Made by a program: the position numbers and the translations under genes. Of a DNA stretch of 64,000 nucleotides, positions 1 to 64,000 are shown piece after piece; the first letter of the stretch is position 1; the number at the start of each line of letters is the position of its first letter. The DNA lies in the NCBI GenBank assembly GCA_003669605.1, contig QWOP01000085.1:1-64000 (forward strand), read 5' to 3'. The notes below the pieces were generated by a model. The model was not told where the DNA came from. It was given only the letters and a program-made list of their open reading frames with translations, and did not search any database. Origin of the DNA: Planctomycetota bacterium (GTDB taxonomy: Bacteria; Planctomycetota; Planctomycetia; Pirellulales; UBA1268).

Positions 1-620
1 CATACACTCCTCGTGCCTCGCTCTCGGTAGGGGGAAATCGCGGCTTCGCCGCGATTCTCCGCTCCGGGACCACTGCACAGTTGTGCGCTGCATTTTTCGA
101 CCGACCGGGCTACCCCGCCGCGCGCTGCACTTTTCGACCGGCGTTCACACTAGGCAAGATAGTGACCTTTGACTGCGGATTCACACCGGAGCCACCACAT
201 CTGGGACACGGTTTGCCAGGATCACTTCTAGCAGACCTCGAAGCGGCTTGCGATTGAGGTAACGGATTGCTTACCACGGGGGGCGTCGTCAGGGCTTGCT
301 GCTGACGGTGAGCGCTCACTTTATTGAAGAGTGCTGTTGTTTATGTCTACGATTATTGGCAAGCAGGTATCGGCCCGTTTAAAGAGGCGACAGATCACTG
401 CCAGAGGCCTCGAAGATAGCCCGATCGAGAGACTTCTGCCAGCGTGCATCGGCCAAAGTGCAGCGGTCGATCTTTGCTGACCCTGACGGGAGTTGCTTGT
501 TCAGGCAGATGATCGCGGGGTGCACCGATGAGCCGCGGTCTCGGCTATTTTCGATGACGTGCTTGAAATCGCTTCGCACAGTTTTGAATCGGCGCCGGAA
601 GGGCTGGTGTCAGTGCTGGA
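1..620. other. Region without a recognisable intact gene
   Basis: I see no intact gene here. Positions 85-148 hold two copies of an IS-end-like repeat. The minus strand is open at 110-319 and contains a CPRCGGSG zinc-knuckle-like motif followed by residues encoded by the repeat itself. That suggests the 3' end of a lost transposon gene, but I cannot assign a family. A second short minus-strand open stretch (379-579) has no recognisable motif. The region follows the 3' end of the sulfotransferase gene and is most likely insertion-sequence debris. Confidence 0.4.
85..148. repeat. Two direct copies of an IS21-like terminal repeat
   Basis: Copies at 85-104 and 122-148 share GCGCTGCA(C/T)TTTTCGACCG. 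The second continues as GCGTTCAC, and a third copy lies at 2798-2824 in the same orientation. Read on the minus strand, the complete copy is a GAACGCCGGTCGAAAAGTGC-type sequence. It resembles the multiple terminal repeats of IS21-family (IstA/IstB) elements as I remember them. No istA or istB gene is visible, so this would be a solo end. The family assignment is inference; the repetition is seen directly. Confidence 0.55.
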
Positions 621-1550
621 TCAGATATGTAACGCACCGGTTGCGTCGATCGGCCCCCCTGAGGCAAGCCAGCGTGCGCACTCGGGACCGAGTTCCGCCA
701 CGGCACGCTGTTCGTACGCCGCCGCCTCTTCCGCGGTGAGCGTGTCCTTCCAGCGTCCGTTCTGCCCCTTGTTGATAAAGACTTCTGCCCCCGCATCCCA
801 GAAGGAGCCACCGAGAGGAACAGACTTGGTGGCGTTCTGCTTCATCCACTCGAACGAACAGTGCTCGAGAATCTTCTCCCAGGCTGCTTCGTTGATCGTC
901 ATTTGCAGAAATTCAGCGATCCGGCGGATCTCTCCGGGCATATCTCGCTTCAGATCGGAGAAATGGACGAATTTCACGTTGGGAAGGTGGCGAATCTGCC
1001 ACCAACTGCGGATGTTCTCCCAGAAGGACCAGAAGGGGTGCCCGTCCCGGTCCATCCAATCGCTGAAGTACTGCCTGATGGCAGCCGGAGGAGGCTCGAT
1101 GGGCGGGCCGATCCGTCCGGGGGTGTCATTGAGCGCGTCGTACCACGACTGATTGGCGTTGACGTGGTGGTTGTACATGCTCCACACCACATCCCGGCCG
1201 TCACGGCCGATATAGAGATATCGAGCCTGCGGCGAGAATCGCAGCGCATCTACCGGCAGATGCGTCTTGAGGAAGCGGCGGTGGGTTTGGGCCTCCACGA
1301 GCGGCAGTTTGACCTCCTTCGGCGGCACGCGGAGGTCGAGCCAAGGAGACAATTCCGCGACGGCCAGATTCGGATCCCCATCGAAGAGGAGCTGGCCGAT
1401 GATCTGCTGCATCCAAGTCGTGCCTGACTTGGCGTAGGTGGCGATCACGATGTCGTCGTCGCGGAACACAAGATCGTTCCAGATCGTCGAGTCGAAGTGA
1501 TGGTTCTGAAATTCCCTGGTTTTACGCGGCCATGCAACGATGTCGGCCAT
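621..1550 (-). CDS. Sulfotransferase family protein
   Basis: Predicted PAPS-dependent sulfotransferase of 309 aa. These enzymes transfer a sulfuryl group from 3'-phosphoadenylyl sulfate to a hydroxyl or amine acceptor. The 5'-phosphosulfate loop YAKSGTTW is at residues 39-46, and the 3'-phosphate-binding RDGRDVVWSMYNH segment follows about 75 residues later, both in the order usual for the cytosolic type. I chose the ATG at 1550 because GGGGAG sits six bases upstream; an in-frame extension to 1649 lacks such a site and overlaps transposon debris. The acceptor substrate cannot be read from the sequence. It lies between two sets of insertion-sequence remnants and may have been acquired horizontally. 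Confidence 0.85.
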   Translation of the reverse strand: MADIVAWPRKTREFQNHHFDSTIWNDLVFRDDDIVIATYAKSGTTWMQQIIGQLLFDGDPNLAVAELSPWLDLRVPPKEVKLPLVEAQTHRRFLKTHLPVDALRFSPQARYLYIGRDGRDVVWSMYNHHVNANQSWYDALNDTPGRIGPPIEPPPAAIRQYFSDWMDRDGHPFWSFWENIRSWWQIRHLPNVKFVHFSDLKRDMPGEIRRIAEFLQMTINEAAWEKILEHCSFEWMKQNATKSVPLGGSFWDAGAEVFINKGQNGRWKDTLTAEEAAAYEQRAVAELGPECARWLASGGPIDATGALHI

Positions 1551-1703
1551 GGATTCTCCCCGTGGTGTCCTCGCGGATAGCCGACGAACAACCGCCGTCT
1601 TTCTCAACTGTTCCGCACTCGCGACCGTCTTTCGCGGCGAGTGTTTCAAGCGTATCCAAAGCCGGCCTCAGTCAGAAGCCCGATCCTCCCCCGCCTCCCC
1701 CGG

Positions 1704-2297
1704 AGCCGGTGCGCGGAGCACGGTGTCAAAACCATCGTGCCTCCATGGGCCGGAAAGCACTCTCGCTTCACGCTCCTCTTCGAGGCCTTCGCTGTCGAAG
1801 TTCTGCAGGCTTGCCGCACCGTGAAAGCAGCGGCTGCGCTGCTCGGGCTCTCCTGGGATGCAGTGCAGACGATCATGGACCGCGCCGTGGCACGCGGCCT
1901 CGAGCGCCGCGAGGCCACGCCCATCAAGCACATCGGCATCGACGCGAAGAGCTTCGGGAGAGGCCAGGACTCCATCACCGTCCTCACCGATCTCGACGGC
2001 TCCCGTGTCCTCGATGTCGCTCCGGAACGTACGCAAGTGGCCGCTGGAAGCGTCCTCGCGACGCTCACCGTCGAGCAGCGGCAGAAGGTGTGTGCCGTCG
2101 CTGCCGACATGCTTCCCGCGTATGCCCAGGCAGTGGCCACGCAGACGCCGAACGCCGAGCGTGTTCACGACAAGTTCCATGTCGCCAAGCATCTCGGGGA
2201 AGCCGTCGATCAGGTGCGAAGGGCGGAAAACAAGGCCCTTCAGGCCGAGGACGACGACCGGCTCAAGGGCACCCGTCAGCTCTGGCTCTTCACTTGA
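1704..2297 (+). pseudogene. ISL3-family transposase remnant, truncated at both ends
   Basis: The translated segment matches the middle of ISL3-family DDE transposases. It opens at a CAEHGVKT zinc-finger tail, continues through the helix-turn-helix-like KAAAALLGLSWDAVQTIMDRA, then shows the first catalytic Asp in HIGIDAKSFGRG and the second in HDKFHVAKHL. The N-terminal zinc-finger half is missing, replaced by unrelated low-complexity sequence from the preceding gene's upstream region. The frame stops right after RLKGTRQLWLFT, before the segment that carries the catalytic Glu. About 195 of the usual 400 or more residues remain, so it cannot encode an active transposase. The surviving codons show no internal stops, suggesting recent decay. 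Confidence 0.8.
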
Positions 2298-3024
2298 AAA
2301 ACTGGCGTCATTCAGGGGGGGCAGTTCACGCAAACTTGCAATGCGACAAGGGAACGGTATGTCGCCGTTGCCGAATCAGATGGGCCACCGTAGATCTTCA
2401 GGAGGCCAATCCAGTAATGGAGGTGGCGAGGTTCCCGTTGGCTTCAATGTCCTCTCCCTGAACACCATCCCCGGGAGCGGCGCACTCGCCAGCCCAAATT
2501 CACCGCTCTTCTTGGTCAACGTCCAGAAAGGCTTCGAACTCGGAGATGACTTTCTCGTCGGGATCGGCACCCAGTGTGGCGAAAAGACCGGGTCGGCTCC
2601 CACAGGCGTCAGGCTCGCCGACTTTACCTGGATGACCCTGTCCGCGAGGCTCCCTGACGAATGGGGGCGACTGTACGCCGGGCCCTACTACGGAATCGAT
2701 CGTTGCCTCCCGAAAGTCTTGCCGCGCATCACATGGGCTTCACATGAAACTTTCGTCGGCCGCACCCGTTCAAAGGCTGTAGAAGCACCGCCGGAACGCG
2801 CTGCACTTTTCAACCGGCGTTCATAAAACAGTCGTGAGGGCGTCGTGCTTCAGAAAACCAAAGGTGTTGGGAAGAGAAATCGCCCCGGGATGCCGTGCCC
2901 CTCGCTGCCAGACGCCCCGGCTCCTGTCGGGACTGCAAGAGTCTTGCATCGACCCCGCCGATCTGCTCCGCACCTTCGCATCACCTCCAGGCTATCTCCA
3001 TCCCTCCGCCACAGGGAATCACCC
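2298..3024. other. Degenerate region between transposase remnant and DUF1559 gene
   Basis: No gene can be supported here. A plus-strand frame stays open to 2826, and its last codons lie in the third IS-end-like repeat (2798-2824), but it shows no family motif. The minus strand is partly open at 2376-2603, also without a motif. The likely explanation is residual transposon sequence. Positions 2830-3024 should hold the promoter of the DUF1559 gene, but I cannot point to convincing -35 and -10 boxes. Confidence 0.35.
2798..2824. repeat. Third copy of IS21-like terminal repeat
   Basis: The sequence begins GCGCTGCACTTTTCAACCGG and ends GCGTTCAT, nearly identical to the copy at 122-148 and in the same orientation. 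With the copies at 85-148 it brackets the sulfotransferase gene and the ISL3 remnant. Confidence 0.55.
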
Positions 3025-4011
3025 ATGCGACAACGCCATCCTGGCTTCACGCTCGTCGAGCTCCTCGTCGTGATCGCCATCATCGGCACCCTGGTGGGGT
3101 TGCTTCTGCCTGCCGTTCAAGCGGCCCGCGAGGCAGCGCGGCGGTCGCAGTGCTCCAACAACCTCAAGCAGATGTCGCTGGCCCTGCTGAATCATGAGTC
3201 GGCCAGGAAAAAATTCCCACCGTTCTCCATTCTTCCCCGCACCTCGACCTTCGACCCCTTTTCGGCGCAGGTGCGTCTTCTCCCCTATCTCGAACAGGGC
3301 ACCATCGCCTCCCTCATCGACGTCAGCGGTCAGGTGCCATTCACGGCCCACCCCGAGGTTGCCCAGATGCGGATTTCTCAATTCATCTGTCCCTCAGAGG
3401 CCAACGACAAGCAGCGTGTCACCCCTACGCTCGTTCACTACCCGCTGAACTACTGTTTCAACGAAGGGACGTGGTTCATCTACGATCCTGTCAGCGACAC
3501 TGTCGGCGACGGCGCCTTCGCGCCGAACCGCAGCTATCGGATTGCCGACATGATCGATGGCACGAGCAAGACGCTGGCGATCGCGGAGTGCAAGGCCTAC
3601 CAGCCGAACCTCTGGGACTCGAACACTCCCGCCGGGCTCAATGTGCCGGCGCCTCCAACCCCCGACGCACTCTCCACCTATTTCGGCGGAACGTTCGACT
3701 TCAACGGCCACACGGAGTGGGTCGAGGGGGATGTCCATGAGACTGGCTTCACGACCACCTGTACGCCGAACGCCAAGGTCACGTACGTCAACGGTGGAGT
3801 CACCTACAGCGTCGATCTGACGTCGTCTCGGGACGGCGAATCGACGACCGCCCCCACCTACGCTGCCGTCACCGCCCGCAGCGGCCATCCCGGACTCGTG
3901 ATGACCGCTATGATCGATGGTTCAGTGAGTGCCGTATCGGACGATGTCGATCTGCTGGTGTGGCGGGCGGCCGGCACGAAAGCCGGCGGCGAGAATTATT
4001 CAATGCCCTGA
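3025..4011 (+). CDS. DUF1559 domain protein with prepilin-type N-terminus
   Basis: A 328-aa DUF1559 protein, a family strongly expanded in planctomycetes. The N-terminus has the type IV pilin-like methylation motif [15 protein letters not shown], with cleavage expected after Gly7 and Glu at mature position 5, followed by the family's [18 protein letters not shown] segment. The remainder is the exported DUF1559 domain, with the typical late DGTSKTL and a C-terminal GHPGLV...DGSV segment. It is probably a pseudopilin-like envelope protein; its molecular role is unknown. I use the ATG at 3025 because it places the prepilin motif at the N-terminus; the frame is open further upstream. The stop overlaps the start of the next gene (TGATG), implying translational coupling. 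Confidence 0.9.
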
Positions 4012-4481
4012 TGCCCTCTGTCTCGTCGCTCGGCCTCTGGTCAGGTCAAGCGCTCTCCCGGAGTCTCCTCGTGTCGAGAACAGTTGCAGGGATTCTGGCG
4101 ACGACGGTTTTGGTGGCGCTGTTGGGCAGCGGGACCTTGGCATGGTGGTGGCTTCGGCCCGCCGTGAATCCCAGCGTCGATCAAGGCCGAAACGTCGCGG
4201 CGGATTTTCTTTTGAGGCTCCGCGAGGGCAGCCCGAAAGAGGTCTGGGAATCGACCACCGCGGAGTTTAAGAGCGCCGAAGGGCGGGAGAAGTTTGCGGC
4301 CCGTGTGAAGGCCAACCCGTGGCTCCTCGAGTCGATGGAATTCAGCTCCTCTCAGCAGGTGAAGGTGAACGACGTGGAGAGGCTTGAGTTTGTGTTCACG
4401 GCGGCGAAATCGGGGAAGCCCGTCCGGTTGCTGCTGGGGCGAGAACAGGCCCAGTGGAAAATCGATCGGTTGTCGTTGTAG
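4011..4481 (+). CDS. Small membrane-anchored hypothetical protein downstream of DUF1559
   Basis: A 156-aa protein with one predicted transmembrane helix (about residues 23-45, TVAGILATTVLVALLGSG then AWWWLRP) and a soluble C-terminal domain of about 110 residues. I do not recognise the family. The start overlaps the DUF1559 stop by one base, so the two are likely translated together. In planctomycetes a small anchored protein after a DUF1559 gene is common as I recall, which supports a shared envelope role, but this is inference. The soluble part resembles small NTF2-like or DUF4878-like folds in general shape (helix-rich start, then short strands); that is a weak impression only. Confidence 0.7.
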   Translation: MPSVSSLGLWSGQALSRSLLVSRTVAGILATTVLVALLGSGTLAWWWLRPAVNPSVDQGRNVAADFLLRLREGSPKEVWESTTAEFKSAEGREKFAARVKANPWLLESMEFSSSQQVKVNDVERLEFVFTAAKSGKPVRLLLGREQAQWKIDRLSL

Positions 4482-4483
4482 TC

Positions 4484-4536
4484 TTCCGGGAAGAAGTCAT
4501 CCTTCTCCTCTGGGAAAAAGGTGTCCCTGACCTCTT
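4484..4536 (-). repeat. Intergenic repeat related to the copies at 21.5 kb and 62 kb
   Basis: Read on the minus strand, this stretch contains GGTCAGGGACACCTTTTTCC and then GGATGACTTCTTCCC. Both resemble the AGTCAGGGATGACTTTTTCC core found at 21608-21627, and a related CAGGGATGACTTTT occurs near 62013. It lies in the gap after the small membrane protein gene. It is likely a REP-like element or a decayed fragment of one; no transposase is attached. Confidence 0.45.
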
Positions 4537-4667
4537 GCCACCGGCCACGCCACTGGTTTCCTTGAGTGCAACGCACTCCCGACCCCCTCGTGCAGTTGGT
4601 GCCGGTAGTCGATCAATCGCCTGCGAAGCGACCGAAGAAGCAGTCTCGACCTCCGAAGGTGTCTCTG

Positions 4668-7106
4668 GTGAATTCCTGTCGCATCGCTGGGATCGTGATC
4701 GGCATCTGTTTCATGCTCTTTGTCTCTCGGAGTGCATCTGCTGCTGAGGAGATTGCTTTCCAAGAGCAGATCTTCCAAGAGCAGATCGTGCCGATTCTCC
4801 ATCTCCGATGCGCGAATTGCCATGGCGCTGAGACGCAGGAAGCAGATGTCGACTTTTCCATTTTGTCTGACACGCCTTCCGCCCTGCGCCAGCGGAAGCT
4901 GTGGCGAAAAGCGATCGCCCGCATCGAAGCTGGAGAGATGCCGCCTGCCAGCGAACCGCCAATCACACCGGATGAGAAATCGAACCTTCTCAGTTGGATG
5001 AAGCAGACGGTGGAAGTCGTTGATTGCAACGATCCAGCCAACCGGGATCCAGGGCCCAATCTGCTGCGTCGATTGAGCCTTGTCGAATACAACCGAACGA
5101 TTCGCGATCTGCTGGGCTTCGAATACGATGCGGCAGCGGTGGGGATGCCCGAGGAAATCGGCGCGGGAAATCCGTTTGGGAATCTCGCCGCGGCTCTCGA
5201 CATTTCGCCCGTACTGATGGAGAAGTATTTTTCCGCAGCCGATCAGATCTTGGATCGTTTGTTTGGCACGGAGCTCAGTTCCTCCGTCGACGATCGGATC
5301 CAGGAGCAGGCCCGCGTCAGTCGCGAGCAGTTGTTCGGTCTCAACCCCGGCACATGGCGCAAGCCAGACTACGAGGTCGCCCCGCCGATCGGTGTCACGC
5401 ATCGAGACGCCGCACGGGCATTGATCGTCCCTTTTCTACGGCGCGCCTATCGTGGACAGGACAGAGCCGATGATTCCGATCGTGTGCTGGCTCTCTTCGA
5501 TCAAGCACAATCGCAGGGCAAGAGTTACAGCGACAGCGTCCGCTGGATGCTGAAGGCGATCTTGGTATCGCCCCCATTCCTCTATCGGGTGGAACCGAGC
5601 CGCTCGGATTCGTTACCAGACGACATAGTTCCGCTCGGCGATCACGAGTTGGCGGTCAGGCTCTCGTACTTTCTCTGGTCGAGTATGCCCGACGACGAAC
5701 TCTTCGATCTGGCCGATCGGCAGCGATTGACGGCGACCGGCCCCTCGAGCGAGCCCATCAAGTTCGTTGGCCTGGCAATTGCGGGCCCCGGGGCTGAGTC
5801 GCATCAGGGAAACAACTCCGAGAAAGTGTTTGACGGCGATTTGCTGACGGCGCTCGATGGGCCAAACGCTGCCAGTTACTGGGTCGGACTCGATCTCGGT
5901 CAAGCACTGCCGATTCAAGAGGTCCGCTTCGCCGGCCGGGTCGGGTTTGAGCAGCGGATGCTCAAAGGAGTCTTTCAGGCCAGTGACTCGGCAGATTTTT
6001 TTACGAATGTGGTCGATCTCTGGACAGTCACCGAGCAGCCGACACGAGGCTGGGTGACGCGGAGCCTTGAATCGGCGGTGACGGCCCGGTACGTGCGGTA
6101 TCTTCCGCCAGCAGATGCCTACGGCAACATCGCGGAGTTCGAAGTCCGGGGGATCGCTGCGGGGACTGTGCTTGAACAGCAGGTCCGCCGCATGCTGGCT
6201 GATCCGCGCGCCAAATCGCTGAGCGAAACGTTTGCCCTGCATTGGCTGCAAATCCAGAATCTGTTGACTGCCCGTCCGAGCACGGAGTTCTTTCCGGAAT
6301 TCAATGCGCAGCTGCGGCAAGCGATGTTCGACGAGACGGCACTGTTTTGCGAGACGCTCCGCCGTGAAGACAGAAGCGTGCTTGAATTCCTCGACGCCGA
6401 CTACACCTTCGTGAACGAAGACCTCGCCCGTTTCTACGGCCTGCCCGAAGTGACCGGCAAGGAAATGCGCCGCGTCAGCCTGCTGCCGGAACATCATCGC
6501 GGCGGCCTGTTGGGCATGGCCAGCGTCTTGTCGCTGACGTCTCATACGTCGCGCACCAGTCCCACGCTCCGTGGCAAATGGATTCTAGAAGTCCTGCTTG
6601 GTGCGCCGCCACCGCCCCCGCCAGCGAATGTCAGTCAGATCAAGGAGGAGGCTGACAGGCAGAAAGAGATTCAGTCATTCCGCGAAAAACTCACCCAGCA
6701 CGCTGAAAACGCAGCCTGCGCTGCCTGCCATCGGAAGATGGACCCCTTAGGCTTTGCCCTCGATAACTTCGACGCGGTGGGGCGGTGGCGTGAGAAATCT
6801 GGTGATCGACCGCTGGATGTCAGCGGTGAGTTGCCCACAGGCGAAAAGCTCAACGGCGCCCGCGATCTCAAGAACGTGTTGCTGGCGCGAAAGTCGGAGT
6901 TTGTGAACAACCTCACTGAGCGTATGTTGGCGTACGCTCTCGGGCGGGAGTTGGATGTCTATGACGAGTGCCCAGTCCGCCAAATCACCGCGACACTTCG
7001 GCAGGACGAGTTTCGATATTCGACGCTCGTGATGGAGATCGTCAAGAGTTTTCCGTTTCAGTTTCGAAAGAATGCTGAACACGCACTGCCGGAGATGGAG
7101 CCATGA
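4668..7106 (+). CDS. DUF1587/DUF1592/DUF1588/DUF1585 exported cytochrome-like protein
   Basis: An 812-aa exported protein of the planctomycete cytochrome-like class. After a signal peptide (GIVIGICFMLF to SASA) comes a PSCyt1-type haem motif CANCH at residues 48-52, DUF1587 (RRLSLVEYNRTIRDLLG), DUF1595, DUF1592, DUF1588 with a second CXXCH (CAACH, 684-688, then RKMDPLGFALDNFD), and C-terminal DUF1585. A block of about 135 residues (roughly 357-494) is inserted into DUF1592 and looks like a discoidin/F5-8C-type fold (VFDGD, YWVGLDLG, VRYLPP, EFEVRG). I chose GTG 4668 because it puts the signal peptide at the N-terminus; an alternative GTG at 4566 adds 34 residues. The last four bases overlap the DUF1552 start. 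Function unproven; a periplasmic redox or substrate-binding role is plausible. Confidence 0.88.
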   Translation: MNSCRIAGIVIGICFMLFVSRSASAAEEIAFQEQIFQEQIVPILHLRCANCHGAETQEADVDFSILSDTPSALRQRKLWRKAIARIEAGEMPPASEPPITPDEKSNLLSWMKQTVEVVDCNDPANRDPGPNLLRRLSLVEYNRTIRDLLGFEYDAAAVGMPEEIGAGNPFGNLAAALDISPVLMEKYFSAADQILDRLFGTELSSSVDDRIQEQARVSREQLFGLNPGTWRKPDYEVAPPIGVTHRDAARALIVPFLRRAYRGQDRADDSDRVLALFDQAQSQGKSYSDSVRWMLKAILVSPPFLYRVEPSRSDSLPDDIVPLGDHELAVRLSYFLWSSMPDDELFDLADRQRLTATGPSSEPIKFVGLAIAGPGAESHQGNNSEKVFDGDLLTALDGPNAASYWVGLDLGQALPIQEVRFAGRVGFEQRMLKGVFQASDSADFFTNVVDLWTVTEQPTRGWVTRSLESAVTARYVRYLPPADAYGNIAEFEVRGIAAGTVLEQQVRRMLADPRAKSLSETFALHWLQIQNLLTARPSTEFFPEFNAQLRQAMFDETALFCETLRREDRSVLEFLDADYTFVNEDLARFYGLPEVTGKEMRRVSLLPEHHRGGLLGMASVLSLTSHTSRTSPTLRGKWILEVLLGAPPPPPPANVSQIKEEADRQKEIQSFREKLTQHAENAACAACHRKMDPLGFALDNFDAVGRWREKSGDRPLDVSGELPTGEKLNGARDLKNVLLARKSEFVNNLTERMLAYALGRELDVYDECPVRQITATLRQDEFRYSTLVMEIVKSFPFQFRKNAEHALPEMEP

Positions 7107-8566
7107 ATCGTTCCCGGACTCGTCGTCATGTGTTGCAGGGCAGTGGTGCGCTGCTGGCATTGCCATTCTTCGAGTCGCTCTTTCCTACTCGGGTCTCCGG
7201 GGCGGTCGATGGGCGCCCACCTGTACGATTCGGCATTTTCACGGTGACCGGCGGAACGGTCATTGAGTCGTGGAAACCGGTGGCCGCGGGGCCGCTGGCG
7301 ATTTTGCCATCCATTCTCCGGCCGCTCGATTTTGCCAAGCAAGACCTGACCGTCATTTCAGGGCTCTGTCATGGCGGACGTTCAGACAACGTGAATGCCC
7401 ACGAACACTGTTCACTGACGCATCTGACTGGGGCAGCGTTCGTCAAAAAAGAGGGGGGCAAGCTCTACGCTGATATTTCCGTTGATCAGGCCGCGGCGCA
7501 GACTCTCGGCCGTGACACGTTGCTGCCCTCATTGGAAATTGGTCTCAACGGCGGCGAGAAGAATTACTCGTTTCGTTCCCGGGATGCGGTTGTGCCATAC
7601 GAAGGAAACCCCCGCCTGATCTTCGACCGTATGTTTCGGGGTCGAACCCCGGTGGTTCCCAACTGGACTCGGCGGGCAAGCGCTGCGGCGCATGGCGAGC
7701 AGGGCATCTCGGCTGCAAATCCAGTTCGCGTTTCTGACTCTCTTGATCGGAGCGTGCTGGATCTGGTGCTCGCGCAGGCCAAGGATCTGCGTCGATCGCT
7801 CGGCCGCCACGATCGGCATAAACTTGAGACCTATCTGACGTCTGTGCGAGCAGTCGAAACACGCTTGGCTTTTCTTGAATCGCGCCAGCAAGAAGCTCTC
7901 AGTGACCTCGCGTCCCCGGGGCCGTCGAAACTCAGCCTGCCGAAAGAGTTGCCAAAGCAGGGAACTCCACTTTGGGAGATCACTCGACCGCTCGACCAGG
8001 ATCCGTCATGCCACGCTGAGTACATCCGCTTGATGGCGGACATGATGGTCTTGGCGTTTCAGACGGACACCACTCGCGTGATGACAGTCGCTGTGGGGAG
8101 TGATGAATCGTTATTCCCAGGTGTCGTGACCGTCGGTTATGAACGGCACTGCCATACCCTCGAGCACCAAGGCAACTCCTTTCGTCCAGAGGACGCAGAT
8201 CCGATTTCCCGTGAGGCCTGCCGGCAGATCCATGCTTGGTATACGCAGTTGTTTGCCGAGACCGTACGCAAAATGAAGGATCTCGACGAAGGAGGAAGTT
8301 CGTTACTCGACAACACCGTGCTGCTCTTCACGAGCTACATGGCAGATGGCGGACATGGTCGGGAAGATTATCCGGTTGTCTTAGCGGGGAAAGCCGGAGG
8401 TGCGTTGCGGTCTGGCCACCACCTGGCGTTTGAATCAAAAGCCCCGATGGCAAACTTGTATGTGGAATTGCTGAATCTGCTCGGCGTTCCCACGAAAGGT
8501 TTTGGCGATAGCCATACCTCGCAGTTTGCAGGTCAATTCGACGGTCGATTGCCGGGGTTGGTGTGA
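7103..8566 (+). CDS. DUF1552 domain-containing exported protein
   Basis: A 487-aa DUF1552 protein. The N-terminus RTRRHVLQGSGALLALPFF has twin arginines and a hydrophobic stretch, suggesting Tat-dependent export. The family pattern is present, including FGIFTVTGGT, the GLCHGG and HEHCSLTHLTGA region, SVDQAAAQTLG, RSVLDLVLAQAKDL, and a late VLLFTSYMADGGHGREDYP. DUF1552 proteins are related to the DUF1501/alkaline-phosphatase-like superfamily and typically follow a DUF1592 gene in planctomycetes. The ATG overlaps the previous stop (ATGA), so the pair is translationally coupled. The joint role is unknown; a shared exported complex is likely from conservation of the pair. Confidence 0.9.
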   Translation: MNRSRTRRHVLQGSGALLALPFFESLFPTRVSGAVDGRPPVRFGIFTVTGGTVIESWKPVAAGPLAILPSILRPLDFAKQDLTVISGLCHGGRSDNVNAHEHCSLTHLTGAAFVKKEGGKLYADISVDQAAAQTLGRDTLLPSLEIGLNGGEKNYSFRSRDAVVPYEGNPRLIFDRMFRGRTPVVPNWTRRASAAAHGEQGISAANPVRVSDSLDRSVLDLVLAQAKDLRRSLGRHDRHKLETYLTSVRAVETRLAFLESRQQEALSDLASPGPSKLSLPKELPKQGTPLWEITRPLDQDPSCHAEYIRLMADMMVLAFQTDTTRVMTVAVGSDESLFPGVVTVGYERHCHTLEHQGNSFRPEDADPISREACRQIHAWYTQLFAETVRKMKDLDEGGSSLLDNTVLLFTSYMADGGHGREDYPVVLAGKAGGALRSGHHLAFESKAPMANLYVELLNLLGVPTKGFGDSHTSQFAGQFDGRLPGLV

Positions 8567-8569
8567 CAG

Positions 8570-9598
8570 ATGCACCTCACGAGTGACACAGAGCAGGCTC
8601 CTTTACGCAGCGGATTTGTCGCGGTTGGGCATCATGGACTGCGACTGAGTTCTGGCGACGGAATCGATTGGGCCGCTGCGCACGTTGGGAAAGAGGGGGA
8701 GATGTATCGGGCTGTGGCATTTGGGAATGGACGGTTTGTGGCGGTCGGTTCGTACGGTGGAGCCAACATCTTTGCATCGACCGCGGATGGAGAAACGTGG
8801 GACACAAGCCGTCAGGATGCGGGGTATGTGAACTTCCTGCGCGGAATCGGGTTTGGAAAAGAGGAGTTTCTTGGATTGGGTGGAGATCCCGGCGCGGTGG
8901 GGGATTCCCGGCCGTTTGTGATGACGACGCCTGACGGAAAATCATGGAGCGCGGCGTCTCCTGTGCTGGTGACGCAGTCATTGCTGCCGAATTCCGCCGA
9001 TTCCCTAGGGGGTGCCAATCCGCCACCCTCAAGCAAGAACATGCTGCGACGGGTTGCGTATGGCAACGATCTGTTTGTGGCTGTCGGTGATCGGGGACGC
9101 CGTTCGGTGTCCCAGGACGCCAAAGCCTGGAGCGATGTGCCGAATGCGAAAGCGGTTGACACCCTGATTGACGTCGCGTTCGGCAACGGCGTCTTTGTCG
9201 GTGTCGGCTTGCATGGGCTGCGAACGAGCACCCGCGATGGTGTTACCTGGAGCGATCGAGTTCTTGGCGAGGAAGGGGAGCATATTAATTCCATCGTCTG
9301 GACCGGCGAACGGTTTGTGGCCGTCGGCCAGGGGGCAACGTTTTTCTCTGCGGATGGTCTGGCTTGGGAGCGGATTCCAACTATCAACTTCCCCCTGATT
9401 GCGGTATTTGGCGCGGGGGTTTTTGTGGGCTCGAATTGGCGTGGCCGGCTTCTCCGTTCCGCAGACGCTATCACCTGGAACGATGTTTTCCAGGCAGAGC
9501 ATCACGTGGAGGCGATCGCCTTTGGCTGGTGTGCCACGCGGGCCGCCTCCGCGGAGAGGTGTGACAGTTCGGCGTCGGACGTCACAGCAGTCGATTGA
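8570..9598 (+). CDS. Beta-propeller protein with seven FVAVG...DGxxW repeats
   Basis: A 342-aa protein built of about seven repeats of the form (R/V)FVAVG-x-xG-...-S-x-DG-xx-W, such as FVAVGHHGLRLSSGDGIDW, RFVAVGSYGG, LFVAVGDRGR, VFVGVGLHGLRTSTRDG and RFVAVGQGA. Seven blades of this length fit a BNR/sialidase-like or Ycf48-like beta-propeller. There is no evident signal peptide, which is odd given that both upstream partners are exported; a missed upstream start is unlikely because only three bases separate it from the DUF1552 stop. It is the third gene of the DUF1592-DUF1552 unit and probably co-transcribed. The ligand is unknown. Confidence 0.75.
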   Translation: MHLTSDTEQAPLRSGFVAVGHHGLRLSSGDGIDWAAAHVGKEGEMYRAVAFGNGRFVAVGSYGGANIFASTADGETWDTSRQDAGYVNFLRGIGFGKEEFLGLGGDPGAVGDSRPFVMTTPDGKSWSAASPVLVTQSLLPNSADSLGGANPPPSSKNMLRRVAYGNDLFVAVGDRGRRSVSQDAKAWSDVPNAKAVDTLIDVAFGNGVFVGVGLHGLRTSTRDGVTWSDRVLGEEGEHINSIVWTGERFVAVGQGATFFSADGLAWERIPTINFPLIAVFGAGVFVGSNWRGRLLRSADAITWNDVFQAEHHVEAIAFGWCATRAASAERCDSSASDVTAVD

Positions 9599-9717
9599 GA
9601 TACGGGCAGACCCCCGAAAGCCCGCCCGACGTCTGAATCGGATGGCAACAAGGTGGTGCTTGGCCATTGGTTCTCGTACAATGAAGATCTCTTCACGTTT
9701 CAGATGCGCAACCCACC

Positions 9718-10947
9718 ATGCAATCCACACTAAAAGCTCAACTCTCGTTCTTCATGTTCCTGCAGTATTTCATTTGGGGGTCGTGGTACGTCAGCATGGG
9801 GACGTATCTCGGCAAGGCACTTCATTTTGAAGGCGGGCAGATCGGCGCGGCGTATGGCGCATTTGCTCTGGGGGCGATGATCGCCCCGTTTTTCGTCGGT
9901 TTGATTGCCGACCGGTATTTCGCTTCGGAAAAGCTGCTCGCCGTTCTCGGTCTGGCGGGTGGTGGACTGCTGTTTGCCATCCCGCAATTGACGACGTTCG
10001 CGTCGCTCTATCCCGTGCTGATCCTTTACTGCGCGACGTTTGTGCCGACGCTGGCCCTAGGGAATTCGCTCGCACTGACGCATCTCGCCGATCCAAAGCG
10101 CGACTTTCCGCTGGTCAAAACGCTTTCCGCGGTGGGCTGGATTGCGGGGGGTGTCACGCTCAGTCTGCTGCTTCAAGGCGAGCAGTCGCCGGTGCAATTT
10201 TATCTGGCAGGCGCAGCTTCCATCGCCTTAGGGCTGTTTTCGCTGACGCTTCCTCACACGCCACCGATGAAGACCGGCAAAAACGTCCGTCTCGGGGAGA
10301 TTCTTGGCCTCGACGCGTTGGCGCTTTTGATGCAGCCGTCGTTCGCGATTTTTATTGCGTGCATGTTTCTGATCTGCATCCCGCTCTACTTTTACTTTGT
10401 CAACATGAACATGTATGTCACGGAGCTGGGCTGGACGTATACGGCTGCAAAAATGTCGCTGGCTCAGGTGTCAGACATCATCTTTTTGCTCTTGCTCCCG
10501 CTGATGCTGCAGACGCTCGGCTATAAAAAGACGATATTTATCGGGATCCTTTCCTGGGTGGTGCGATATTTCCTGTTGGCTTCGAGCGTCTCGAACGCGG
10601 GCTTCGCGACCCCGCTTATTTTTGGGGCCATTCTCTTGCATGGCGTGTGCTACGACTTTCTTTTTATCGCCGGGCAGTTGTATGTGGATGATCAGGCGAA
10701 TGAGCGGATGCGGGGTGCGGCGCAAGGGCTGATTGCATTTATCCTCTGGGGGGTGGGCGCATTTGTGGGCACGTACCTAGCTGGGCAATCGCAGGCGATG
10801 TATACGCTGGCTCAACCGCGCGGCGATATCGCCCATGACTGGTACGGCATCTGGATCTATCCGGCCTGGGGCGCCTTGGCGGTGCTGGTGGTCTTCCTCA
10901 TCTTCTTTCGTGATCCCCCCCCAAAATCCACTCAAGCCGTCCCTTGA
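9718..10947 (+). CDS. MFS transporter, nucleoside:H+ symporter family
   Basis: A 409-aa inner-membrane transporter with about twelve hydrophobic segments, resembling NupG-type nucleoside permeases (Nuc_H_symport). Family features include the N-terminal QYFIWGSWYVSMGTYL, the helix 2-3 loop GLIADRYFASEKLLA, and a late helix block YDFLFIAGQLYVDDQA followed by RGAAQGLIAFILWGVG. It likely imports nucleosides by proton symport, but substrate range cannot be read from sequence; planctomycete members often sit near catabolic genes. The ATG at 9718 starts at the first hydrophobic helix. It is separated from the propeller gene by 119 bases, so it may have its own promoter. Confidence 0.88.
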   Translation: MQSTLKAQLSFFMFLQYFIWGSWYVSMGTYLGKALHFEGGQIGAAYGAFALGAMIAPFFVGLIADRYFASEKLLAVLGLAGGGLLFAIPQLTTFASLYPVLILYCATFVPTLALGNSLALTHLADPKRDFPLVKTLSAVGWIAGGVTLSLLLQGEQSPVQFYLAGAASIALGLFSLTLPHTPPMKTGKNVRLGEILGLDALALLMQPSFAIFIACMFLICIPLYFYFVNMNMYVTELGWTYTAAKMSLAQVSDIIFLLLLPLMLQTLGYKKTIFIGILSWVVRYFLLASSVSNAGFATPLIFGAILLHGVCYDFLFIAGQLYVDDQANERMRGAAQGLIAFILWGVGAFVGTYLAGQSQAMYTLAQPRGDIAHDWYGIWIYPAWGALAVLVVFLIFFRDPPPKSTQAVP

Positions 10948-11053
10948 TCGTTGTCGTCCTTGTCGCAACCGTCAGTCAAGCAGGGAGGAGGAGAGGTGAC
11001 GGAGCATCCGCTCAAGGCCCCCTCAGCCCGAGACCTCGCGAGCTGTATTTCCC

Positions 11054-11293
11054 ATGGCCAAGTCGACCTGCCCCGTGAGCCGCGCCGAATTCCTCGATGG
11101 AGCCACGCCGCTGATAGTCGTCGTCAACGGCGTCGTGATGGAGGCCGAGGTGAAAGAATTCTCCACCGGCTCACTCGGCTGGTATCTCAACGGCAAGATT
11201 GAGGTGAACGTCGCAGGCAAACCGGTCACCGTCCAGATTGGGCTCAACATGACGGTGGCCGGGTCGAAGGACCTGCCAAAGAAACGCTCCTGA
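11054..11293 (+). CDS. Small hypothetical protein (79 aa)
   Basis: A 79-aa soluble protein with no signal peptide or membrane segment. It reads as a compact beta-rich domain (TPLIVVVNGVVMEAEVKEF, then GWYLNGKIEVNVAGKPVTVQIGLNMTV), which looks like a genuine small folded protein rather than a spurious frame. I do not recognise the family. It follows the MFS gene in the same direction after 106 bases and precedes another unrecognised gene. No Shine-Dalgarno of note precedes the ATG. Confidence 0.6.
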   Translation: MAKSTCPVSRAEFLDGATPLIVVVNGVVMEAEVKEFSTGSLGWYLNGKIEVNVAGKPVTVQIGLNMTVAGSKDLPKKRS

Positions 11294-11422
11294 GGAGGAA
11301 GCCATGCCCGAGTGGCGGACAACCGCCCCCTGTTCCCGGAGGCAATGGGCTTTGGGGGTGGCTGCTTTGGCACTGCGTCCGATGCTCTGCACACGACTCT
11401 GTTCCTTGCGGAGAGCTTCTCC

Positions 11423-12169
11423 ATGCGTCGGATGTCCAATTCGCCGACTTTGATCCCCGAGCGGATCGTGGAGAGCCTCCGTATGCTTTCGGATCGGGTG
11501 CACTCGCGGTTTCCCGACCGCGGTCTAGCCCGCCATGTGGAGTGGTTCGTGGACTACGCGGGGCGCGTCTTGCCAGCGGGGGAGTCCAATCTCAAGGCTC
11601 CGAAGGTTGTTCGGGCGGCGAGTTGGATTGGTGGGGTGGCCGTGACAGCGGCCCTCTTTTCCCCGATCTACTTTGTCCGGCGAATCGACGGCATGGACCA
11701 GTTGCCGGTATTCCTCGGATCGCTCGACGCTCTCGTCACCGTGCTCGCGGCCACCGTCGGCGGGTTCTACACGATGCGATCGATCGAGCACGAGTTCGTC
11801 CGCCGCCAAGCCCTCGCCGGGCTGCATACCCTGCGGAGTTTTGCCCACGTCACCGACATGCTCCAGGTCACGAAAAGCCCGACACAGATCTTGTTTCCCG
11901 GAAGCGAACCGGCCGATGGTGTCGTGATCCAGTCAGGTCTGAGGGATGACGCCGCATCGCTGAGTCACTATCTGACCTATTGCTCGGAGTTGTATGCCCT
12001 GACGGCGAAGGTAGCCGCTCTCTACGGAGAATGGACATCGGACACCGTGGTTCTGTCGGCAGTCGACGATATCGAGGACCTCTGCGCAAACCTCGAGAGC
12101 AAGACGACACAGAAAATTCTGCTGCTTGAGCAGTTGAATCAGCGGGTTCGGTTCCCGTCAGGCCGCTGA
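11423..12169 (+). CDS. Hypothetical protein with two central membrane segments
   Basis: A 248-aa protein with a soluble N-terminal part, two adjacent hydrophobic segments (around AASWIGGVAVTAALFSPIYF and SLDALVTVLAATVGGFYTM), and a long helical C-terminal domain of about 140 residues. I do not recognise the family; it could be a small membrane-anchored coiled-coil protein. I chose the ATG at 11423 because GGAG lies nine bases upstream, whereas the frame extends to 11312 without a comparable site. Confidence 0.6.
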   Translation: MRRMSNSPTLIPERIVESLRMLSDRVHSRFPDRGLARHVEWFVDYAGRVLPAGESNLKAPKVVRAASWIGGVAVTAALFSPIYFVRRIDGMDQLPVFLGSLDALVTVLAATVGGFYTMRSIEHEFVRRQALAGLHTLRSFAHVTDMLQVTKSPTQILFPGSEPADGVVIQSGLRDDAASLSHYLTYCSELYALTAKVAALYGEWTSDTVVLSAVDDIEDLCANLESKTTQKILLLEQLNQRVRFPSGR

Positions 12170-12467
12170 CGACGCACCGAAAAACAATGGCGACTGACGA
12201 CGTTTGCAGGCCACGACTGCAAAGTTCAAGGGGACTGGGGCGTGGAAAGAGTCAGGGATAAGGGTTACGGACGTTCCCCTGCTTGCCCCGAGTCCCGGAC
12301 GATGAACGAATCGAAAGGCCGCGGGGATGGCTTCTGGATTGACCCGCTGCGGCAACTTCTCGACGATCCCCGCCCGCCATGGCAGCGTTGTTGTGGTGGG
12401 TACGGAGGCAGGGGTTGAGGATTTCTCGGCCCGGCAGGATTTGTTTCTCCATCGGTTGTCACGCGCC
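12170..12467. other. Intergenic stretch before the BBP7 gene
   Basis: No gene is supported. Position 12251 carries GTCAGGGATAAGGG, a partial match to the repeat core described at 21.6 kb. The BBP7 frame extends back to 12327 but the upstream part lacks signal-peptide character. The promoter of the envelope cluster should lie here, though I cannot identify clear boxes. Confidence 0.4.
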
Positions 12468-13706
12468 ATGCGGCTCGCAACTCACTCCCTGTTGGCGTTC
12501 CTCCTGTGGACGCTCGCCCATGTGGGAATCGTCTCCGGACAGATGCCCCCAGTGGGAGCGAATCCTCTGCTGCCGACGCCAGGAATTCAGTTTGTTGATC
12601 CCTCTGTCAGTCCTTCACCCGGGGGGTACGGCGACGCCGGTCAGCCCCTCTATATGCCGGCCCCGGTGTACGACGGCCTGCCTCCGCTGGTGGCAGTGGT
12701 GGAACCGCAGATGCAGTGGCCGCGCTGGTTCGCAGGCGCTTCCGGTCTGTTGATGACCCGGACTCTGCCCACGGGGCATGCCACGTCGACGATCCCGGGG
12801 CAGGGTACGGTCCTCGCCACCAACAATGCCGCGGCGACCTGGCCGGGGGGCGTTGATCTCCATATCGGCCGCTGGCTGTGGGCTGAACAGAGCCACGCCA
12901 TCGAGGGCATCTATTGGGGCGTGTACGGCATTGGATCGACCGATTCCGTGGCTGCCAACTCCAACCAATTCATGGCCGTGCCGCAGGCTCCTGGGGTCCA
13001 GATCAGTGGCCAACCGGCTAGCCATTTCCTCGCGTTTGCCCGAGCGCAGGAAGTTTCCCGCTCCGATCTGGTCAACAACGTCGAGATCAACTGGCTCTAC
13101 GCCCCCGGAGGCCGCCCAGAATTCCTCGATCCAGCGCAGCGGCGAGTCACCTGGATGTGGCTGGCTGGATTTCGGTTCTTCGAGTTGCAGGATGTGGTGA
13201 CGTTTACGAGCCTCTCCGGCTCCGCTCCGCCTGGGGCAACGTTCGGAACGCAGGGGGGGGCCGACCAGGCGTTGTTGAGTGTTGCCACCAACAACAACCT
13301 CTTCGGTGGTCAGATCGGCTTGAAGTTTGATTGGCGCGTTTTGCCCCAAGTCCGCCTCGCGATCGTCCCCAAGTTTATGCTCGGTGGAAACGCTGTCACC
13401 AACACGTCGTTTCTCTCTTCCGGTGCCGGCTCCCCCGCCACCTTCCCCGGAGGGAGTGCTGTGAATGTCCACTCCGCGACCTCGACATTCGCAACCGTCG
13501 GATCGGTCGACACTGGTGTCGCATGGGACGTCACTCCGGCGTGGACGCTGTCGATGGGATACCGCGTGGTCGGTGTCGGGAATGTCATTCAGTCGGATGC
13601 TGTCTGGCCCACGAGCATCACCAGCGCCGGCTCGCTCTCGACGTTGAGCACCTCGGGGAGTTCGATCATCCACGGTGGATTCGCCGGGTTTGAGGGGCGA
13701 TTCTGA
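12468..13706 (+). CDS. BBP7-family outer membrane beta-barrel protein
   Basis: A 412-aa protein with a signal peptide (SLLAFLLWTLAHVGIVSG) followed by a proline-rich linker and a long beta-rich domain. The alternating pattern, a central segment ITWMWLAGFRFFELQD-like (VTWMWLAGFRFFELQD), and the final FAGFEGRF ending in phenylalanine are typical of BBP7 planctomycete outer-membrane barrels. Final aromatic residues fit BAM recognition. I used the ATG at 12468 so that the signal peptide is N-terminal. The next gene begins immediately after its stop, so the two are likely co-transcribed. A paralogue lies at 31785-33278 on the other strand. Confidence 0.82.
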   Translation: MRLATHSLLAFLLWTLAHVGIVSGQMPPVGANPLLPTPGIQFVDPSVSPSPGGYGDAGQPLYMPAPVYDGLPPLVAVVEPQMQWPRWFAGASGLLMTRTLPTGHATSTIPGQGTVLATNNAAATWPGGVDLHIGRWLWAEQSHAIEGIYWGVYGIGSTDSVAANSNQFMAVPQAPGVQISGQPASHFLAFARAQEVSRSDLVNNVEINWLYAPGGRPEFLDPAQRRVTWMWLAGFRFFELQDVVTFTSLSGSAPPGATFGTQGGADQALLSVATNNNLFGGQIGLKFDWRVLPQVRLAIVPKFMLGGNAVTNTSFLSSGAGSPATFPGGSAVNVHSATSTFATVGSVDTGVAWDVTPAWTLSMGYRVVGVGNVIQSDAVWPTSITSAGSLSTLSTSGSSIIHGGFAGFEGRF

Positions 13707-14963
13707 GTGAATTCCGGTGCATCCATGCAACACACGACCACCCACCTCACTCAAAAAATCGCTCGATTGGTGGCGCTCGTCGTGGCTCTCGGCACGGGTG
13801 TCGGCCAGGGGCCAGCGTCTGCCGAATCATGGCTGGGGGGTGATTTTGCCAAGGGGGTGTGGGCCCGCCTCAGTGGGCACGCGTCTGCCGACGATGCTTT
13901 TGAGCTGCGGAATCCGCCATCGATGGAACCCGCCACGAACCATTTCCTGGTCACGGCAGACCGCCAGTACCTCGTCGGTCCGAGTGATGGCGAGTCGGTC
14001 CCATTCGCCGTGGCCTTGGACCGGGCGTGGCCGTCCTCAGACTCCTGGGGCAAAGACACTCCGACTTGGTGGAGCGAGGTGATGCCGGTGTCTGCTGGCA
14101 TCCAGGAAGAACAGATCCTTCCGCTTCCGGGTATCGCAGAGGAGAGTTCGTCTGACAGCGCAGGACTGGAGACATGGCGGGATCCGATTCCGACGATGCA
14201 TCCGTCATACCCGGATGATTACGCTCCGTTCGCTCCGCTCCGGGCCAAGGGCTTCAAAACAGCGTTTCATAAGGTCGTCAGCGACTACCGGAATTTTTAT
14301 TCCTGCGAAAGCCTGGTGGGACTGACAGCGGTGTTTGGTGCCGGGGCGCTGATGGCGAACACCGGTTTCGATCAAACCATGCAGAACGCCTGGCAGACGA
14401 GCGTGACGCCGTCCGGTTTCGGTCACTTTGTCGCCGGCACGAAGTTCCTGGGAGAAGGTCGGTATGAGCTCCCTGTCTGGGGAGCGGCAGCCGTGACTGG
14501 CATGTTGCTGGAAAACTCAGTATTCGGCGACGTGGTTGGGGAGTGGGGATCGCGATCCCTGCGGATGTTCACGGTCGGGGCTCCACCGCTGTACGTGCTC
14601 CAAATGGCGACGGGTGCCTCAAGACCTGCCGACGGTCAGGGCAGTCAGTGGCACATGCTCAATGACAATAATGGTGTCAGTGGCCACGCATTTATCGGCG
14701 CGATTCCCTTTCTTGCGGCAGCAGACATGGTTGAAAACCCCTGGGCGAAGGGGGGGCTCTACGTCTGTTCCACCTTCTGCGGGCTGTCCCGGATAGACGC
14801 CAATGCTCACTACCCATCGCAGGTGTTTCTGGGATGGTCATTGGCGTTTGCCAGTTCGATGGCGGTCAACGGGACGGAGTTGGAATACCGTGGGGTCTAC
14901 GTCAAGGCGGTGCCGCTCGCCGTGGCCAACGGCTCCGGTATCGCCATGGAAGCCCGCTGGTGA
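13707..14963 (+). CDS. PAP2-superfamily phosphatase-like exported protein
   Basis: A 418-aa protein with an N-terminal hydrophobic export signal and a C-terminal PAP2/acid-phosphatase domain. Motif elements are ASRPADG (Arg306), SGHA with His327, and SRIDANAH (Ser361, Arg362, His368). The Asp normally four residues after the nucleophilic His is Gln372 (HYPSQ), and the Lys of the first motif is not obvious. The core Arg and His residues remain, so activity on phospholipid or polyprenyl phosphates is possible but uncertain. I prefer GTG 13707 (GAGGGG nine bases upstream, directly after the BBP7 stop); ATG 13725 is the alternative. It sits in an envelope cluster between a barrel and a lipoprotein. 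Confidence 0.75.
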   Translation: MNSGASMQHTTTHLTQKIARLVALVVALGTGVGQGPASAESWLGGDFAKGVWARLSGHASADDAFELRNPPSMEPATNHFLVTADRQYLVGPSDGESVPFAVALDRAWPSSDSWGKDTPTWWSEVMPVSAGIQEEQILPLPGIAEESSSDSAGLETWRDPIPTMHPSYPDDYAPFAPLRAKGFKTAFHKVVSDYRNFYSCESLVGLTAVFGAGALMANTGFDQTMQNAWQTSVTPSGFGHFVAGTKFLGEGRYELPVWGAAAVTGMLLENSVFGDVVGEWGSRSLRMFTVGAPPLYVLQMATGASRPADGQGSQWHMLNDNNGVSGHAFIGAIPFLAAADMVENPWAKGGLYVCSTFCGLSRIDANAHYPSQVFLGWSLAFASSMAVNGTELEYRGVYVKAVPLAVANGSGIAMEARW

Positions 14964-15060
14964 TGGCGACGATCCGAGAAGGTGTTTTTGCAGGCCGCCA
15001 CCTTCGTGGATCAGCGCTGCTTTGAGCCGAGTTCGAGCATGCCCCGAGAATCCGATCGCT

Positions 15061-16251
15061 GTGGTTACCGCACCCATCACTCATCGAGCCCCCAGCTGTC
15101 GGTGGCTCCGTGCAGTCCTGCTTTGCCCGCTGGTGCTAGCCCTCGCGTCATGCTGCTCGACGCACAAGAAGCCATTTGAGCCCAAGGAAATCGTTGATCG
15201 GTATCGGAATATCGCCCCGGCTCTGGTCCGCGAGACGCGTCAGCAGCCGATCGAACGAGGTGAGGCCCGTCCGCTGATCGATGGGATCGGATGGGTGTTT
15301 GGCATTCCCTCCAAGATCCTCCTCTGGGATCGCCGAGTGAAGAATCACCGGGTTTCAGAGGATACCGGGGCGGTGCTCCAGCAGTATCTGGTCGAGAATG
15401 ACCTGGAGCATGTGAAAGTTCGTCTGAATCAGTATCGACCGCTCGATGATTGGCGTCGGCTCGCGAAGAACCGCACGGTCGGATGGCCCTACCGTTACAC
15501 GGTGGGGGCTCTGACCGTGGCGGTCGAGACGATTCTCCCCGGCCGGCTCTTTGGCCATGACAACTACAACCCCTACACGGCGACACTCCATGTCTACAGC
15601 GACGTGCCAGCCTTGGCGATCCGCGAGGGTGGCAGGGCGAAGGACGTCGCCCGGCGGGAATATCCAGGTTCGTACGCGTTCTGGATGAATCTACCGATTG
15701 TCGATATCTGGCCAACGACCATCGCGTACGGAGATGCGATCGCCTACTCCCAGACGCACGGAGACGAAGCGCTCGAGAAGGATGCGTACAACATTCTCTA
15801 CCCGGCGTATGGAGGTCATGTGGGTAATTCCGCCGGTACGTTCGCCACTGGCTTGCTCGCCCTGCCGATCTATCTTGGCGGCGTCGTCGCCGGGCACGCA
15901 GCCGGGCGTTTGGAGTCGAGTCGACTCGCGGCATCGGGCGCAGTAGTCGCCATGGATACAAGCGTCGACTCGGTGTGGCCGACCGACGAGGAAACGGACG
16001 TCGATCTCGCCCGATTCGTGGGGCTCTCCGGCGATGCTGATGCAGAATGGGCGGCGTACGAGGAACCGATTGGCGATGACCTGCTTCCGAGTGACGCAAC
16101 GACGAACTCGGCAGACCACATCGACGCGTCTTCCGACAACGAAGCCGAAGAGGAGTTGATCAGGCTGCGCCCGATTGTTAACAGGACCGATGAGGCGGCA
16201 GATCTCTATGCCGACTGGATCAGGATTTCCAGGGCGGGGCCGCAGCCGTGA
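15061..16251 (+). CDS. Predicted lipoprotein of unknown function
   Basis: A 396-aa protein with a lipobox (LVLALASC, Cys31), so it is expected to be an outer- or inner-membrane lipoprotein. The mature part is soluble with no repeats, and opens with a conserved-looking stretch (EIVDRYRNIAPALVRETRQQ, then IGWVFGIPSKILLWDRRVKNH). I do not recognise the domain. It ends in an acidic tail. GTG 15061 is chosen because it places the signal peptide correctly; an upstream reading overlaps the PAP2 gene without a supporting site. Its 3' end overlaps the convergent permease gene by 32 bases. Position with BBP7 and PAP2 suggests an envelope function. Confidence 0.72.
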   Translation: MVTAPITHRAPSCRWLRAVLLCPLVLALASCCSTHKKPFEPKEIVDRYRNIAPALVRETRQQPIERGEARPLIDGIGWVFGIPSKILLWDRRVKNHRVSEDTGAVLQQYLVENDLEHVKVRLNQYRPLDDWRRLAKNRTVGWPYRYTVGALTVAVETILPGRLFGHDNYNPYTATLHVYSDVPALAIREGGRAKDVARREYPGSYAFWMNLPIVDIWPTTIAYGDAIAYSQTHGDEALEKDAYNILYPAYGGHVGNSAGTFATGLLALPIYLGGVVAGHAAGRLESSRLAASGAVVAMDTSVDSVWPTDEETDVDLARFVGLSGDADAEWAAYEEPIGDDLLPSDATTNSADHIDASSDNEAEEELIRLRPIVNRTDEAADLYADWIRISRAGPQP

Positions 16252-17743
16252 ACTTGCCGGAGGTGATTTCCAAAGGCTCTCTGGCAGCGAGGTGGGGGCG
16301 GGCGAGGCAGACGTAATAGGCCAGTCCCACTCCGTACATCCCCACCGTCAGCCAGAGCACAGTTTGATCCTGCGCCCAGCCGTAGATCACGGCCGACACG
16401 ATGCTCATCAGCAGCACCGCTGCCGGGAGCACTGGATAGAGAGGCACCCGGTATGGCCGCGGCATGTGCGGCTCATTCCAGCGCAGCAAGAACAGGCAGA
16501 CAATCGCCAGCGCATACCAGACAAGCGCCGTGAGATTGCAGGTCAGGACGGCGATGGTCACCATGTCGGTGTCAAAATAATTCACGATCACGAATAGCGC
16601 CGTGATGACCGACCCGCTGAGGATCGCGGCCCGAGGAGTCCGCCTTTCAGGGTGCACCCGGCCCAGGAATGCGGGCAGGTAACCGGCCCTCCCCAGTGCA
16701 AAGGCCTGACGACTGACGGCGAAAATCATGCCGTTGTAACTGGCCACCATCCCGCAGATCGCCAGCACGGAAAAGCTCATGAGGTGCCAGAGATGGGACG
16801 GACCTGGCCACACCTGCCGGTAGACCACCGGCAGTGGAAACGCCAGAGTCGGGTCGCCGATCGTGCGGTAGTCTTCGCCCGCGCTTGAGACCACGAACAA
16901 AGTGATGACCACCAGAATGATCAGCGTGACCTGTGCGTAGGCAAGACCGCGGGGGATCGCGATGTGTGGCTCGCTTGCCTCCTCTGCCGCCAACGCCACT
17001 GATTCGATGATCACCAGCCACCAGATGGCGTAGGGAATGGCCAGCAACACCCCCTTCCATCCGCCTGGAAGGATCGGGTCGGTGAACAATCGTTCGATAC
17101 GGATGCCGGGGATGCATGCCACCCAGAACCAGACCAGCGCTACGACCGCACCGTAGGTCATCCACTCCATGACCCGTGCTTGTGTGCCCACTCCCAGGCA
17201 TTGCAGGACCGCAAACAAGATCACCGTGCCCAGTGCGACCGCCGTGGTGACCAGACGCTCGTCGGCTCCGGGAGCCACCGATTCGAGGACGAAAAAGACA
17301 TACCCGCCGGTGGCGATCGCCGTGCCAATCGTGGCGAACAGGCATTCCAGCAGCATCGACCAACCCATCAGAAATCCGAGCCACGGTCCCACCGCCCGGC
17401 GGCCATAGGCCAGCGGTCCGCCGGCGAAAGGCATGGCCACGGCGAGTTCCGCCAACGACAACACCCACGCCATGTACAGTCCGCAGACGAACAGCGACGC
17501 CAGCAGCATGCCGATAGGACCTGCCACCCCGAGGCCCCCGTTCCATCCGAAAAATTCGCCGGTGATGACCGAGCCGACGCCCAATGCCCAGATGTGCCCG
17601 GTGCGCAGCGGTTTGTGGAGAGCAATAGGCCCAGGAGCACCATTTTCCGTCGGCGCTTGGAAGAGTCCGGTCTCGATGGCGCCCGGGGCCACCGGATCAG
17701 CCACCTCATAGCGTGGCAGGGGATCGATCGGCTGGTCATTCAT
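16220..17743 (-). CDS. APC-family amino acid/amine permease (ethanolamine permease-like)
   Basis: A 507-aa inner-membrane transporter with about twelve hydrophobic segments. The first helix motif GVGSVITGEFFGWNGGL and the later AVAMPFAGGPLAYGRRAVG match the amino acid-polyamine-organocation superfamily and resemble ethanolamine permeases. The ATG at 17743 has GGGGAA seven bases upstream; a TTG six bases earlier is less likely. The gene lies downstream of the copper amine oxidase on the same strand, 158 bases apart. Uptake of an amine followed by oxidative deamination is a reasonable joint role, but the substrate is not established. Its stop overlaps the convergent lipoprotein gene by 32 bases. 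Confidence 0.85.
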   Translation of the reverse strand: MNDQPIDPLPRYEVADPVAPGAIETGLFQAPTENGAPGPIALHKPLRTGHIWALGVGSVITGEFFGWNGGLGVAGPIGMLLASLFVCGLYMAWVLSLAELAVAMPFAGGPLAYGRRAVGPWLGFLMGWSMLLECLFATIGTAIATGGYVFFVLESVAPGADERLVTTAVALGTVILFAVLQCLGVGTQARVMEWMTYGAVVALVWFWVACIPGIRIERLFTDPILPGGWKGVLLAIPYAIWWLVIIESVALAAEEASEPHIAIPRGLAYAQVTLIILVVITLFVVSSAGEDYRTIGDPTLAFPLPVVYRQVWPGPSHLWHLMSFSVLAICGMVASYNGMIFAVSRQAFALGRAGYLPAFLGRVHPERRTPRAAILSGSVITALFVIVNYFDTDMVTIAVLTCNLTALVWYALAIVCLFLLRWNEPHMPRPYRVPLYPVLPAAVLLMSIVSAVIYGWAQDQTVLWLTVGMYGVGLAYYVCLARPHLAAREPLEITSGKFTAAAPPWKS

Positions 17744-17901
17744 TGACAAGTTCCCCGGTGTGTCGCCGACCGCAGTCGGGCCAGCGCTTTATCCACAGCC
17801 TGCTCAACCGCACGAGGCGGTTGCCAGTCCGCAGGCCCCAGAGACAAGGCAACTCTTGCCCGTATCGCCCCGCGGATTTTTCTCGGAGTGAGCCAGGGAT
17901 C

Positions 17902-19860
17902 TCAATGACAACAGCCACCCTCGAGCGGTGCCACTTTCCGCGGCGAAGGGGGGACGTTGTTGGCGGGGTTGAGCGCGAAGAATCCGGAGGGCTTGAGGAG
18001 AAATCCGATGAAGGCCGTCGGCATCACCGGGAAGTCCTCTGGCCGCGGCAGATGGGTATGGCCGAAGGTGTACCAGAAGACGACGTCGGTCGCCGCGATC
18101 GGCCGATCGGCAGCAGTCCAACGGACCAGACCATCACCGCCGGAACTCTGATTGGGATAGTCTCCGGCTGCGAATCGCTCCTCCGGATGGAACGGAGTGA
18201 CCCAGACGTGATGATCGACAAACCCGGCTCGCTTCCGCCACCAGGCCTGGGGCGCGGCAAACGGAAGGGCGTTGTCGCCGGGGAGAAAGCGGTAGCCGAC
18301 CGGTTGGCCGACGGCATTGAGCCTGCCGGGATTGATGATCTTCCAGGAGCGCGACGTTTCCAGGCAGAGGTTGGCTTGGGCTGCGGTCTCGGTGGCAAGA
18401 GTCGTCGCCCGCGCCTGAAAAGCGTTGCCGAACGGATTTTGCGGAGTGCTCTCATCTGCGACGACGTCGATTCGCTGCACAGAGTTTTCCATGCCATCGA
18501 GGTCGATATCGAGGCGGACATTGAAGAAGTGCTGGTGATTGGGGGCATAGAGCTGCTCTGCCACCAGGGCTCCCCACGGCGGCGTTTCGCCCGGCTGGAC
18601 GGCCCCCAGCGACAGCACGCCTGTCAATTTCACCTCGAACTGGATGTTGCCATCCTGATAGAGGTACCAGAAGAATCCATATTCGTAGTTCTCCACCGTC
18701 GACACCGATGACACCACCAAGCGGCGCGACCGCCTCACCTCGGGCTTTCCCAGCCGGCGGTCGGTGTGCTTCCAGAGGATTCCGTAATCCTCTTCGTGCA
18801 TGCAGATCGCGTTCTTCACAAGCAGCGGCTCGCCCCGACTGGTCGTCAGATGGGCGTCGAAATAGCGGATTAATCCCAGACAATCGCAGCCGAGTTCAAG
18901 GCTGTTTGCGCACATCCCCATTCCGTATTCGCCGACATCGAAGGCGTTCTTTCGCCGTTGTGTCTCGGTGGGATCGCCATAGGGAACCACCATCTCGGTG
19001 AGGGATGCACGGTAGAGGATGGAGCGGTCCTCTTCGCCATCGAGGCAGCGGAGATGATGGAGCGTCAGCCCCTCGCGGGCATTGAATCCGATGACGAACT
19101 TCCAGTTCTGCCAGGCGACCTGGTAGCCATCGACCACGAAACTCGGGCCATCCGGCTGGGTGATCTCTAGCGGCTTGATGTCGCGACGCTGGTCGGCGAC
19201 CCGATCGGCCGCGTAGTTGCATCCGCCGGGGGGCAGGGGCCAGTGGCCATGTTCCTCGACGCGAATCACCTCCATCGAATTGAGGTCGACGACGGGGCGG
19301 ATTCCCTCGATGGGCCGGGCGTATCCGTTCTCGGTCGGATCGGATCGCAGAAAACAGAGTGGTCGCGCCAGGCGTCGGGTACGGTCCTCCTCCGATCCGT
19401 AATTGCCGGCACTCCAGATGTCGACCATCACGAGCCGGGTGTCGGTGATGCCGTGGTGACGTGCCAGGGCGTCACGGAAGTCGGCGCTTGCCAGCACCGC
19501 GGCCTCGCATTCCACCTGCTCATCCGCCGTCATCGTCGGCTGCACGCCGGCGATCTGATGCCACGACTCCACCATGTTCTCGTCGATTGACACCACCGCT
19601 TCGTGGCAGGTGTTTGTCGCGTTGTCAAAGAGGACCGCGAAGGCCTGCCGCGGCGGCTGGCTCGGCCTGGTGCGGGTGCTGGCGTGGGCGTGGACGAGAG
19701 CCTTGGGGGGTTCGTGGAGACTCACCGACACAAAACGTATGGTCGGGGTGATGTTGCCCGAGAGTTTGAGGATTGCGACGGCTGCGCTGACCTCGGCAGC
19801 ACTGAGCGGCTCGAGGGGATGCCGGACGGGAAGCAGACTTGGAACAACTGTCTGTGACAC
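17902..19860 (-). CDS. Copper-containing primary-amine oxidase
   Basis: A 652-aa copper amine oxidase, oxidatively deaminating primary amines to aldehydes with release of ammonia and hydrogen peroxide. All key residues are visible: the catalytic-base Asp308 in FDVGEYG, the topaquinone precursor Tyr392 in ENYEYGFFW, the copper ligands His442 and His444 in NHQHFFNVRLD, and the third ligand His558 in VTPFHPEER. GTG 19860 is chosen because GAGGGAG lies seven bases upstream and it gives a normal length; the frame is open for 96 further codons without support. No signal peptide is seen, so it is probably cytoplasmic. Followed by a permease on the same strand. Confidence 0.93.
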   Translation of the reverse strand: MSQTVVPSLLPVRHPLEPLSAAEVSAAVAILKLSGNITPTIRFVSVSLHEPPKALVHAHASTRTRPSQPPRQAFAVLFDNATNTCHEAVVSIDENMVESWHQIAGVQPTMTADEQVECEAAVLASADFRDALARHHGITDTRLVMVDIWSAGNYGSEEDRTRRLARPLCFLRSDPTENGYARPIEGIRPVVDLNSMEVIRVEEHGHWPLPPGGCNYAADRVADQRRDIKPLEITQPDGPSFVVDGYQVAWQNWKFVIGFNAREGLTLHHLRCLDGEEDRSILYRASLTEMVVPYGDPTETQRRKNAFDVGEYGMGMCANSLELGCDCLGLIRYFDAHLTTSRGEPLLVKNAICMHEEDYGILWKHTDRRLGKPEVRRSRRLVVSSVSTVENYEYGFFWYLYQDGNIQFEVKLTGVLSLGAVQPGETPPWGALVAEQLYAPNHQHFFNVRLDIDLDGMENSVQRIDVVADESTPQNPFGNAFQARATTLATETAAQANLCLETSRSWKIINPGRLNAVGQPVGYRFLPGDNALPFAAPQAWWRKRAGFVDHHVWVTPFHPEERFAAGDYPNQSSGGDGLVRWTAADRPIAATDVVFWYTFGHTHLPRPEDFPVMPTAFIGFLLKPSGFFALNPANNVPPSPRKVAPLEGGCCH

Positions 19861-20310
19861 GAGAGAACTCCCTCGAAGATGGAGGCGAAAGCGATCCGCC
19901 CCAAAGATGCCTCCCGCCGCTGGGGCCGGGGTGTGATAGACCCAAGCAAATACTCCCCCGGGATACTGGCGCTCGGGACCAGATCCGCCCGACAGACTAC
20001 GGAAAAACTGGGGCAATCTCAATCCGGCAACCACTTTCCCCATCAACGAGCGACGGGCGACGAAGTCGAGTCGGCGGTCACGGGCGGGATGCGCAGTGCA
20101 ACGACAAAGCAGGCTCTGTTGCAGTGTGCCCTGCCGATAGCCTTTCACGCTCTCCTTCAGTGAGGGGTGGAATGCGTCTGCTATTCTTGCCAGACTTGGC
20201 TGCTGGTGGAGGACCGTGATCTGGTGGATTCCGATCCGAGTTCTGTTCCGACTGATTCGATCACACCGAGCCCATCGGGCTCAGGTACCCCGGCGAATAA
20301 AAGGGCGATC
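19861..20310. other. Divergent intergenic region, amine oxidase / PEP-CTERM-like gene
   Basis: No gene is supported, although both strands stay partly open. It should contain the promoters of the amine oxidase (leftward) and the PEP-CTERM-like gene (rightward). I see no clear operator, riboswitch or repeat. Confidence 0.4.
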
Positions 20311-21000
20311 ATGCGACAAAGGGAAATGGTGAACATGGATCGGCAATCGGTGCGGCACGGCGTGGCTGGCGTGGTGGCTGCCACGGCCCTCAGCCTGCTC
20401 CTGGGAGCGTGCACCGCCAGTGCCACCTCTCTGGACCTCGTCATTGCGCCGGTTATCAATCGCGTCGCGGGTTCTGGGCCGGGGTCCAACGTCTGGGCGC
20501 TGAGTTCCTTTAACTCAGGTCCAGGGGTGGTCTTCGATTACGGGGCCGGGTATCCCCCCGATCCGACCCACCTTTCCTACGACATTTACAACGACACGCC
20601 GTCCGCGATCACGGCGCTGCACTTGGAGATCTATGGGTGGGCTGACAACACGGAGGAGCCGTGGGTGCTTGTCACCGATCCTACCTACCCCGCCATTTTT
20701 GGAACGGTCCCTGGGGAGGGCGGTCCTGAGTCCGACATCTTCCGCACGATCATCATTTCACCAGATGGCAAAACAATCGATTTCACCAACGGCCTGCTGC
20801 TGCCTGGCGATCGCTTCACCGACATCGTGAAAAGTTTCAGCCTCACCAATCCGAACTACGCTGCGATGCATTCGTCGTACAGCGTGCCGGAGATCGGCGC
20901 CGCCGCGCTCGGCAGCGTGCTGCCTTTGTTGCTGGGATCCCTGGCGCTGCTTGAACGGCGGCTGCGGAGAGGAAACGCACCCCCGGGCGCGGTCGGGTAG
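20311..21000 (+). CDS. Exported protein with PEP-CTERM-like sorting signal
   Basis: A 229-aa protein. The N-terminus has a signal peptide (AGVVAATALSLLLGACTASA). The C-terminus is a sorting-signal-like block: VPEI, then a hydrophobic stretch GAAALGSVLPLLLGSLALLE, then a basic RRLRR cluster. This matches the planctomycete variant of PEP-CTERM, which is recognised by an exosortase before extracellular release. The central domain is beta-rich with no family I recognise. ATG 20311 has AAGGG five bases upstream; ATGs at 20329 and 20335 are alternatives. No exosortase is in the window. Confidence 0.68.
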   Translation: MRQREMVNMDRQSVRHGVAGVVAATALSLLLGACTASATSLDLVIAPVINRVAGSGPGSNVWALSSFNSGPGVVFDYGAGYPPDPTHLSYDIYNDTPSAITALHLEIYGWADNTEEPWVLVTDPTYPAIFGTVPGEGGPESDIFRTIIISPDGKTIDFTNGLLLPGDRFTDIVKSFSLTNPNYAAMHSSYSVPEIGAAALGSVLPLLLGSLALLERRLRRGNAPPGAVG

Positions 21001-21085
21001 TGCGGCGCGGTGGTCGTTTTTGCGGCGTGGAGACGATCGCTTCTGGGACGCCTTGGTGTGGGGAAAACTCCACGCCCGTTGTCCG

Positions 21086-21114
21086 AAAAAAACCCCCGGG
21101 CTGGTGCCCGGGGG
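21086..21114 (-). terminator. Intrinsic terminator, minus strand
   Basis: A nine-base-pair GC stem (21093-21101 paired with 21106-21114) closes a four-base loop TGGT. On the minus strand it is followed by seven T residues (A7 at 21086-21092 on the plus strand). On the plus strand the hairpin is followed by only CGAAAAA, so it acts better leftward. The nearest upstream leftward gene is SapC, whose stop is over 500 bases away. Confidence 0.7.
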
Positions 21115-21524
21115 CGAAAAAGGATCGCGGCTCGGTCGGTGGCCTACCAAGAGCACCTGATGGCGGCGCTTGGCGAACTGCCACGCGAAGGATTGCCTTC
21201 GTTGGCAGTCGGAGAACCTTTCCATTGAGCTTTCATGGGGGGAAGCCGCAACCACGTCCGCTCCGAACCACCAGGATTCGAACGAGCGGTGGTGCCCGTC
21301 TTGGCCTCGGTGTGAAGTGGCCGTTGTCACGACACCCTGCTTGTACTGATCGGCATCTGCGGGCTCAACACCTGCCATCGATTGCATCCTTGCAATCCGG
21401 CAACACCTTGGCCGCCCAGACCTCCGCACTCCCCGTGGTCGTTAGCGCAGCGAACTCACCTTGAGCTTTCGTCAGCGTCCGGCTGGGGGCGAGGACCGCG
21501 ACGCAGGAACTAGCGGTGCTTCGT

Positions 21525-21650
21525 TCCGGCCACGATCGCGGTTGCTGTCGAGGCGCAGCACTTCGGAAAACCGCCGGTTTTCCCAGCGATGACTGGAGGT
21601 GGAGAGAAGTCAGGGATGACTTTTTCCACGGGCTGAAAATAGCAAGCGCA
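21525..21650. repeat. Intergenic repeat, copy A
   Basis: About 125 bases resembling a copy at 61935-62040 along its whole length and, in its first part, a shorter copy at 24873-24935. Shared segments are GCGGTTGC, a GAAAACC...GGTTTTC hairpin, then CAGGGATGACTTTT and CGGGCT. In this copy the hairpin arms pair perfectly (GAAAACC, loop GCC, GGTTTTC). Confidence 0.6.
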
Positions 21651-21662
21651 CCCGCGGGTGCG
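21647..21662. repeat. Perfect 16-base palindrome after SapC stop
   Basis: CGCACCCGCGGGTGCG is a perfect palindrome ending two bases from the SapC stop codon. On the minus strand a TATTTT tract follows a few bases later. It could be a weak terminator or an mRNA 3'-end hairpin. Confidence 0.5.
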
Positions 21663-21663
21663 G

Positions 21664-22422
21664 TCAGCCAGTAGCCTCCTCGACAGCAGGCTTCGCAGCC
21701 AACGCCTCGAGGTAGCGATCTTTCACGGCGTTGAAGTTCCGCAGTGAATGGATATGGAGATAGATCATCTCCAGCTCGTCCGACTTGACGAGTGCAGCGA
21801 GCGCCTCGGTGGGGAGCGTGTGGAGGCGACCTCGGGTCACGCCGAGGAAATCCCCTAGCCGCACCTTCTCACCCGTGGGTGTCGTCACTTCCGCCTGCAG
21901 CGGTTCGAGGAGATTGGAATCCTTGAGCCGTTTGCAGAAGGCCTTCGTGTATTCGAACTGGGCTTGATAGGCCTTGAGGAATTCAAGGACCCGTTCGACG
22001 TAGGCAGTCGGCTTGCCGTCGTCGCCGAAGAGCCGCTGCCCACGGCCGTCGGTATTAAAGCCGGGGTGGGTTTCGTCGATGCACAGGGTGAGCGTCTGAC
22101 GGTCTTCGCTGGAGGAGAAAATAAACGGATAGCGGCGCACGAAGGACGGCACATACTTCGCCTGCCAGCCGGAAGTGGGAGTGAGATAGAGATTTTGCTC
22201 CGGCTGAATGCCGAGAATCGCAACCGGCATCACTTCCTCGCCGATCGCCACAAAGACGACGGCATATTCTTGGGCCGCCTCGGCGATTTCGACCGCTAGC
22301 AAGGGCACTGCGCTGACCAGGGAACTGAAGGCGTAGTCGTCGGAAGCGGCGAACGATGTCTTCCCGTGGCGGGCCAGCGTGATCGGAACGGCCGACTCGT
22401 AGATCAATAATTGCTTTGCCAT
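21664..22422 (-). CDS. SapC family protein
   Basis: A 252-aa protein of the SapC family, first linked to S-layer production in Campylobacter. Family features include the start of the domain at about residue 20 (DDYAFSSLVSAVPLLAVEIAE), then VPVAILGI-like (VMPVAILGI), WQAKYVPSFVRRYPFIF and the late HIHSLRNFNAVKDRYLEA. No signal peptide is present, so it acts in the cytoplasm or is exported by another route. The ATG at 22422 has GAGGAAAACC just upstream. The gene is divergent from a small acidic protein, 189 bases apart. What it does in planctomycetes is unknown. Confidence 0.85.
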   Translation of the reverse strand: MAKQLLIYESAVPITLARHGKTSFAASDDYAFSSLVSAVPLLAVEIAEAAQEYAVVFVAIGEEVMPVAILGIQPEQNLYLTPTSGWQAKYVPSFVRRYPFIFSSSEDRQTLTLCIDETHPGFNTDGRGQRLFGDDGKPTAYVERVLEFLKAYQAQFEYTKAFCKRLKDSNLLEPLQAEVTTPTGEKVRLGDFLGVTRGRLHTLPTEALAALVKSDELEMIYLHIHSLRNFNAVKDRYLEALAAKPAVEEATG

Positions 22423-22611
22423 CGGTTTTCCTCTGTTGAGATGTCGGCATCTTTTGGGAGAGAGGATATGGCCGCTGCCGGCTTCTTTCAATCGGGGGGC
22501 GGCCGGAGAGTGGCTGTGGAGTTGCCGCGTCGGCGGGGTATGCTTCGGGCGTTTGCAACTCAAAGGAACACCAGTTCCCGGCCCGCTTCACACAAGAAAG
22601 GCAGTTCGTCG

Positions 22612-22914
22612 ATGCCGCAGTTCCACATTCAAGGCGACACCGACGCCTTCGAGAATGCCGAGAGTTTCGAGATCCAGGGGGAGATGAGCCGTCACGGCTT
22701 CGTGACCGCCGAACGGACTGACGAGCAGACGGTGCTGATCAGTGAGGTGCATCTCAAGGATCTCCAGGCCTTCGACGGGCCGCTGTTCCAGGTGGACATC
22801 GACGAGGAGGAGGACTCGGTCATTCTCCGGCAAGTGCAGATGTTCTTCTGGCCCTGGGAGGACGACGAGGAATTCGAGGACCAGGACGAGGTCGACGGCG
22901 GGGACGAGGTGTGA
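22612..22914 (+). CDS. Small acidic hypothetical protein
   Basis: A 100-aa soluble protein without membrane segments. The C-terminal quarter is strongly acidic (EDDEEFEDQDEVDGGDE), with the acidic run following a WPW motif. The N-terminal part (FHIQGDTDAFENAESFEIQG) reads as a small beta domain. Family not recognised. I use the ATG at 22612 because the frame's earlier part (from 22411) runs antisense to the SapC start and lacks a site. Acidic tails like this often occur in proteins that bind basic partners; a link with the nearby basic-tailed protein is speculation. Confidence 0.6.
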   Translation: MPQFHIQGDTDAFENAESFEIQGEMSRHGFVTAERTDEQTVLISEVHLKDLQAFDGPLFQVDIDEEEDSVILRQVQMFFWPWEDDEEFEDQDEVDGGDEV

Positions 22915-23153
22915 ACGAGGGGGCCCTCCCTGAAGCACCCAAGCCTGGCCGTGCTGCCGCGGGAAATTGACCGAGTGTCGCTCTTGGCCGCGATTGCGGC
23001 GAATTGGCGTCGCACCGCGTGGCTCTTCTGATTCCTTGAAATGCACCGCGTTTGTTCGATCGCTGCCCGGATGGGATTGGTCAAAGCGCTGCGGTCCCCA
23101 TAGAATGGACGCCGTCTGGGGATCGGGGGGCCATATCAGGGAAGGAACCGCGC

Positions 23154-23435
23154 ATGGAATCCATGAGTGCGAAGTGCCGGGATAGGCTTGACGGACTGGA
23201 TGCCCTCGGGGCAGTCCAGGTCTGGCTCGATGGGGCGTATGGGGTGGGCGAGGAGCCAAGCCTCGTTGCCCTGCTCCGCAGGAAACTCAATCTCGATCTG
23301 TTCGAGAGGGAGGTCCGCGAACTCCTCTACGATGCCCTCGACCATGGTTGGTCCGCAAACGTGATTCTCGAGCGACTCAAAGAGGCCGACGAGAGTTCCG
23401 AAGGGGTCTACTCGCCCGGATCCCATCCCCGCTGA
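23154..23435 (+). CDS. Small hypothetical protein (93 aa)
   Basis: A 93-aa helical protein with no signal peptide or membrane helix. The central part (LVALLRRKLNLDLFEREVRELLYDALDHG) looks like a real amphipathic helical bundle. Family not recognised. AAGGA is placed seven bases before the ATG at 23154, which I take as the start; the ATG at 23163 is an alternative. It precedes the histone-tail protein in the same direction with a 123-base gap. Confidence 0.55.
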   Translation: MESMSAKCRDRLDGLDALGAVQVWLDGAYGVGEEPSLVALLRRKLNLDLFEREVRELLYDALDHGWSANVILERLKEADESSEGVYSPGSHPR

Positions 23436-23558
23436 GAGGGATCCTCGAAGACTCCGTTGTTCGACAGTCGGCATCGCCGGGATCGGCCGGAGCGGTTATT
23501 CTTGCGCTTCCCTCTCTTTTCTTCGAACCCACCGCTAGCCAAAGGTCAGTTACCTGTG

Positions 23559-24221
23559 ATGTCCGAGATTCTCTCCGAGACCGAAGGCTGCAACCTCCTC
23601 TCCCGCCTCTTTCGGGCACGGGGCTACTCGATCGAACGCAATCTGATGTTCCGCGAGTATGGTGTCGAGTTTCATATCGACGGCTGGGACGCCAAGGCCC
23701 GTGTCGGGTTTGAGTTCCTCTCCAGTGAGGACGGCGACCACGAAGACCTCTCGCTGGCCGAATACCAGACGCTGATGGTCGAGCAACGCCGCGGGGAGTT
23801 GTCGCTGTTCATCATCGACGAGGTGGAGCCGCTCTCGGCTGCCGACCTCGCCGCCTCGGCCGGCGAATTCCTCGATGAGGTCGCCGCGGCGCGGGATTCA
23901 CGCAGGCGGGCCGCCACCGGGAAGCGGGCCACCACGGGCAAGGCCCCGGCGACCCCAAAGCGGGCTGCCAAGCGGACTGCCAAGGCTGCCAAGGGGACTG
24001 CCAAGTCGAAGGGAGCGGCGCAGCCCGCCGCAACGAAAAAGCCTGTCGCCGCAGCCAAGCGTGCTGCTCAGAAGAGGGCTGCCTCCAAGACCGCCGCCGT
24101 GAAGAAGGCCCCGGTTCCCCGGCAGGGATCAGCAAAAGTGACGCTGAAAGTGGCCCCGAAGGGGGCTCGGAAGCCGAAACCGGCAGCCTCCAAGCGGTCG
24201 GCTGCCAAGAAGAAGGGGTAG
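23559..24221 (+). CDS. Protein with histone H1-like Lys/Ala-rich tail
   Basis: A 220-aa protein with two parts. Residues 1 to about 105 form an acidic-to-neutral folded domain (NLLSRLFRARGYSIERNL then YGVEFHIDGWDAKARVGFEFL), which resembles a restriction-endonuclease-like or small alpha/beta domain but which I cannot assign. Residues from about 110 on are a low-complexity tail of Ala, Lys, Arg, Thr and Pro with repeated AAKR, TAKAAKG and AAKK units, like the C-terminal domain of histone H1 and bacterial Hc1-type proteins. It probably binds DNA or RNA without specificity. The ATG at 23559 precedes the folded domain. Tail codon use is repetitive and the length may vary between strains. Confidence 0.7.
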   Translation: MSEILSETEGCNLLSRLFRARGYSIERNLMFREYGVEFHIDGWDAKARVGFEFLSSEDGDHEDLSLAEYQTLMVEQRRGELSLFIIDEVEPLSAADLAASAGEFLDEVAAARDSRRRAATGKRATTGKAPATPKRAAKRTAKAAKGTAKSKGAAQPAATKKPVAAAKRAAQKRAASKTAAVKKAPVPRQGSAKVTLKVAPKGARKPKPAASKRSAAKKKG

Positions 24222-24498
24222 TCGGAAAGGCCCGCTCTCGGTGCCGGAGGACGCGCCGCAGGGGCCTGTTGGGGCGGAATGAGGAAGGTTCCCCGGGGGA
24301 ATTACCGGGTGAGCGCCCTTGAGAACCCTGCGCTCTACCTGTAGGGTGAAACGGTTGGTTCGGCCGTTGACACTGGGATTCCGGCAGTCGCCGTTGTTCT
24401 TTGCTCTCCCCAAACCCTCTGGCGGGCTGCCACTTTCAGTCACTTTCGACGCGACCCCGAAAGCTCAACTAGGGTCTCTTGCAGGAGATGATGTTCGG

Positions 24499-24852
24499 AT
24501 GGGAAAGAAACTTTATGTGGGCAATCTGCCCTACAGCGTGACCAACGACTCTCTGGAGCAGATGTTCACGGAGTTCGGTACGGTCACCAGCGCTCAGGTC
24601 ATCCAGGACCGCGAGACCGGACGCAGCAAGGGGTTTGGCTTTGTGGAGATCCAGGCCGACGATGCCGCCCAGCGGGCCATCGACGCAATGAACGACAAGG
24701 AAATCGACGGCCGTCGCCTGACGGTCAATGAGGCCAAGCCCCGCGAAGCTGGTGGCGGCGGCGGTGGTCGTGGTGGGTACGGCGGCGGCGGCGGTGGCGG
24801 CGGTGGTGGTGGCTACGGCGGCGGCGGTGGCGGTGGCGGTCGCCGCTACTAA
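24499..24852 (+). CDS. Glycine-rich RRM RNA-binding protein
   Basis: A 117-aa RNA-binding protein with one RNA-recognition motif and a glycine tail. RNP2 is LYVGNL at residues 5-10 and RNP1 is KGFGFVEI at about residues 44-51, both intact. The last 30 or so residues are almost entirely Gly with Tyr and Arg (YGGGG units, final RRY), as in cyanobacterial and planctomycete glycine-rich RNA-binding proteins. It likely acts as an RNA chaperone, often stress- or cold-linked in this group. The ATG at 24499 follows AGGAG; it gives a start right at the RRM. A clear terminator lies 136 bases downstream. Confidence 0.92.
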   Translation: MGKKLYVGNLPYSVTNDSLEQMFTEFGTVTSAQVIQDRETGRSKGFGFVEIQADDAAQRAIDAMNDKEIDGRRLTVNEAKPREAGGGGGGRGGYGGGGGGGGGGGYGGGGGGGGRRY

Positions 24853-24872
24853 GCAGTCACGGAGAAGCCTGC

Positions 24873-24935
24873 CGGAACGACTGCATAAGGCGGTTGCGAG
24901 TGCATTGCACTTGAGAAAACGGGAGGTTTTCCACA
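24873..24935. repeat. Intergenic repeat, copy B (short)
   Basis: About 60 bases between the RRM gene and its terminator match the first part of copies A and C. It contains GGCGGTTGCGAG, a GTGCATTGCAC inverted repeat and AAAACGGGAGGTTTT, which folds as a hairpin. The CAGGGATGAC part is absent. Confidence 0.55.
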
Positions 24936-24987
24936 GTCTGCTCGTTGCCCGCTCTCGCAGTCATGCGATGAGCAGTTCTGAAAACAG

Positions 24988-25023
24988 CCGGAGGGTCCCA
25001 GAATTGGGCCCTCCGGTTTTTTT
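24988..25023 (+). terminator. Intrinsic terminator of the RRM gene
   Basis: The arms CCGGAGGG (24988-24995) and CCCTCCGG (25009-25016) pair fully, extended inward by CCCA/TGGG with one bulged T, closing a GAAT loop. Seven T residues follow (25017-25023). It ends the RRM transcript and separates it from the convergent TPR gene. Confidence 0.9.
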
Positions 25024-25079
25024 GTCTGCAGCGCGCGCGCGGCACCCGCGGAAAGCGGGCGCTGGCCCCGCGCTCGAGT

Positions 25080-27419
25080 TCAGCGTTGCTGGAGCCATCC
25101 GGGAGCAAGCGCCGACGATGTGAGGCGTTGGATCTCTCCGAGGAGAAAGTCGGGGAGCATGAAGGGTTCGTAGCCAACGTGCTGCCAGCCCATCCGACCA
25201 TCGGCGGATATGAAGCTTGTGGAATGGAGCGGCTTGCCCTCGAAATCGTCCCAGGCATCGAGCGTCCGAAAGGCCGCCATGTCGGCTGCGGAGTGCACGG
25301 GGAAGGGAAGAGTCTCTCCCGATTCGCGGATCTCGACTGGGGTATCAGTGCTGAGAATCACGACCGGGAGCCCGGCACGCTCAAACTCCGCCCGCCGGGC
25401 CACAAACGCCTTCACCTGTTCGTTGCAGTGGGTGCAAGCCTTGCCGAGGGTGAGGATCACGATGTGTGGCCGACCGCGGAAGGCCGCGGCAGAGACCGCT
25501 TGGCCATCGACGGATGTCGCCGTCCACTCGCCTGCCTGCCAAGCTGTCCATGCCCTCGGCCCCAGGGAATCGAGGGGCGGTCGCTCGCCAATATCGGTGG
25601 CCGGAACAGCAGGGATCCGCCAGTCGCCCGAGGCTCCGGCTGCCTCGGCTAGAGGCTTGAGGCGGAGGAGGAGGGGAAGCGTCGGATCGGCTCCGGCGGC
25701 GAGTTTCCGCACCGTCTGGAAGCTGGCCAGGGCCTCGTCTTTTTTGCCGGCTTGCCACTGGGTCCAGGCCAGCAGCGCTTGCGGCAGGAGTTGCGACTTC
25801 CCTGCGCCCGCCACCGCAGTCGCCGTCTCCATGGCCTTGCCGGGATCGCCGAGGGCCAACTGGATCACTGACAACCGGGCTTTATCGATGTCGCCGAGCG
25901 CCGGGAGGAGTTGTTTGGCTTCCTCCAGCCGTCCGCTGGCCAGATGATCGCGGAGACGGAGTTCGGCGAGCACCGGTTGGAGCCGCTCGATCTTTTCGCT
26001 GAAGGGCTGCATCGCATCGGCCATCGCCTTGCTGATCTCGGCGGCTGACTGGTTCTTCCCCCGCGCTTCGGCCTCGGCCCGGTTGGCGGCTGCGGTGCGG
26101 TCGCTTCGCAATCCCGACAGAATTGCCTCGAGCATCGACAAGGAGGCTTTCCCGGCGGCGGCGTCGCCGCGGCCGTAGGCGGCCAGCGTGAGGAATTGCG
26201 CCCGCCGCCACTGGTCGTCGAAATCGTGCCCTGGCTCCAAGTATGGGGTGCCGGCAAGCGAGGCTGCGGTGTCCCATAATTCCCACTGAAGAATTGTCTC
26301 GAAGAGCCGGTTGCGGCCGTACTGCCAGGCACTCCCCTCCTCCTCAAACCGCTGGTCCGGGGCGGGCTTCACCTCCTTTGAGCGCGGAATGCGGGGCATC
26401 GCGATCAGGTTGGTGGAAATGGAGACCGCCTCGGTGGCCCGGCCGAGGTGATTGAGATTGCGCGCCAGCCATTCGCTGTTATGGGCGAAATTGTGGATCT
26501 GGTCGGGGTAGAGATGGGCCCTGAGCATGTGGGCGTGGTCGACCCGCGCCGCGGCCTCCTGCTGCCAGGCTGCGTCCTGCCAGCGTTCCAGTTCCGAGTA
26601 GACATGGCCCGGCATGTGCCACATGTGGGCGATGCCGGGGGCCGATGGGCCACAGATGGCGGCGGAGCGGAGTGCCTGGGCGGGCCGGACGCCATCCCAA
26701 AGGTGAATCAGGTAATGGTGCAGAGGATGCCGGGGGTTCCTCGCGAGCACCTGCCCGGCGAGGGCGTCGATCGCCAGCGGGCTGGGAATTGGAATTCCGT
26801 GGCGGCTCTTGTTCCACCAACTGAACGCCACCACCAGCGCCCGGGCCTCGTTGTCGTCGGGGTGATCGAGCGCGATCCGGTCGAGCGCTGCCACAAAGTC
26901 GGCCGCCGCGGTCTTCCGTTCGGCATCGTCTTTCTTTTCGGCAAACAGTTTATTGGCGGCCTCGACAAAGGCTTTCTCGCGGGGCGAGGCCGCATCGAGC
27001 GCTGGGCCGGAAGCCTTGAGGATTAATTGCCGCGCCCGGGCCTCGTTCTGGATGTTGGCCATCGCCATTCCCCAGTGGGCCATCACACAGTTGGGATCGA
27101 TCTGCAGCACGGTGCGGAACGACCGCTCCGCCTCCCAATACCAAAAGCCGTGCAACTGCCCGACTCCTTGATTGAAGTACTGCTGCGCCTCCGGTGCCGC
27201 GGTGGTGACAGGGAAGGTGACGTCGCCACAGCCGGGCATGAGGGGAAGACGGCGTCTGGGGCCTTCTGAGAAACTCTCGCCGTGTTGCGAGTGGCCGGGG
27301 GCCACTGCCGGAGAGGTGCCTGGAGGGGAGGCCGCGGGAGGATCGTCTGCGCGGGCGACGGCCGCCATGAGAACGAAGACGATCGTGAGGCATCGCAGGG
27401 GGGGGCAGTGGGTGTTCAT
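25080..27419 (-). CDS. TPR protein with C-terminal thioredoxin-like (redoxin) domain
   Basis: A 779-aa exported protein. After a signal peptide (LTIVFVLMAAVARA), residues about 60 to 550 contain tetratricopeptide-like helical repeats; the opening YFNQGVGQLHGFWYWEAERSF and DPNCVMAHWGMAMA resemble the planctomycete TPR proteins. The last 150 or so residues form a thioredoxin/AhpC-like domain with CTHC at 662-665 (GKACTHCNEQ). The CxxC suggests thiol-disulfide chemistry in the periplasm, with the TPR part holding a partner. No catalytic pair of a known oxidoreductase is complete enough to name. The ATG at 27419 starts directly before the signal peptide. It converges with the RRM gene. Confidence 0.8.
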   Translation of the reverse strand: MNTHCPPLRCLTIVFVLMAAVARADDPPAASPPGTSPAVAPGHSQHGESFSEGPRRRLPLMPGCGDVTFPVTTAAPEAQQYFNQGVGQLHGFWYWEAERSFRTVLQIDPNCVMAHWGMAMANIQNEARARQLILKASGPALDAASPREKAFVEAANKLFAEKKDDAERKTAAADFVAALDRIALDHPDDNEARALVVAFSWWNKSRHGIPIPSPLAIDALAGQVLARNPRHPLHHYLIHLWDGVRPAQALRSAAICGPSAPGIAHMWHMPGHVYSELERWQDAAWQQEAAARVDHAHMLRAHLYPDQIHNFAHNSEWLARNLNHLGRATEAVSISTNLIAMPRIPRSKEVKPAPDQRFEEEGSAWQYGRNRLFETILQWELWDTAASLAGTPYLEPGHDFDDQWRRAQFLTLAAYGRGDAAAGKASLSMLEAILSGLRSDRTAAANRAEAEARGKNQSAAEISKAMADAMQPFSEKIERLQPVLAELRLRDHLASGRLEEAKQLLPALGDIDKARLSVIQLALGDPGKAMETATAVAGAGKSQLLPQALLAWTQWQAGKKDEALASFQTVRKLAAGADPTLPLLLRLKPLAEAAGASGDWRIPAVPATDIGERPPLDSLGPRAWTAWQAGEWTATSVDGQAVSAAAFRGRPHIVILTLGKACTHCNEQVKAFVARRAEFERAGLPVVILSTDTPVEIRESGETLPFPVHSAADMAAFRTLDAWDDFEGKPLHSTSFISADGRMGWQHVGYEPFMLPDFLLGEIQRLTSSALAPGWLQQR

Positions 27420-27503
27420 CCCACTGAGTTTACACAGCGGGATTGGCGGCCACAGCGAGGGCTAGAACCCCGTCAAGCCTTGAAAACGGAGCTCCCAGCG
27501 GAG

Positions 27504-29108
27504 TCATTGCCCGGCGGCGGGAAAATTGAGCCACACTTCAAGCGCCCAGGTGGGCCGCTGGGACTCGGCCGCTTCCCAGGTCCCGGTGAGCAGATCGATG
27601 CGACCGTCACCGTTGAGGTCGGCCAGCGCAAAGGCCGCGTGATCGCAGTGGTTGCGCTGGATCCTGTGGGGCAGATAGGTGCCGGAGCCCCCGTTCTCGA
27701 ACCAGAGGATGGAATCGAACGTGCCGGCGGGGTGGGTGCCGGCAGCGGGGAGGAGAGAACAGGCCACGATGTCGAGGTCGCCATCGCCGTCGATGTCCGC
27801 GGCCGAGGCCTGGGAAGCGCCCGGCATCCGCGCGATCTCCTGGCTGCGGAATCGCCCCTCTCCCAGATTGAACAGGCAGCGGATGCCGTGCGTCGGTTTG
27901 GCGAGGCCGCTGTCGAGAGTGTCGCCGTTGGTGTGGAGGATGTCGATCCGGCCATCCGCATCGAGGTCGATTAACTCGAAGCCGCTGGAGCCGAAGGAGG
28001 GATCGGGGAAGCGAATGATCTCGCGGTGTTCGTAGGTCCCAGCGCCAGACTGAAACCAGACGTCGACCGTTTCGTGCTCCTGGGCAAAGGCGGCCACGAT
28101 GTCGTCCCGGCCGTCGCCGTCGATATCGGCTGTCCGGACTCCGATCGCGCCTGCCCGAGGATCAATGATCTGCCGGCGGTCGTCGAAGCCTTCGGAAGCG
28201 CCCTCCCCACCGGCCAGCAAGACACACAGGCTTCCTGTCTGCCGCCAGCCGAACTCCGCGACGAGAAGGTCGGTGCGGCCGTCTGCGTCGTAATCGAATG
28301 GTGTCACCTCGACCACCCGGGCGAGATCAGCGGCGACCAGGCTGACGTCTGCTGCCGGAGCGTCGGGGGCCGCATCGTCAACGGCGCAGACACGGCCCCG
28401 GTGATGGTCTTCTGGCATAAAGCCCCCCAGATCTCCCACCAGCCAGCGGGACGGAAATCCGCTGGCTGGAGAAACCGCCGTCAGCCGGCAGGGACTGCTC
28501 CCTCGGGCGATCACCCGGGTGCTGACTTTTGGACCAACGAGGCTCCAGCGCCGGATCTCGCCCGACCGCATGTCGGTAGTCAGCAGATCGACAGCGTTTG
28601 AGCCCTGCGGGCCAGGCAGCACCTTGATGTCGGCGATGGCGGGGTTTTGCCCGATTGCCTCAGCGGAGAGCGGTAGCGATTGGAACGTTACCGGCGACGG
28701 CGTGTCGTGACGCTCGAATGCGGGCGGAATGAGGAGGGCCTCCGGGGCTCCAGCCTGAAAGTAACGGATCGTGGCCGCTGCGGAGGGGGGGCTGAGGTCG
28801 GTGCGCTCAGAGAGCGCATAGAGATCGAATCCCTGCTGGACCTCCTCGGGCCAGTGGCTGCGCGGAAAACTCTCTGCCAGCGGGAGCCGATGGCAGTCGG
28901 CACAGAATTTTTCCACGCTTGCTCGCTCCTCCGCCGGGATCCCCACGCGAGGATCGACAGCCGCCGTGCCGCCACCCGCTTCGGGCACCCGTCCCGCAGG
29001 CCGGCATCCGACCAGAGGAACGATGACGATGAGGATGACAATCATTATCCCTGCTGCTGCCACAGCGAAGGCTCTTCGCCCCGCGGACCGCCGTTCTGTG
29101 TGGTCCAT
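27504..29108 (-). CDS. VCBS/FG-GAP repeat lipoprotein with a CXXCH motif
   Basis: A 534-aa protein. A lipobox (IVPLVGC) follows an N-terminal hydrophobic helix. CADCH at residues 69-73 is a c-type haem-like motif. Residues 250 to 520 hold at least four VCBS/FG-GAP repeats of the form DxDADGRTDLL or DIDGDGRDDI, which fold as a calcium-binding beta-propeller. A planctomycete combination, of unknown role, that could couple surface binding to redox. I use the ATG at 29108; the frame is open to 29600 but that part is antisense to the oxidase gene. It lies 16 bases after the stop of the oxidase gene and is likely co-transcribed. Confidence 0.82.
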   Translation of the reverse strand: MDHTERRSAGRRAFAVAAAGIMIVILIVIVPLVGCRPAGRVPEAGGGTAAVDPRVGIPAEERASVEKFCADCHRLPLAESFPRSHWPEEVQQGFDLYALSERTDLSPPSAAATIRYFQAGAPEALLIPPAFERHDTPSPVTFQSLPLSAEAIGQNPAIADIKVLPGPQGSNAVDLLTTDMRSGEIRRWSLVGPKVSTRVIARGSSPCRLTAVSPASGFPSRWLVGDLGGFMPEDHHRGRVCAVDDAAPDAPAADVSLVAADLARVVEVTPFDYDADGRTDLLVAEFGWRQTGSLCVLLAGGEGASEGFDDRRQIIDPRAGAIGVRTADIDGDGRDDIVAAFAQEHETVDVWFQSGAGTYEHREIIRFPDPSFGSSGFELIDLDADGRIDILHTNGDTLDSGLAKPTHGIRCLFNLGEGRFRSQEIARMPGASQASAADIDGDGDLDIVACSLLPAAGTHPAGTFDSILWFENGGSGTYLPHRIQRNHCDHAAFALADLNGDGRIDLLTGTWEAAESQRPTWALEVWLNFPAAGQ

Positions 29109-29124
29109 CTTCTGTGTGGTCCCT

Positions 29125-30318
29125 CTAGGGAGTGTCGCTGTTGGTGTTTCGAGAGGGGGGCAGATCTGTTGCACCGACGAGGTGGCCGGGCAGATCGGCG
29201 ATCCGGTCGCAGCCGATTTGCTCCATGACTTGCTTGAGTTGTGTTTGCAGGATCGACACGGTGTGGTTGCCGCCGGCCTGCCCGAGTGCAGCCACGCCAA
29301 ACATGAACGCCCGGCCGAGGAAGGTGAACTCGGCTCCGCTGGCCAGTGCCCGAGCGATGTCGGGACCACCACGGAGGCCGCTGTCGAGCATGATCCGCGT
29401 GCGGCCGGCAAAGCGACGAACGATCGGCTCGAGGGCCCGAATCGAAGACTGTCCGGCGTCGAGTTGGCGGCCGCCGTGATTGGAGACGATGATCCCGTCG
29501 ACGCCGCGGGAGATCGCCACCTCAACATCCTCCTCGGTAGCCACCCCCTTGAGCACCAAGCGGCCCTTCCAGCGGTCACGGATCGCGGCGATCGCATCAC
29601 CGCTCAGCCGGCCCGAGAACGTCCGGTTCATGAAGGCACCAAGTTGCCGCATGTCGAGGTCCCGGGGCATGTACTTGCGGAGTGTGGCGAAGGTCGGCTG
29701 CCCGCGTGAGAGCGTCTCCAGCCCCCAGCGGGGTCGGCAGGCCATCTGCACCACCGTCCGCATGGTGAGCCGCGGTGGCACCGCCAGTCCGTTGCGGATG
29801 TCACGGGGTCGGTATCCGAAGGTGGGGACGTCGGCCAGGAGCACCAGCACCTGGCAGCCAGCGGCCTCCGCCCGGTCAAGGAGATCGGCCCGAACGACAG
29901 GATCGACGGGATTGTAGAGCTGGAACCAAAAATCACCGGCGGTGATTCCGCCAATCGTTTCGATGCTGGCGGTGGTGCAGGTGCTGAGGATGAAGGGGAG
30001 AGCGTGATCAACCGCGGCGCGGGCGAGGATCTCCGCGGCTCCGGGCCAGATCAGCCCTTGGAGGCCGATCGGCGAGATGCCAAAGGGGGCTGCGTACACG
30101 CGGCCGAAGAGTTCGCAGCGGAGATCGGCGTCAGCGTGCGGCTGCAGGTAGCGGGGGCGCAACTCGACCTGGCGGATGTCGGCCGTGTTTTTCCGGAGGT
30201 TGACGTCGTCGTTGCAGCCCCCATCGAGGAAATCGAACACGAACCCCGGGATTCTCTGCCGGGCGCGTGTCCGCAGGTCGTCGACGGAGGGATAGCGTCG
30301 GTCGGAGGTGAGGGCCAT
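29125..30318 (-). CDS. FMN-dependent alpha-hydroxy-acid oxidizing protein
   Basis: A 397-aa member of the FMN-dependent 2-hydroxyacid dehydrogenase/oxidase family (L-lactate dehydrogenase, glycolate oxidase). It oxidises a 2-hydroxy acid to the 2-oxo acid. The catalytic segment SNHGGRQLD has His281 and Arg284; FMN contacts include APFGISPIGLQGL, STCTTASIE and WFQLY, and the end carries DSGLRGGPDI and FLGRAFMFG. The start is the ATG at 30318; a TTG at 30327 is possible and no strong site precedes either. A CXXCH-bearing lipoprotein gene follows 16 bases later, so electrons could leave via a cytochrome, but this is only inference. The substrate is not determinable here. Confidence 0.9.
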   Translation of the reverse strand: MALTSDRRYPSVDDLRTRARQRIPGFVFDFLDGGCNDDVNLRKNTADIRQVELRPRYLQPHADADLRCELFGRVYAAPFGISPIGLQGLIWPGAAEILARAAVDHALPFILSTCTTASIETIGGITAGDFWFQLYNPVDPVVRADLLDRAEAAGCQVLVLLADVPTFGYRPRDIRNGLAVPPRLTMRTVVQMACRPRWGLETLSRGQPTFATLRKYMPRDLDMRQLGAFMNRTFSGRLSGDAIAAIRDRWKGRLVLKGVATEEDVEVAISRGVDGIIVSNHGGRQLDAGQSSIRALEPIVRRFAGRTRIMLDSGLRGGPDIARALASGAEFTFLGRAFMFGVAALGQAGGNHTVSILQTQLKQVMEQIGCDRIADLPGHLVGATDLPPSRNTNSDTP

Positions 30319-30468
30319 CGATGGCAATCTCGTCTGTCGCGGAGTGGAACACCGCTGGGAGTGTAGCCGTGGAATGTCACAGACGGGGATCAGCTCTCAA
30401 GATCGCGGCGACCTCATCGATCGCCACGGCGTGCCCGGGTCGTTGCCGCGCCGCAAGTATTTCCACGG

Positions 30469-30678
30469 TCAACGAGCCGCCGCTGCGGAGGAGGGAATCG
30501 TCTGCGACCAAGTGACGCAGGCAGCGTTCAACGCCAACAGCAGCAGGCCGAGCGTTTTCTGGGCCGTGCCTTGAATGGTCATCGTGGCCGACGGGGCGGC
30601 ATCAGCCGCCGTGGCCCGCCGGGAGACGCCGAAATCTTCAAACGTTCGGTCGTTGAGGACAGGATTGCCAGTGCGCAT
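30469..30678 (-). pseudogene. N-terminal fragment of a Bax inhibitor-1/YccA family protein
   Basis: The first 69 residues read MRTGNPVLNDRTF and then MTIQGTAQKTLGLLLLALNAACVTWSQ, matching the start and first helix of YccA/BI-1 membrane proteins, which normally have about 240 residues and seven helices. The frame ends at 30469, and no continuation with membrane character appears in any frame of the following bases before the 2-hydroxyacid oxidase gene. It is therefore a truncated remnant, either by deletion or by gene fusion loss. A GTG at 30693 could extend it by five residues. Confidence 0.7.
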
Positions 30679-30874
30679 GCTGCTCGTTTCCACGGGGGCT
30701 TGCTCAGGGTTGCCGAAGTCATTCTAACCCAGAGGTGGGGCAGGCGGCCGCACGCTCACGCTCGATGGACCTTGAACGCGAGGCATGCCGCTGCGGATCT
30801 GGGAATCCCTCAAGAACAGCGATCAGACACCCCGCAGCACTCCCGAGGCCACTGCCAGGAGCAGGAAACGCGTT

Positions 30875-31630
30875 ATGGGACGGAGTGTGGTGCTGGCCGG
30901 TGCGGGACGCTGCGACGGGTGCCGGTTGCCTCCGCGGTGGTGCGTGTGCGGTGCCTTGCCGCCGGTGGCCACCGCTCTCGCCGTCGATGTGCTGATGCAC
31001 CGCCGTGAGCAGTGGCGCCCCTCGAGCACCGGGGCACTCATCCAACGCGTCGTCGAGCGCGCCCGCTGTCACGTCTACCGGCCCGAGGCCGGCACCCGCG
31101 ACTGCGCCATCCTCCCGCCGTCGATCCAACGGCCGGGGCATGAACTGTGGATCCTCCACCCCCGCGGTGAATCGCTGACAGGAGCCCTTCCCCTGGCGGA
31201 GCGATCGGCACCGCTTGCGGTGCTCCTCCTCGATGGCAGTTGGACCGAGGCGGGGGAGATGCTGCGGATCGTCGAGAGAACGGGCCGCGACTCCACCCAC
31301 CAGGGCGCCGGGTTCGAGTCATGGGCCGCTGTCCGCTGCGTGCGGCTGCAGATGCCCGGACCGGGGCGCTACTGGCTGCGGGAGCAGACCCAACCGGGCC
31401 ACGCCTCGACAGCCGAGGCGCTTTTGGCGGTGTTCGAAAGTGTCGGCGATGCCGCTGCCGCGGCGCGATTCCGACTCCATTTCGAACTCCACGTCTACGC
31501 CACCCTCCGCTCCCGCGGCCGCAAGCAGTTGGCGGAGTCGTTTTTGGAGTCGTCGCCGTTGCGGGCCGAAATCCCAAATTTTCTCGAGGCCCTGTGCGTC
31601 TGCCGGCCGGAGATCGATCCGCAGCGCTGA
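30875..31630 (+). CDS. DTW-domain protein (tRNA-uridine aminocarboxypropyltransferase-like)
   Basis: A 251-aa DTW-domain protein, a family that includes TapT, which adds a 3-amino-3-carboxypropyl group from S-adenosylmethionine to uridine in tRNA. The N-terminal zinc-knuckle-like CDGCRLPPRWCVC has Cys13, 16, 23 and 25. The signature segment is LLLDGSWTEAGEML, with Ser in place of the usual Thr of DxTW, then an STAEALL motif. I use the ATG at 30875, preceded by AGGA ten bases upstream. It faces the BBP7 gene and probably stands alone. The Thr-to-Ser change is conservative and compatible with activity. Confidence 0.85.
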   Translation: MGRSVVLAGAGRCDGCRLPPRWCVCGALPPVATALAVDVLMHRREQWRPSSTGALIQRVVERARCHVYRPEAGTRDCAILPPSIQRPGHELWILHPRGESLTGALPLAERSAPLAVLLLDGSWTEAGEMLRIVERTGRDSTHQGAGFESWAAVRCVRLQMPGPGRYWLREQTQPGHASTAEALLAVFESVGDAAAAARFRLHFELHVYATLRSRGRKQLAESFLESSPLRAEIPNFLEALCVCRPEIDPQR

Positions 31631-31746
31631 CACGCTCAGTCAGCCGGCGCCCGAGGCCTGCAGGGAGCGAGAGACTGGCGAAGCGCGGGGGCGGGATTGC
31701 CTGTGGGCAAGCCGCCGGCCGCGACTTCCGCCTCAGCCTCGTCCAT

Positions 31747-31778
31747 GGCCGGGTGGCCGGGTGGCCGGGTGGCCGGGG
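31747..31778. repeat. Tandem repeat, four units of 8 bp
   Basis: GGCCGGGT is repeated three times followed by GGCCGGGG, directly beside the BBP7 stop (31785). It is a short high-GC tandem array, likely length-variable. Confidence 0.8.
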
Positions 31779-31784
31779 GAATCC

Positions 31785-33278
31785 TCAAAACTGGTATTCA
31801 AAACCGAGGTTGAGGCCTTGGGCCCAGAAGTCGGTGGAACGCTGGTGAAACGCTGGCTGGGCGGGGCCAGAGAGCGTCCCCGGGGGAAATTGCGTGGGAT
31901 TGACGGTGGTGTCGATCTGGTCGGCGGCCCGGCCAACGGTCGACCACCAGATCGCTGTGTAGCCCACCGACAGCCGGCACTGCGACCAGATGGCGTAGTC
32001 GATCGTGGCGCCGAGTTCGCCGACGGCTGCGAAGGCCGAGGAACCGTAGGAGCCAATATTCGTCGGCTGGGAGAGGACGCTGCCGGCGGTGTTGGAGAGC
32101 ACGGTGGGAGTGGCTCCGGCAGCGAGAGTCTGTGTGGCCAGCGTCGAGCCGCCGATGTCGGTGTTGAAGATGCTCGCTCCCAGCGCCATCTTGCCGAGGA
32201 CTTGGAGCGACCAGCGCTCATACCACCAGCGCTCGATGAGTCCGAACTCGCCGCCGTGGAACTGCGTCTGCGCACGGAACTGGTCGTAACTCGAGATGTT
32301 CGTCAGCGGATAGCCAGGCGCCGAGCCCGAGGAGACCACCGAGGAATCGCTGATCCCGAGAGTGTCGTTCAATTGGAGGAAACGGTATCCCCCCACGAGC
32401 CAGCGGCGGTGGAGGAGATCGCAGGAGAGCGACCGGCGGAAGAGCAGGTCGAAGCCCTGGAAGGAGGTGTCTTGGGTGGCGATGATCGAGCGCGAGAGGA
32501 GGGAGGCATCGGCGGGGAGCGTGTACGGAGGGGGGAAGAGGACCGCCGCCTGCTGGCCGGTGGTGGCATCGACGTAGGGCCTGCCGAGGAGGGTGCCGCC
32601 CTGGTTGGTGAACGTGCCGGTGGTGGTGGCGTCGGCGAGTTGGAAGTACTGGGCATCGATGCCGTCGTGCTGCCGGGGATCGAACCAGTAGCCGACGGTG
32701 ATCCGGCCGCCGGGGCGGATCGTGCCGGGTACCCAGTCGCTGCCGAAGAGAATGCTCGTCCCCGGCTGGCCGATGACGCCCGCCTGGGCTGCGGGAGTGC
32801 CGGCCGGGCTTGAGGTCACAAGCCCCGGCAGCGAGTTGCCCGACGTCGACCAGAGGAGGAGATCGGCAGCCACCCACAGCCGCCCCATGTAGTTCATGCG
32901 AAACATGCGGGTGTGGTCACGGGAACACCAGCAGTGTTGTGCCGAAGTGTGATAGGCGTATTCGCCTGGCCCCATCCAGGCCGGGTCGACCAGTTCGCGG
33001 TCGCAGGGAGAGGCGGGAAACGGCTCCTGGAACCAAGCCAGAAGGCCGTCAGGATCGGTGGCATGCTCCGGCGACCGTTGCGGATCGAGCCCGGCGGGGA
33101 CCTGCGGCTCGTCGGCACGGCGGGGGAAGGCGGGCATCGTGGGCGATTCATCGCCGACGGACTCTGGATAGCCCAGCGGCTCTCGCTCTGCGGCAACAGC
33201 GGGCGCGAGGGGGGACGCAGCCACTCCGAAGAGCGACGCGCACCACACCAGTGTTTGCCACCTGCGCCGCCGAACCAT
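31785..33278 (-). CDS. BBP7-family outer membrane beta-barrel protein, second copy
   Basis: A 497-aa protein with a signal peptide (LVWCASLFGVAAS to AVAA), a Pro/Glu-rich linker and a long beta-rich barrel domain. It shares features with the protein at 12468-13706: an MGRLWVAADLLLWSTSG first strand, GYRFLQLNDTLGI in mid-barrel, LSVGYTAIWWS near the end and a final GLNLGFEYQF. The terminal Phe fits outer-membrane assembly. It is divergent from the TolC-like gene; the two share a 297-base intergenic region. A role as partner porin or surface protein of the efflux unit is possible but not shown. Confidence 0.82.
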   Translation of the reverse strand: MVRRRRWQTLVWCASLFGVAASPLAPAVAAEREPLGYPESVGDESPTMPAFPRRADEPQVPAGLDPQRSPEHATDPDGLLAWFQEPFPASPCDRELVDPAWMGPGEYAYHTSAQHCWCSRDHTRMFRMNYMGRLWVAADLLLWSTSGNSLPGLVTSSPAGTPAAQAGVIGQPGTSILFGSDWVPGTIRPGGRITVGYWFDPRQHDGIDAQYFQLADATTTGTFTNQGGTLLGRPYVDATTGQQAAVLFPPPYTLPADASLLSRSIIATQDTSFQGFDLLFRRSLSCDLLHRRWLVGGYRFLQLNDTLGISDSSVVSSGSAPGYPLTNISSYDQFRAQTQFHGGEFGLIERWWYERWSLQVLGKMALGASIFNTDIGGSTLATQTLAAGATPTVLSNTAGSVLSQPTNIGSYGSSAFAAVGELGATIDYAIWSQCRLSVGYTAIWWSTVGRAADQIDTTVNPTQFPPGTLSGPAQPAFHQRSTDFWAQGLNLGFEYQF

Positions 33279-33575
33279 AGGAGTGCTCGATCACCTGGAG
33301 TGAAACTGGGGGACGTGGGGAGTGGATCGCCATTGACCCCCGGACCAGCACGAGGCTCTGGGAAGATGTATCGGTTCCTGGGGTGGTGCGGCCTGAGCCA
33401 TCTTTCCTGGACTGACTGCATATTTCTTCCAGAGCCCCCAGGGCTCGGAACCGCTCAAGTCCGCAGCCCCGTCGAGCCGATCTCTCCAGTGATGCCCCGA
33501 GGGCTCGCGGTCCGCCGCGGTCTCGTGACTCACCCGTGACGGACACGATTCCAGGGGGGCCTGGATTCCAAAGTC
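33279..33575. other. Divergent intergenic region, BBP7 / TolC
   Basis: A 297-base gap between the two divergent start codons, so it should contain both promoters. I see no convincing -35/-10 pair, operator or repeat. Open frames here are antisense continuations of neighbouring genes. Confidence 0.45.
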
Positions 33576-36500
33576 ATGGCGAAGCGGACCCCCGCCTTCC
33601 CGCTGTTGCGACTGCTTCTCGTTCCGGCACTCATTGCCGGCGGGGCGGTCGGCTGCACGCGCGGTCGTTACTACACGCAGGCCGACCGGGAAGTGAGCAC
33701 CCTCCTGGCGGAGAAGTCGTGCGATCCGCGCTGGGCGGTGCCTGTCAGTTACAACGTCCGCCAGGACGAGCGCAGCCGCTTCTACGACAGCTACAACCAG
33801 ATCTTCCCGCCGATGCCGCCGGATGATCCCACGTCGCACCGCTACATGCACTGCGTCGATGGCAAGAAGGGCTGGCCGCGCTGGCACAACAACGGCGACC
33901 GGACCACGCTCGACAACCCCGCCTGGCGGGGACGGCTCAATGAGGTGGTGGCACTCACCGATTCTGGCGCCATCAATTTAAATCTCGAATCGGCCATCCG
34001 CCTGGCCTACCTCAATTCACTCGACTGGCAAGACCAGTTGGAGACGCTCTACCTTTCCGCGCTCGACGTCAGCACCGAGCGGTTTCGCTTCGACGTCCAG
34101 CTCTTCGGCGGCAATGCCACCACCTACGCCAACCGCGGTTCGCTCAACGCCGCTGGGCCTTCAACTATCTGGGCCACCGACACCACGCTCCAGGCAAAGA
34201 AGTACTTCGCCACAGCCGGGACGCTGGTGGTCGGCGTCGTCAATTCGATCATGTGGCAGTTTGCCGGGCCTGACAAATACACCAACGTGTCGCTGGTGAA
34301 CTTCAACCTCGTCCAGCCGCTCCTCCGCCGCGCCGGCCGGTCGATCGCGCTTGAGCCGCTGACGATCGTGGAGCGGGCGCTGCTGGGAAACCTCCGGACA
34401 CTGCAGTTCTACCGGCAGGGGTTCTTCCTCCAGATTGCCGTCGGCGCCGGCACCCCCCAGCAGCTCCAGCGCCGCGGCGGCTTCTTCGGTGGCACCGGCT
34501 TCACTGGGTTCACCGGCACGGGCGTGGGGGGCTTCGGCAACATCGGCGGCGTCTTTTTTGGCGGAAACGGCGTCGGCCTCCAGGTCGGCGGCGGTGGTAC
34601 CGGCGGATCGGGCTTTGCCGGTGGCGGTGCCGGCAATGTCGGCGGCTTCCTGGGCCTGCTCCAGATCCGGCAGCAGGTCCGCAATGCCGAGCAGAATCTG
34701 GCCGCGCAAGAGCGCGCCTTGGCGCTGCTGGATGCCAATCTCGAGGCCGGCACGGTGGGGCTCGATCAGGTCGATCAGCTTCGCCAGAGCGTCGAGACCG
34801 GACGGGCTGGCCTTTTGCAGGCCAAGACCGCGCTCACCAACCAGCTTGAAAACTTCAAAGTCAATGTGCTCTGTCTCCCCTCTGACACCGCCGTGGCGCT
34901 GGACGAGGCTTTTATCAAGCCCTTTCAGTTCATCAGCCCGGAGTTGCAATCGCTGCAAAACGACTTTGGCGACTTCCTCGCCAACTATTCCTTCGGGCGT
35001 GAGGAGAATCTGAAGGAAACCGACGACCCACGCGTCGAGGAGTTGACCGGCGACAGGGTCGAAGAAATCCCCGCACCACAGTCGATTCTTCGCGGGGATG
35101 CCGATGAGGATCTGGCTCCAGCCGACGAGGATACAGAGGCCGCCGACGGCAGCGGTGGCGCCAAGGCTGATCGGAGGACCGAGGCCGAGGAGGACCAGGC
35201 CGATGGGGATCTGATCGAGGCCAGTCTGGCAAAGCTCGATGAACTGCGGAAGCGCGTCGAGGAGCAGGCCACTGCGGTTGAGAGCGATCTGACTCGAGCC
35301 CAGGCCGCTGCCGCTGGCCGACTGGCGGAAATGCGGCCCACCGAGCGCGAGACATTCGCCCGCGAGATGAAACTGCTCCGCGACGATCTCGGCAGGCTTC
35401 TCAAGCGGGCACGCGATTCCGAGGGGGAGATGAAACGCCTGCAGCGCAGACTCACCGCCGAGAATGTCCGTGAGATTGCAGACGCTTTCGTCAAGCTTGT
35501 GGCCGACGTCTCAGAGGCCGTCGACGAGATGTCGCTGATCCAGGCGCGGGCCCGGGTGGAGGCGATCTCCATCGATCTGGAGCCCCTCGACCCCGATGTG
35601 GCCTTTGAGATCGCCCGTGCCAACCGGCTCGATTGGATGAACAACCGGGCAGCCCTCGTCGATCAGTGGCGGCTGATCCAGTTCAACGCCGTGTCTTTGC
35701 TGGCTGGGCTCGATGTGGTGGTGGCGGGCGACGTGAGCACCGTCGGCAACAATCCGGCGAAATTCCGCACTCCCACCGGATCGCTGTCGGCCGGCGTCCA
35801 GTTTGATGCGCCGTTTACGCGGCTGGTGGAACGAAATAACTTCCGCCAGGCGATCCTCGATTACCAGCAGGTCCGCCGGCAGCAGATTCAGTACGAGGAC
35901 CGAATCAAGCTCTCGCTTCGCTCGACGCTGCGGCAACTCGATCTCGATAAGCGGAACCTGGAAACCCAGCGGCGGGCGGTGATCATCGCCATCCGCCGCG
36001 TCGATCAGACGCGGCTCACGCTCAGTCAGCCAGCCCCGCCGCCGCCGCTCCCCGGTCCGGCCGGCAGCCCGCTGGCCGACATCAACGCTGGCCAACTTGG
36101 CCCCACCGCCACCATCAACCTGATCTTCGCTTTCAACGATCTGCGGAGCACGCAGGATGCGCTGACGAGCATCTGGATCAACTATTACGCCACCCGGGCT
36201 GCGCTCGCGCAGCAATTGGGAGTCATGGATCTCACCGATGACGGGCTGTGGGTCGACAAGCCCTTTTCAGGCGCCGAGCGGTGCGCGGAGGACGAAATGC
36301 CTCTGCCGCCGGCGGTCCCTGAGGAATGGCTCAAGCACCTCGAAGAGATCGACTCCCCAGCCCCGAAGGCCGCCAACGTCGACGACAAGGGGAGGGAAAT
36401 GCCCGCCCCTCCGGCCATCCGGCCCCCCGTCCAGGCCGATCCGTTGCCGGCTGCTGCGGATGACGAGCACGCCGCCCCTACCAGCCCCAAGAAAAACTTC

Positions 36501-36578
36501 CTTTGGCCGCTGAAACTCCCCGCAGCGGCCACTTCCGGCCGGAGTGGCAATGCGGTGAAAGTGCCCGTTGACCGCTGA
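33576..36578 (+). CDS. TolC-family outer membrane efflux protein with large insertions
   Basis: A 1000-aa outer-membrane factor, about twice the usual TolC length. It starts with a lipoprotein-like signal (LIAGGAVGC). TolC-like helical stretches include NLESAIRLAYLNSLDWQDQ, QIRQQVRNAEQNLAAQERAL, NFRQAILDYQQVRRQQ and a final YYATRAALAQQLGVMDL. Two insertions interrupt the fold: a Gly/Phe-rich segment at about 298-358, and an acidic then highly helical region at about 468-642 with coiled-coil character. The last 100 residues are Pro-rich. It probably forms the exit duct for the adaptor, permease and ATPase encoded downstream. A divergent BBP7 gene lies upstream. Confidence 0.85.
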   Translation: MAKRTPAFPLLRLLLVPALIAGGAVGCTRGRYYTQADREVSTLLAEKSCDPRWAVPVSYNVRQDERSRFYDSYNQIFPPMPPDDPTSHRYMHCVDGKKGWPRWHNNGDRTTLDNPAWRGRLNEVVALTDSGAINLNLESAIRLAYLNSLDWQDQLETLYLSALDVSTERFRFDVQLFGGNATTYANRGSLNAAGPSTIWATDTTLQAKKYFATAGTLVVGVVNSIMWQFAGPDKYTNVSLVNFNLVQPLLRRAGRSIALEPLTIVERALLGNLRTLQFYRQGFFLQIAVGAGTPQQLQRRGGFFGGTGFTGFTGTGVGGFGNIGGVFFGGNGVGLQVGGGGTGGSGFAGGGAGNVGGFLGLLQIRQQVRNAEQNLAAQERALALLDANLEAGTVGLDQVDQLRQSVETGRAGLLQAKTALTNQLENFKVNVLCLPSDTAVALDEAFIKPFQFISPELQSLQNDFGDFLANYSFGREENLKETDDPRVEELTGDRVEEIPAPQSILRGDADEDLAPADEDTEAADGSGGAKADRRTEAEEDQADGDLIEASLAKLDELRKRVEEQATAVESDLTRAQAAAAGRLAEMRPTERETFAREMKLLRDDLGRLLKRARDSEGEMKRLQRRLTAENVREIADAFVKLVADVSEAVDEMSLIQARARVEAISIDLEPLDPDVAFEIARANRLDWMNNRAALVDQWRLIQFNAVSLLAGLDVVVAGDVSTVGNNPAKFRTPTGSLSAGVQFDAPFTRLVERNNFRQAILDYQQVRRQQIQYEDRIKLSLRSTLRQLDLDKRNLETQRRAVIIAIRRVDQTRLTLSQPAPPPPLPGPAGSPLADINAGQLGPTATINLIFAFNDLRSTQDALTSIWINYYATRAALAQQLGVMDLTDDGLWVDKPFSGAERCAEDEMPLPPAVPEEWLKHLEEIDSPAPKAANVDDKGREMPAPPAIRPPVQADPLPAAADDEHAAPTSPKKNFLWPLKLPAAATSGRSGNAVKVPVDR

Positions 36579-36707
36579 GGGGTTTCTGGATCGCAGCCAG
36601 GTTGCAGCCAGATTAATACGGATGATTCGCCAACCAAACGCATAGAATGAGCCTGTCAGACGGCGTCGCTTCGCTGCACAGAAAGCCCTCCGGGATTTTC
36701 CATCTCC

Positions 36708-38312
36708 ATGAACGACCCGAAAACCCTCCTCGCCTCCCCGGCGGCCGACGTGTCTGCTCCGCGAGCCGGTGCCGCGGATGTGGCAGCCATCGCCGAGATC
36801 CTCGGCGACCCGATCTCCGACAGCGGGGGAGTGGTCGCCAGACGCCGTTGGCGGTTTCCCTGGAAGACGCTCCTCACGCTGGCGGTGCTCGGCGGCGGCG
36901 TGGTGGCCTCGCCCTGGGTGCTTGCGCACATCGGCCGGGGCAATAGCGCCAATCCGCTCCTGGCGCTTCCGGCCTACACAGCGCAGCGAGCCGACCTGAC
37001 GATCTCTGTCACCGAGGACGGCAGCATGGTCAGCGATGAAAACGTCGATGTCGTCTGCGCGGTCGCTGGCGGCGCTACCATCGTCTGGCTGATCGATGAC
37101 GGCTCAAGGGTCACTGAAGGAACCGAACTGGTCAAGCTTGACAGTTCAAAACTCTCCGAGGATGTCTCGGCCCAGAAGATCAACTACGAGAAGTCAAGAG
37201 CGGCCAACATCCAAGCGGCCAAGGACTATAGCGCTTCGAAGATTGCCGTCGAGGAGTATGTGGAGGGGACGTACAAGAAGGATCTTCGGAAGGCGGAGTC
37301 GGATGTCAGCGCCACCACCGAGCGCCTGCAGTCAACGAAAAACTCCCTCGAGCATGGCCAGCGGATGTTCCGCAAGGGCTACATCACTCCCCAGCAACTC
37401 GATGCGCAGAAGTCGGCTGTTGACCGCGCCGATCTCGACAAGGGGACTGCCGAGATCGCTCTCGACGTCCTCAAGCGTTTTGGTCGGCCGAAGATGCTCA
37501 CCGAATTGGAGAGCAAGCGCGACGCCGCCGAGGCCAAGCGAGACAGCGAGCAGGCGGCCTTGGAACTGGAGAAGGCGAAACTCGATCGGCTCAGTTCGCA
37601 ACTGGCTAAGTGCGTGCTAACGGCGCCAAAGGATGGGCTGGTGATCTACGCCAACGACCGCAATCGCGACGCCGCGACGGAGATCAAGAACGGCGCCAAG
37701 GTCAACGAGGGCACGACCATTCTCCGGCTTCCAAACCTCAGCCGGATGCGCGCCGATGTCGAGGTCCATGAGGCGAAGGTGGATAAGATCCGCACCGGTA
37801 TGCGGGCCCGCGTGAAGGTGCAGGGGCGTGACTTCGATGGTTCTGTGGCGGCGGTGGCCAACCGCCCCCAGTCCAACTGGATGTCGACGGCCAAGAAATA
37901 CGTTGTCCAGGTAAAGATCGACGGCGAGCCTGGCGATCTGCGCCCTGGATTCACTGCCGAAGTGGAGATCATTGTCGCCGAACTCAAGGACGTGATCACC
38001 GTGCCGATCGCCGGCGTCATCGAGCGCCGTGGTCAGTATTACTGCGCCGTCCGCAAAGGGGACACGATCGACAAACGGCTGGTGACGATTGGTCAGGGCA
38101 ACGACAAACTGATTGAAATCTCCACCGGGCTTGAGGATGGCGAGTCGGTGATTCTCAATCCCCGCGCCGTGTTCAGTGAGGAGGATGCCGCTGCTGAGGA
38201 GTCAGTGGCCGGAGGCGATGGGGGGAGACGTCCCGGAGAGGGCCCGCCGGCGGCGAAGGGCCCGGCTGCCGCTGCGCCGGCGGCGGCGAAGGGGGCTGCC
38301 AAACAGGGGTAA
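36708..38312 (+). CDS. Efflux periplasmic adaptor subunit (HlyD/MacA family)
   Basis: A 534-aa membrane-fusion protein. Residues 1-80 contain a cytoplasmic stretch and one transmembrane helix (LLTLAVLGGGVVASPWVLAH). A biotinyl-lipoyl-like segment (VVCAVAGGATIVWLIDDGSRV) follows, then a long coiled-coil of roughly residues 145 to 300, the second lipoyl half (LVIYANDRNRDAATEIKNGAKV), and the beta-barrel and membrane-proximal domains (TVPIAGVIERRGQYYCAVRKG). It should bridge the MacB-type permease and the TolC-like duct. A Pro/Ala-rich tail closes it. It is the second gene of the four-gene efflux unit, all on the plus strand. Confidence 0.9.
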   Translation: MNDPKTLLASPAADVSAPRAGAADVAAIAEILGDPISDSGGVVARRRWRFPWKTLLTLAVLGGGVVASPWVLAHIGRGNSANPLLALPAYTAQRADLTISVTEDGSMVSDENVDVVCAVAGGATIVWLIDDGSRVTEGTELVKLDSSKLSEDVSAQKINYEKSRAANIQAAKDYSASKIAVEEYVEGTYKKDLRKAESDVSATTERLQSTKNSLEHGQRMFRKGYITPQQLDAQKSAVDRADLDKGTAEIALDVLKRFGRPKMLTELESKRDAAEAKRDSEQAALELEKAKLDRLSSQLAKCVLTAPKDGLVIYANDRNRDAATEIKNGAKVNEGTTILRLPNLSRMRADVEVHEAKVDKIRTGMRARVKVQGRDFDGSVAAVANRPQSNWMSTAKKYVVQVKIDGEPGDLRPGFTAEVEIIVAELKDVITVPIAGVIERRGQYYCAVRKGDTIDKRLVTIGQGNDKLIEISTGLEDGESVILNPRAVFSEEDAAAEESVAGGDGGRRPGEGPPAAKGPAAAAPAAAKGAAKQG

Positions 38313-38435
38313 TCGCATCCCTCCTGCCCTGTCGGAGCGGAGCCGATCGATCGATTGGTGGCATTGGGGAACTCGTCTGACAATGAGCCGGAGACGTCTT
38401 GAGGATTGGGGTCCCAGAGCCCCGGAAAGCCCGCC

Positions 38436-39761
38436 GTGAATCTGTTCCAGCAACTCCGTCTCGGCTTCCGCAGCCTGCTGTTGCACAAGCTCCGTTCGGC
38501 GCTTGCGGTGCTGGGGATCCTGATCGGCGTCACGGCCGTGATCTGGCTCGTGGCGATGGGGGAGGGGGTCAGTTACCAAGCGCAGCAGCAGATCAAGGAT
38601 TTGGGGGCGACGAGCATCATCGTCCGCAGCATCAAGCCGGCCGAGGAGTCGTCACGCGACTCTGGGGCGCGGATGGGCATCAGTTACGGCCTGCTGCGCG
38701 AGGACTTCGAACGGATCATCACCAATGTCCCCACCATCAGCCGCGCTGTGCCGATGCGGGAAATCAGTCGGGAAGTCCGCCACCGCGAGCACTTCGTCGA
38801 TGGTCAGGTGATCGCCTGCACGCCCGACTACTTCGGCATGACCAGGCTCCGCATCGCCCGCGGCCGGGCGCTGTCGGAGGTCGACATCCAGACCTATGCC
38901 AATGTGGTCGTGCTCGCCCATGAGGCGGCGATGAAACTGTTTCCCATCGAGGATCCGCTCGGCCGCGCTGTGCAGATCGGCCAGGAGTTTTACGTCATCG
39001 TCGGAATCGCCGTGCAGCGGTCGGCGGCGGCGGCGATTGGCGGCAGCCTCGATGCCCGCCAGTACGACCGCGACGTCTACATTCCCCTCTCTACCTTCCG
39101 CTCTCGGATCGGTGACCGCGTGGCCACGATCCGCGCCGGTGCCTTCCAGTTGGAAACGGTCGAACTGACACAGATCACCGCCGTGGTCGATGACATGAAG
39201 GAGGTCGATGCCACCGCCGACATCATTCGCTCGCTCCTCCAGCGGTACCACAAAGTAGTCGACTACGCGGTTGTCGTTCCCAAGGAGCTCCTCGAACAGG
39301 CCGAGACGATGCGGGCGATGTTCAACGTCCTCCTCCTCCTGATCGCGGGGATCTCGCTGTTGGTGGGGGGCATCGGGATCATGAATATCATGCTCGCCAC
39401 GGTCACGGAGCGGACGAGAGAGATTGGAATCCGCCGGGCGTTGGGGGCCACCAAGGGGGAGATCGTGCAGCAGTTTCTCTGGGAGACCGTGGTCCTTTCT
39501 GGCACCGGCGGTCTTTTGGGAGTGATCTTTGGATTTCTCTGCGGTCCCACGGTCAATGGCGTCCGCCGGGCAGTGGGCCTGTTCCTTCCTGAAGTGTGGG
39601 CGGCGCTACCGCCGAATATCCGTAACCTCGAACCGCGGTTGGCGCCGTGGTCGATCGTGGCGGCGTTTGGCATCTCCGTCGGCGTGGGGATCGTGTTCGG
39701 AATCTATCCGGCCCGCCGCGCCGCCAACATGGATCCGATTGAGGCGCTGCGCCATGAATAG
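38436..39761 (+). CDS. ABC transporter permease (MacB/FtsX type)
   Basis: A 441-aa permease with the MacB topology: one N-terminal helix (HKLRSALAVLGILIGVTAVIW), a large periplasmic domain of about 230 residues, then three C-terminal helices starting at NVLLLLIAGISLLVGGIGIMN. The FtsX signature TERTREIGIRRALGATKGEI is present. GTG 38436 is chosen because GGAAAG sits six bases upstream; an earlier TTG at 38406 lacks one. The ATPase gene starts inside the end of this gene (overlap of eight bases), so they are co-translated. The exported substrate is unknown; MacB systems move peptides, lipoproteins and macrolides. Confidence 0.92.
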   Translation: MNLFQQLRLGFRSLLLHKLRSALAVLGILIGVTAVIWLVAMGEGVSYQAQQQIKDLGATSIIVRSIKPAEESSRDSGARMGISYGLLREDFERIITNVPTISRAVPMREISREVRHREHFVDGQVIACTPDYFGMTRLRIARGRALSEVDIQTYANVVVLAHEAAMKLFPIEDPLGRAVQIGQEFYVIVGIAVQRSAAAAIGGSLDARQYDRDVYIPLSTFRSRIGDRVATIRAGAFQLETVELTQITAVVDDMKEVDATADIIRSLLQRYHKVVDYAVVVPKELLEQAETMRAMFNVLLLLIAGISLLVGGIGIMNIMLATVTERTREIGIRRALGATKGEIVQQFLWETVVLSGTGGLLGVIFGFLCGPTVNGVRRAVGLFLPEVWAALPPNIRNLEPRLAPWSIVAAFGISVGVGIVFGIYPARRAANMDPIEALRHE

Positions 39762-40530
39762 CGATCGAGCGATCACCAGAGGAAGCAACGCGGTCGGTGT
39801 GCCGCCGGTAGGCGCTCCGAGTGCGGATGTCGTCGCCGCGATCCGCGGCGTCTCGAAGGTCTATTCTCTCGGCGGGCATCAGGTGAAGGCGCTCGACAAC
39901 GTCTCAATCGATTTTCGCCAGGGCGATTTCGTCGCCATTATGGGCTCGTCTGGGTCGGGCAAGAGCACATTGCTCAACGTCCTCGGCTGCCTCGACCGCC
40001 CCACCGCAGGGCAGTATTACCTCGCCGGCCAAGACGTGGCGGTGATGGATGACGAGACGCTGTCGCGGGTCCGGGGACGTTATCTGGGATTTATCTTCCA
40101 GTCCTACAATCTCATCCAGCAATTGAGCGTGGTGGAGAATATCGAGGTGCCGCTGTCGTACCAGCGACCGCCGATGCCGGGCGGTCGGGAGCGGTGTTTG
40201 AAACTGGCCGAACTGGTCGGTCTCTCCGGTCGACTCGGGCACCGTCCCACGGAACTTTCCGGCGGCCAGCAGCAGCGCGTCGCGATCGCCCGGGCGCTGG
40301 TCAACAACCCGCACGTCATTCTGGCCGACGAGCCGACCGGGAATCTCGACACCGCCACCAGCCACGACATCATGAATCTCCTCGACGCCCTCAATCAGGC
40401 GGGGAGGACGATTGTGATGGTGACCCACGAGAACGACATCGCCGAGCGGGCGCGGCGGATTGTGCGGTTGCGGGATGGGCGGATCGAGTCGGTGGCCGAC
40501 GTCCGCCCGGCGCTGCTGTCGACGCGGTGA
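39754..40530 (+). CDS. ABC transporter ATP-binding protein (MacB/LolD type)
   Basis: A 258-aa nucleotide-binding protein. Walker A is GSSGSGKST at residues 64-72, followed by the Q-loop in FIFQSYNLI, the signature LSGGQQQR, Walker [13 protein letters not shown], and the switch His in MVTHEND, all intact. It powers the permease encoded just upstream. Being a separate polypeptide, the system has LolCDE-like gene split but a MacAB-TolC-like adaptor and duct. The ATG lies inside the permease gene, close to its end. Last gene of the efflux operon, followed by a convergent hydrolase gene. Confidence 0.95.
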
Positions 40531-40548
40531 GGATCTGTCTTTGGCAGG

Positions 40549-41784
40549 TCATCCCACCGCAGCGCGACTCCCCGCGGCCGCGGGGAGCCGAAGGCTCCGG
40601 TCTCCACTGGTCAGCCGCGCCTGGCGGGAAGCAGGTCGCTTGGCGTGCCGCTCCAAGAATCGGCAGAGCCGCTGGTGATATCGGTGGGACGCCCGCCGGA
40701 GCGAACGGTTGTGGTTGGCCGCCGGCACAATCCACAGCCGCGGCCGCCGGGGGACGAGCTTTCGCAGGCGGCGTGCCAGTTCCACCGGGACGGTGCTGTC
40801 GCGGCCGCCGTGGATCATGAACCAGGGCTGATGAACGGCGAGGATTTCCTGGGCAAGGTTGATGCAGGTGTGGCCGAGCCTGCGGGCGACGATCGACTGA
40901 ATCATCGCTCCATAGAAGCAATGCAGGCACCAGGGGAGGCGGACCAGGAGCGGTGCAAAGGGGACAAACTGGGGGATGAACCGGCGGATCGTGGAGGCCG
41001 TCACCCAGTGCGATACGAAGGCGCCGTCGGTCACCACCCCCCAGATGCCGTCGCACCTTCCGGCCGCGGTCAGGGCCGCTGAGCCTCCGCGGCTGAGTCC
41101 CATCAATGCCACGCCGCGGGGATCGGCGTCCTTCTGGCTGCGGACAAACGCCACGGCTCCGAGGACGTCACTGACCTCATGCTCCGTCGTCCAGGCCCGC
41201 GGATCGTAGCCGGACATGCGACTGCTTTGGCCGTGGTTACGGAAGTCGAAGGAGAAGACGTCGAAGCCCCGCTCGAGGAGACCAGTGATATAGGGAGCGG
41301 CGCTGTGTCTGTCCCCGCGGAATTCGTGGCAGAAGACCACGATCCCCCGCCGTGGCCCCGGGGAGCGGTGGTGCACCAATGATCCCCGGAGGAGTTGGCC
41401 GTCAGCGGCAGTAAAATCGCAAGTCCGGCAGGTCGCGAGCGCTTCCAGGGAAAAATGGCCGGCGCTTCCGGCGCCGAGCGTGCCGATCCGGTCGCAGGTA
41501 TCGATGGTCCACCGCAGGTGGTAGAGCCAGATCCCCACCAGCAAGACGCCGGGGAGCACGAGGAGGATCACGTAGGGCATGGCCGGCAGCATGAGCAGCA
41601 TGAGCATGCTAAGCAGGATGAGGGGCGTCACGCCAATTCCCGCTGGCTCGGATGGTCCGGCAATTCTGGTCGCTTCCGGTCCATCCGGGGCACGCGCAGA
41701 CCGCCGCCAATCGTCCCTGTCGGCGGGTTGAATGTCAACCATGAGGCGGTCCTGGTGAGACTTCCCACCAACCGCTGCCGTCAT
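40549..41784 (-). CDS. Membrane-anchored alpha/beta hydrolase
   Basis: A 411-aa hydrolase with two N-terminal hydrophobic segments (LILLSMLMLLMLPAMP and YVILLVLPGVLLVGIWLYHL) and a cytoplasmic or periplasmic alpha/beta-hydrolase domain. The nucleophile elbow GLSRGG contains Ser231, the acid is likely Asp in HGGRDSTVP, and the His is in AANHNRS, in the right order. Oxyanion-side CHEFRGD is present. It is a serine esterase or lipase-like enzyme; substrate unknown. Both ATG 41784 (GGAGG ten bases upstream) and ATG 41742 (AGGA eight bases upstream) are plausible. It converges with the efflux operon and is divergent from the carboxylase. Confidence 0.83.
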   Translation of the reverse strand: MTAAVGGKSHQDRLMVDIQPADRDDWRRSARAPDGPEATRIAGPSEPAGIGVTPLILLSMLMLLMLPAMPYVILLVLPGVLLVGIWLYHLRWTIDTCDRIGTLGAGSAGHFSLEALATCRTCDFTAADGQLLRGSLVHHRSPGPRRGIVVFCHEFRGDRHSAAPYITGLLERGFDVFSFDFRNHGQSSRMSGYDPRAWTTEHEVSDVLGAVAFVRSQKDADPRGVALMGLSRGGSAALTAAGRCDGIWGVVTDGAFVSHWVTASTIRRFIPQFVPFAPLLVRLPWCLHCFYGAMIQSIVARRLGHTCINLAQEILAVHQPWFMIHGGRDSTVPVELARRLRKLVPRRPRLWIVPAANHNRSLRRASHRYHQRLCRFLERHAKRPASRQARLTSGDRSLRLPAAAGSRAAVG

Positions 41785-41915
41785 TCAAATCCAGCCTCCA
41801 GCAGATTCGCGTGGCGAACGTCGCCGGCACCATCTTGAGTGACGTGCCTTCCTCCCCGATGGCCGGCAGAGATAGACTCCGACAGAGACTGGACCAGGGC
41901 AGGCGGAGACGACCG

Positions 41916-43502
41916 ATGGCGACGCTGCGGGAGTTGACCGACGCGATCCGCAGCCAGGAGGAGGTGCTGCTCCAGGGTGGAGGGCCATCCGGCCAGGAGC
42001 GGCAGCGGAAGCTCGGCCGGCTGCCGGTGCGGGAACGCCTGGCGCTGCTTCTCGATGAGGGAACGCCATTCCTCGAGACCGGCCTGTGGGCCGCCCACGG
42101 GATGTACCCGGAATTCGGCGCCATCCCCGCGGCGGGGATTGTCACCGGCATCGGTTGGATCGCCGGTCGGCCCTGTCTGGTGGCCGCCAACGATGCCACG
42201 GTGAAAGCCGGAGCGATGTTTCCGCAGTCGGTGAAGAAATTGATCCGTGCGCAGAAGACGGCCTACCGGCTCCGACTGCCGATCGTCTACCTCGTCGATT
42301 CTTCCGGTGTCTTCCTCCCTCTGCAGGACGAGATCTTCCCCGACGAGGACGACTTCGGCCGCATCTTCCGCAACAACGCCGTTCTGGCCGCCGAGGGGAT
42401 CCCGCAGATCGCCGCCGTGATGGGCAACTGTATCGCCGGAGGAGCCTACCTCCCGGTGCTCTGTGACAAGGTGTTGATGACGGAGGGGAGCCAACTCTGT
42501 CTGGCCGGGCCGGCCCTGGTGAAGGCGGCCATCGGGCAATCGGTCGACCCAGAGGAACTCGGTGGGGCCACGATGCACGCCACACTCAGCGGCACCGTCG
42601 ACTTCCACGAACCCGATGACGCCGCCTGCCTGGGGCGGATCAGGGAATTGATCGATCTTCTGCCAGGACGGGGCGAGCCGGCCAGCGGTCGGGCGCCGGC
42701 TGCTCCCGTGGAGGAGGTCTACCGGATCGTACCGGCCGACGGCCGGGGGGAATACGAGGTCCGCGACCTGCTCGCTTGCATCATCGATTCCGGCAGCCTC
42801 GCCGAGAGCAGCCCAGACCACGGCCGGACCCTGCTCACCGCCTACGCCCGCATCGGCGGCCGCCCGGCGGGGATCGTCGCCAACGCCCGCCGCCGCGTCA
42901 CATCCCCCCACGGCGAGGTGCAGATCGGCGGCGTGCTCTACGGCGACGCCGCCCGCAAAGCGGCCCGGTTCGTGACCGACTGCGACCGCAACCGAATTCC
43001 ACTGATCTTCATCCAGGATGTGCAGGGCTTCATGGTGGGGCGCGAGGCGGAGCAGTCAGGCATCATCCGCTCTGGTGCCGAACTCGTCCGGGCGATGAGT
43101 ATCGCCACCGTGCCCAAGTTCACCTGTATCGTGGGCAGCTCCTACGGGGCGGGACACTATGCAATGTGTGGCCGGGCCTACGATCCCAGCCTGATCCTTG
43201 CTTGGCCCAACGCGCGCTACGCCGTGATGGGGGGGGGCCAAGCGGCCGAAACGATCCTCAGCCTCAAAGTTCGTGACGCTGAAAAGCAAGGGAAGCCGCT
43301 GAGCCCCCGGGACATCGAAACTCTCGGCGAGCATGTCCGCGAGACCTACCGGGAGCAGACCGACATCCGCTATGCCGCCGCCCGCGGCTGGGTGGATGCC
43401 ATCATCGAGCCCCACCAGACGCGGACTTGGTTGGCTGCCGCGTTGGCCGCGGTGCCCCCAACCCCCCGAGGCGCGCCGCCGGTGACCAGGAGAGAGGTGT
43501 GA
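41916..43502 (+). CDS. Acyl-CoA carboxylase beta (carboxyltransferase) subunit
   Basis: A 528-aa carboxyltransferase subunit of the propionyl-, methylcrotonyl- or geranyl-CoA carboxylase class. It transfers carboxyl from carboxybiotin to an acyl-CoA. Both halves are visible: acyl-CoA-binding features around IVTGIGWIAGRPCLVAANDATVKAG and GGAYLPVLCD in the N-terminal part, and carboxybiotin-side QDVQGFMVGREAEQSGIIR and GSSYGAGHYAMCGRAYDP in the C-terminal part. This length and the HPxxx-type start fit the methylcrotonyl-CoA carboxylase group, as in leucine or terpene degradation. The ATG at 41916 follows GGAG at the right distance. No alpha (biotin carboxylase) subunit is in the window. The next gene overlaps by four bases. 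Confidence 0.88.
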   Translation: MATLRELTDAIRSQEEVLLQGGGPSGQERQRKLGRLPVRERLALLLDEGTPFLETGLWAAHGMYPEFGAIPAAGIVTGIGWIAGRPCLVAANDATVKAGAMFPQSVKKLIRAQKTAYRLRLPIVYLVDSSGVFLPLQDEIFPDEDDFGRIFRNNAVLAAEGIPQIAAVMGNCIAGGAYLPVLCDKVLMTEGSQLCLAGPALVKAAIGQSVDPEELGGATMHATLSGTVDFHEPDDAACLGRIRELIDLLPGRGEPASGRAPAAPVEEVYRIVPADGRGEYEVRDLLACIIDSGSLAESSPDHGRTLLTAYARIGGRPAGIVANARRRVTSPHGEVQIGGVLYGDAARKAARFVTDCDRNRIPLIFIQDVQGFMVGREAEQSGIIRSGAELVRAMSIATVPKFTCIVGSSYGAGHYAMCGRAYDPSLILAWPNARYAVMGGGQAAETILSLKVRDAEKQGKPLSPRDIETLGEHVRETYREQTDIRYAAARGWVDAIIEPHQTRTWLAAALAAVPPTPRGAPPVTRREV

Positions 43503-46500
43503 ATCCCATCATCCGCATCGGGAATGCCCAGGCCTTTTGGGGCGATCGCCCCAGCGCCGCCCGCGAACTGCTCTCCCGCGAACCCGGTCTCGATTTCCTC
43601 ACCATGGATTACCTGGCTGAGGTCTCGATGTCGATCCTCGCGGTGCAGCGCGACCGCGATCCAAGACTGGGCTATCCGCGTGACTTCGTCGCCGTGGTCC
43701 GGGAACTGGCCGATTACTGGGCGGCTGGTGGCCGTTGCCGGCTGATCGTCAACGCCGGCGGTATCAATCCCCAGGCCTGTGCCGAGGCCTGCCGGCGGGC
43801 GATCGAGGAGCGGGGCTGCCGGGCGCTGACTATCGGCATCGTCTCTGGCGACGACGTCCTGCCGATGCTCCGCCAGCATTCCGATGAGGAGCCTGCCGCG
43901 GAGGAGTATGGCAATCTCGACTCCCGCCAACCGCTGGCTGCCGTTCGCGATCGGCTGGTGACCGCGAATGCCTATCTCGGCTGTGAAGGAATTGTGCGGG
44001 CCCTCGACGCCGGTGCCGAGATCGTGATCACCGGTCGCGTCGCCGATCCGTCGCTGGTCGTCGCGGCCTGTGCCCATGCCTTCTCCTGGAAGGCGGACGA
44101 TTGGCAGCGTCTCGCCGGGGCCACCGTGGCTGGGCACCTTTTGGAGTGCGGCACGCACGTCAGCGGTGGGATCTGCACCGACTGGCTGCAGGTGCCCGAT
44201 CCGGTCCATATCGGTTTTCCGCTGGCCGAGGTGGACCATGACGGCGGCTGCGTGATCACCAAGCCGGCCGGCAGCGGCGGGATGGTGACGGTAGAGACGG
44301 TGAAGGAGCAGCTCGTCTACGAGATCGGCGATCCGGCGTGCTACCTGAGCCCCGATGTCGGCGTCTCGTTCCTGGAGTTGACCGTCGAGCAGATCGGACC
44401 AAACCGGGTCCGAGTACATGGCGCGCGGGGGTTTCCCCGTCCGCCAACGCTCAAGGTCAGTGCCACGCTCCGAGACGGCTTCCGCGCTGCTGGGATGTTG
44501 TCGATCGTGGGGCCCGATGCGGGCTTGAAGGGACGACGGTGCGGCAGCATCGTCTTGGAGCGTTTGCGGGAGGCAGGGTGTTGTTTTCGGGATGCGATCG
44601 TGGAGTGTCTGGGAGATTCGGCGAGCGTCCCGGTGAGTCCTGCCGTTGAGGGGGGCGGCGGCCGAGAGGTCGTGCTGCGCATCGCTGTCGAAGCGGTCGA
44701 GCAGGCTGACGTGGAAGCGTTCAGCAGGGAAATGGTGTCGTTGGTGACTGCCGGCCCCCAGGGGACGACGGGCTACGCCGAGGGACGACCACGCGTGCAT
44801 CCGATCTACCGGTACTGGCCCTGTCTGATCGGGCGGGAGCGGGTGACGGAGGTGGTTCGGACGCTGTCGACCGCTGACACGCTGGCTGCCCGCACCGAAC
44901 CGGCGACGTGGCCGCCGGTCTGCCCGACAGCCAGAGCGCTGCGGCAGTCGGAGCGCTTTGCGGCGGTGGCGCCACGGCCCAGCGGCACGTTGGCCGATAT
45001 TGCCTACGGCCGCAGCGGCGACAAGGGCACCGCTGCCAATATTGGCATCGTGGTCCGCGACCCCGCCCACTTCTCCTGGCTCGTCGGCTGGCTTACCGAA
45101 GAGCGGGTCTCGGCATTCTTTGCGCCCCTGGCACCGAGTGGCGTGGAGCGATTTCTCCTCGACAACCTGGGCGGGATGAATTTTCTTCTCCGCGGCGTGC
45201 TCCGCCGCGGAATCCGCAACGATTCCCAGGGCAAGGCATTGGCGCAGGCGCTGCTGGCAATCCGCCTGCCGGAAGATGCACCGCGTGCTGCTGGGCGGCG
45301 GCGGAACGCTCCGCGCGGGCCGCTGTTGGGATCCGACGGCGGGGAGGAGCGGCCCTGGACCGACGGCCTCTCCATCGGTCAAGTCCTTCGCGACACCGCC
45401 CGCCGGTTCCCCGACAGCGAGGCGGTCGTGTTCACCGCTTCAGACTGGCGGCGGACCTGGTCGGAACTCGATGGCGAGGTGGATTTGGTCGCCCGCGCCC
45501 TGCTGGCGCTCGATTTCCGCCGCGGCGATCACTGCGGCGTGTGGGCAACCAACGTCCCACAGTGGCTTCTCCTCCAGTTGGCGACGGCCCGGATCGGCGT
45601 CGTTTTGGTGACGGTGAATCCGTCCTACCGGGCCAGCGAACTGGCGCATGTCCTCCGCCAGGCCGATCTCCGCGGCCTGGCCCTGATCGACAACTACAAG
45701 ACGACCGACTACCACGCAGCCCTCCGCGACGTGGCTCCAGAGATCGCGGTCGGTACTCCGGGAGATCTCCGGGTCGATTCGTTCCCGAGCCTGCGGTGCG
45801 TTCTCTCGCTCCGCGGTACGACGCCGGCGGGGGCGATCGGCTGGGAGGAGTTTCTGACGCTGGCTGCTCGGACTTTGGGGGCGGAACTGGCCCAGGCCGA
45901 AGCGGAAGTGTCGTGCGCGGATCCGATCAATATCCAGTTCACCTCTGGAACGACCGGCGTGCCGAAGGGGGCCACGCTTTCCCATCACAACATCCTCACC
46001 AACGCCTTCCATGCGGGGACGCGGCAGCGATTCTCCTCATCCGACCGGATCTGCATCCCGGTGCCGCTCTACCACTGCTTTGGATGCGTCCTTGGGAGCC
46101 TGTGCGGCGTTGTCCACGGTGCCACGATGATTTTTCCGGGTGAGACCTTCCAGGCCGACGCCACCCTGGCGGCGATCGAGGCGGAACGCTGCACCGCGGT
46201 GTATGGCGTGCCGACGATGTTCATCGCCATGCTCGAGCATCCGGAGTATCCACAGCGCCATCTGGCTTGCCTGCGGACGGGGATCATGGCCGGCAGCCCC
46301 TGCCCGATCGAGTTGATGAAACAAGTGACAGGGGGGATGGGAGCGGAGGAGATGACGATCGGGTATGGCCAGACCGAGGCTTCCCCCCTGATCACCCAGA
46401 CACGTTTCGATGACCCCCTCGAAATCCGCGTCGGCACGGTGGGGAGGGCTCTGCCGGGGATTGAAGTCAAGGTCATCGATCCAGTCACCGGACGGACACT

Positions 46501-47017
46501 CCCCGATGGCGAGGCGGGGGAACTGTGCGCCCGCGGCCATGGAGTAATGCTCGGCTACTACCGGATGCCGGAGATGACCGCCCGGGCGATCGATGCCGAA
46601 GGCTGGCTGCACACTGGCGACCTCGGTCTTTGCGATGAGCAGAACTGCTTCCGGATCACCGGCCGGCTCAAGGAACTTGTCATCCGCGGCGGGGAGAACG
46701 TTTTTCCCCGTGAGATCGAAGAGGTCCTCCACCAGCACCCGGCCGTGCGGGACGTGCAGGTGATTGGCGTCCCGGACCGAAAATTCGGTGAACAGGTGAT
46801 GGCCTGGGTCAGCCTCCGGGAGGGAGCATCGGCCGGCCCCGAAGAACTCGCCTCCTTCTGCCGGGAGAGGCTGGCCTATTTCAAGGTGCCGCACTACTGG
46901 AAATTTGTTGAGGCATTCCCGACCACGATCACGGGCAAGATCCAGAAGTTCCGGATGCGCGAGATCAGCATCCAGGAACTGGGACTGGAGTCCGTGGCGA
47001 ATATCGAGACCGCCTGA
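43499..47017 (+). CDS. Fusion of AtuA-like (DUF1446) domain and acyl-CoA synthetase
   Basis: A 1172-aa two-part protein. Residues 1 to about 592 are an AtuA-type domain: IRIGNAQAFWGDRP, DFLTMDYLAEVSMSIL, VNAGGINPQACAEACRRAI, and the C-terminal AtuA part with AYGRSGDKGTAANIG. Residues about 620-1172 are an AMP-forming acyl-CoA synthetase with the P-loop TSGTTGVPKG at 815-824, the adenylate-binding GYGQTEASP, the hinge TGDLG, RGGENVFPREIEE and the C-terminal Lys motif TGKIQKF. AtuA occurs in acyclic terpene and isovalerate-type catabolism. GTG 43499 has AGGAG at six bases and overlaps the upstream stop. The fusion itself appears unusual and deserves verification. Confidence 0.88.
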   Translation: MNPIIRIGNAQAFWGDRPSAARELLSREPGLDFLTMDYLAEVSMSILAVQRDRDPRLGYPRDFVAVVRELADYWAAGGRCRLIVNAGGINPQACAEACRRAIEERGCRALTIGIVSGDDVLPMLRQHSDEEPAAEEYGNLDSRQPLAAVRDRLVTANAYLGCEGIVRALDAGAEIVITGRVADPSLVVAACAHAFSWKADDWQRLAGATVAGHLLECGTHVSGGICTDWLQVPDPVHIGFPLAEVDHDGGCVITKPAGSGGMVTVETVKEQLVYEIGDPACYLSPDVGVSFLELTVEQIGPNRVRVHGARGFPRPPTLKVSATLRDGFRAAGMLSIVGPDAGLKGRRCGSIVLERLREAGCCFRDAIVECLGDSASVPVSPAVEGGGGREVVLRIAVEAVEQADVEAFSREMVSLVTAGPQGTTGYAEGRPRVHPIYRYWPCLIGRERVTEVVRTLSTADTLAARTEPATWPPVCPTARALRQSERFAAVAPRPSGTLADIAYGRSGDKGTAANIGIVVRDPAHFSWLVGWLTEERVSAFFAPLAPSGVERFLLDNLGGMNFLLRGVLRRGIRNDSQGKALAQALLAIRLPEDAPRAAGRRRNAPRGPLLGSDGGEERPWTDGLSIGQVLRDTARRFPDSEAVVFTASDWRRTWSELDGEVDLVARALLALDFRRGDHCGVWATNVPQWLLLQLATARIGVVLVTVNPSYRASELAHVLRQADLRGLALIDNYKTTDYHAALRDVAPEIAVGTPGDLRVDSFPSLRCVLSLRGTTPAGAIGWEEFLTLAARTLGAELAQAEAEVSCADPINIQFTSGTTGVPKGATLSHHNILTNAFHAGTRQRFSSSDRICIPVPLYHCFGCVLGSLCGVVHGATMIFPGETFQADATLAAIEAERCTAVYGVPTMFIAMLEHPEYPQRHLACLRTGIMAGSPCPIELMKQVTGGMGAEEMTIGYGQTEASPLITQTRFDDPLEIRVGTVGRALPGIEVKVIDPVTGRTLPDGEAGELCARGHGVMLGYYRMPEMTARAIDAEGWLHTGDLGLCDEQNCFRITGRLKELVIRGGENVFPREIEEVLHQHPAVRDVQVIGVPDRKFGEQVMAWVSLREGASAGPEELASFCRERLAYFKVPHYWKFVEAFPTTITGKIQKFRMREISIQELGLESVANIETA

Positions 47018-47038
47018 CAGACCTGCCGCCGCGCCTTC

Positions 47039-47800
47039 TCAGGGCTGCCAGCGCGGCGGCCGCTTCGCCAGGAATGCCGCCAGCCCCTCGGCGGCCTCAT
47101 CGCTTTGCCGCGCCTGGCGATGATGCGATTCGCTCAGCAGCGGATCCGCGGCGTCGCTGTATGCGGTATTGATTGAGACCTTGGTGCGGGCAATGGCCTC
47201 GGGGCCACCAGCCAGAACGGCGTCGGCCATCGCGAGTGCCTCATCGAGAAGCCGACCGGCCGGCACGACCCGCTGGAGAAGGCCGATCTCCCGGGCGCGG
47301 CGGGCATCGATCGGAGTGCCGAGGAGGAACAGTTCTGCCATCTCCCCTTTCCGGACCTTGGCACAGAGGACGTCGCCGACGAGCGCTGCCACGAGGCCGC
47401 GGCGGACTTCCGGAAAACCGATCTGGACGTCGTCGGCCCCCACCGCCAGGTCACAGGCGGCCATCAAGCCGGCCCCGCCGGCGTAGGCACCCCCTTGGAC
47501 CGCCGCGATCGTCACCAAGCGGTGATCCTGGAGGGCCACCAGTGCCGCCTTGATCTGCCTTGCCGACTCCTCCAGCAGACTCCCATCGGCCGCCTCGGCC
47601 AGATCGAGTCCGGCGGAGAACACTGGCCCGGCTGCGGCCAGGATGACGACGCGGGTGGTGTCGTCGTCGGCGAGTTGGGAGAGGATGGCGGTGAGGCTCG
47701 TAAGAAGGGGGATCGAGAGGGCGTTGCGGCGCTCGGGGCGGTTGAGCGACACCAAGACGACACCGGGCTTCGCTGGGGTGACGAGGACGTTGTCCGGCAT
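47039..47800 (-). CDS. Enoyl-CoA hydratase/isomerase family protein
   Basis: A 253-aa crotonase-fold enzyme. The N-terminal oxyanion-hole segment FSAGLDLAEAA and the second one AVQGGAYAGGAGLMAACDLAVG are intact, followed by FPEVRRGLVAALV. The Glu expected in the second helix position of active hydratases is not clearly present, so substrate and activity remain open; methylglutaconyl-CoA hydratase is possible given the neighbours. The gene is leftward, 30 bases after the acyl-CoA dehydrogenase gene, and the pair converges on the carboxylase unit, whose last gene ends 22 bases away. Confidence 0.88.
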   Translation of the reverse strand: MPDNVLVTPAKPGVVLVSLNRPERRNALSIPLLTSLTAILSQLADDDTTRVVILAAAGPVFSAGLDLAEAADGSLLEESARQIKAALVALQDHRLVTIAAVQGGAYAGGAGLMAACDLAVGADDVQIGFPEVRRGLVAALVGDVLCAKVRKGEMAELFLLGTPIDARRAREIGLLQRVVPAGRLLDEALAMADAVLAGGPEAIARTKVSINTAYSDAADPLLSESHHRQARQSDEAAEGLAAFLAKRPPRWQP

Positions 47801-47830
47801 CGGCGGGCTCCCGGAAGGAGGCGGGGGGAT

Positions 47831-49891
47831 TCAGATGAAGCGGTCGATCGACCGGGGATCGAGGGGGATCGGGCTGGCGTGGATATCGGCGACAAGGTCA
47901 CGGTGGAGGACGTTGCCCGGCGTCATCACCGCCCGGCCGATGTCGGCGAAGCGGCGCTGGAGGTGGGGGGTGACGGATCGGTGAGCAAGGAGAAGTTGAG
48001 CCTCGAGATCGAGGCTTTCCCCGACAAGCTGGTACTCCGGTTCGCTGCGGTCGGTGGCTATGGCGTAGACCAGCGAGGCCACCGAAGCGCACAGACAATC
48101 AAACACCCCTCCTTCGTCCCCAAGGAGAAAACTCTCGTCGATAAAGCTCTTCTGGTAGCGGGCGATAACCAGGAGGATCCTCCTCCCCAGGATTCGGTTG
48201 CGGCGGAAGGCGCGGCGGATCAGCCGCTGCCGCCACGGCAGCGGATTGCGGATCCCCTCCACCGAGCCGGGCCAGGGATGAAGCGAACCGAGGACATTGG
48301 CCGCGACATACCAAGCGAATCCGAGCTTGGGGGCCCATCCGAAATGGCCCTTGGCCTCCGCCAGGCCGATGGGCTCGAGGTACTTCGCCCGGATGCCGCG
48401 AGTCATGGCGTTGGGGGCACCAACGTCAGCGAGCACCGGGTTGGGGCCCTCGTAGACCGTGGCGATAGCGAACTCGTGGATATTCTCGCCGATGTAGTTC
48501 TCGATCGCGTACGCGTCGGCGGGGAGGGGATGGCCATCGCGGGCGGCGAGGCGGCGCTCGTCGACGTGCACCGATCGCCCGCCTTGGATCTGGTAGGCGT
48601 GGATCGCCGTCTGGAGCAGCGCCCGGGTGGAATAGACCTTGGCAATCATTCCCATCGTCTCGTCGCGGATGCCGTTGGCTGCCAGACGGAAGCAGACATC
48701 GCCCAGACAGCGGGCGGCGAGGGCCTCGGCCGTCGCCCTCCCCACCCAGGTGCGGATCCGGGGTGCCTCACCGATCGGCTTGCCGAACGTGTGGCGGAAA
48801 CCGATCCAGCCCCTCGGTCCGCCTGTGGCTGGCACTGTCTCAGCGGCCGCCTCCGGATCCTGGATCAGCTGTGCCAGCAAGCGGAAGATCTTCACGGCAC
48901 TGTTGACGCAGATTCCGCCGCGTCCCTTGGCGAGCGAACTAAATGCCTGGGCGAGACCCTTGCCTGGCGGACCGAGGAGGTTTCCGATGGGGACCGGGCA
49001 GTCGGTCATCCGGAAGCGGGCGTTCCAGAGGTAGTCGAAGGCGTTGAGCCGGTTGCGAACCATCCGGAAGCGGGCGTCATCGGCCTGGGGGACCTCGAAG
49101 ACGAGCATTGCCGAATCGCGTCCCTGCGGCAGGTTCTCCCCCTCGAGCTTGAGGACGAGGATACAGATCCCGCCGTACACGACGTTCGTGATCGGCCATT
49201 TCACCCCCGAGACGAGCCACTGATCGCCGTCGCGCCGTGCTGAGAGCGAGAGCCGGCTCGGATCGGCGCCGACGCCCGGTTCGGTGAGGGCGAACGAACC
49301 GAGCAATTCCCCGCGGGCCATCCGCGGGAGGAAGTGCCGCTTTTGCTGTTCGGTGCCGAAGTCGAGCAGCGGGGTGACGGGGCCGAGAAAATTGTGGACC
49401 TCGAACATCACGGCCAGATCGGGGTGGACGAGCGTCAGAGCCCGCAGCAACGGCCCGAGGTCACCGAGCCTCGCCCCGTGCCCGCCGTACGCCTCGGGAA
49501 TCGCCAGCCCAAAGAACCCCAGCCGCGCGAGGCCTGCGATCGTGCCGGCGTGGAGGAGCATCAGCCTGTTGTCGAGGAGGGTGCCGGCGCGCTTCCGCTC
49601 GATGAGAAACTCAAGCACTGCGGCCATCGTCGCCGCCACGGTAGGAGAAGGGCTGAATCGACCGGCATCGAACTCGGTCGCCCGGGCCTTGCCAAAGAGG
49701 CTCGTGAGCGTGGGTGGCTCGCCAGAGAACTGTCCCTCGGCGGATCGATCGGCGTCGTCGAGCGTGGCAAGCGCTGCGATTTCTTCGGCAGATCTGCCGG
49801 CCTGAGCGAGGATCAGCGAGATGGCGTCGGGAGTGGCGGGCCGGGCGGGCGCCGAACCGGTGGCGGTATCAGTGTCGGCGGCAGGGAGCAT
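47831..49891 (-). CDS. Acyl-CoA dehydrogenase
   Basis: A 686-aa FAD-dependent dehydrogenase, longer than the usual 380-residue type and closer to VLCAD/FadE-size enzymes. The FAD and substrate motif GSFALTEPGVGADPSRLSL is present, preceded by LARLGFFGLAIPEAYGGHGARLGD, and the mid-domain has SSLAKGRGGICVNSAVKIF. The catalytic base region in the C-terminal half follows IQGGRSVHVDERRLA but I cannot fix the base residue with certainty. It oxidises an acyl-CoA to the 2-enoyl-CoA, which the adjacent crotonase would hydrate. Electrons would pass to an ETF, not encoded here. The ATG at 49891 is well placed. Confidence 0.9.
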   Translation of the reverse strand: MLPAADTDTATGSAPARPATPDAISLILAQAGRSAEEIAALATLDDADRSAEGQFSGEPPTLTSLFGKARATEFDAGRFSPSPTVAATMAAVLEFLIERKRAGTLLDNRLMLLHAGTIAGLARLGFFGLAIPEAYGGHGARLGDLGPLLRALTLVHPDLAVMFEVHNFLGPVTPLLDFGTEQQKRHFLPRMARGELLGSFALTEPGVGADPSRLSLSARRDGDQWLVSGVKWPITNVVYGGICILVLKLEGENLPQGRDSAMLVFEVPQADDARFRMVRNRLNAFDYLWNARFRMTDCPVPIGNLLGPPGKGLAQAFSSLAKGRGGICVNSAVKIFRLLAQLIQDPEAAAETVPATGGPRGWIGFRHTFGKPIGEAPRIRTWVGRATAEALAARCLGDVCFRLAANGIRDETMGMIAKVYSTRALLQTAIHAYQIQGGRSVHVDERRLAARDGHPLPADAYAIENYIGENIHEFAIATVYEGPNPVLADVGAPNAMTRGIRAKYLEPIGLAEAKGHFGWAPKLGFAWYVAANVLGSLHPWPGSVEGIRNPLPWRQRLIRRAFRRNRILGRRILLVIARYQKSFIDESFLLGDEGGVFDCLCASVASLVYAIATDRSEPEYQLVGESLDLEAQLLLAHRSVTPHLQRRFADIGRAVMTPGNVLHRDLVADIHASPIPLDPRSIDRFI

Positions 49892-50165
49892 GAATCAGCC
49901 CACGGTGTGTGGATCGGGTGTGGTGACAGTGCGCGTGCGTAACCGCGCCTCAAAGCGGAGGCCTGCGGGAACGGCCGGCAGGTTCCTCCGGGCTCCCAGC
50001 AGCGCTGGCCGCTTTGGGGCTTGCACCGCTTCAGGATAGACCGGGCGGGGGAGCGGCGGACAGTGGCCCAGGAGAATCGTTGGGGTGTCAGTGACCGATT
50101 GCCGGGGGCCTGCTATCGGCCGGCCGCCAGGGGCGGGTACGATTCGGTTGGAGCAATCATCTGCC
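49892..50165. other. Divergent intergenic region, dehydrogenase / histidine kinase
   Basis: A 274-base gap with the two start codons facing outward, so it should hold both promoters. I see no riboswitch, repeat or confident promoter boxes. The frame of the kinase extends upstream but has no site or signal-peptide character. Confidence 0.4.
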
Positions 50166-51953
50166 ATGCCTTACCGATCCTTCACCGACATTCTTGGCGA
50201 GACCAGCCTGGAGCGGAAATGCCGTTTCCTCTTCGGCCTCTGCTTGCTCGTGCTGATCACCGGCAGCTTCTGGTGGTATGGCAGCCTCACCGAGCAGTTG
50301 GTGTACGTCACCACCCGCAGCACCGGCCGGCACATCGTCGATGCCATCATGTTCCAGCACCACTGGAAGATGTTGGAGAAAGACCCGCAGACGCAGGGCT
50401 ACATCGAGACCCTGAGCCGCACGCTGCAAAGCGAGCCCTACACCTGGAAGGTCCTCGATCCCCTCGCTCCGGACCAACAGCGCAAGGACGCCGAATACTC
50501 GCTCCTCGACGTGGCGGTGCTCGACTACTTCCGCGATCATCCCCCGCGACCGACCGGGGGCAACGGCCGGTCGGCCACCGATTCCACTCCGGCTGATGAG
50601 TACCGCGAATTCCGCATCCCGGAGCGGAACAGCCACTACTACTATCAGACCGTCCGCGTTCGCCAGAGTTGTTTGAAGTGCCATGATTACCGCCGCACTG
50701 CCGCAGTCCCCACTCCCGAAGGGCCGCCGATTCCGCTTCAGATTCCGCTTCAGGAGAACGATCTGATGGCCGTGGTCCGCGTGGTGATGCCCGACGCGAT
50801 CACCAAGAAAGCGCTCAACTGGAACCGGGCGATCCTCCTGGCCACCGCCATCATGACGGTCTTTCTGGCGATGCTCGCGGCCTACCTGATCGTCCGCTAT
50901 GTGATTGTCAAGCCGCTGGAGCACCTCCGCGATGTCAGTGACGAGGTCCGCCGCGGCAACGTCCAGGCCCGGGTCGAGATCAATACGGCCGATGAATTTG
51001 AGGAACTCGGGGTGGCGTTCAACCGCATGCTCCGCGGCTTGGTGGACACCCAGGAGGAGTTGCAGAAAGTCAATCACAGTCTCGATGGCAAGGTTGACGA
51101 GTTGGCGCGGGCCAACCTCAATCTCTACGAGATGAACCGGTTGAAGAGCGATTTCCTGGCGACGATGAGCCACGAACTGCGGACTCCGCTCAACAGCATC
51201 ATCGGTTTCTCCGACGTCCTCGGATCGATCCAGTCGCTTGACGACAAGCAGCGTCGCTACGTGCAAAACATCCGCTCCTCCGGTCGGATGCTCCTGGAGA
51301 TGATCAACGACATCCTCGACTTGGCCAAGATTGAGGCCGGGAAGATGGAGGTCCGTCCCGTGTCGTTCAATGTCGAGGCGGTGGTTTCGGCGCAATGCGA
51401 CATGGTCCGCCCGCTGGCCGAGAAGAAAGACATCGACGTCTCCTACGACATCGGCCCGGGGCTCGAGGCGGTCGAGCAGGACCAAGCCAAGGTGCAGCAG
51501 ATCCTCGCCAACCTCCTCTCCAATGCCATCAAATTCACCCCCGGCGGTGGCCGCGTCGATGTCCGTGCTCGTCTCGAAGACGCCCCCGACCGCGGTCGAT
51601 CGGAGATCGTGATCGACGTCTCGGACACCGGAGTCGGCATCGCCGCCGATGAGCAGCAGGCAATTTTTGAGAAATTCCGCCAGGGACGCGTCTTCCAGCA
51701 GGGGGAGGATGCGATGACCCGGGAATTCTCCGGCACTGGCCTGGGGCTGTCGATTATCCGCGAACTGTGCCGATTGCTGGGGGGAGAGGTGGCGCTCGAG
51801 AGCCAATTGGGAAGGGGGAGCCGGTTCACGATCCGGGTCCCTGCCCGGCTCTCCGACCTGCGGTCATCCACGACGGCATCTGGGGGGGTGAGCGGAGGCA
51901 GCGGAAATAGCATTGTTTCGGGGCTGGTGGCAGGAGTGACCTCGACCGGCTGA
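50166..51953 (+). CDS. Sensor histidine kinase with CXXCH haem motif in sensor region
   Basis: A 595-aa membrane kinase. The periplasmic sensor lies between TM1 (around residues 20-40) and TM2 (about 222-243) and contains CLKCH at residues 169-173, a c-type haem motif, in a Tll0287/DUF3365-like segment (REFRIPERNSHYYYQTVRVRQ). A HAMP linker follows (VIVKPLEHLRDVSDEVRRGN), then HisKA with His336 in SHELRTPLN, and an HATPase domain with N box NLLSNAIKF, DTGVGI and GTGLGLSI. It probably reports redox state, oxygen or nitric oxide through haem. No response regulator is adjacent, so the partner is elsewhere. The ATG at 50166 has GGAG about eleven bases upstream. Confidence 0.9.
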   Translation: MPYRSFTDILGETSLERKCRFLFGLCLLVLITGSFWWYGSLTEQLVYVTTRSTGRHIVDAIMFQHHWKMLEKDPQTQGYIETLSRTLQSEPYTWKVLDPLAPDQQRKDAEYSLLDVAVLDYFRDHPPRPTGGNGRSATDSTPADEYREFRIPERNSHYYYQTVRVRQSCLKCHDYRRTAAVPTPEGPPIPLQIPLQENDLMAVVRVVMPDAITKKALNWNRAILLATAIMTVFLAMLAAYLIVRYVIVKPLEHLRDVSDEVRRGNVQARVEINTADEFEELGVAFNRMLRGLVDTQEELQKVNHSLDGKVDELARANLNLYEMNRLKSDFLATMSHELRTPLNSIIGFSDVLGSIQSLDDKQRRYVQNIRSSGRMLLEMINDILDLAKIEAGKMEVRPVSFNVEAVVSAQCDMVRPLAEKKDIDVSYDIGPGLEAVEQDQAKVQQILANLLSNAIKFTPGGGRVDVRARLEDAPDRGRSEIVIDVSDTGVGIAADEQQAIFEKFRQGRVFQQGEDAMTREFSGTGLGLSIIRELCRLLGGEVALESQLGRGSRFTIRVPARLSDLRSSTTASGGVSGGSGNSIVSGLVAGVTSTG

Positions 51954-52052
51954 CCTGGTCCGTGGGAAGACTGGTCTGTGGGCAGACAGCCACGGCGAAT
52001 CGCCAGGCGATCGGGACGGGATCGACTTTTACTTGGGAGGAATTGAATCAGC

Positions 52053-52541
52053 ATGGCCAAGGTCACGGCGGCGGAAGTGGTGCTATTCACCGACGGAGCC
52101 TGCAGCGGCAACCCCGGGCCGGGAGGCTGGGCGTACATCCTCCGCCACCCTGGCAGCGGGAAGGAGTCGTGCGACTCCGGCAATGAACCCGACACCACCA
52201 ACAATCGGATGGAACTGCAGGCTGCCGTCCGCGGTCTGGCGCAGCTCAAGCGACCCACCCGCGTGGAACTAGTGACCGACAGCGTCTACGTTGGTACGGG
52301 GATATCGCAGTGGCTGGCGAAATGGAAGCAGCAGGGTTGGAGAAGAAAGGATGGGGGGCGCCTGGTGCCGATCAAAAACGAGGACCTGTGGCGGGAACTC
52401 GATCGGTTGACCGCCGAGCATCAGGTGATCTTTACGCATGTCGCCGGGCATGCTGGGCATGTGGAGAACGAACGCTGCGACGAGATGGCGGTGGCCGCCT
52501 ACCAGCCGCTGCTGGCCAAGAACCGGGGGCGACTGGGCTGA
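52053..52541 (+). CDS. rnhA: Ribonuclease HI
   Basis: A 162-aa RNase HI, degrading the RNA strand of RNA-DNA hybrids. The four catalytic carboxylates are recognisable: Asp in LFTDGACSGNPGPGG, Glu in NRMELQAA, Asp in LVTDSVYV, and Asp in GHVENERCDEMA. Size and motif order are normal for a single-domain cytosolic enzyme. The RecG gene follows closely, so genes for nucleic acid processing are grouped. Confidence 0.97.
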   Translation: MAKVTAAEVVLFTDGACSGNPGPGGWAYILRHPGSGKESCDSGNEPDTTNNRMELQAAVRGLAQLKRPTRVELVTDSVYVGTGISQWLAKWKQQGWRRKDGGRLVPIKNEDLWRELDRLTAEHQVIFTHVAGHAGHVENERCDEMAVAAYQPLLAKNRGRLG

Positions 52542-52579
52542 CGGTCTGTCTCCGGGAGATTTCCCGATAGACTGCCGCC

Positions 52580-54883
52580 ATGGAGCCCCCCGTCCCGCTG
52601 TCGCCGCCGCCGCCCCAGCCTCCCCGGCAGGAACCGGCCGAGTCCGGCCCGGGGAACAGCGCTTTGCTGCCGACTGAGAAGCCCCGTGCCGGCGGCCGTC
52701 CGCGGAGTTTGGCGACGCCGCTGGAGCGATTGCCGGGAGTCGGCACGGCCCGGGCGGACCGCCTCAAACGCCTCGGGTTGGTGACGGCGGCGGACGCACT
52801 GATGCACTTCCCCCGCGACTACCGCGACTTCTCCGGCGCCCATCAGATTGCCGACATCGTGGCCGGCGAGCACGCCTCGATCGCCGGCGACGTCGTCGAT
52901 GTGACATCCCGGATCACCGGCGGCGGCCGGCAGATGCTCGTCGTCCGGTTGGCCTGTGCCCCGGGGAGCGTCCGCGCGGTGTGGTTCAATATGCCCTTCA
53001 TGGCAAAACGGTTCGCCGTCGGGCAGCGGGTCGTGATCGCCGGCCAAGCCAAGCTCGCGGTGGGGAAGTGGGAGTTTGCCCACCCGGAGGTCCGCTGGCT
53101 CCAGGCCGGGGAGCGGTCCGATGCCTCCGACTGGTTGGCCGTCTATCCCCTCGCTGAAGGCGTCCTCCAGTCGCACGTCCGGGCGGCGGTGCAGGCGGCG
53201 CTCGATCACGCCGCCGATCTCCCCCCAGAGGCCCTGCCCGAAGACCTCCTCCGCAGCAAGGAGTTGCTGCCGATCGACGTGGCACTCCGCGAAATCCACA
53301 TCCCCTCGAGCTACGGAATGATCGCCGCGGCACGTCGCCGCTTTGTCTACGAGGAGCTGTTCATGCTCCAGTTGGCACTGCGGATGCACCGTGGCCAGCA
53401 GCAGGTACGACGGGCAGCGCCAGCGATTCCCGTCGACGGTCGCATCGATGGCCGCATCCGTGCCAGGTTCCCGTTCGAATTCACGGCGGCCCAGGTGCGG
53501 GTCTGCGCTGAGATTGCCGCCGACATGGCCCGGTCGGAGCCGATGAACCGTCTCCTCCAAGGGGACGTCGGCAGCGGCAAGACGGCCGTCGCGCTCTACG
53601 CGATCCTCGCGGCGGTGGCGACCCGCGTGCCCGGGGCACCCGCCGATCCGCGTGGTCGATCGGTGGGCTATCAGGCGGCGCTGATGGCTCCCACCGAACT
53701 CCTCGCCCGCCAGCACGCCGCCACGCTTGAGCGGGTGCTCGCCGAGCAGGAGGGACGGCTGCGGAAAAGCGACGTGCGTGTGGAACTGCTCGTGGGGAGC
53801 CAGTCGGCGTCCCGTCGCAGCCAGGCACTGGAGCGAATCGCCAGTGGCGCCTCCAGGATCGTGGTCGGAACGCAGGCACTGGTCTGCGGCGGCGCCGTCT
53901 TCCGCAATCTCGCCCTGGTCGTCATCGACGAACAGCATCGCTTCGGTGTCGTGCAGCGAGGGATCCTCCAGCAGGACCACACCGATCCACATACCCTCCT
54001 CCTGACTGCCACGCCGATCCCGCGGACGATCGCCCATGCGATCTACGGCGAACTCGATGTCTCGATCCTCGATGGCGTGCCACCTGGCAGGCAGCCGGTT
54101 GCCACCTACCGTGTCGGCCACGACCAACTCGACGCGTGGTGGGACTTCTTCCGGCGGAAACTCAAAGAAGGCCGACAGGGATACGTCGTTGTCGCCGCCG
54201 TCGAGGAATCGAAGCGGGGATTGGAGAGCGTGTCGAGCGCCTACGAGCACCTTGCCAACGGACCGCTCGAGGCCTTCCGGTTGGGTTTGGTGCATGGCCG
54301 GATGCCGGCCAAGAAGAAACAGGCGGTGATGGAGGAGTTTCGCTCCGGGAGGATTGACGTCCTGGTGGCCACGAGTGTCATCGAGGTGGGGATCGATGTT
54401 CCCAACGCAACGCTGATGACGATCCTCGACGCCGAGGGATTCGGTCTCGCACAGCTCCACCAACTCCGTGGTCGTGTCGCCCGCGGCGCCGCGCGAGGGA
54501 TTTGCGGCGCCGTGACCGCCAGCCCCGCACCTGACAGCCCCGCCCCTGATGGTGCCGCCCCTGATGGTGCCGCCGCCGAAGACGCCGTCGAGCCCCATCC
54601 CCGCATCGATGCCTTCGTGGGCACCACCGATGGCTTCAAACTCGCCGAGCAGGATCTCCTCCTCCGCGGCCCGGGCGACCTCGTAGGGACACGGCAAAGC
54701 GGTGCGCCGCCGATGTATCTGGCCGATCTCCTCCGCGACGCCAAGGTGGTGGCTGAGGCCCGCCAGGACGCGATGGAACTCTTCCAGCGCGACCCCCGTC
54801 TGGAGGGGGCGGAACTGACGCGATTGCGGCAGTTGATCCACAAGCGTTGGGGAGAGACTCTCGGCCTTGGGGGGGTGGGCTGA
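52580..54883 (+). CDS. recG: ATP-dependent DNA helicase RecG
   Basis: A 767-aa RecG, remodelling stalled forks and Holliday junctions. The wedge domain starts at about residue 50 (LPGVGTARADRLKRLGL, MHFPRDYRD). Helicase motifs are GDVGSGKT (about 327-335), APTELLA (MAPTELLARQH), DEQHRFGV (near 450) and LLTATPIPRT, then VLVATSVIEVGIDVPNA and QLHQLRGRVARG. A proline-alanine-aspartate stretch with a tandem PAPDG-like repeat (bases 54520-54580, just after the RGRV motif) is an unusual insertion; standard RecG has a short conserved loop there. The ATG at 52580 is upstream of a Pro-rich extension of about 45 residues. Confidence 0.96.
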   Translation: MEPPVPLSPPPPQPPRQEPAESGPGNSALLPTEKPRAGGRPRSLATPLERLPGVGTARADRLKRLGLVTAADALMHFPRDYRDFSGAHQIADIVAGEHASIAGDVVDVTSRITGGGRQMLVVRLACAPGSVRAVWFNMPFMAKRFAVGQRVVIAGQAKLAVGKWEFAHPEVRWLQAGERSDASDWLAVYPLAEGVLQSHVRAAVQAALDHAADLPPEALPEDLLRSKELLPIDVALREIHIPSSYGMIAAARRRFVYEELFMLQLALRMHRGQQQVRRAAPAIPVDGRIDGRIRARFPFEFTAAQVRVCAEIAADMARSEPMNRLLQGDVGSGKTAVALYAILAAVATRVPGAPADPRGRSVGYQAALMAPTELLARQHAATLERVLAEQEGRLRKSDVRVELLVGSQSASRRSQALERIASGASRIVVGTQALVCGGAVFRNLALVVIDEQHRFGVVQRGILQQDHTDPHTLLLTATPIPRTIAHAIYGELDVSILDGVPPGRQPVATYRVGHDQLDAWWDFFRRKLKEGRQGYVVVAAVEESKRGLESVSSAYEHLANGPLEAFRLGLVHGRMPAKKKQAVMEEFRSGRIDVLVATSVIEVGIDVPNATLMTILDAEGFGLAQLHQLRGRVARGAARGICGAVTASPAPDSPAPDGAAPDGAAAEDAVEPHPRIDAFVGTTDGFKLAEQDLLLRGPGDLVGTRQSGAPPMYLADLLRDAKVVAEARQDAMELFQRDPRLEGAELTRLRQLIHKRWGETLGLGGVG

Positions 54884-54967
54884 GCCGCTGGGCCGTCGCT
54901 TTTTTAGGGGGGCTTCCCGCGCTGGTTTCCTGCGGAGAGAATTCAGCCTCCGCACCTCCCCAGAGCA

Positions 54968-55267
54968 ATGCCGCCGATGTACTACTTCGCGTACGGATTC
55001 AAGAAACTCTGCCCCCCGCTCTACGCCCTTCAGGTGGCCGAGCAGGCGCTGGTCAATGCCGGCTTTAGCGTCTTCGACCCTGTAGCGGCCGGAAAGGTGA
55101 CCCTCGGCGGCACGCAGGTAGCCGACGGTGCCATGGTCACGGTGGTGGCCATGGATTGCGAGGGGGGAGCCGCTGTGGTCGTCAACGGCTTCTGCGCAAG
55201 TGACATGGCAGTCGCTGCTGCCCGGACCTACGCCGAAGGGGTGGCCGGCGCCATCAATCAAGCCTGA
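54968..55267 (+). CDS. Small hypothetical protein (99 aa)
   Basis: A 99-aa protein with no signal peptide or membrane helix. It reads as an alternating alpha/beta domain (YYFAYGFKKLCPPLYALQVAEQALVNAGFSVFDP, then DGAMVTVVAMDCEGGAAVVVNG), which looks like a genuine small fold. Family not recognised. No clear ribosome-binding site precedes the ATG at 54968; the ATG at 54977 is an alternative. Confidence 0.55.
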   Translation: MPPMYYFAYGFKKLCPPLYALQVAEQALVNAGFSVFDPVAAGKVTLGGTQVADGAMVTVVAMDCEGGAAVVVNGFCASDMAVAAARTYAEGVAGAINQA

Positions 55268-55341
55268 ATGATCGGCCTGGGCATCTTCAGCACCAGCGCC
55301 GATGGCTAGGCTGATCAAGCCAAACAGGCCAATCAGGCTGA

Positions 55342-56493
55342 TCAGTCGTGGGCTGCCAAGGGCCCGCCCTGCAGCGCTGCCCCGCTCCGCCATGCCGTGC
55401 CGTCGCGCTCGACTGCGTGGTAGAGGGTGTCGCGCTCGACAGGCTCGCGGCCGGCCTCGCGGATCAGCCTTTGGATGTGCTCGACAGAGAGCACCTCCGG
55501 CGTGGTGGCGCCGGCATCGTGGTAGATCAGTTCGTGCCGCACCGTGCCGTCGAGGTCGTCAGCCCCGTAGGCCAGCGCCGCCTGGGCGGTGCCGATGCCG
55601 AGCATGATCCAGTAGGCCTTCACGTGGTCGAAGTTGTCGAGCACCAACCGCGACACCGCCATCGTCCGCAGGCTCATCGCCGCCGTCGGCTTGTGGATGT
55701 GGGAGAGGCGGGTGTTGTCGGGATGGAAAGCGAGCGGAATGAAAGTTTGAAATCCACCGGTCTCGTCTTGCAGTTGGCGGAGACGGAGAAGATGGTCGGT
55801 GCGGTGGAAGGCGTTCTCGATGTGGCCGTAGAGCATGGTGGCGTTGCTCCGCAGGCCGAGTGAATGAGCCGTGCGGTGGACATCGAACCAGGCCGCGGTA
55901 TCGGCCTTGTGTTCGCAGATCCGGTCGCGGACCTCGGGATGAAAGATCTCCGCCCCGCCGCCGGGGAGGCTCCCCAGCCCGGCATCACGCAGTTCGACGA
56001 GAATCTCCCGCACCGATCGCTTGGTGAGATGCTGGAACCAGTTGATCTCCACCGGAGTCCAGGCCTTGAGATGCAGGCAGGGATAGTGGTCGTGGAGGAG
56101 ACGGATGATGTTCAGGTACCAGTCGTAGTCTTTTTGGTGGTGAAGACCGCCGACAATGTGCATCTCCGTGCTGCCGGCGTCGACTGCCTCTTGGCCGCGG
56201 GCAAGGATCTGCTCGTCCCCCATGACGTAGCCCCGGGGGTCGCGGAGATCGGCACGGAAAGCACAAAACGTGCAGCGGTAGACGCAGACGTTGGTGGGGT
56301 TGAGATGGGTGTTGATGTTGTAGAAGCCGCGGTTGCCGTTTTTTCGCTCCCGGACACGGTTGGCCAGGGCACCGAGTTCGTGGAGATCAATCCGTTCGTC
56401 CCAGAGCATTTCCGCCTCGGCGGCATCCAGACGCACGCCGGCCTCGACCTTGGCGCGGACCGGTTCCAGGGATGGGGTGGCGGCACGGATCAT
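55342..56493 (-). CDS. mqnE: Aminofutalosine synthase MqnE (radical SAM)
   Basis: A 383-aa radical-SAM enzyme of the futalosine menaquinone pathway, joining a chorismate-derived 3-enolpyruvylbenzoate unit to SAM to give aminofutalosine. The [4Fe-4S] motif CVYRCTFC has Cys70, Cys74 and Cys77, and the family segments NPTNVC, GGLHHQKDYDWYL, LPGGGAEIFHPEVRD and NATMLYGHIE are all present. The ATG at 56493 has GGAGG seven bases upstream; an extension to 56529 is unsupported. The related CofH/MqnC enzymes lack parts of this pattern. It is separated from the ubiE-ubiX-ubiA operon by the Pnkp-like gene. Confidence 0.95.
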   Translation of the reverse strand: MIRAATPSLEPVRAKVEAGVRLDAAEAEMLWDERIDLHELGALANRVRERKNGNRGFYNINTHLNPTNVCVYRCTFCAFRADLRDPRGYVMGDEQILARGQEAVDAGSTEMHIVGGLHHQKDYDWYLNIIRLLHDHYPCLHLKAWTPVEINWFQHLTKRSVREILVELRDAGLGSLPGGGAEIFHPEVRDRICEHKADTAAWFDVHRTAHSLGLRSNATMLYGHIENAFHRTDHLLRLRQLQDETGGFQTFIPLAFHPDNTRLSHIHKPTAAMSLRTMAVSRLVLDNFDHVKAYWIMLGIGTAQAALAYGADDLDGTVRHELIYHDAGATTPEVLSVEHIQRLIREAGREPVERDTLYHAVERDGTAWRSGAALQGGPLAAHD

Positions 56494-56735
56494 GGGGAGG
56501 CCTCCGGGCTGGTGGAGCGAACACGACACTTGAGAGGTAACCGTAGCCGGCCTGTTTCAGCAACACGTCTGCCAAACTTCGGGGAATCCGCGCCTTAAAA
56601 TAGCGATTGCTGCCGGCAGACTGGCTCCCCAGCCGACGCCCGGGAGGCGAACGGGGTATCGTAGGGCAACGCGTTCCGCGCCGGTTTTCGAAGCCCCTGC
56701 CAGTCGCCTTCGGGCGGCTTTCCCGCCCCAGTTGC

Positions 56736-58583
56736 ATGCCCACGGCTTACGACATCATCGGCGATATCCACGGCTGCGATGCCGAGCTGGCCGAACTGCT
56801 GCGGCTCCTCGGCCACGGCGATCCGTTCTCCCCGCACAGCGGCCGGATGCTGGTCTTCGTGGGCGACCTGGTGGACCGTGGCCCGGCCACGCCGGCTGTC
56901 TTGGAGCGGGTGATGCGGCTGGTGAGGGAGGGCCGGGGCTGTTGTGTGGCTGGAAACCACGACGTCCGCCTCGCCGAGGCACTCCGCGGGATCCCCGTCG
57001 AACCGGGGCACGGACTGGAGCAATCGCTCGAGCAGTTCGCCTCCCGCCCCCACGCAGAGCGGATGGAGGTGTTGGCCTTCCTCGAATCGCTGCCCGGACA
57101 CCTCGCGCTTGACGGGGGGCGACTGGTGGTGGCACATGCCGGTCTGGAGGAGGCATTGCATGGAGTCGATTCCGCCGCCGCCCGCGAAGCCGCCATCCAT
57201 GGAACGTACACCGGAGCCTTCGACTCCCGTTGCATGCCGGTCCGGACTGACTGGGCGAATGACTACCACGGTGCTGCCGCTGTGGTCCACGGCCACACTC
57301 CGGTAGAAATTCCAGAGTGGTTTCACAACACCCTCTGCATCGACACCGGCTGCGTGTACGGTGGCCGGCTCACCGCGCTGCGTTGGCCGGAGCGGGAACT
57401 CGTGGCGGTGACGGCCGGCGGCACGTGGGGGAATTCGGCCCGCGGCGCGTTGCCGTTGCGGGCACAGCGCGAACCGACGGCCGAAGCAGTGCCCCTGCCG
57501 CAGGGGACCGCCACCGACGCCATCCGGGTGCTCCGTCGGCGGGCCGTGGAGATTCTTGCCGCCGCTTCCTCTCCGGATGATGCTCGTTCCGGGGCCAGCC
57601 CGACATCCAACGGGGGCCGTCCGCCTGCCGATCCCGCAGCCGACAAGCCTGCTCCGCTTGGTCGCTGGTTGATCCATCTTCCGCCGACGATGTCTGCCTG
57701 CGATCCCGGCCGGACCGCCGACGGGTTAGAGCACCCTCTGGGGGCTTTTGCCCATTACGCCTCGCAAGGGCTGCGGCGGGTGGTGTGCGAGGAGAAACAC
57801 TCCGGCGTGCGTGTGGTGGTGATCCTCTGCCGCGACCGGGCAGCCGCCCGGCGACGGTTCGGCGCTGATGCCCTGGGCGTGATCCATTCCCGTGCTGGCA
57901 GAAGGTTCCTTCCTGCGGCAGCCGAGCAGACGCTGCTCGGGGAGTTTGGCGTCGCCGCGGAGGCCGCGGGAGTGTGGCGTGATCTCGACACCGATTGGCT
58001 GTGCCTCGACGGCGAACTGCTCGGGGAACCGCTGGCCGCGGCGACGCGTCCCTTCCAGGTGGTGCTCTTTCACCTCCTGGCTGCGGAGAGGAGGACCTTC
58101 TTCGATCGCGACCATCCCTGGCATCTAGGACAACTCGCCCGGCTCGTCGCCGAGGGGGACGGCAGCCTCGTCGTCACCCCCCACAGGCTCGTCGATCTCA
58201 CCCGGCCGGTTGAAGTAGCCGGGGCAATTGCCTGGTGGCACGCGCTCTGTCTGGGGGGGGGCGAAGGGATTGTCGTCAAGCCGGTTTCGTGCGCAGGGTG
58301 GGGGGCTTCCGGCCCGGTGCAGCCGGCACTCAAGGTTCGGGGCGCGGAGTGGCTGCGCCGGGTGTATGGCGACGGCTACCGCGATCAAGCGAACTTCGAA
58401 CGCCTCCGACGGCGGAGCCTGATCGCCAAGCGGAGCCGGGCCCTGGGACAGTTCGCCCTCGGCATTGAGGGGTTGGAGCGGTTTGTGGAGGGCGCGGCAG
58501 ACGCCGAGGTGTGGGCCTGCCTCGTGGCGATGGAGGGGGGAATGCCGGAGGCTGGTCGATTCCCCGGTGCGGCCCCACCTTAA
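56736..58583 (+). CDS. Pnkp-like phosphatase-RNA ligase lacking the kinase domain
   Basis: A 615-aa protein matching two of the three modules of bacterial Pnkp (RNA end-healing and sealing enzyme). The phosphatase module starts at residue 1 with GDIHG (9-13), GDLVDRGP (43-50) and GNHD (73-76), typical of binuclear metallophosphatases. The C-terminal ligase (adenylyltransferase) module has motif I EEKHSG with Lys354, motif IV EGIVVKP (Glu510, Lys515), motif V ALKVRG (Lys533), and the Pnkp-type tail KRSRALGQFALGIEGLERF. The N-terminal P-loop kinase is absent: the protein begins at the phosphatase. No Hen1 gene is nearby. ATG 56736 starts at the phosphatase fold; no ribosome-binding site is obvious. 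Confidence 0.85.
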   Translation: MPTAYDIIGDIHGCDAELAELLRLLGHGDPFSPHSGRMLVFVGDLVDRGPATPAVLERVMRLVREGRGCCVAGNHDVRLAEALRGIPVEPGHGLEQSLEQFASRPHAERMEVLAFLESLPGHLALDGGRLVVAHAGLEEALHGVDSAAAREAAIHGTYTGAFDSRCMPVRTDWANDYHGAAAVVHGHTPVEIPEWFHNTLCIDTGCVYGGRLTALRWPERELVAVTAGGTWGNSARGALPLRAQREPTAEAVPLPQGTATDAIRVLRRRAVEILAAASSPDDARSGASPTSNGGRPPADPAADKPAPLGRWLIHLPPTMSACDPGRTADGLEHPLGAFAHYASQGLRRVVCEEKHSGVRVVVILCRDRAAARRRFGADALGVIHSRAGRRFLPAAAEQTLLGEFGVAAEAAGVWRDLDTDWLCLDGELLGEPLAAATRPFQVVLFHLLAAERRTFFDRDHPWHLGQLARLVAEGDGSLVVTPHRLVDLTRPVEVAGAIAWWHALCLGGGEGIVVKPVSCAGWGASGPVQPALKVRGAEWLRRVYGDGYRDQANFERLRRRSLIAKRSRALGQFALGIEGLERFVEGAADAEVWACLVAMEGGMPEAGRFPGAAPP

Positions 58584-58612
58584 ACACCCGTCACGCCTCT
58601 GCAATCGACAGG

Positions 58613-59554
58613 TCAGGCCCAGAGATCGACGGCGATCGCTACCAGGAGAATCATGCCGATAGTGGCGTTGGCGTTGAAGAACGCCTGATTGACGCGTGAG
58701 AGGTCATCTGGGCGGACGATCCAGTGTTCCCAGAGAAGGAGGCCCGCGATCACCACCATGGCTCCCGCATACACGCTCCCCAACGCCGGCACGACCAGCG
58801 GCAGAAGGGCCAAGAGCAGCACCGTGATCAGATGCAGCACCGCCGCCAACCGCAGGGCTCGTGCCACCCCCAGCCGAGCGGGAATGCTATGCAGGCCGTG
58901 GTCGGCATCGAAGCCGGCGTCCTGGCAGGCATAGATGATGTCAAACCCTGCCACCCAGGTCATCACGCCCAAGCCGAGGACCACCGCCGGCAGCAGGTCG
59001 GCCGGTTCGCGGAGCACCACCAAGCCGCGGAGTGCGATCCATGCGGCGACCGGCGCCATCCCCAGCGCCGCTCCGAGCCAGAGGTGGGCAAGCATCGTGA
59101 ACCGCTTGGCGTAGCTGTATCCCAGCAGCCAAGCGAGCACTGGCACCGAGAGCACCATCGGCAGCCAGTTGGGGAGAAAAAGGAGTGTCGAGGCGAGGAA
59201 CGCGGTGCAGGAAGCCACCACCAGAGCGAACACCTCGCCCACCCCCAGGTCGCCGCGTGGCAGGTGACGCGAGGCCGTTCTTGGATTGGCTGCGTCGATC
59301 GAGCGGTCAACGAGGCGGTTGAAGGCCATCGCCGCGGTCCGGGCGGTGATCATGCACAGAAGAATCCCCAGTCCGGCCCGCAGCCATGCTCCGGTGCTCC
59401 CCGTCACCCCGCCCAGATCGCCCCCCATCCGCAACGCTACCAAGCCCGCCATGACAGCGAACGGAAGGGCGAAGATCGTGTGGCTGAAGCGGACGAGTTC
59501 CAGGTACGGGCGGACCCCCGTTGCCGTCATCGCCATCCCGCGGTCATCGGCCAT
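58613..59554 (-). CDS. mqnP: UbiA-family prenyltransferase, likely MqnP
   Basis: A 313-aa integral membrane prenyltransferase with about eight hydrophobic helices. The first Asp-rich motif is NRLVDRSIDAANPRTASRH, and the second is DIIYACQDAGFDADHGLHSIP, as in UbiA/MqnP enzymes. In the futalosine route MqnP adds the polyprenyl chain to 1,4-dihydroxy-6-naphthoate; the presence of mqnE and of ubiX/ubiE next to it supports MqnP rather than UbiA of ubiquinone synthesis. The ATG at 59554 follows GGTGAGG; its start overlaps the ubiX stop by eleven bases. Confidence 0.88.
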   Translation of the reverse strand: MADDRGMAMTATGVRPYLELVRFSHTIFALPFAVMAGLVALRMGGDLGGVTGSTGAWLRAGLGILLCMITARTAAMAFNRLVDRSIDAANPRTASRHLPRGDLGVGEVFALVVASCTAFLASTLLFLPNWLPMVLSVPVLAWLLGYSYAKRFTMLAHLWLGAALGMAPVAAWIALRGLVVLREPADLLPAVVLGLGVMTWVAGFDIIYACQDAGFDADHGLHSIPARLGVARALRLAAVLHLITVLLLALLPLVVPALGSVYAGAMVVIAGLLLWEHWIVRPDDLSRVNQAFFNANATIGMILLVAIAVDLWA

Positions 59555-60185
59555 CCTCACCCCAGCGTTTCATGAGTGTGTTGGGTACGGCCAGCTGGTC
59601 GCAGATCCTGGCGACGAGAAAATCGACCAGATCGGGGATCGTGCGGGCGCCGGCGTAGAACCCCGGTGCCGCTGGGAGCACGACGGCGCCGGCCTCGTGG
59701 ATGGCCTGCATGTTTTTCAACTGTGGCAGCGAGAGGGGAGTCTCCCGGGGAACGACGACCAGCCGGCGCCGTTCCTTGAGGTGCACCTCGGCCGCCCGAT
59801 GGATGAGGTTCTCCCCCAAGGAGTGGGCTACCGCGGCCAGCGTGCCGCCGCTGCACGGACAGATCACCATCGCCTGCGTGAGGAACGAACCGCTGGCTAT
59901 GGGTGCCATCAGATCGCGGTGGTGGTGGTAATGGAGACGGCCGGGTGTTGCCGGCATCGCATCCAGGGAGGTTCCAAGGAGCACCGCCGGGTCGAAGCGG
60001 TCGAGATCGATGTTCCGGGAGAGCTCCTGGAGGATCACCGCCCGACCGGCCGGACTGATCGAGAGGTGGACGTCGCGGCCGGCGGCGAGCACCACCTCCA
60101 GCAACCGCACGGCATACACCGCCCCGGAGGCGCCGGTGATCGCTACCACGAGGGGCAAGGCGGGTGGATGGTGGTCGTGTGACAC
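59544..60185 (-). CDS. ubiX: UbiX-family flavin prenyltransferase
   Basis: A 213-aa UbiX-family enzyme that makes prenylated FMN, the cofactor of UbiD-type decarboxylases. Family features: GASGAVYAVRLLEVV at the N-terminus, the ASGS-like segment IASGSFLTQAMVICPCSGGTLA, GENLIHRAAEVHLKERR and ETPLS. In a menaquinone locus it supplies the cofactor for the decarboxylase acting on the naphthoate intermediate. GTG 60185 gives the full N-terminus and lies two bases after the ubiE stop. Middle gene of the three-gene operon. Confidence 0.92.
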   Translation of the reverse strand: MSHDHHPPALPLVVAITGASGAVYAVRLLEVVLAAGRDVHLSISPAGRAVILQELSRNIDLDRFDPAVLLGTSLDAMPATPGRLHYHHHRDLMAPIASGSFLTQAMVICPCSGGTLAAVAHSLGENLIHRAAEVHLKERRRLVVVPRETPLSLPQLKNMQAIHEAGAVVLPAAPGFYAGARTIPDLVDFLVARICDQLAVPNTLMKRWGEDGR

Positions 60186-60187
60186 GG

Positions 60188-61006
60188 TCAGCGTCCGGGA
60201 TGGATGGCGGGCAAGGCGTCTGCCCGGGTGGCGATCGTGAGCGTGGCGATGCCCAGCGAGAGGGGCACCTGCACGACTGTGGGAAAACCGGCTGTTCGTA
60301 CGAGGCTCGCCAACGCCTCCCCCGAGGGAAAGTCCTCAACGCTGCGATTGAGATAGGTGTAGGCATCGGAGGCATTGCGGGCCACGGCGTTTCCCAACCG
60401 CGGCAGGACGTTGCGGAAATACCAGAGGTAGGCAGACCGCACCACGGCGCTTGCCGGCAGGGAAAACTCAAGGATCGCGAGCTTCCCTCCGGGCTTGCAG
60501 ACCCGTGCCATCTCTGCCAGTCCTGCGGAGGTGTCGGCGATGTTTCGCAGGCCGAAGGCCACCGTCACCAGATCGAAGGTCGCCGTGGGGAAGGGGAGAT
60601 CCATCGCATCGGCCTCGACCCATTCGATCCCCGGATGTCTTTTCGCTCCCTTCTCCATGCCACGAGTCAGCATTGGCAGGCAGAAGTCGCTGGCCACGAT
60701 TCGCAGCCCCGGACTATCGTTACTCTGCGACGAACCGACAGCAGCGGCCCTTTCGGCGTACGCCAGTGCCAAGTCGCCTGTCCCGGTGCAGACGTCGAGC
60801 ATGGCGCCCCCTCGGGGGGGCGGCGGTGCCCGTCGCACCGTCACATACCGCCACCAGACGTCGATGCCCCCAGAGAGGATTCGGTTGACGAGGTCGTAGC
60901 GGGGGGCGATTTCGGCGAACATCCCCCGCACCTTGGTGCCACTTTTGTCGACCGCAGCGGAATTGCCGGTGGTGTGCCGTGGCTCTATGGTTGGGGCTTG
61001 TTCCAT
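60188..61006 (-). CDS. ubiE: Demethylmenaquinone methyltransferase UbiE/MenG
   Basis: A 272-aa SAM-dependent methyltransferase that catalyses the final C-methylation of demethylmenaquinone. Conserved features are FAEIAPRYDLVNRILSGGID at the start, motif I DVCTGTGDLALA, ADAMDLPFPTATFDLVTVAFGLRN, and the late GGKLAILEFSLP. The ATG at 61006 is chosen because it starts the UbiE fold; the frame is open to 61225. It is the first gene of the operon ubiE-ubiX-mqnP and is divergent from comB, 116 bases apart. Confidence 0.95.
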   Translation of the reverse strand: MEQAPTIEPRHTTGNSAAVDKSGTKVRGMFAEIAPRYDLVNRILSGGIDVWWRYVTVRRAPPPPRGGAMLDVCTGTGDLALAYAERAAAVGSSQSNDSPGLRIVASDFCLPMLTRGMEKGAKRHPGIEWVEADAMDLPFPTATFDLVTVAFGLRNIADTSAGLAEMARVCKPGGKLAILEFSLPASAVVRSAYLWYFRNVLPRLGNAVARNASDAYTYLNRSVEDFPSGEALASLVRTAGFPTVVQVPLSLGIATLTIATRADALPAIHPGR

Positions 61007-61122
61007 CGCGGGCAGTGTGCGTCTGGGAGGGTGGCGGATTTGGTTTTGAGCGGGAGAGCGCCAGAGCGTGACTGGCGATACGCCGCCGGGCGGAGACGAT
61101 AGCAGGGATTCGAGGAGGCCGT

Positions 61123-61908
61123 ATGACCCGGGTGGAGTGGCATTGCCACGAATGCTTTCATGGTATGCCGCCGGAGGCCACCGCGGGAGGGATCGCCGTG
61201 GTGATCGACGTCCTTCGAGCCTCAACGACGATCATCACCGCACTTTCCCACGGGGCTAGGGCCGTGAAAACCGTCTGCACCCCCGAGGAGGCCCGCCGTC
61301 TCGCCGCCGCTGCTGGCGAAGCGGCTTGCCTGCTGGGGGGCGAACGCGGGGGACTGCGGATCGAGGGCTTTGACCTGGGGAATTCCCCCCGGGAATATTC
61401 CCGGGAGCGGATCGGTGGCCGGCGGATCGTGACCACCACCACCAATGGCACGCTGGCAGTCGATGCCTGCTCAGACGCCGCCGCGATCCTCATCGGGGCA
61501 CTGCTCAACCGCCGGGCGGTGGCCGCAGAGGCAGTCGCCAGGGCCGTCGCGGGCGGGGGGGCGTCACGCCGGATTCACTTGGTGTGCGCCGGCACCGATG
61601 GCCTCGTCTCCGAGGAGGACATCCTTGGCGCAGGGGCGATCCTCGATGCGGCAGGGCCACTGCATTCCCTCGATGCCGCGGCTGGGCGGGCGCTGGAGGC
61701 GTTCCGCGATGTGATTGGCGATGCCCCGCCGGGGGATGCAGGGGAGGGCGTTTTTACGGCCCTCGAGCGAGCCATGATGGCCTCGCGCGGAGGGAAAAAT
61801 CTGCTGGCGATCGGGATGGGAACCGATCTGGCCAGCGCCGCGCAGATCGACTCGCTGAGTGTGGTGCCGGTGCTCGACGTCGGCAGCGGTTGGTTTACAG
61901 CCGGCTAG
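61123..61908 (+). CDS. comB: 2-phosphosulfolactate phosphatase (ComB)
   Basis: A 261-aa ComB-family protein, dephosphorylating 2-phosphosulfolactate to sulfolactate. Family motifs include VVIDVLRASTTI, GERGGLRIEGFDLGNSPREY, TTTNGT, and the late VCAGTDGLVSEEDILGAG. AGGAGG lies four bases before the ATG. In archaea this step belongs to coenzyme M synthesis; in bacteria sulfolactate formation is the usual outcome, and the role in planctomycetes is not settled. It is divergent from the menaquinone operon. Confidence 0.92.
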   Translation: MTRVEWHCHECFHGMPPEATAGGIAVVIDVLRASTTIITALSHGARAVKTVCTPEEARRLAAAAGEAACLLGGERGGLRIEGFDLGNSPREYSRERIGGRRIVTTTTNGTLAVDACSDAAAILIGALLNRRAVAAEAVARAVAGGGASRRIHLVCAGTDGLVSEEDILGAGAILDAAGPLHSLDAAAGRALEAFRDVIGDAPPGDAGEGVFTALERAMMASRGGKNLLAIGMGTDLASAAQIDSLSVVPVLDVGSGWFTAG

Positions 61909-61934
61909 CCGGCTTCGATCCATTGCCTGAAACG

Positions 61935-62040
61935 ACGGCACGAAGCGGTCGCGAGGGCAACGCGAGGAGAAAACGGCAGGGTTTCACTGCATTGTTTCCA
62001 GGAGAAAAACCCCAGGGATGACTTTTGGGGCGGGCTCTGT
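61935..62040. repeat. Intergenic repeat, copy C
   Basis: About 105 bases matching copy A (21525-21650) along most of its length: CACGAAGCGGTCGCGAG, a GAAAAC...GGGTTTC stretch, then CCAGGGATGACTTTT and CGGGCT. It lies between comB and glyS. The match with copy B covers only the first half. Confidence 0.6.
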
Positions 62041-62127
62041 GGGGCGCGGATGATGTGGACCGCGGCCGAGCGGTGCCACTACACTCCCGGCTTGCCCTTC
62101 CATCAGCCCCTTTCTGCCCAGGATGCC

Positions 62128-63774
62128 ATGGACAAGCCGAATGACCAGTCGCGGATGGACAAGATCGTATCGCTTGCCAAGCGGCGGGGCTTCATCTTCC
62201 AATCGAGTGAGATCTACGGCGGCCTCAATGGCTTCTGGGACTACGGGCCGCTGGGAGTGTCGCTGAAGCGCAATCTGAAGGAGGCTTGGTGGCACGACAT
62301 GATCGCGGGCCACGATGAATTGGCAGCCCCGGCCGGTGCTCCGCAGCCCTACGAGATGGCCGGGCTCGACTGCACGATCATCATGCATCCGCAGGTCTGG
62401 AAGGTCTCGGGCCACTTCGATCTGTTTCATGATTGGATGATCGACTGCCGCGAAAGCAAGAAACGCTACCGCTTCGACCACCTCCACGGCCGCTGGGCAT
62501 CCCACCGGGGGAAGAAACTGTTCGTGGTCACCGATCAGTCCGGCGACGACGCCCTCCCCCACTGTGTCACCCGGGCACAAAAAACGTTTGGCCTGCGGGC
62601 CAAGCAGATCGAAGAGATCGAATGGCTCACGGGGCTCGAGTCGCTCGCCACTGCCGTACATGCAGGCACGGTGACCCTCGCCGACGCCGTGGGGCCTGAT
62701 GCCGGCGAACCGGGCACGCTCACTGCGCCCCGCGAGTTCAACCTCATGTTTGAGACCCGGATCGGTGCCCTGGCAGGCAACGACGACGACCGGGCCTTCC
62801 TGCGGCCGGAGACGGCGCAGGGGATCTTCATGAATTTCAAAAACGTCGTCGACACCTCGCGCGTGAAGGTGCCTTTCGGCATTGGCCAGATCGGCAAAAG
62901 CTTCCGCAACGAGATCACGCCGCGCAATTTCACCTTCCGTTCGCGCGAATTTGAGCAGATGGAGATTGAGTTCTTCTGCAAGCCCGCCGAATCGGCCGAC
63001 TGGTACCGCTACTGGCGCGACCGCCGCTGGCAGTGGTATCTCTCCCTCGGGCTCACCGCAGGCAAACTCCAACTTCGCGAACACCATGCCGACGAGCTCT
63101 CCCACTACTCTGTAGGCACCGCCGACATCGAGTACGCTTTTCCGTTCCTCGCCCCGGGCGAGTTTGGCGAACTCGAGGGGATCGCCCACCGCGGCGACTT
63201 CGACCTCCGCAGCCACATGGAAGGGAAACTCGTCCGTCAGGATGGAAGCTTAGTCGTCGAGCAGGGGGCGGATGGCAAGCCGCGGCATCGGGGGAGCGGC
63301 AAGGACCTCTCCTACTTCGACGATCTCACGCGTGAACGGTTTGTGCCGCATGTCATCGAGCCTTCGGCGGGCGCCGACCGGGCTGTGCTTGCCTTCCTCT
63401 GCGACGCCTTCCACGAGGACGAGGTGCCCGACGAGGATGGCAAGCCGCGCAGCCGCACCGTTCTCAAACTCCATCCGCGCCTGGCTCCGCTCAAGGTGGC
63501 GATCCTGCCGCTGGTGAAGAAGGACGGCATGCCGGAGGTGGCTATCGACCTCTACCGCCGGCTCAAGCCTCACATGGCGGCGATGTACGACGAGAAAGGA
63601 TCTGTGGGGCGGCGCTATGCCCGCCAGGACGAGGCTGGCACCCCGTGGTGTTTGACGGTCGACGGAAAGACCCTCACCGACGGCACCGTGACCCTCCGCG
63701 ACCGCGACACCCTCACCCAAGACCGGATCGCTGTCGGCGACGTCGTGGCCCTGCTCCGGGAACGTCTGCAATGA
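62128..63774 (+). CDS. glyS: Glycyl-tRNA synthetase (class II, single-chain dimer type)
   Basis: A 548-aa class II glycyl-tRNA synthetase of the alpha2 type found in archaea, eukaryotes and some bacteria, distinct from the alpha2-beta2 GlyQ/GlyS enzyme. Family features: LAKRRGFIFQSSEIYGGLNGFWDYGPLG, then motif-2 SFRNEITPRNFTFRSREFEQME, the RPETAQGIF segment, and the C-terminal anticodon-binding part RLAPLKVAILPLVKKDG. The ATG at 62128 starts the domain; AGGA sits near it. The next gene overlaps by four bases. Confidence 0.95.
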   Translation: MDKPNDQSRMDKIVSLAKRRGFIFQSSEIYGGLNGFWDYGPLGVSLKRNLKEAWWHDMIAGHDELAAPAGAPQPYEMAGLDCTIIMHPQVWKVSGHFDLFHDWMIDCRESKKRYRFDHLHGRWASHRGKKLFVVTDQSGDDALPHCVTRAQKTFGLRAKQIEEIEWLTGLESLATAVHAGTVTLADAVGPDAGEPGTLTAPREFNLMFETRIGALAGNDDDRAFLRPETAQGIFMNFKNVVDTSRVKVPFGIGQIGKSFRNEITPRNFTFRSREFEQMEIEFFCKPAESADWYRYWRDRRWQWYLSLGLTAGKLQLREHHADELSHYSVGTADIEYAFPFLAPGEFGELEGIAHRGDFDLRSHMEGKLVRQDGSLVVEQGADGKPRHRGSGKDLSYFDDLTRERFVPHVIEPSAGADRAVLAFLCDAFHEDEVPDEDGKPRSRTVLKLHPRLAPLKVAILPLVKKDGMPEVAIDLYRRLKPHMAAMYDEKGSVGRRYARQDEAGTPWCLTVDGKTLTDGTVTLRDRDTLTQDRIAVGDVVALLRERLQ

Positions 63775-64000
63775 AGCCTGCCCTGGGAACCGTCTGCTCG
63801 CTCGATGCCAAACTGGGCACGATCGTGGCCGACTACGCCGCTGGTCACTGCGACCATGTCGACCTCTGGCTGGGGCATGCCGAGCAGTATCTGGAGGCCC
63901 ACTCGCCAGAGGCGCTTCGCGAACTCTTTCAGATCCACGCGGTCCAGCCGTTGGCGGCGAGTTACCAGGGGGGGCTGCTGACGGCCCAAGGGGATGCCCG
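63771..64000 (+). CDS. Sugar phosphate isomerase/epimerase-like TIM-barrel protein (partial)
   Basis: The first 76 residues of a gene running off the window. It starts in the glyS stop (ATGA overlap), so it is probably translated with it. The start KPALGTVCSLDAKLGTIVADYAAGHCDHVDLWLGHAEQYL resembles the N-terminus of the AP-endonuclease-2/xylose-isomerase-like TIM-barrel family, with a substrate-site-like HxxHVDLWLG region. The rest is missing, so the substrate is unknown. Confidence 0.6.
   Translation, partial: MKPALGTVCSLDAKLGTIVADYAAGHCDHVDLWLGHAEQYLEAHSPEALRELFQIHAVQPLAASYQGGLLTAQGDA

Follow-up and report, generated by a model that had tools for sequence, protein, structure and literature searches.

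The closest described relatives of the protein considered here are the bacterial Pnkp enzymes, represented structurally by Clostridium thermocellum Pnkp (family TIGR04075; ligase structures 3ty5, 3ty8 and 3ty9, phosphatase structure 4j6o) and by the Pnkp-C/Hen1-N complex (4drf, 4e6n). The canonical ligase domain contains a helical insertion between motif III and the next strand, and, according to PMC4411300, which cites its refs 23 and 24 for the point, this insertion obstructs the ligase site and Hen1-N locks the site open. This insertion-lock/Hen1-unlock model is based on the structures and biochemistry of few proteins. The RNA breaks made by ribotoxins bear 5'-OH ends (PMC4411300).

The window, the whole stretch of 64,000 nucleotides that we analyzed, contains a gene (Table 1) that an earlier note had read as a Pnkp lacking its kinase. 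The ATG at 56736 opens a frame of 615 residues that runs to the stop codon at 58581-58583, and we take this ATG as the right start because conservation among congeners begins at M-P-x-x-(Y/F)-DIIGD. In Pfam the 615-aa protein matched Metallophos (6.6e-14) and, over the gathering score, PNKP_ligase (PF16542, 7e-89). Against NCBIfam TIGR04075 (bacter_Pnkp) it reached 588 bits, below the curated cut-off of 750 bits, with a match restricted to profile positions 181-604 and 680-838, positions 1-180 (the kinase) and 605-679 (the ligase insertion) being absent. As had been claimed, the protein opens with the phosphatase motif GDIHG, at residues 9-13, and keeps ligase motifs I (K354), IV (E510) and V (K533 and R535); motif III (E427) is also present. 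The UbiA-like gene downstream is followed by UbiX-like and UbiE-like genes. The gene at 56736-58583 encodes a genuine Pnkp-type phosphatase fused to a Pnkp-type ligase, without a kinase and without Hen1. The kinase-less reading stood as to the two modules and the missing kinase and Hen1, but it was incomplete, having overlooked the loss of the ligase insertion, a loss that shifts the meaning of the protein from a Pnkp without a kinase to a Pnkp apparently released from Hen1 control.

Table 1. Coordinates in the window of the two-module Pnkp, its parts and its neighbors.
Feature	Position	Strand	Basis
Two-module Pnkp (phosphatase-ligase), 615 aa, ATG start	56736..58583	+	Domains; conservation and synteny in the genus
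Pnkp-type metallophosphoesterase domain, residues ~4-227	56745..57416	+	Metallophos, 4j6o, Foldseek, conservation
Variable linker (residues 228-309), modeled in part with low confidence	57417..57662	+	pLDDT < 50 at 243-255 and 282-305
PNKP ligase (adenylyltransferase) domain, residues ~310-599	57663..58532	+	PF16542, 3ty8/3ty9, Foldseek
Short loop GEPLAAATRPF, residues 430-440, at the canonical insertion-domain site	58023..58055	+	93-protein alignment
Divergent upstream radical-SAM gene (MqnE-like by eye)	55342..56493	-	Syntenic in congeners
Convergent downstream UbiA-like prenyltransferase gene (by eye)	58613..59560	-	Syntenic in congeners

The missing insertion was apparent from an alignment of 93 proteins, in which the two flanks of the insertion are separated by 75-96 residues in 84 insert-bearing Pnkps and by 15-17 residues in the eight rows from the genus; the same span in the Pnkp of Candidatus Thiomargarita nelsonii is 12 residues. 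A loop of 11 residues stands in place of the insertion domain, and the PF16542 match to the two-module ligase splits into positions 14-135 and 211-369, leaving 136-210 unmatched. Other pieces have gone as well: the genus has lost the ALEVMSRFA lead-in of canonical Pnkp ligases, the columns of which are 96-100% conserved elsewhere and the place of which is taken by the linker, and it has lost the C-terminal ESEPVDPRL tail. Several non-catalytic positions that are invariant in Pnkps differ in the genus, among them M356 and S358 of motif I, the context of which changes from KHMGSR to K(H/Q)(S/T)G(V/L/Q)R; insert-bearing Pnkps without exception have Met in this motif, where the two insertless lineages have Ser or Thr.

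With respect to the kinase, an unfiltered search of all six frames of 54001-60000 with a profile built from 22 Pnkp kinases gave no match, and the positive control, the full-length Pnkp of a family member from another genus (G040), scored 267 bits; together with the TIGR04075 match that starts only at position 181, this bears out the earlier claim that the kinase is missing. The divergent gene upstream begins only ~240 bp from the ATG, a gap too short for a kinase domain. The genome (G000) is a draft, 84% complete, which could favor an artefact, with a kinase masked by a frameshift, a misassembly or a wrong start, but the same architecture and neighbors recur in at least eight other assemblies, and the sensitive profile found no kinase in any frame, alternative upstream readings and early starts included, while its control worked. 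We therefore give this explanation practically no chance of being right.

If the kinase is not fused, it could be supplied separately. The ends left by ribotoxins (PMC4411300) would normally call for a kinase, and this genome encodes P-loop kinase-like proteins; both points speak for a split system, in which canonical repair would persist with an unrelated 5' kinase acting in trans and an unrecognized activator in place of Hen1. However, the Pnkp kinase profile found no separate Pnkp-type kinase in this genome, and the best AAA_33 matches inspected look metabolic, with L032 resembling shikimate kinase or gluconokinase (Pfam SKI) and others judged by eye to be shikimate, adenylate and APS kinases. 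Furthermore, the best match of the congeners to the kinase profile, an APH-AAA_33 fusion, had no matched counterpart in this genome, and no kinase neighbor was present within the syntenic block. We consider such a split arrangement unlikely, with the proviso that, this genome being 84% complete and its relatives draft assemblies, a kinase or Hen1 of unrecognized type could escape detection. Another RNA ligase, RtcB, is encoded in the genome.

Among 12 genomes of the genus, the two-module gene is present in this genome and eight congeners, two more contain fragments, and it is absent only from G030. Wherever the contigs of the congeners extend far enough, it occupies a fixed chromosomal place between the radical-SAM gene and the UbiA-UbiX-UbiE genes. 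The radical-SAM neighbor is 86-89% identical across congeners where whole; the protein of the window is ~61-64% identical to the other orthologues. Across 8 orthologues dN/dS was 0.22-0.39 (~0.23 as a single figure), indicative of purifying selection; in view of this and of its fixed genus-wide place, the gene is neither a frameshift nor an artefact of metagenome assembly.

These data also bear on the proposal that the gene is a decaying relic, a canonical Pnkp that shed kinase and insertion on its way to inactivation. Loss of RNA-repair genes does occur in this genus, as the absence of the gene from G030 and a canonical remnant of 42 residues in G025 and G027 attest. Purifying selection, open reading frames, invariant catalytic residues and synteny throughout the genus nevertheless make decay highly improbable.

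In the phosphatase domain D10, H12, D44, R48, N74, H75, H134, H187 and D203 are kept, and the last seven are invariant in all 93 aligned Pnkps, as are K354, R359, E427, E510, K515, K533 and R535 of the ligase. From the motifs and from established knowledge of both superfamilies, we take these invariant positions to be the catalytic residues. The phosphatase domain was matched by 4j6o, the corresponding domain of C. thermocellum Pnkp (1.1e-61), and the ligase domain by 3ty8 and 3ty9. An AlphaFold model, with a pLDDT of 85 when 93 sequences were supplied and 57 with 8, had 3ty8 (ligase) and 4j6o (phosphatase) as its best structural matches; Foldseek gave an rmsd of 2.2 Å over 361 columns for the former, the C. 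thermocellum ligase domain, and 4.5e-25 with a TM of 0.83 by target for the latter.

The phosphatase is also related to PrpE and ApaH, and the PrpE model matched it at 2.5e-51, below its cut-off. It could be proposed that the enzyme has been repurposed outside ribotoxin repair, such that the ligase would mainly cap 5'-phosphate RNA with adenylate, or join some other substrate, and the ApaH/PrpE-like phosphatase would remove such groups. The long stem branch of the genus (1.0-1.45 changes per column) and the changed context of motif I suggest altered constraint, the chromosomal place is fixed, and PADLOC returned no defence-family match for the two-module Pnkp, all of which would fit. Against this, the sealing motifs, including IV and V, are invariant, and Pnkp is nearest in both fold and sequence, so that we regard such repurposing as quite improbable. 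Given the long branch and the altered non-catalytic positions, the chemistry or the substrate may nonetheless have shifted.

No Hen1 gene is present at the locus, as the earlier note had stated, and in all 12 genomes of the genus, this one included, nothing scored over the curated cut-off of the Hen1 profile TIGR04074. The few weak matches in the genus span the methyltransferase half only, and the one in this genome (L071) proved to be a generic methyltransferase. A second Hen1-type model, PF22032, was also negative in the genus, but this result counts for little, as the model fell below its cut-off in all control genomes, in one of which TIGR04074 exceeded its own. Elsewhere the association is close: the one full-length Pnkp of the family, in G040, has Hen1 adjacent, and among the best 80 genome_contigs loci ~75 of the 78 that clearly bear the insertion carry Hen1 within the fetched DNA.

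Surveys for similar proteins gave a consistent picture of rarity. In a sample of 392 genomes from the phylum, the split, insertless pattern occurred in one of 44 PNKP_ligase-positive genomes, namely this one, and among the PNKP_ligase-positive genomes of a 397-genome sample of the order it was confined to the genus. A 378-genome sample around T. nelsonii yielded it in T. nelsonii only, and the same organism held the sole insertless Pnkp among the best 80 genome_contigs loci. The two-module form itself was found in none of those 80 loci and in neither viral contigs nor phages, plasmid matches being judged by span only. The proposal that two-module Pnkps are widespread was therefore rejected, the surveys of the phylum, the order and the T. 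nelsonii phylum having returned only the genus and the insertless T. nelsonii protein. In the open-access literature, to which our search was confined, we found no earlier account of a bacterial Pnkp that lacks the kinase or the insertion.

Several other candidates were set aside. L077 appeared insertless by phmmer, but alignment revealed a divergent insert, and Hen1 is also present; L044, L054 and L093 appeared kinase-less, seemingly because the frame is broken or the contig ends there. In the last of these (Verrucomicrobiales RYN_621), the kinase (698-1360) and the phosphatase-ligase (1364-3334) lie in adjacent frames, either as a split gene or through a frameshift. Order-mates of family f3 (L235:1316-3811, L236, L237 and L244) encode very divergent Pnkp-like proteins of ~830 aa with kinase, phosphatase and ligase; these weakly similar proteins retain the kinase and an insertion-like stretch, and L235 adjoins a Hen1-type protein matching PF22032. 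A viral contig (L198:4455-7007, IMGVR_UViG_2225789004_000003) carries a complete Pnkp of 851 aa with kinase and insertion.

The T. nelsonii Pnkp (L076, 5425-7746) has an intact kinase, and its insertion is gone; a further T. nelsonii locus is L196 (G463:C76, ~9479-10399). The Hen1 of T. nelsonii is a frameshifted remnant without profile positions 27-125. The insertless Pnkps of T. nelsonii and of the genus sit on separate branches of the tree, and these two independent cases, a small number, support a tie between loss of the insertion and loss of Hen1 and do not prove it. The insert loss and the Hen1 remnant in T. nelsonii may in part be assembly errors.

With regard to origin, G025 (L233:1502-1666, G025:C175) and G027 (L234:7115-7279, G027:C56) each contain, at a locus separate from the two-module gene, a frame of 55 codons, the final 42 residues of which correspond to the C-terminus of a canonical Pnkp. 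Because this remnant includes ESEPVDPRL, which is missing from the two-module protein, the sub-lineage probably once had a canonical Pnkp that has since been lost, the two-module gene being retained. Six other planctomycete contigs (L238-L243, from G993, G973, G858, G424, G322 and G1131) have a lone Pnkp 3' end of 30-65 residues, some of them near contig ends, which suggests that the repair operon was repeatedly deleted with its 3' end left behind. When the tree was rooted with outgroup phosphatases the long branches met, and nested and sister placements of the genus among Pnkps were not separated; the parsimonious reading is that loss of the insertion is the derived state.

Taken as a whole, the gene probably specifies a Pnkp-derived phosphatase-ligase that works on RNA without Hen1; its activity, RNA substrate and independence from Hen1 we infer. 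The metallophosphoesterase domain would take off a 2',3'-cyclic or 3' phosphate. Open by default for want of the insertion and requiring no Hen1, the ligase domain would self-adenylate with ATP and join the resulting 3'-OH to a 5'-phosphate end, and the repaired RNA would carry no 2'-O-methyl mark. The kinase-less anatomy implies, in line with the earlier note, that the 5' phosphate would be pre-existing on the substrate or supplied by a separate, unrelated kinase. Somewhat more tentatively, we propose that this lineage dropped the autoinhibitory flap of Pnkp along with Hen1 and the kinase, giving a constitutively open, seal-only enzyme for RNAs that are phosphorylated at the 5' end and blocked at the 3' end, and that insertion and Hen1 were lost together, independently, in Thiomargarita. 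In these Hen1-less genomes, nature seems to have deleted precisely the Pnkp lock, which predicts that the ligase is active alone. If that is true, bacterial RNA repair would be separable from 2'-O-methyl immunity, and the protein could find use as a compact tool that combines phosphatase and ligase. A further question is then which RNA breaks in the cell bear a 5' phosphate together with a 3' or cyclic phosphate.

Compared with the systems already described, the planctomycete protein resembles C. thermocellum Pnkp in having a phosphatase and an adenylyltransferase domain in the same order, with the same fold and active-site residues, but is without the N-terminal kinase, the ligase insertion, the lead-in, the tail and the Hen1 partner. 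Its ligase domain is homologous to Pnkp-C of the Pnkp-C/Hen1-N complex, yet the element that Hen1-N locks open there is deleted here, and Hen1 was not found. The Pnkp1-Rnl-Hen1 system of Capnocytophaga gingivalis (PMC4411300) likewise heals and seals bacterial RNA ends with an ATP-type ligase; there, in contrast, a stand-alone ligase bears an insertion domain, the phosphatase belongs to another superfamily, and both kinase and Hen1 are present. PrpE- and ApaH-type phosphatases share the phosphatase fold and motifs, whereas the planctomycete phosphatase is fused to a ligase and falls below the curated cut-offs of both families. The T. nelsonii Pnkp shares the loss of the insertion at the same place, the change of the motif I Met to Ser and a broken Hen1; it differs in retaining the kinase and the C-terminal tail, in additionally lacking EYLRIIYGP, and in belonging to a separate branch.
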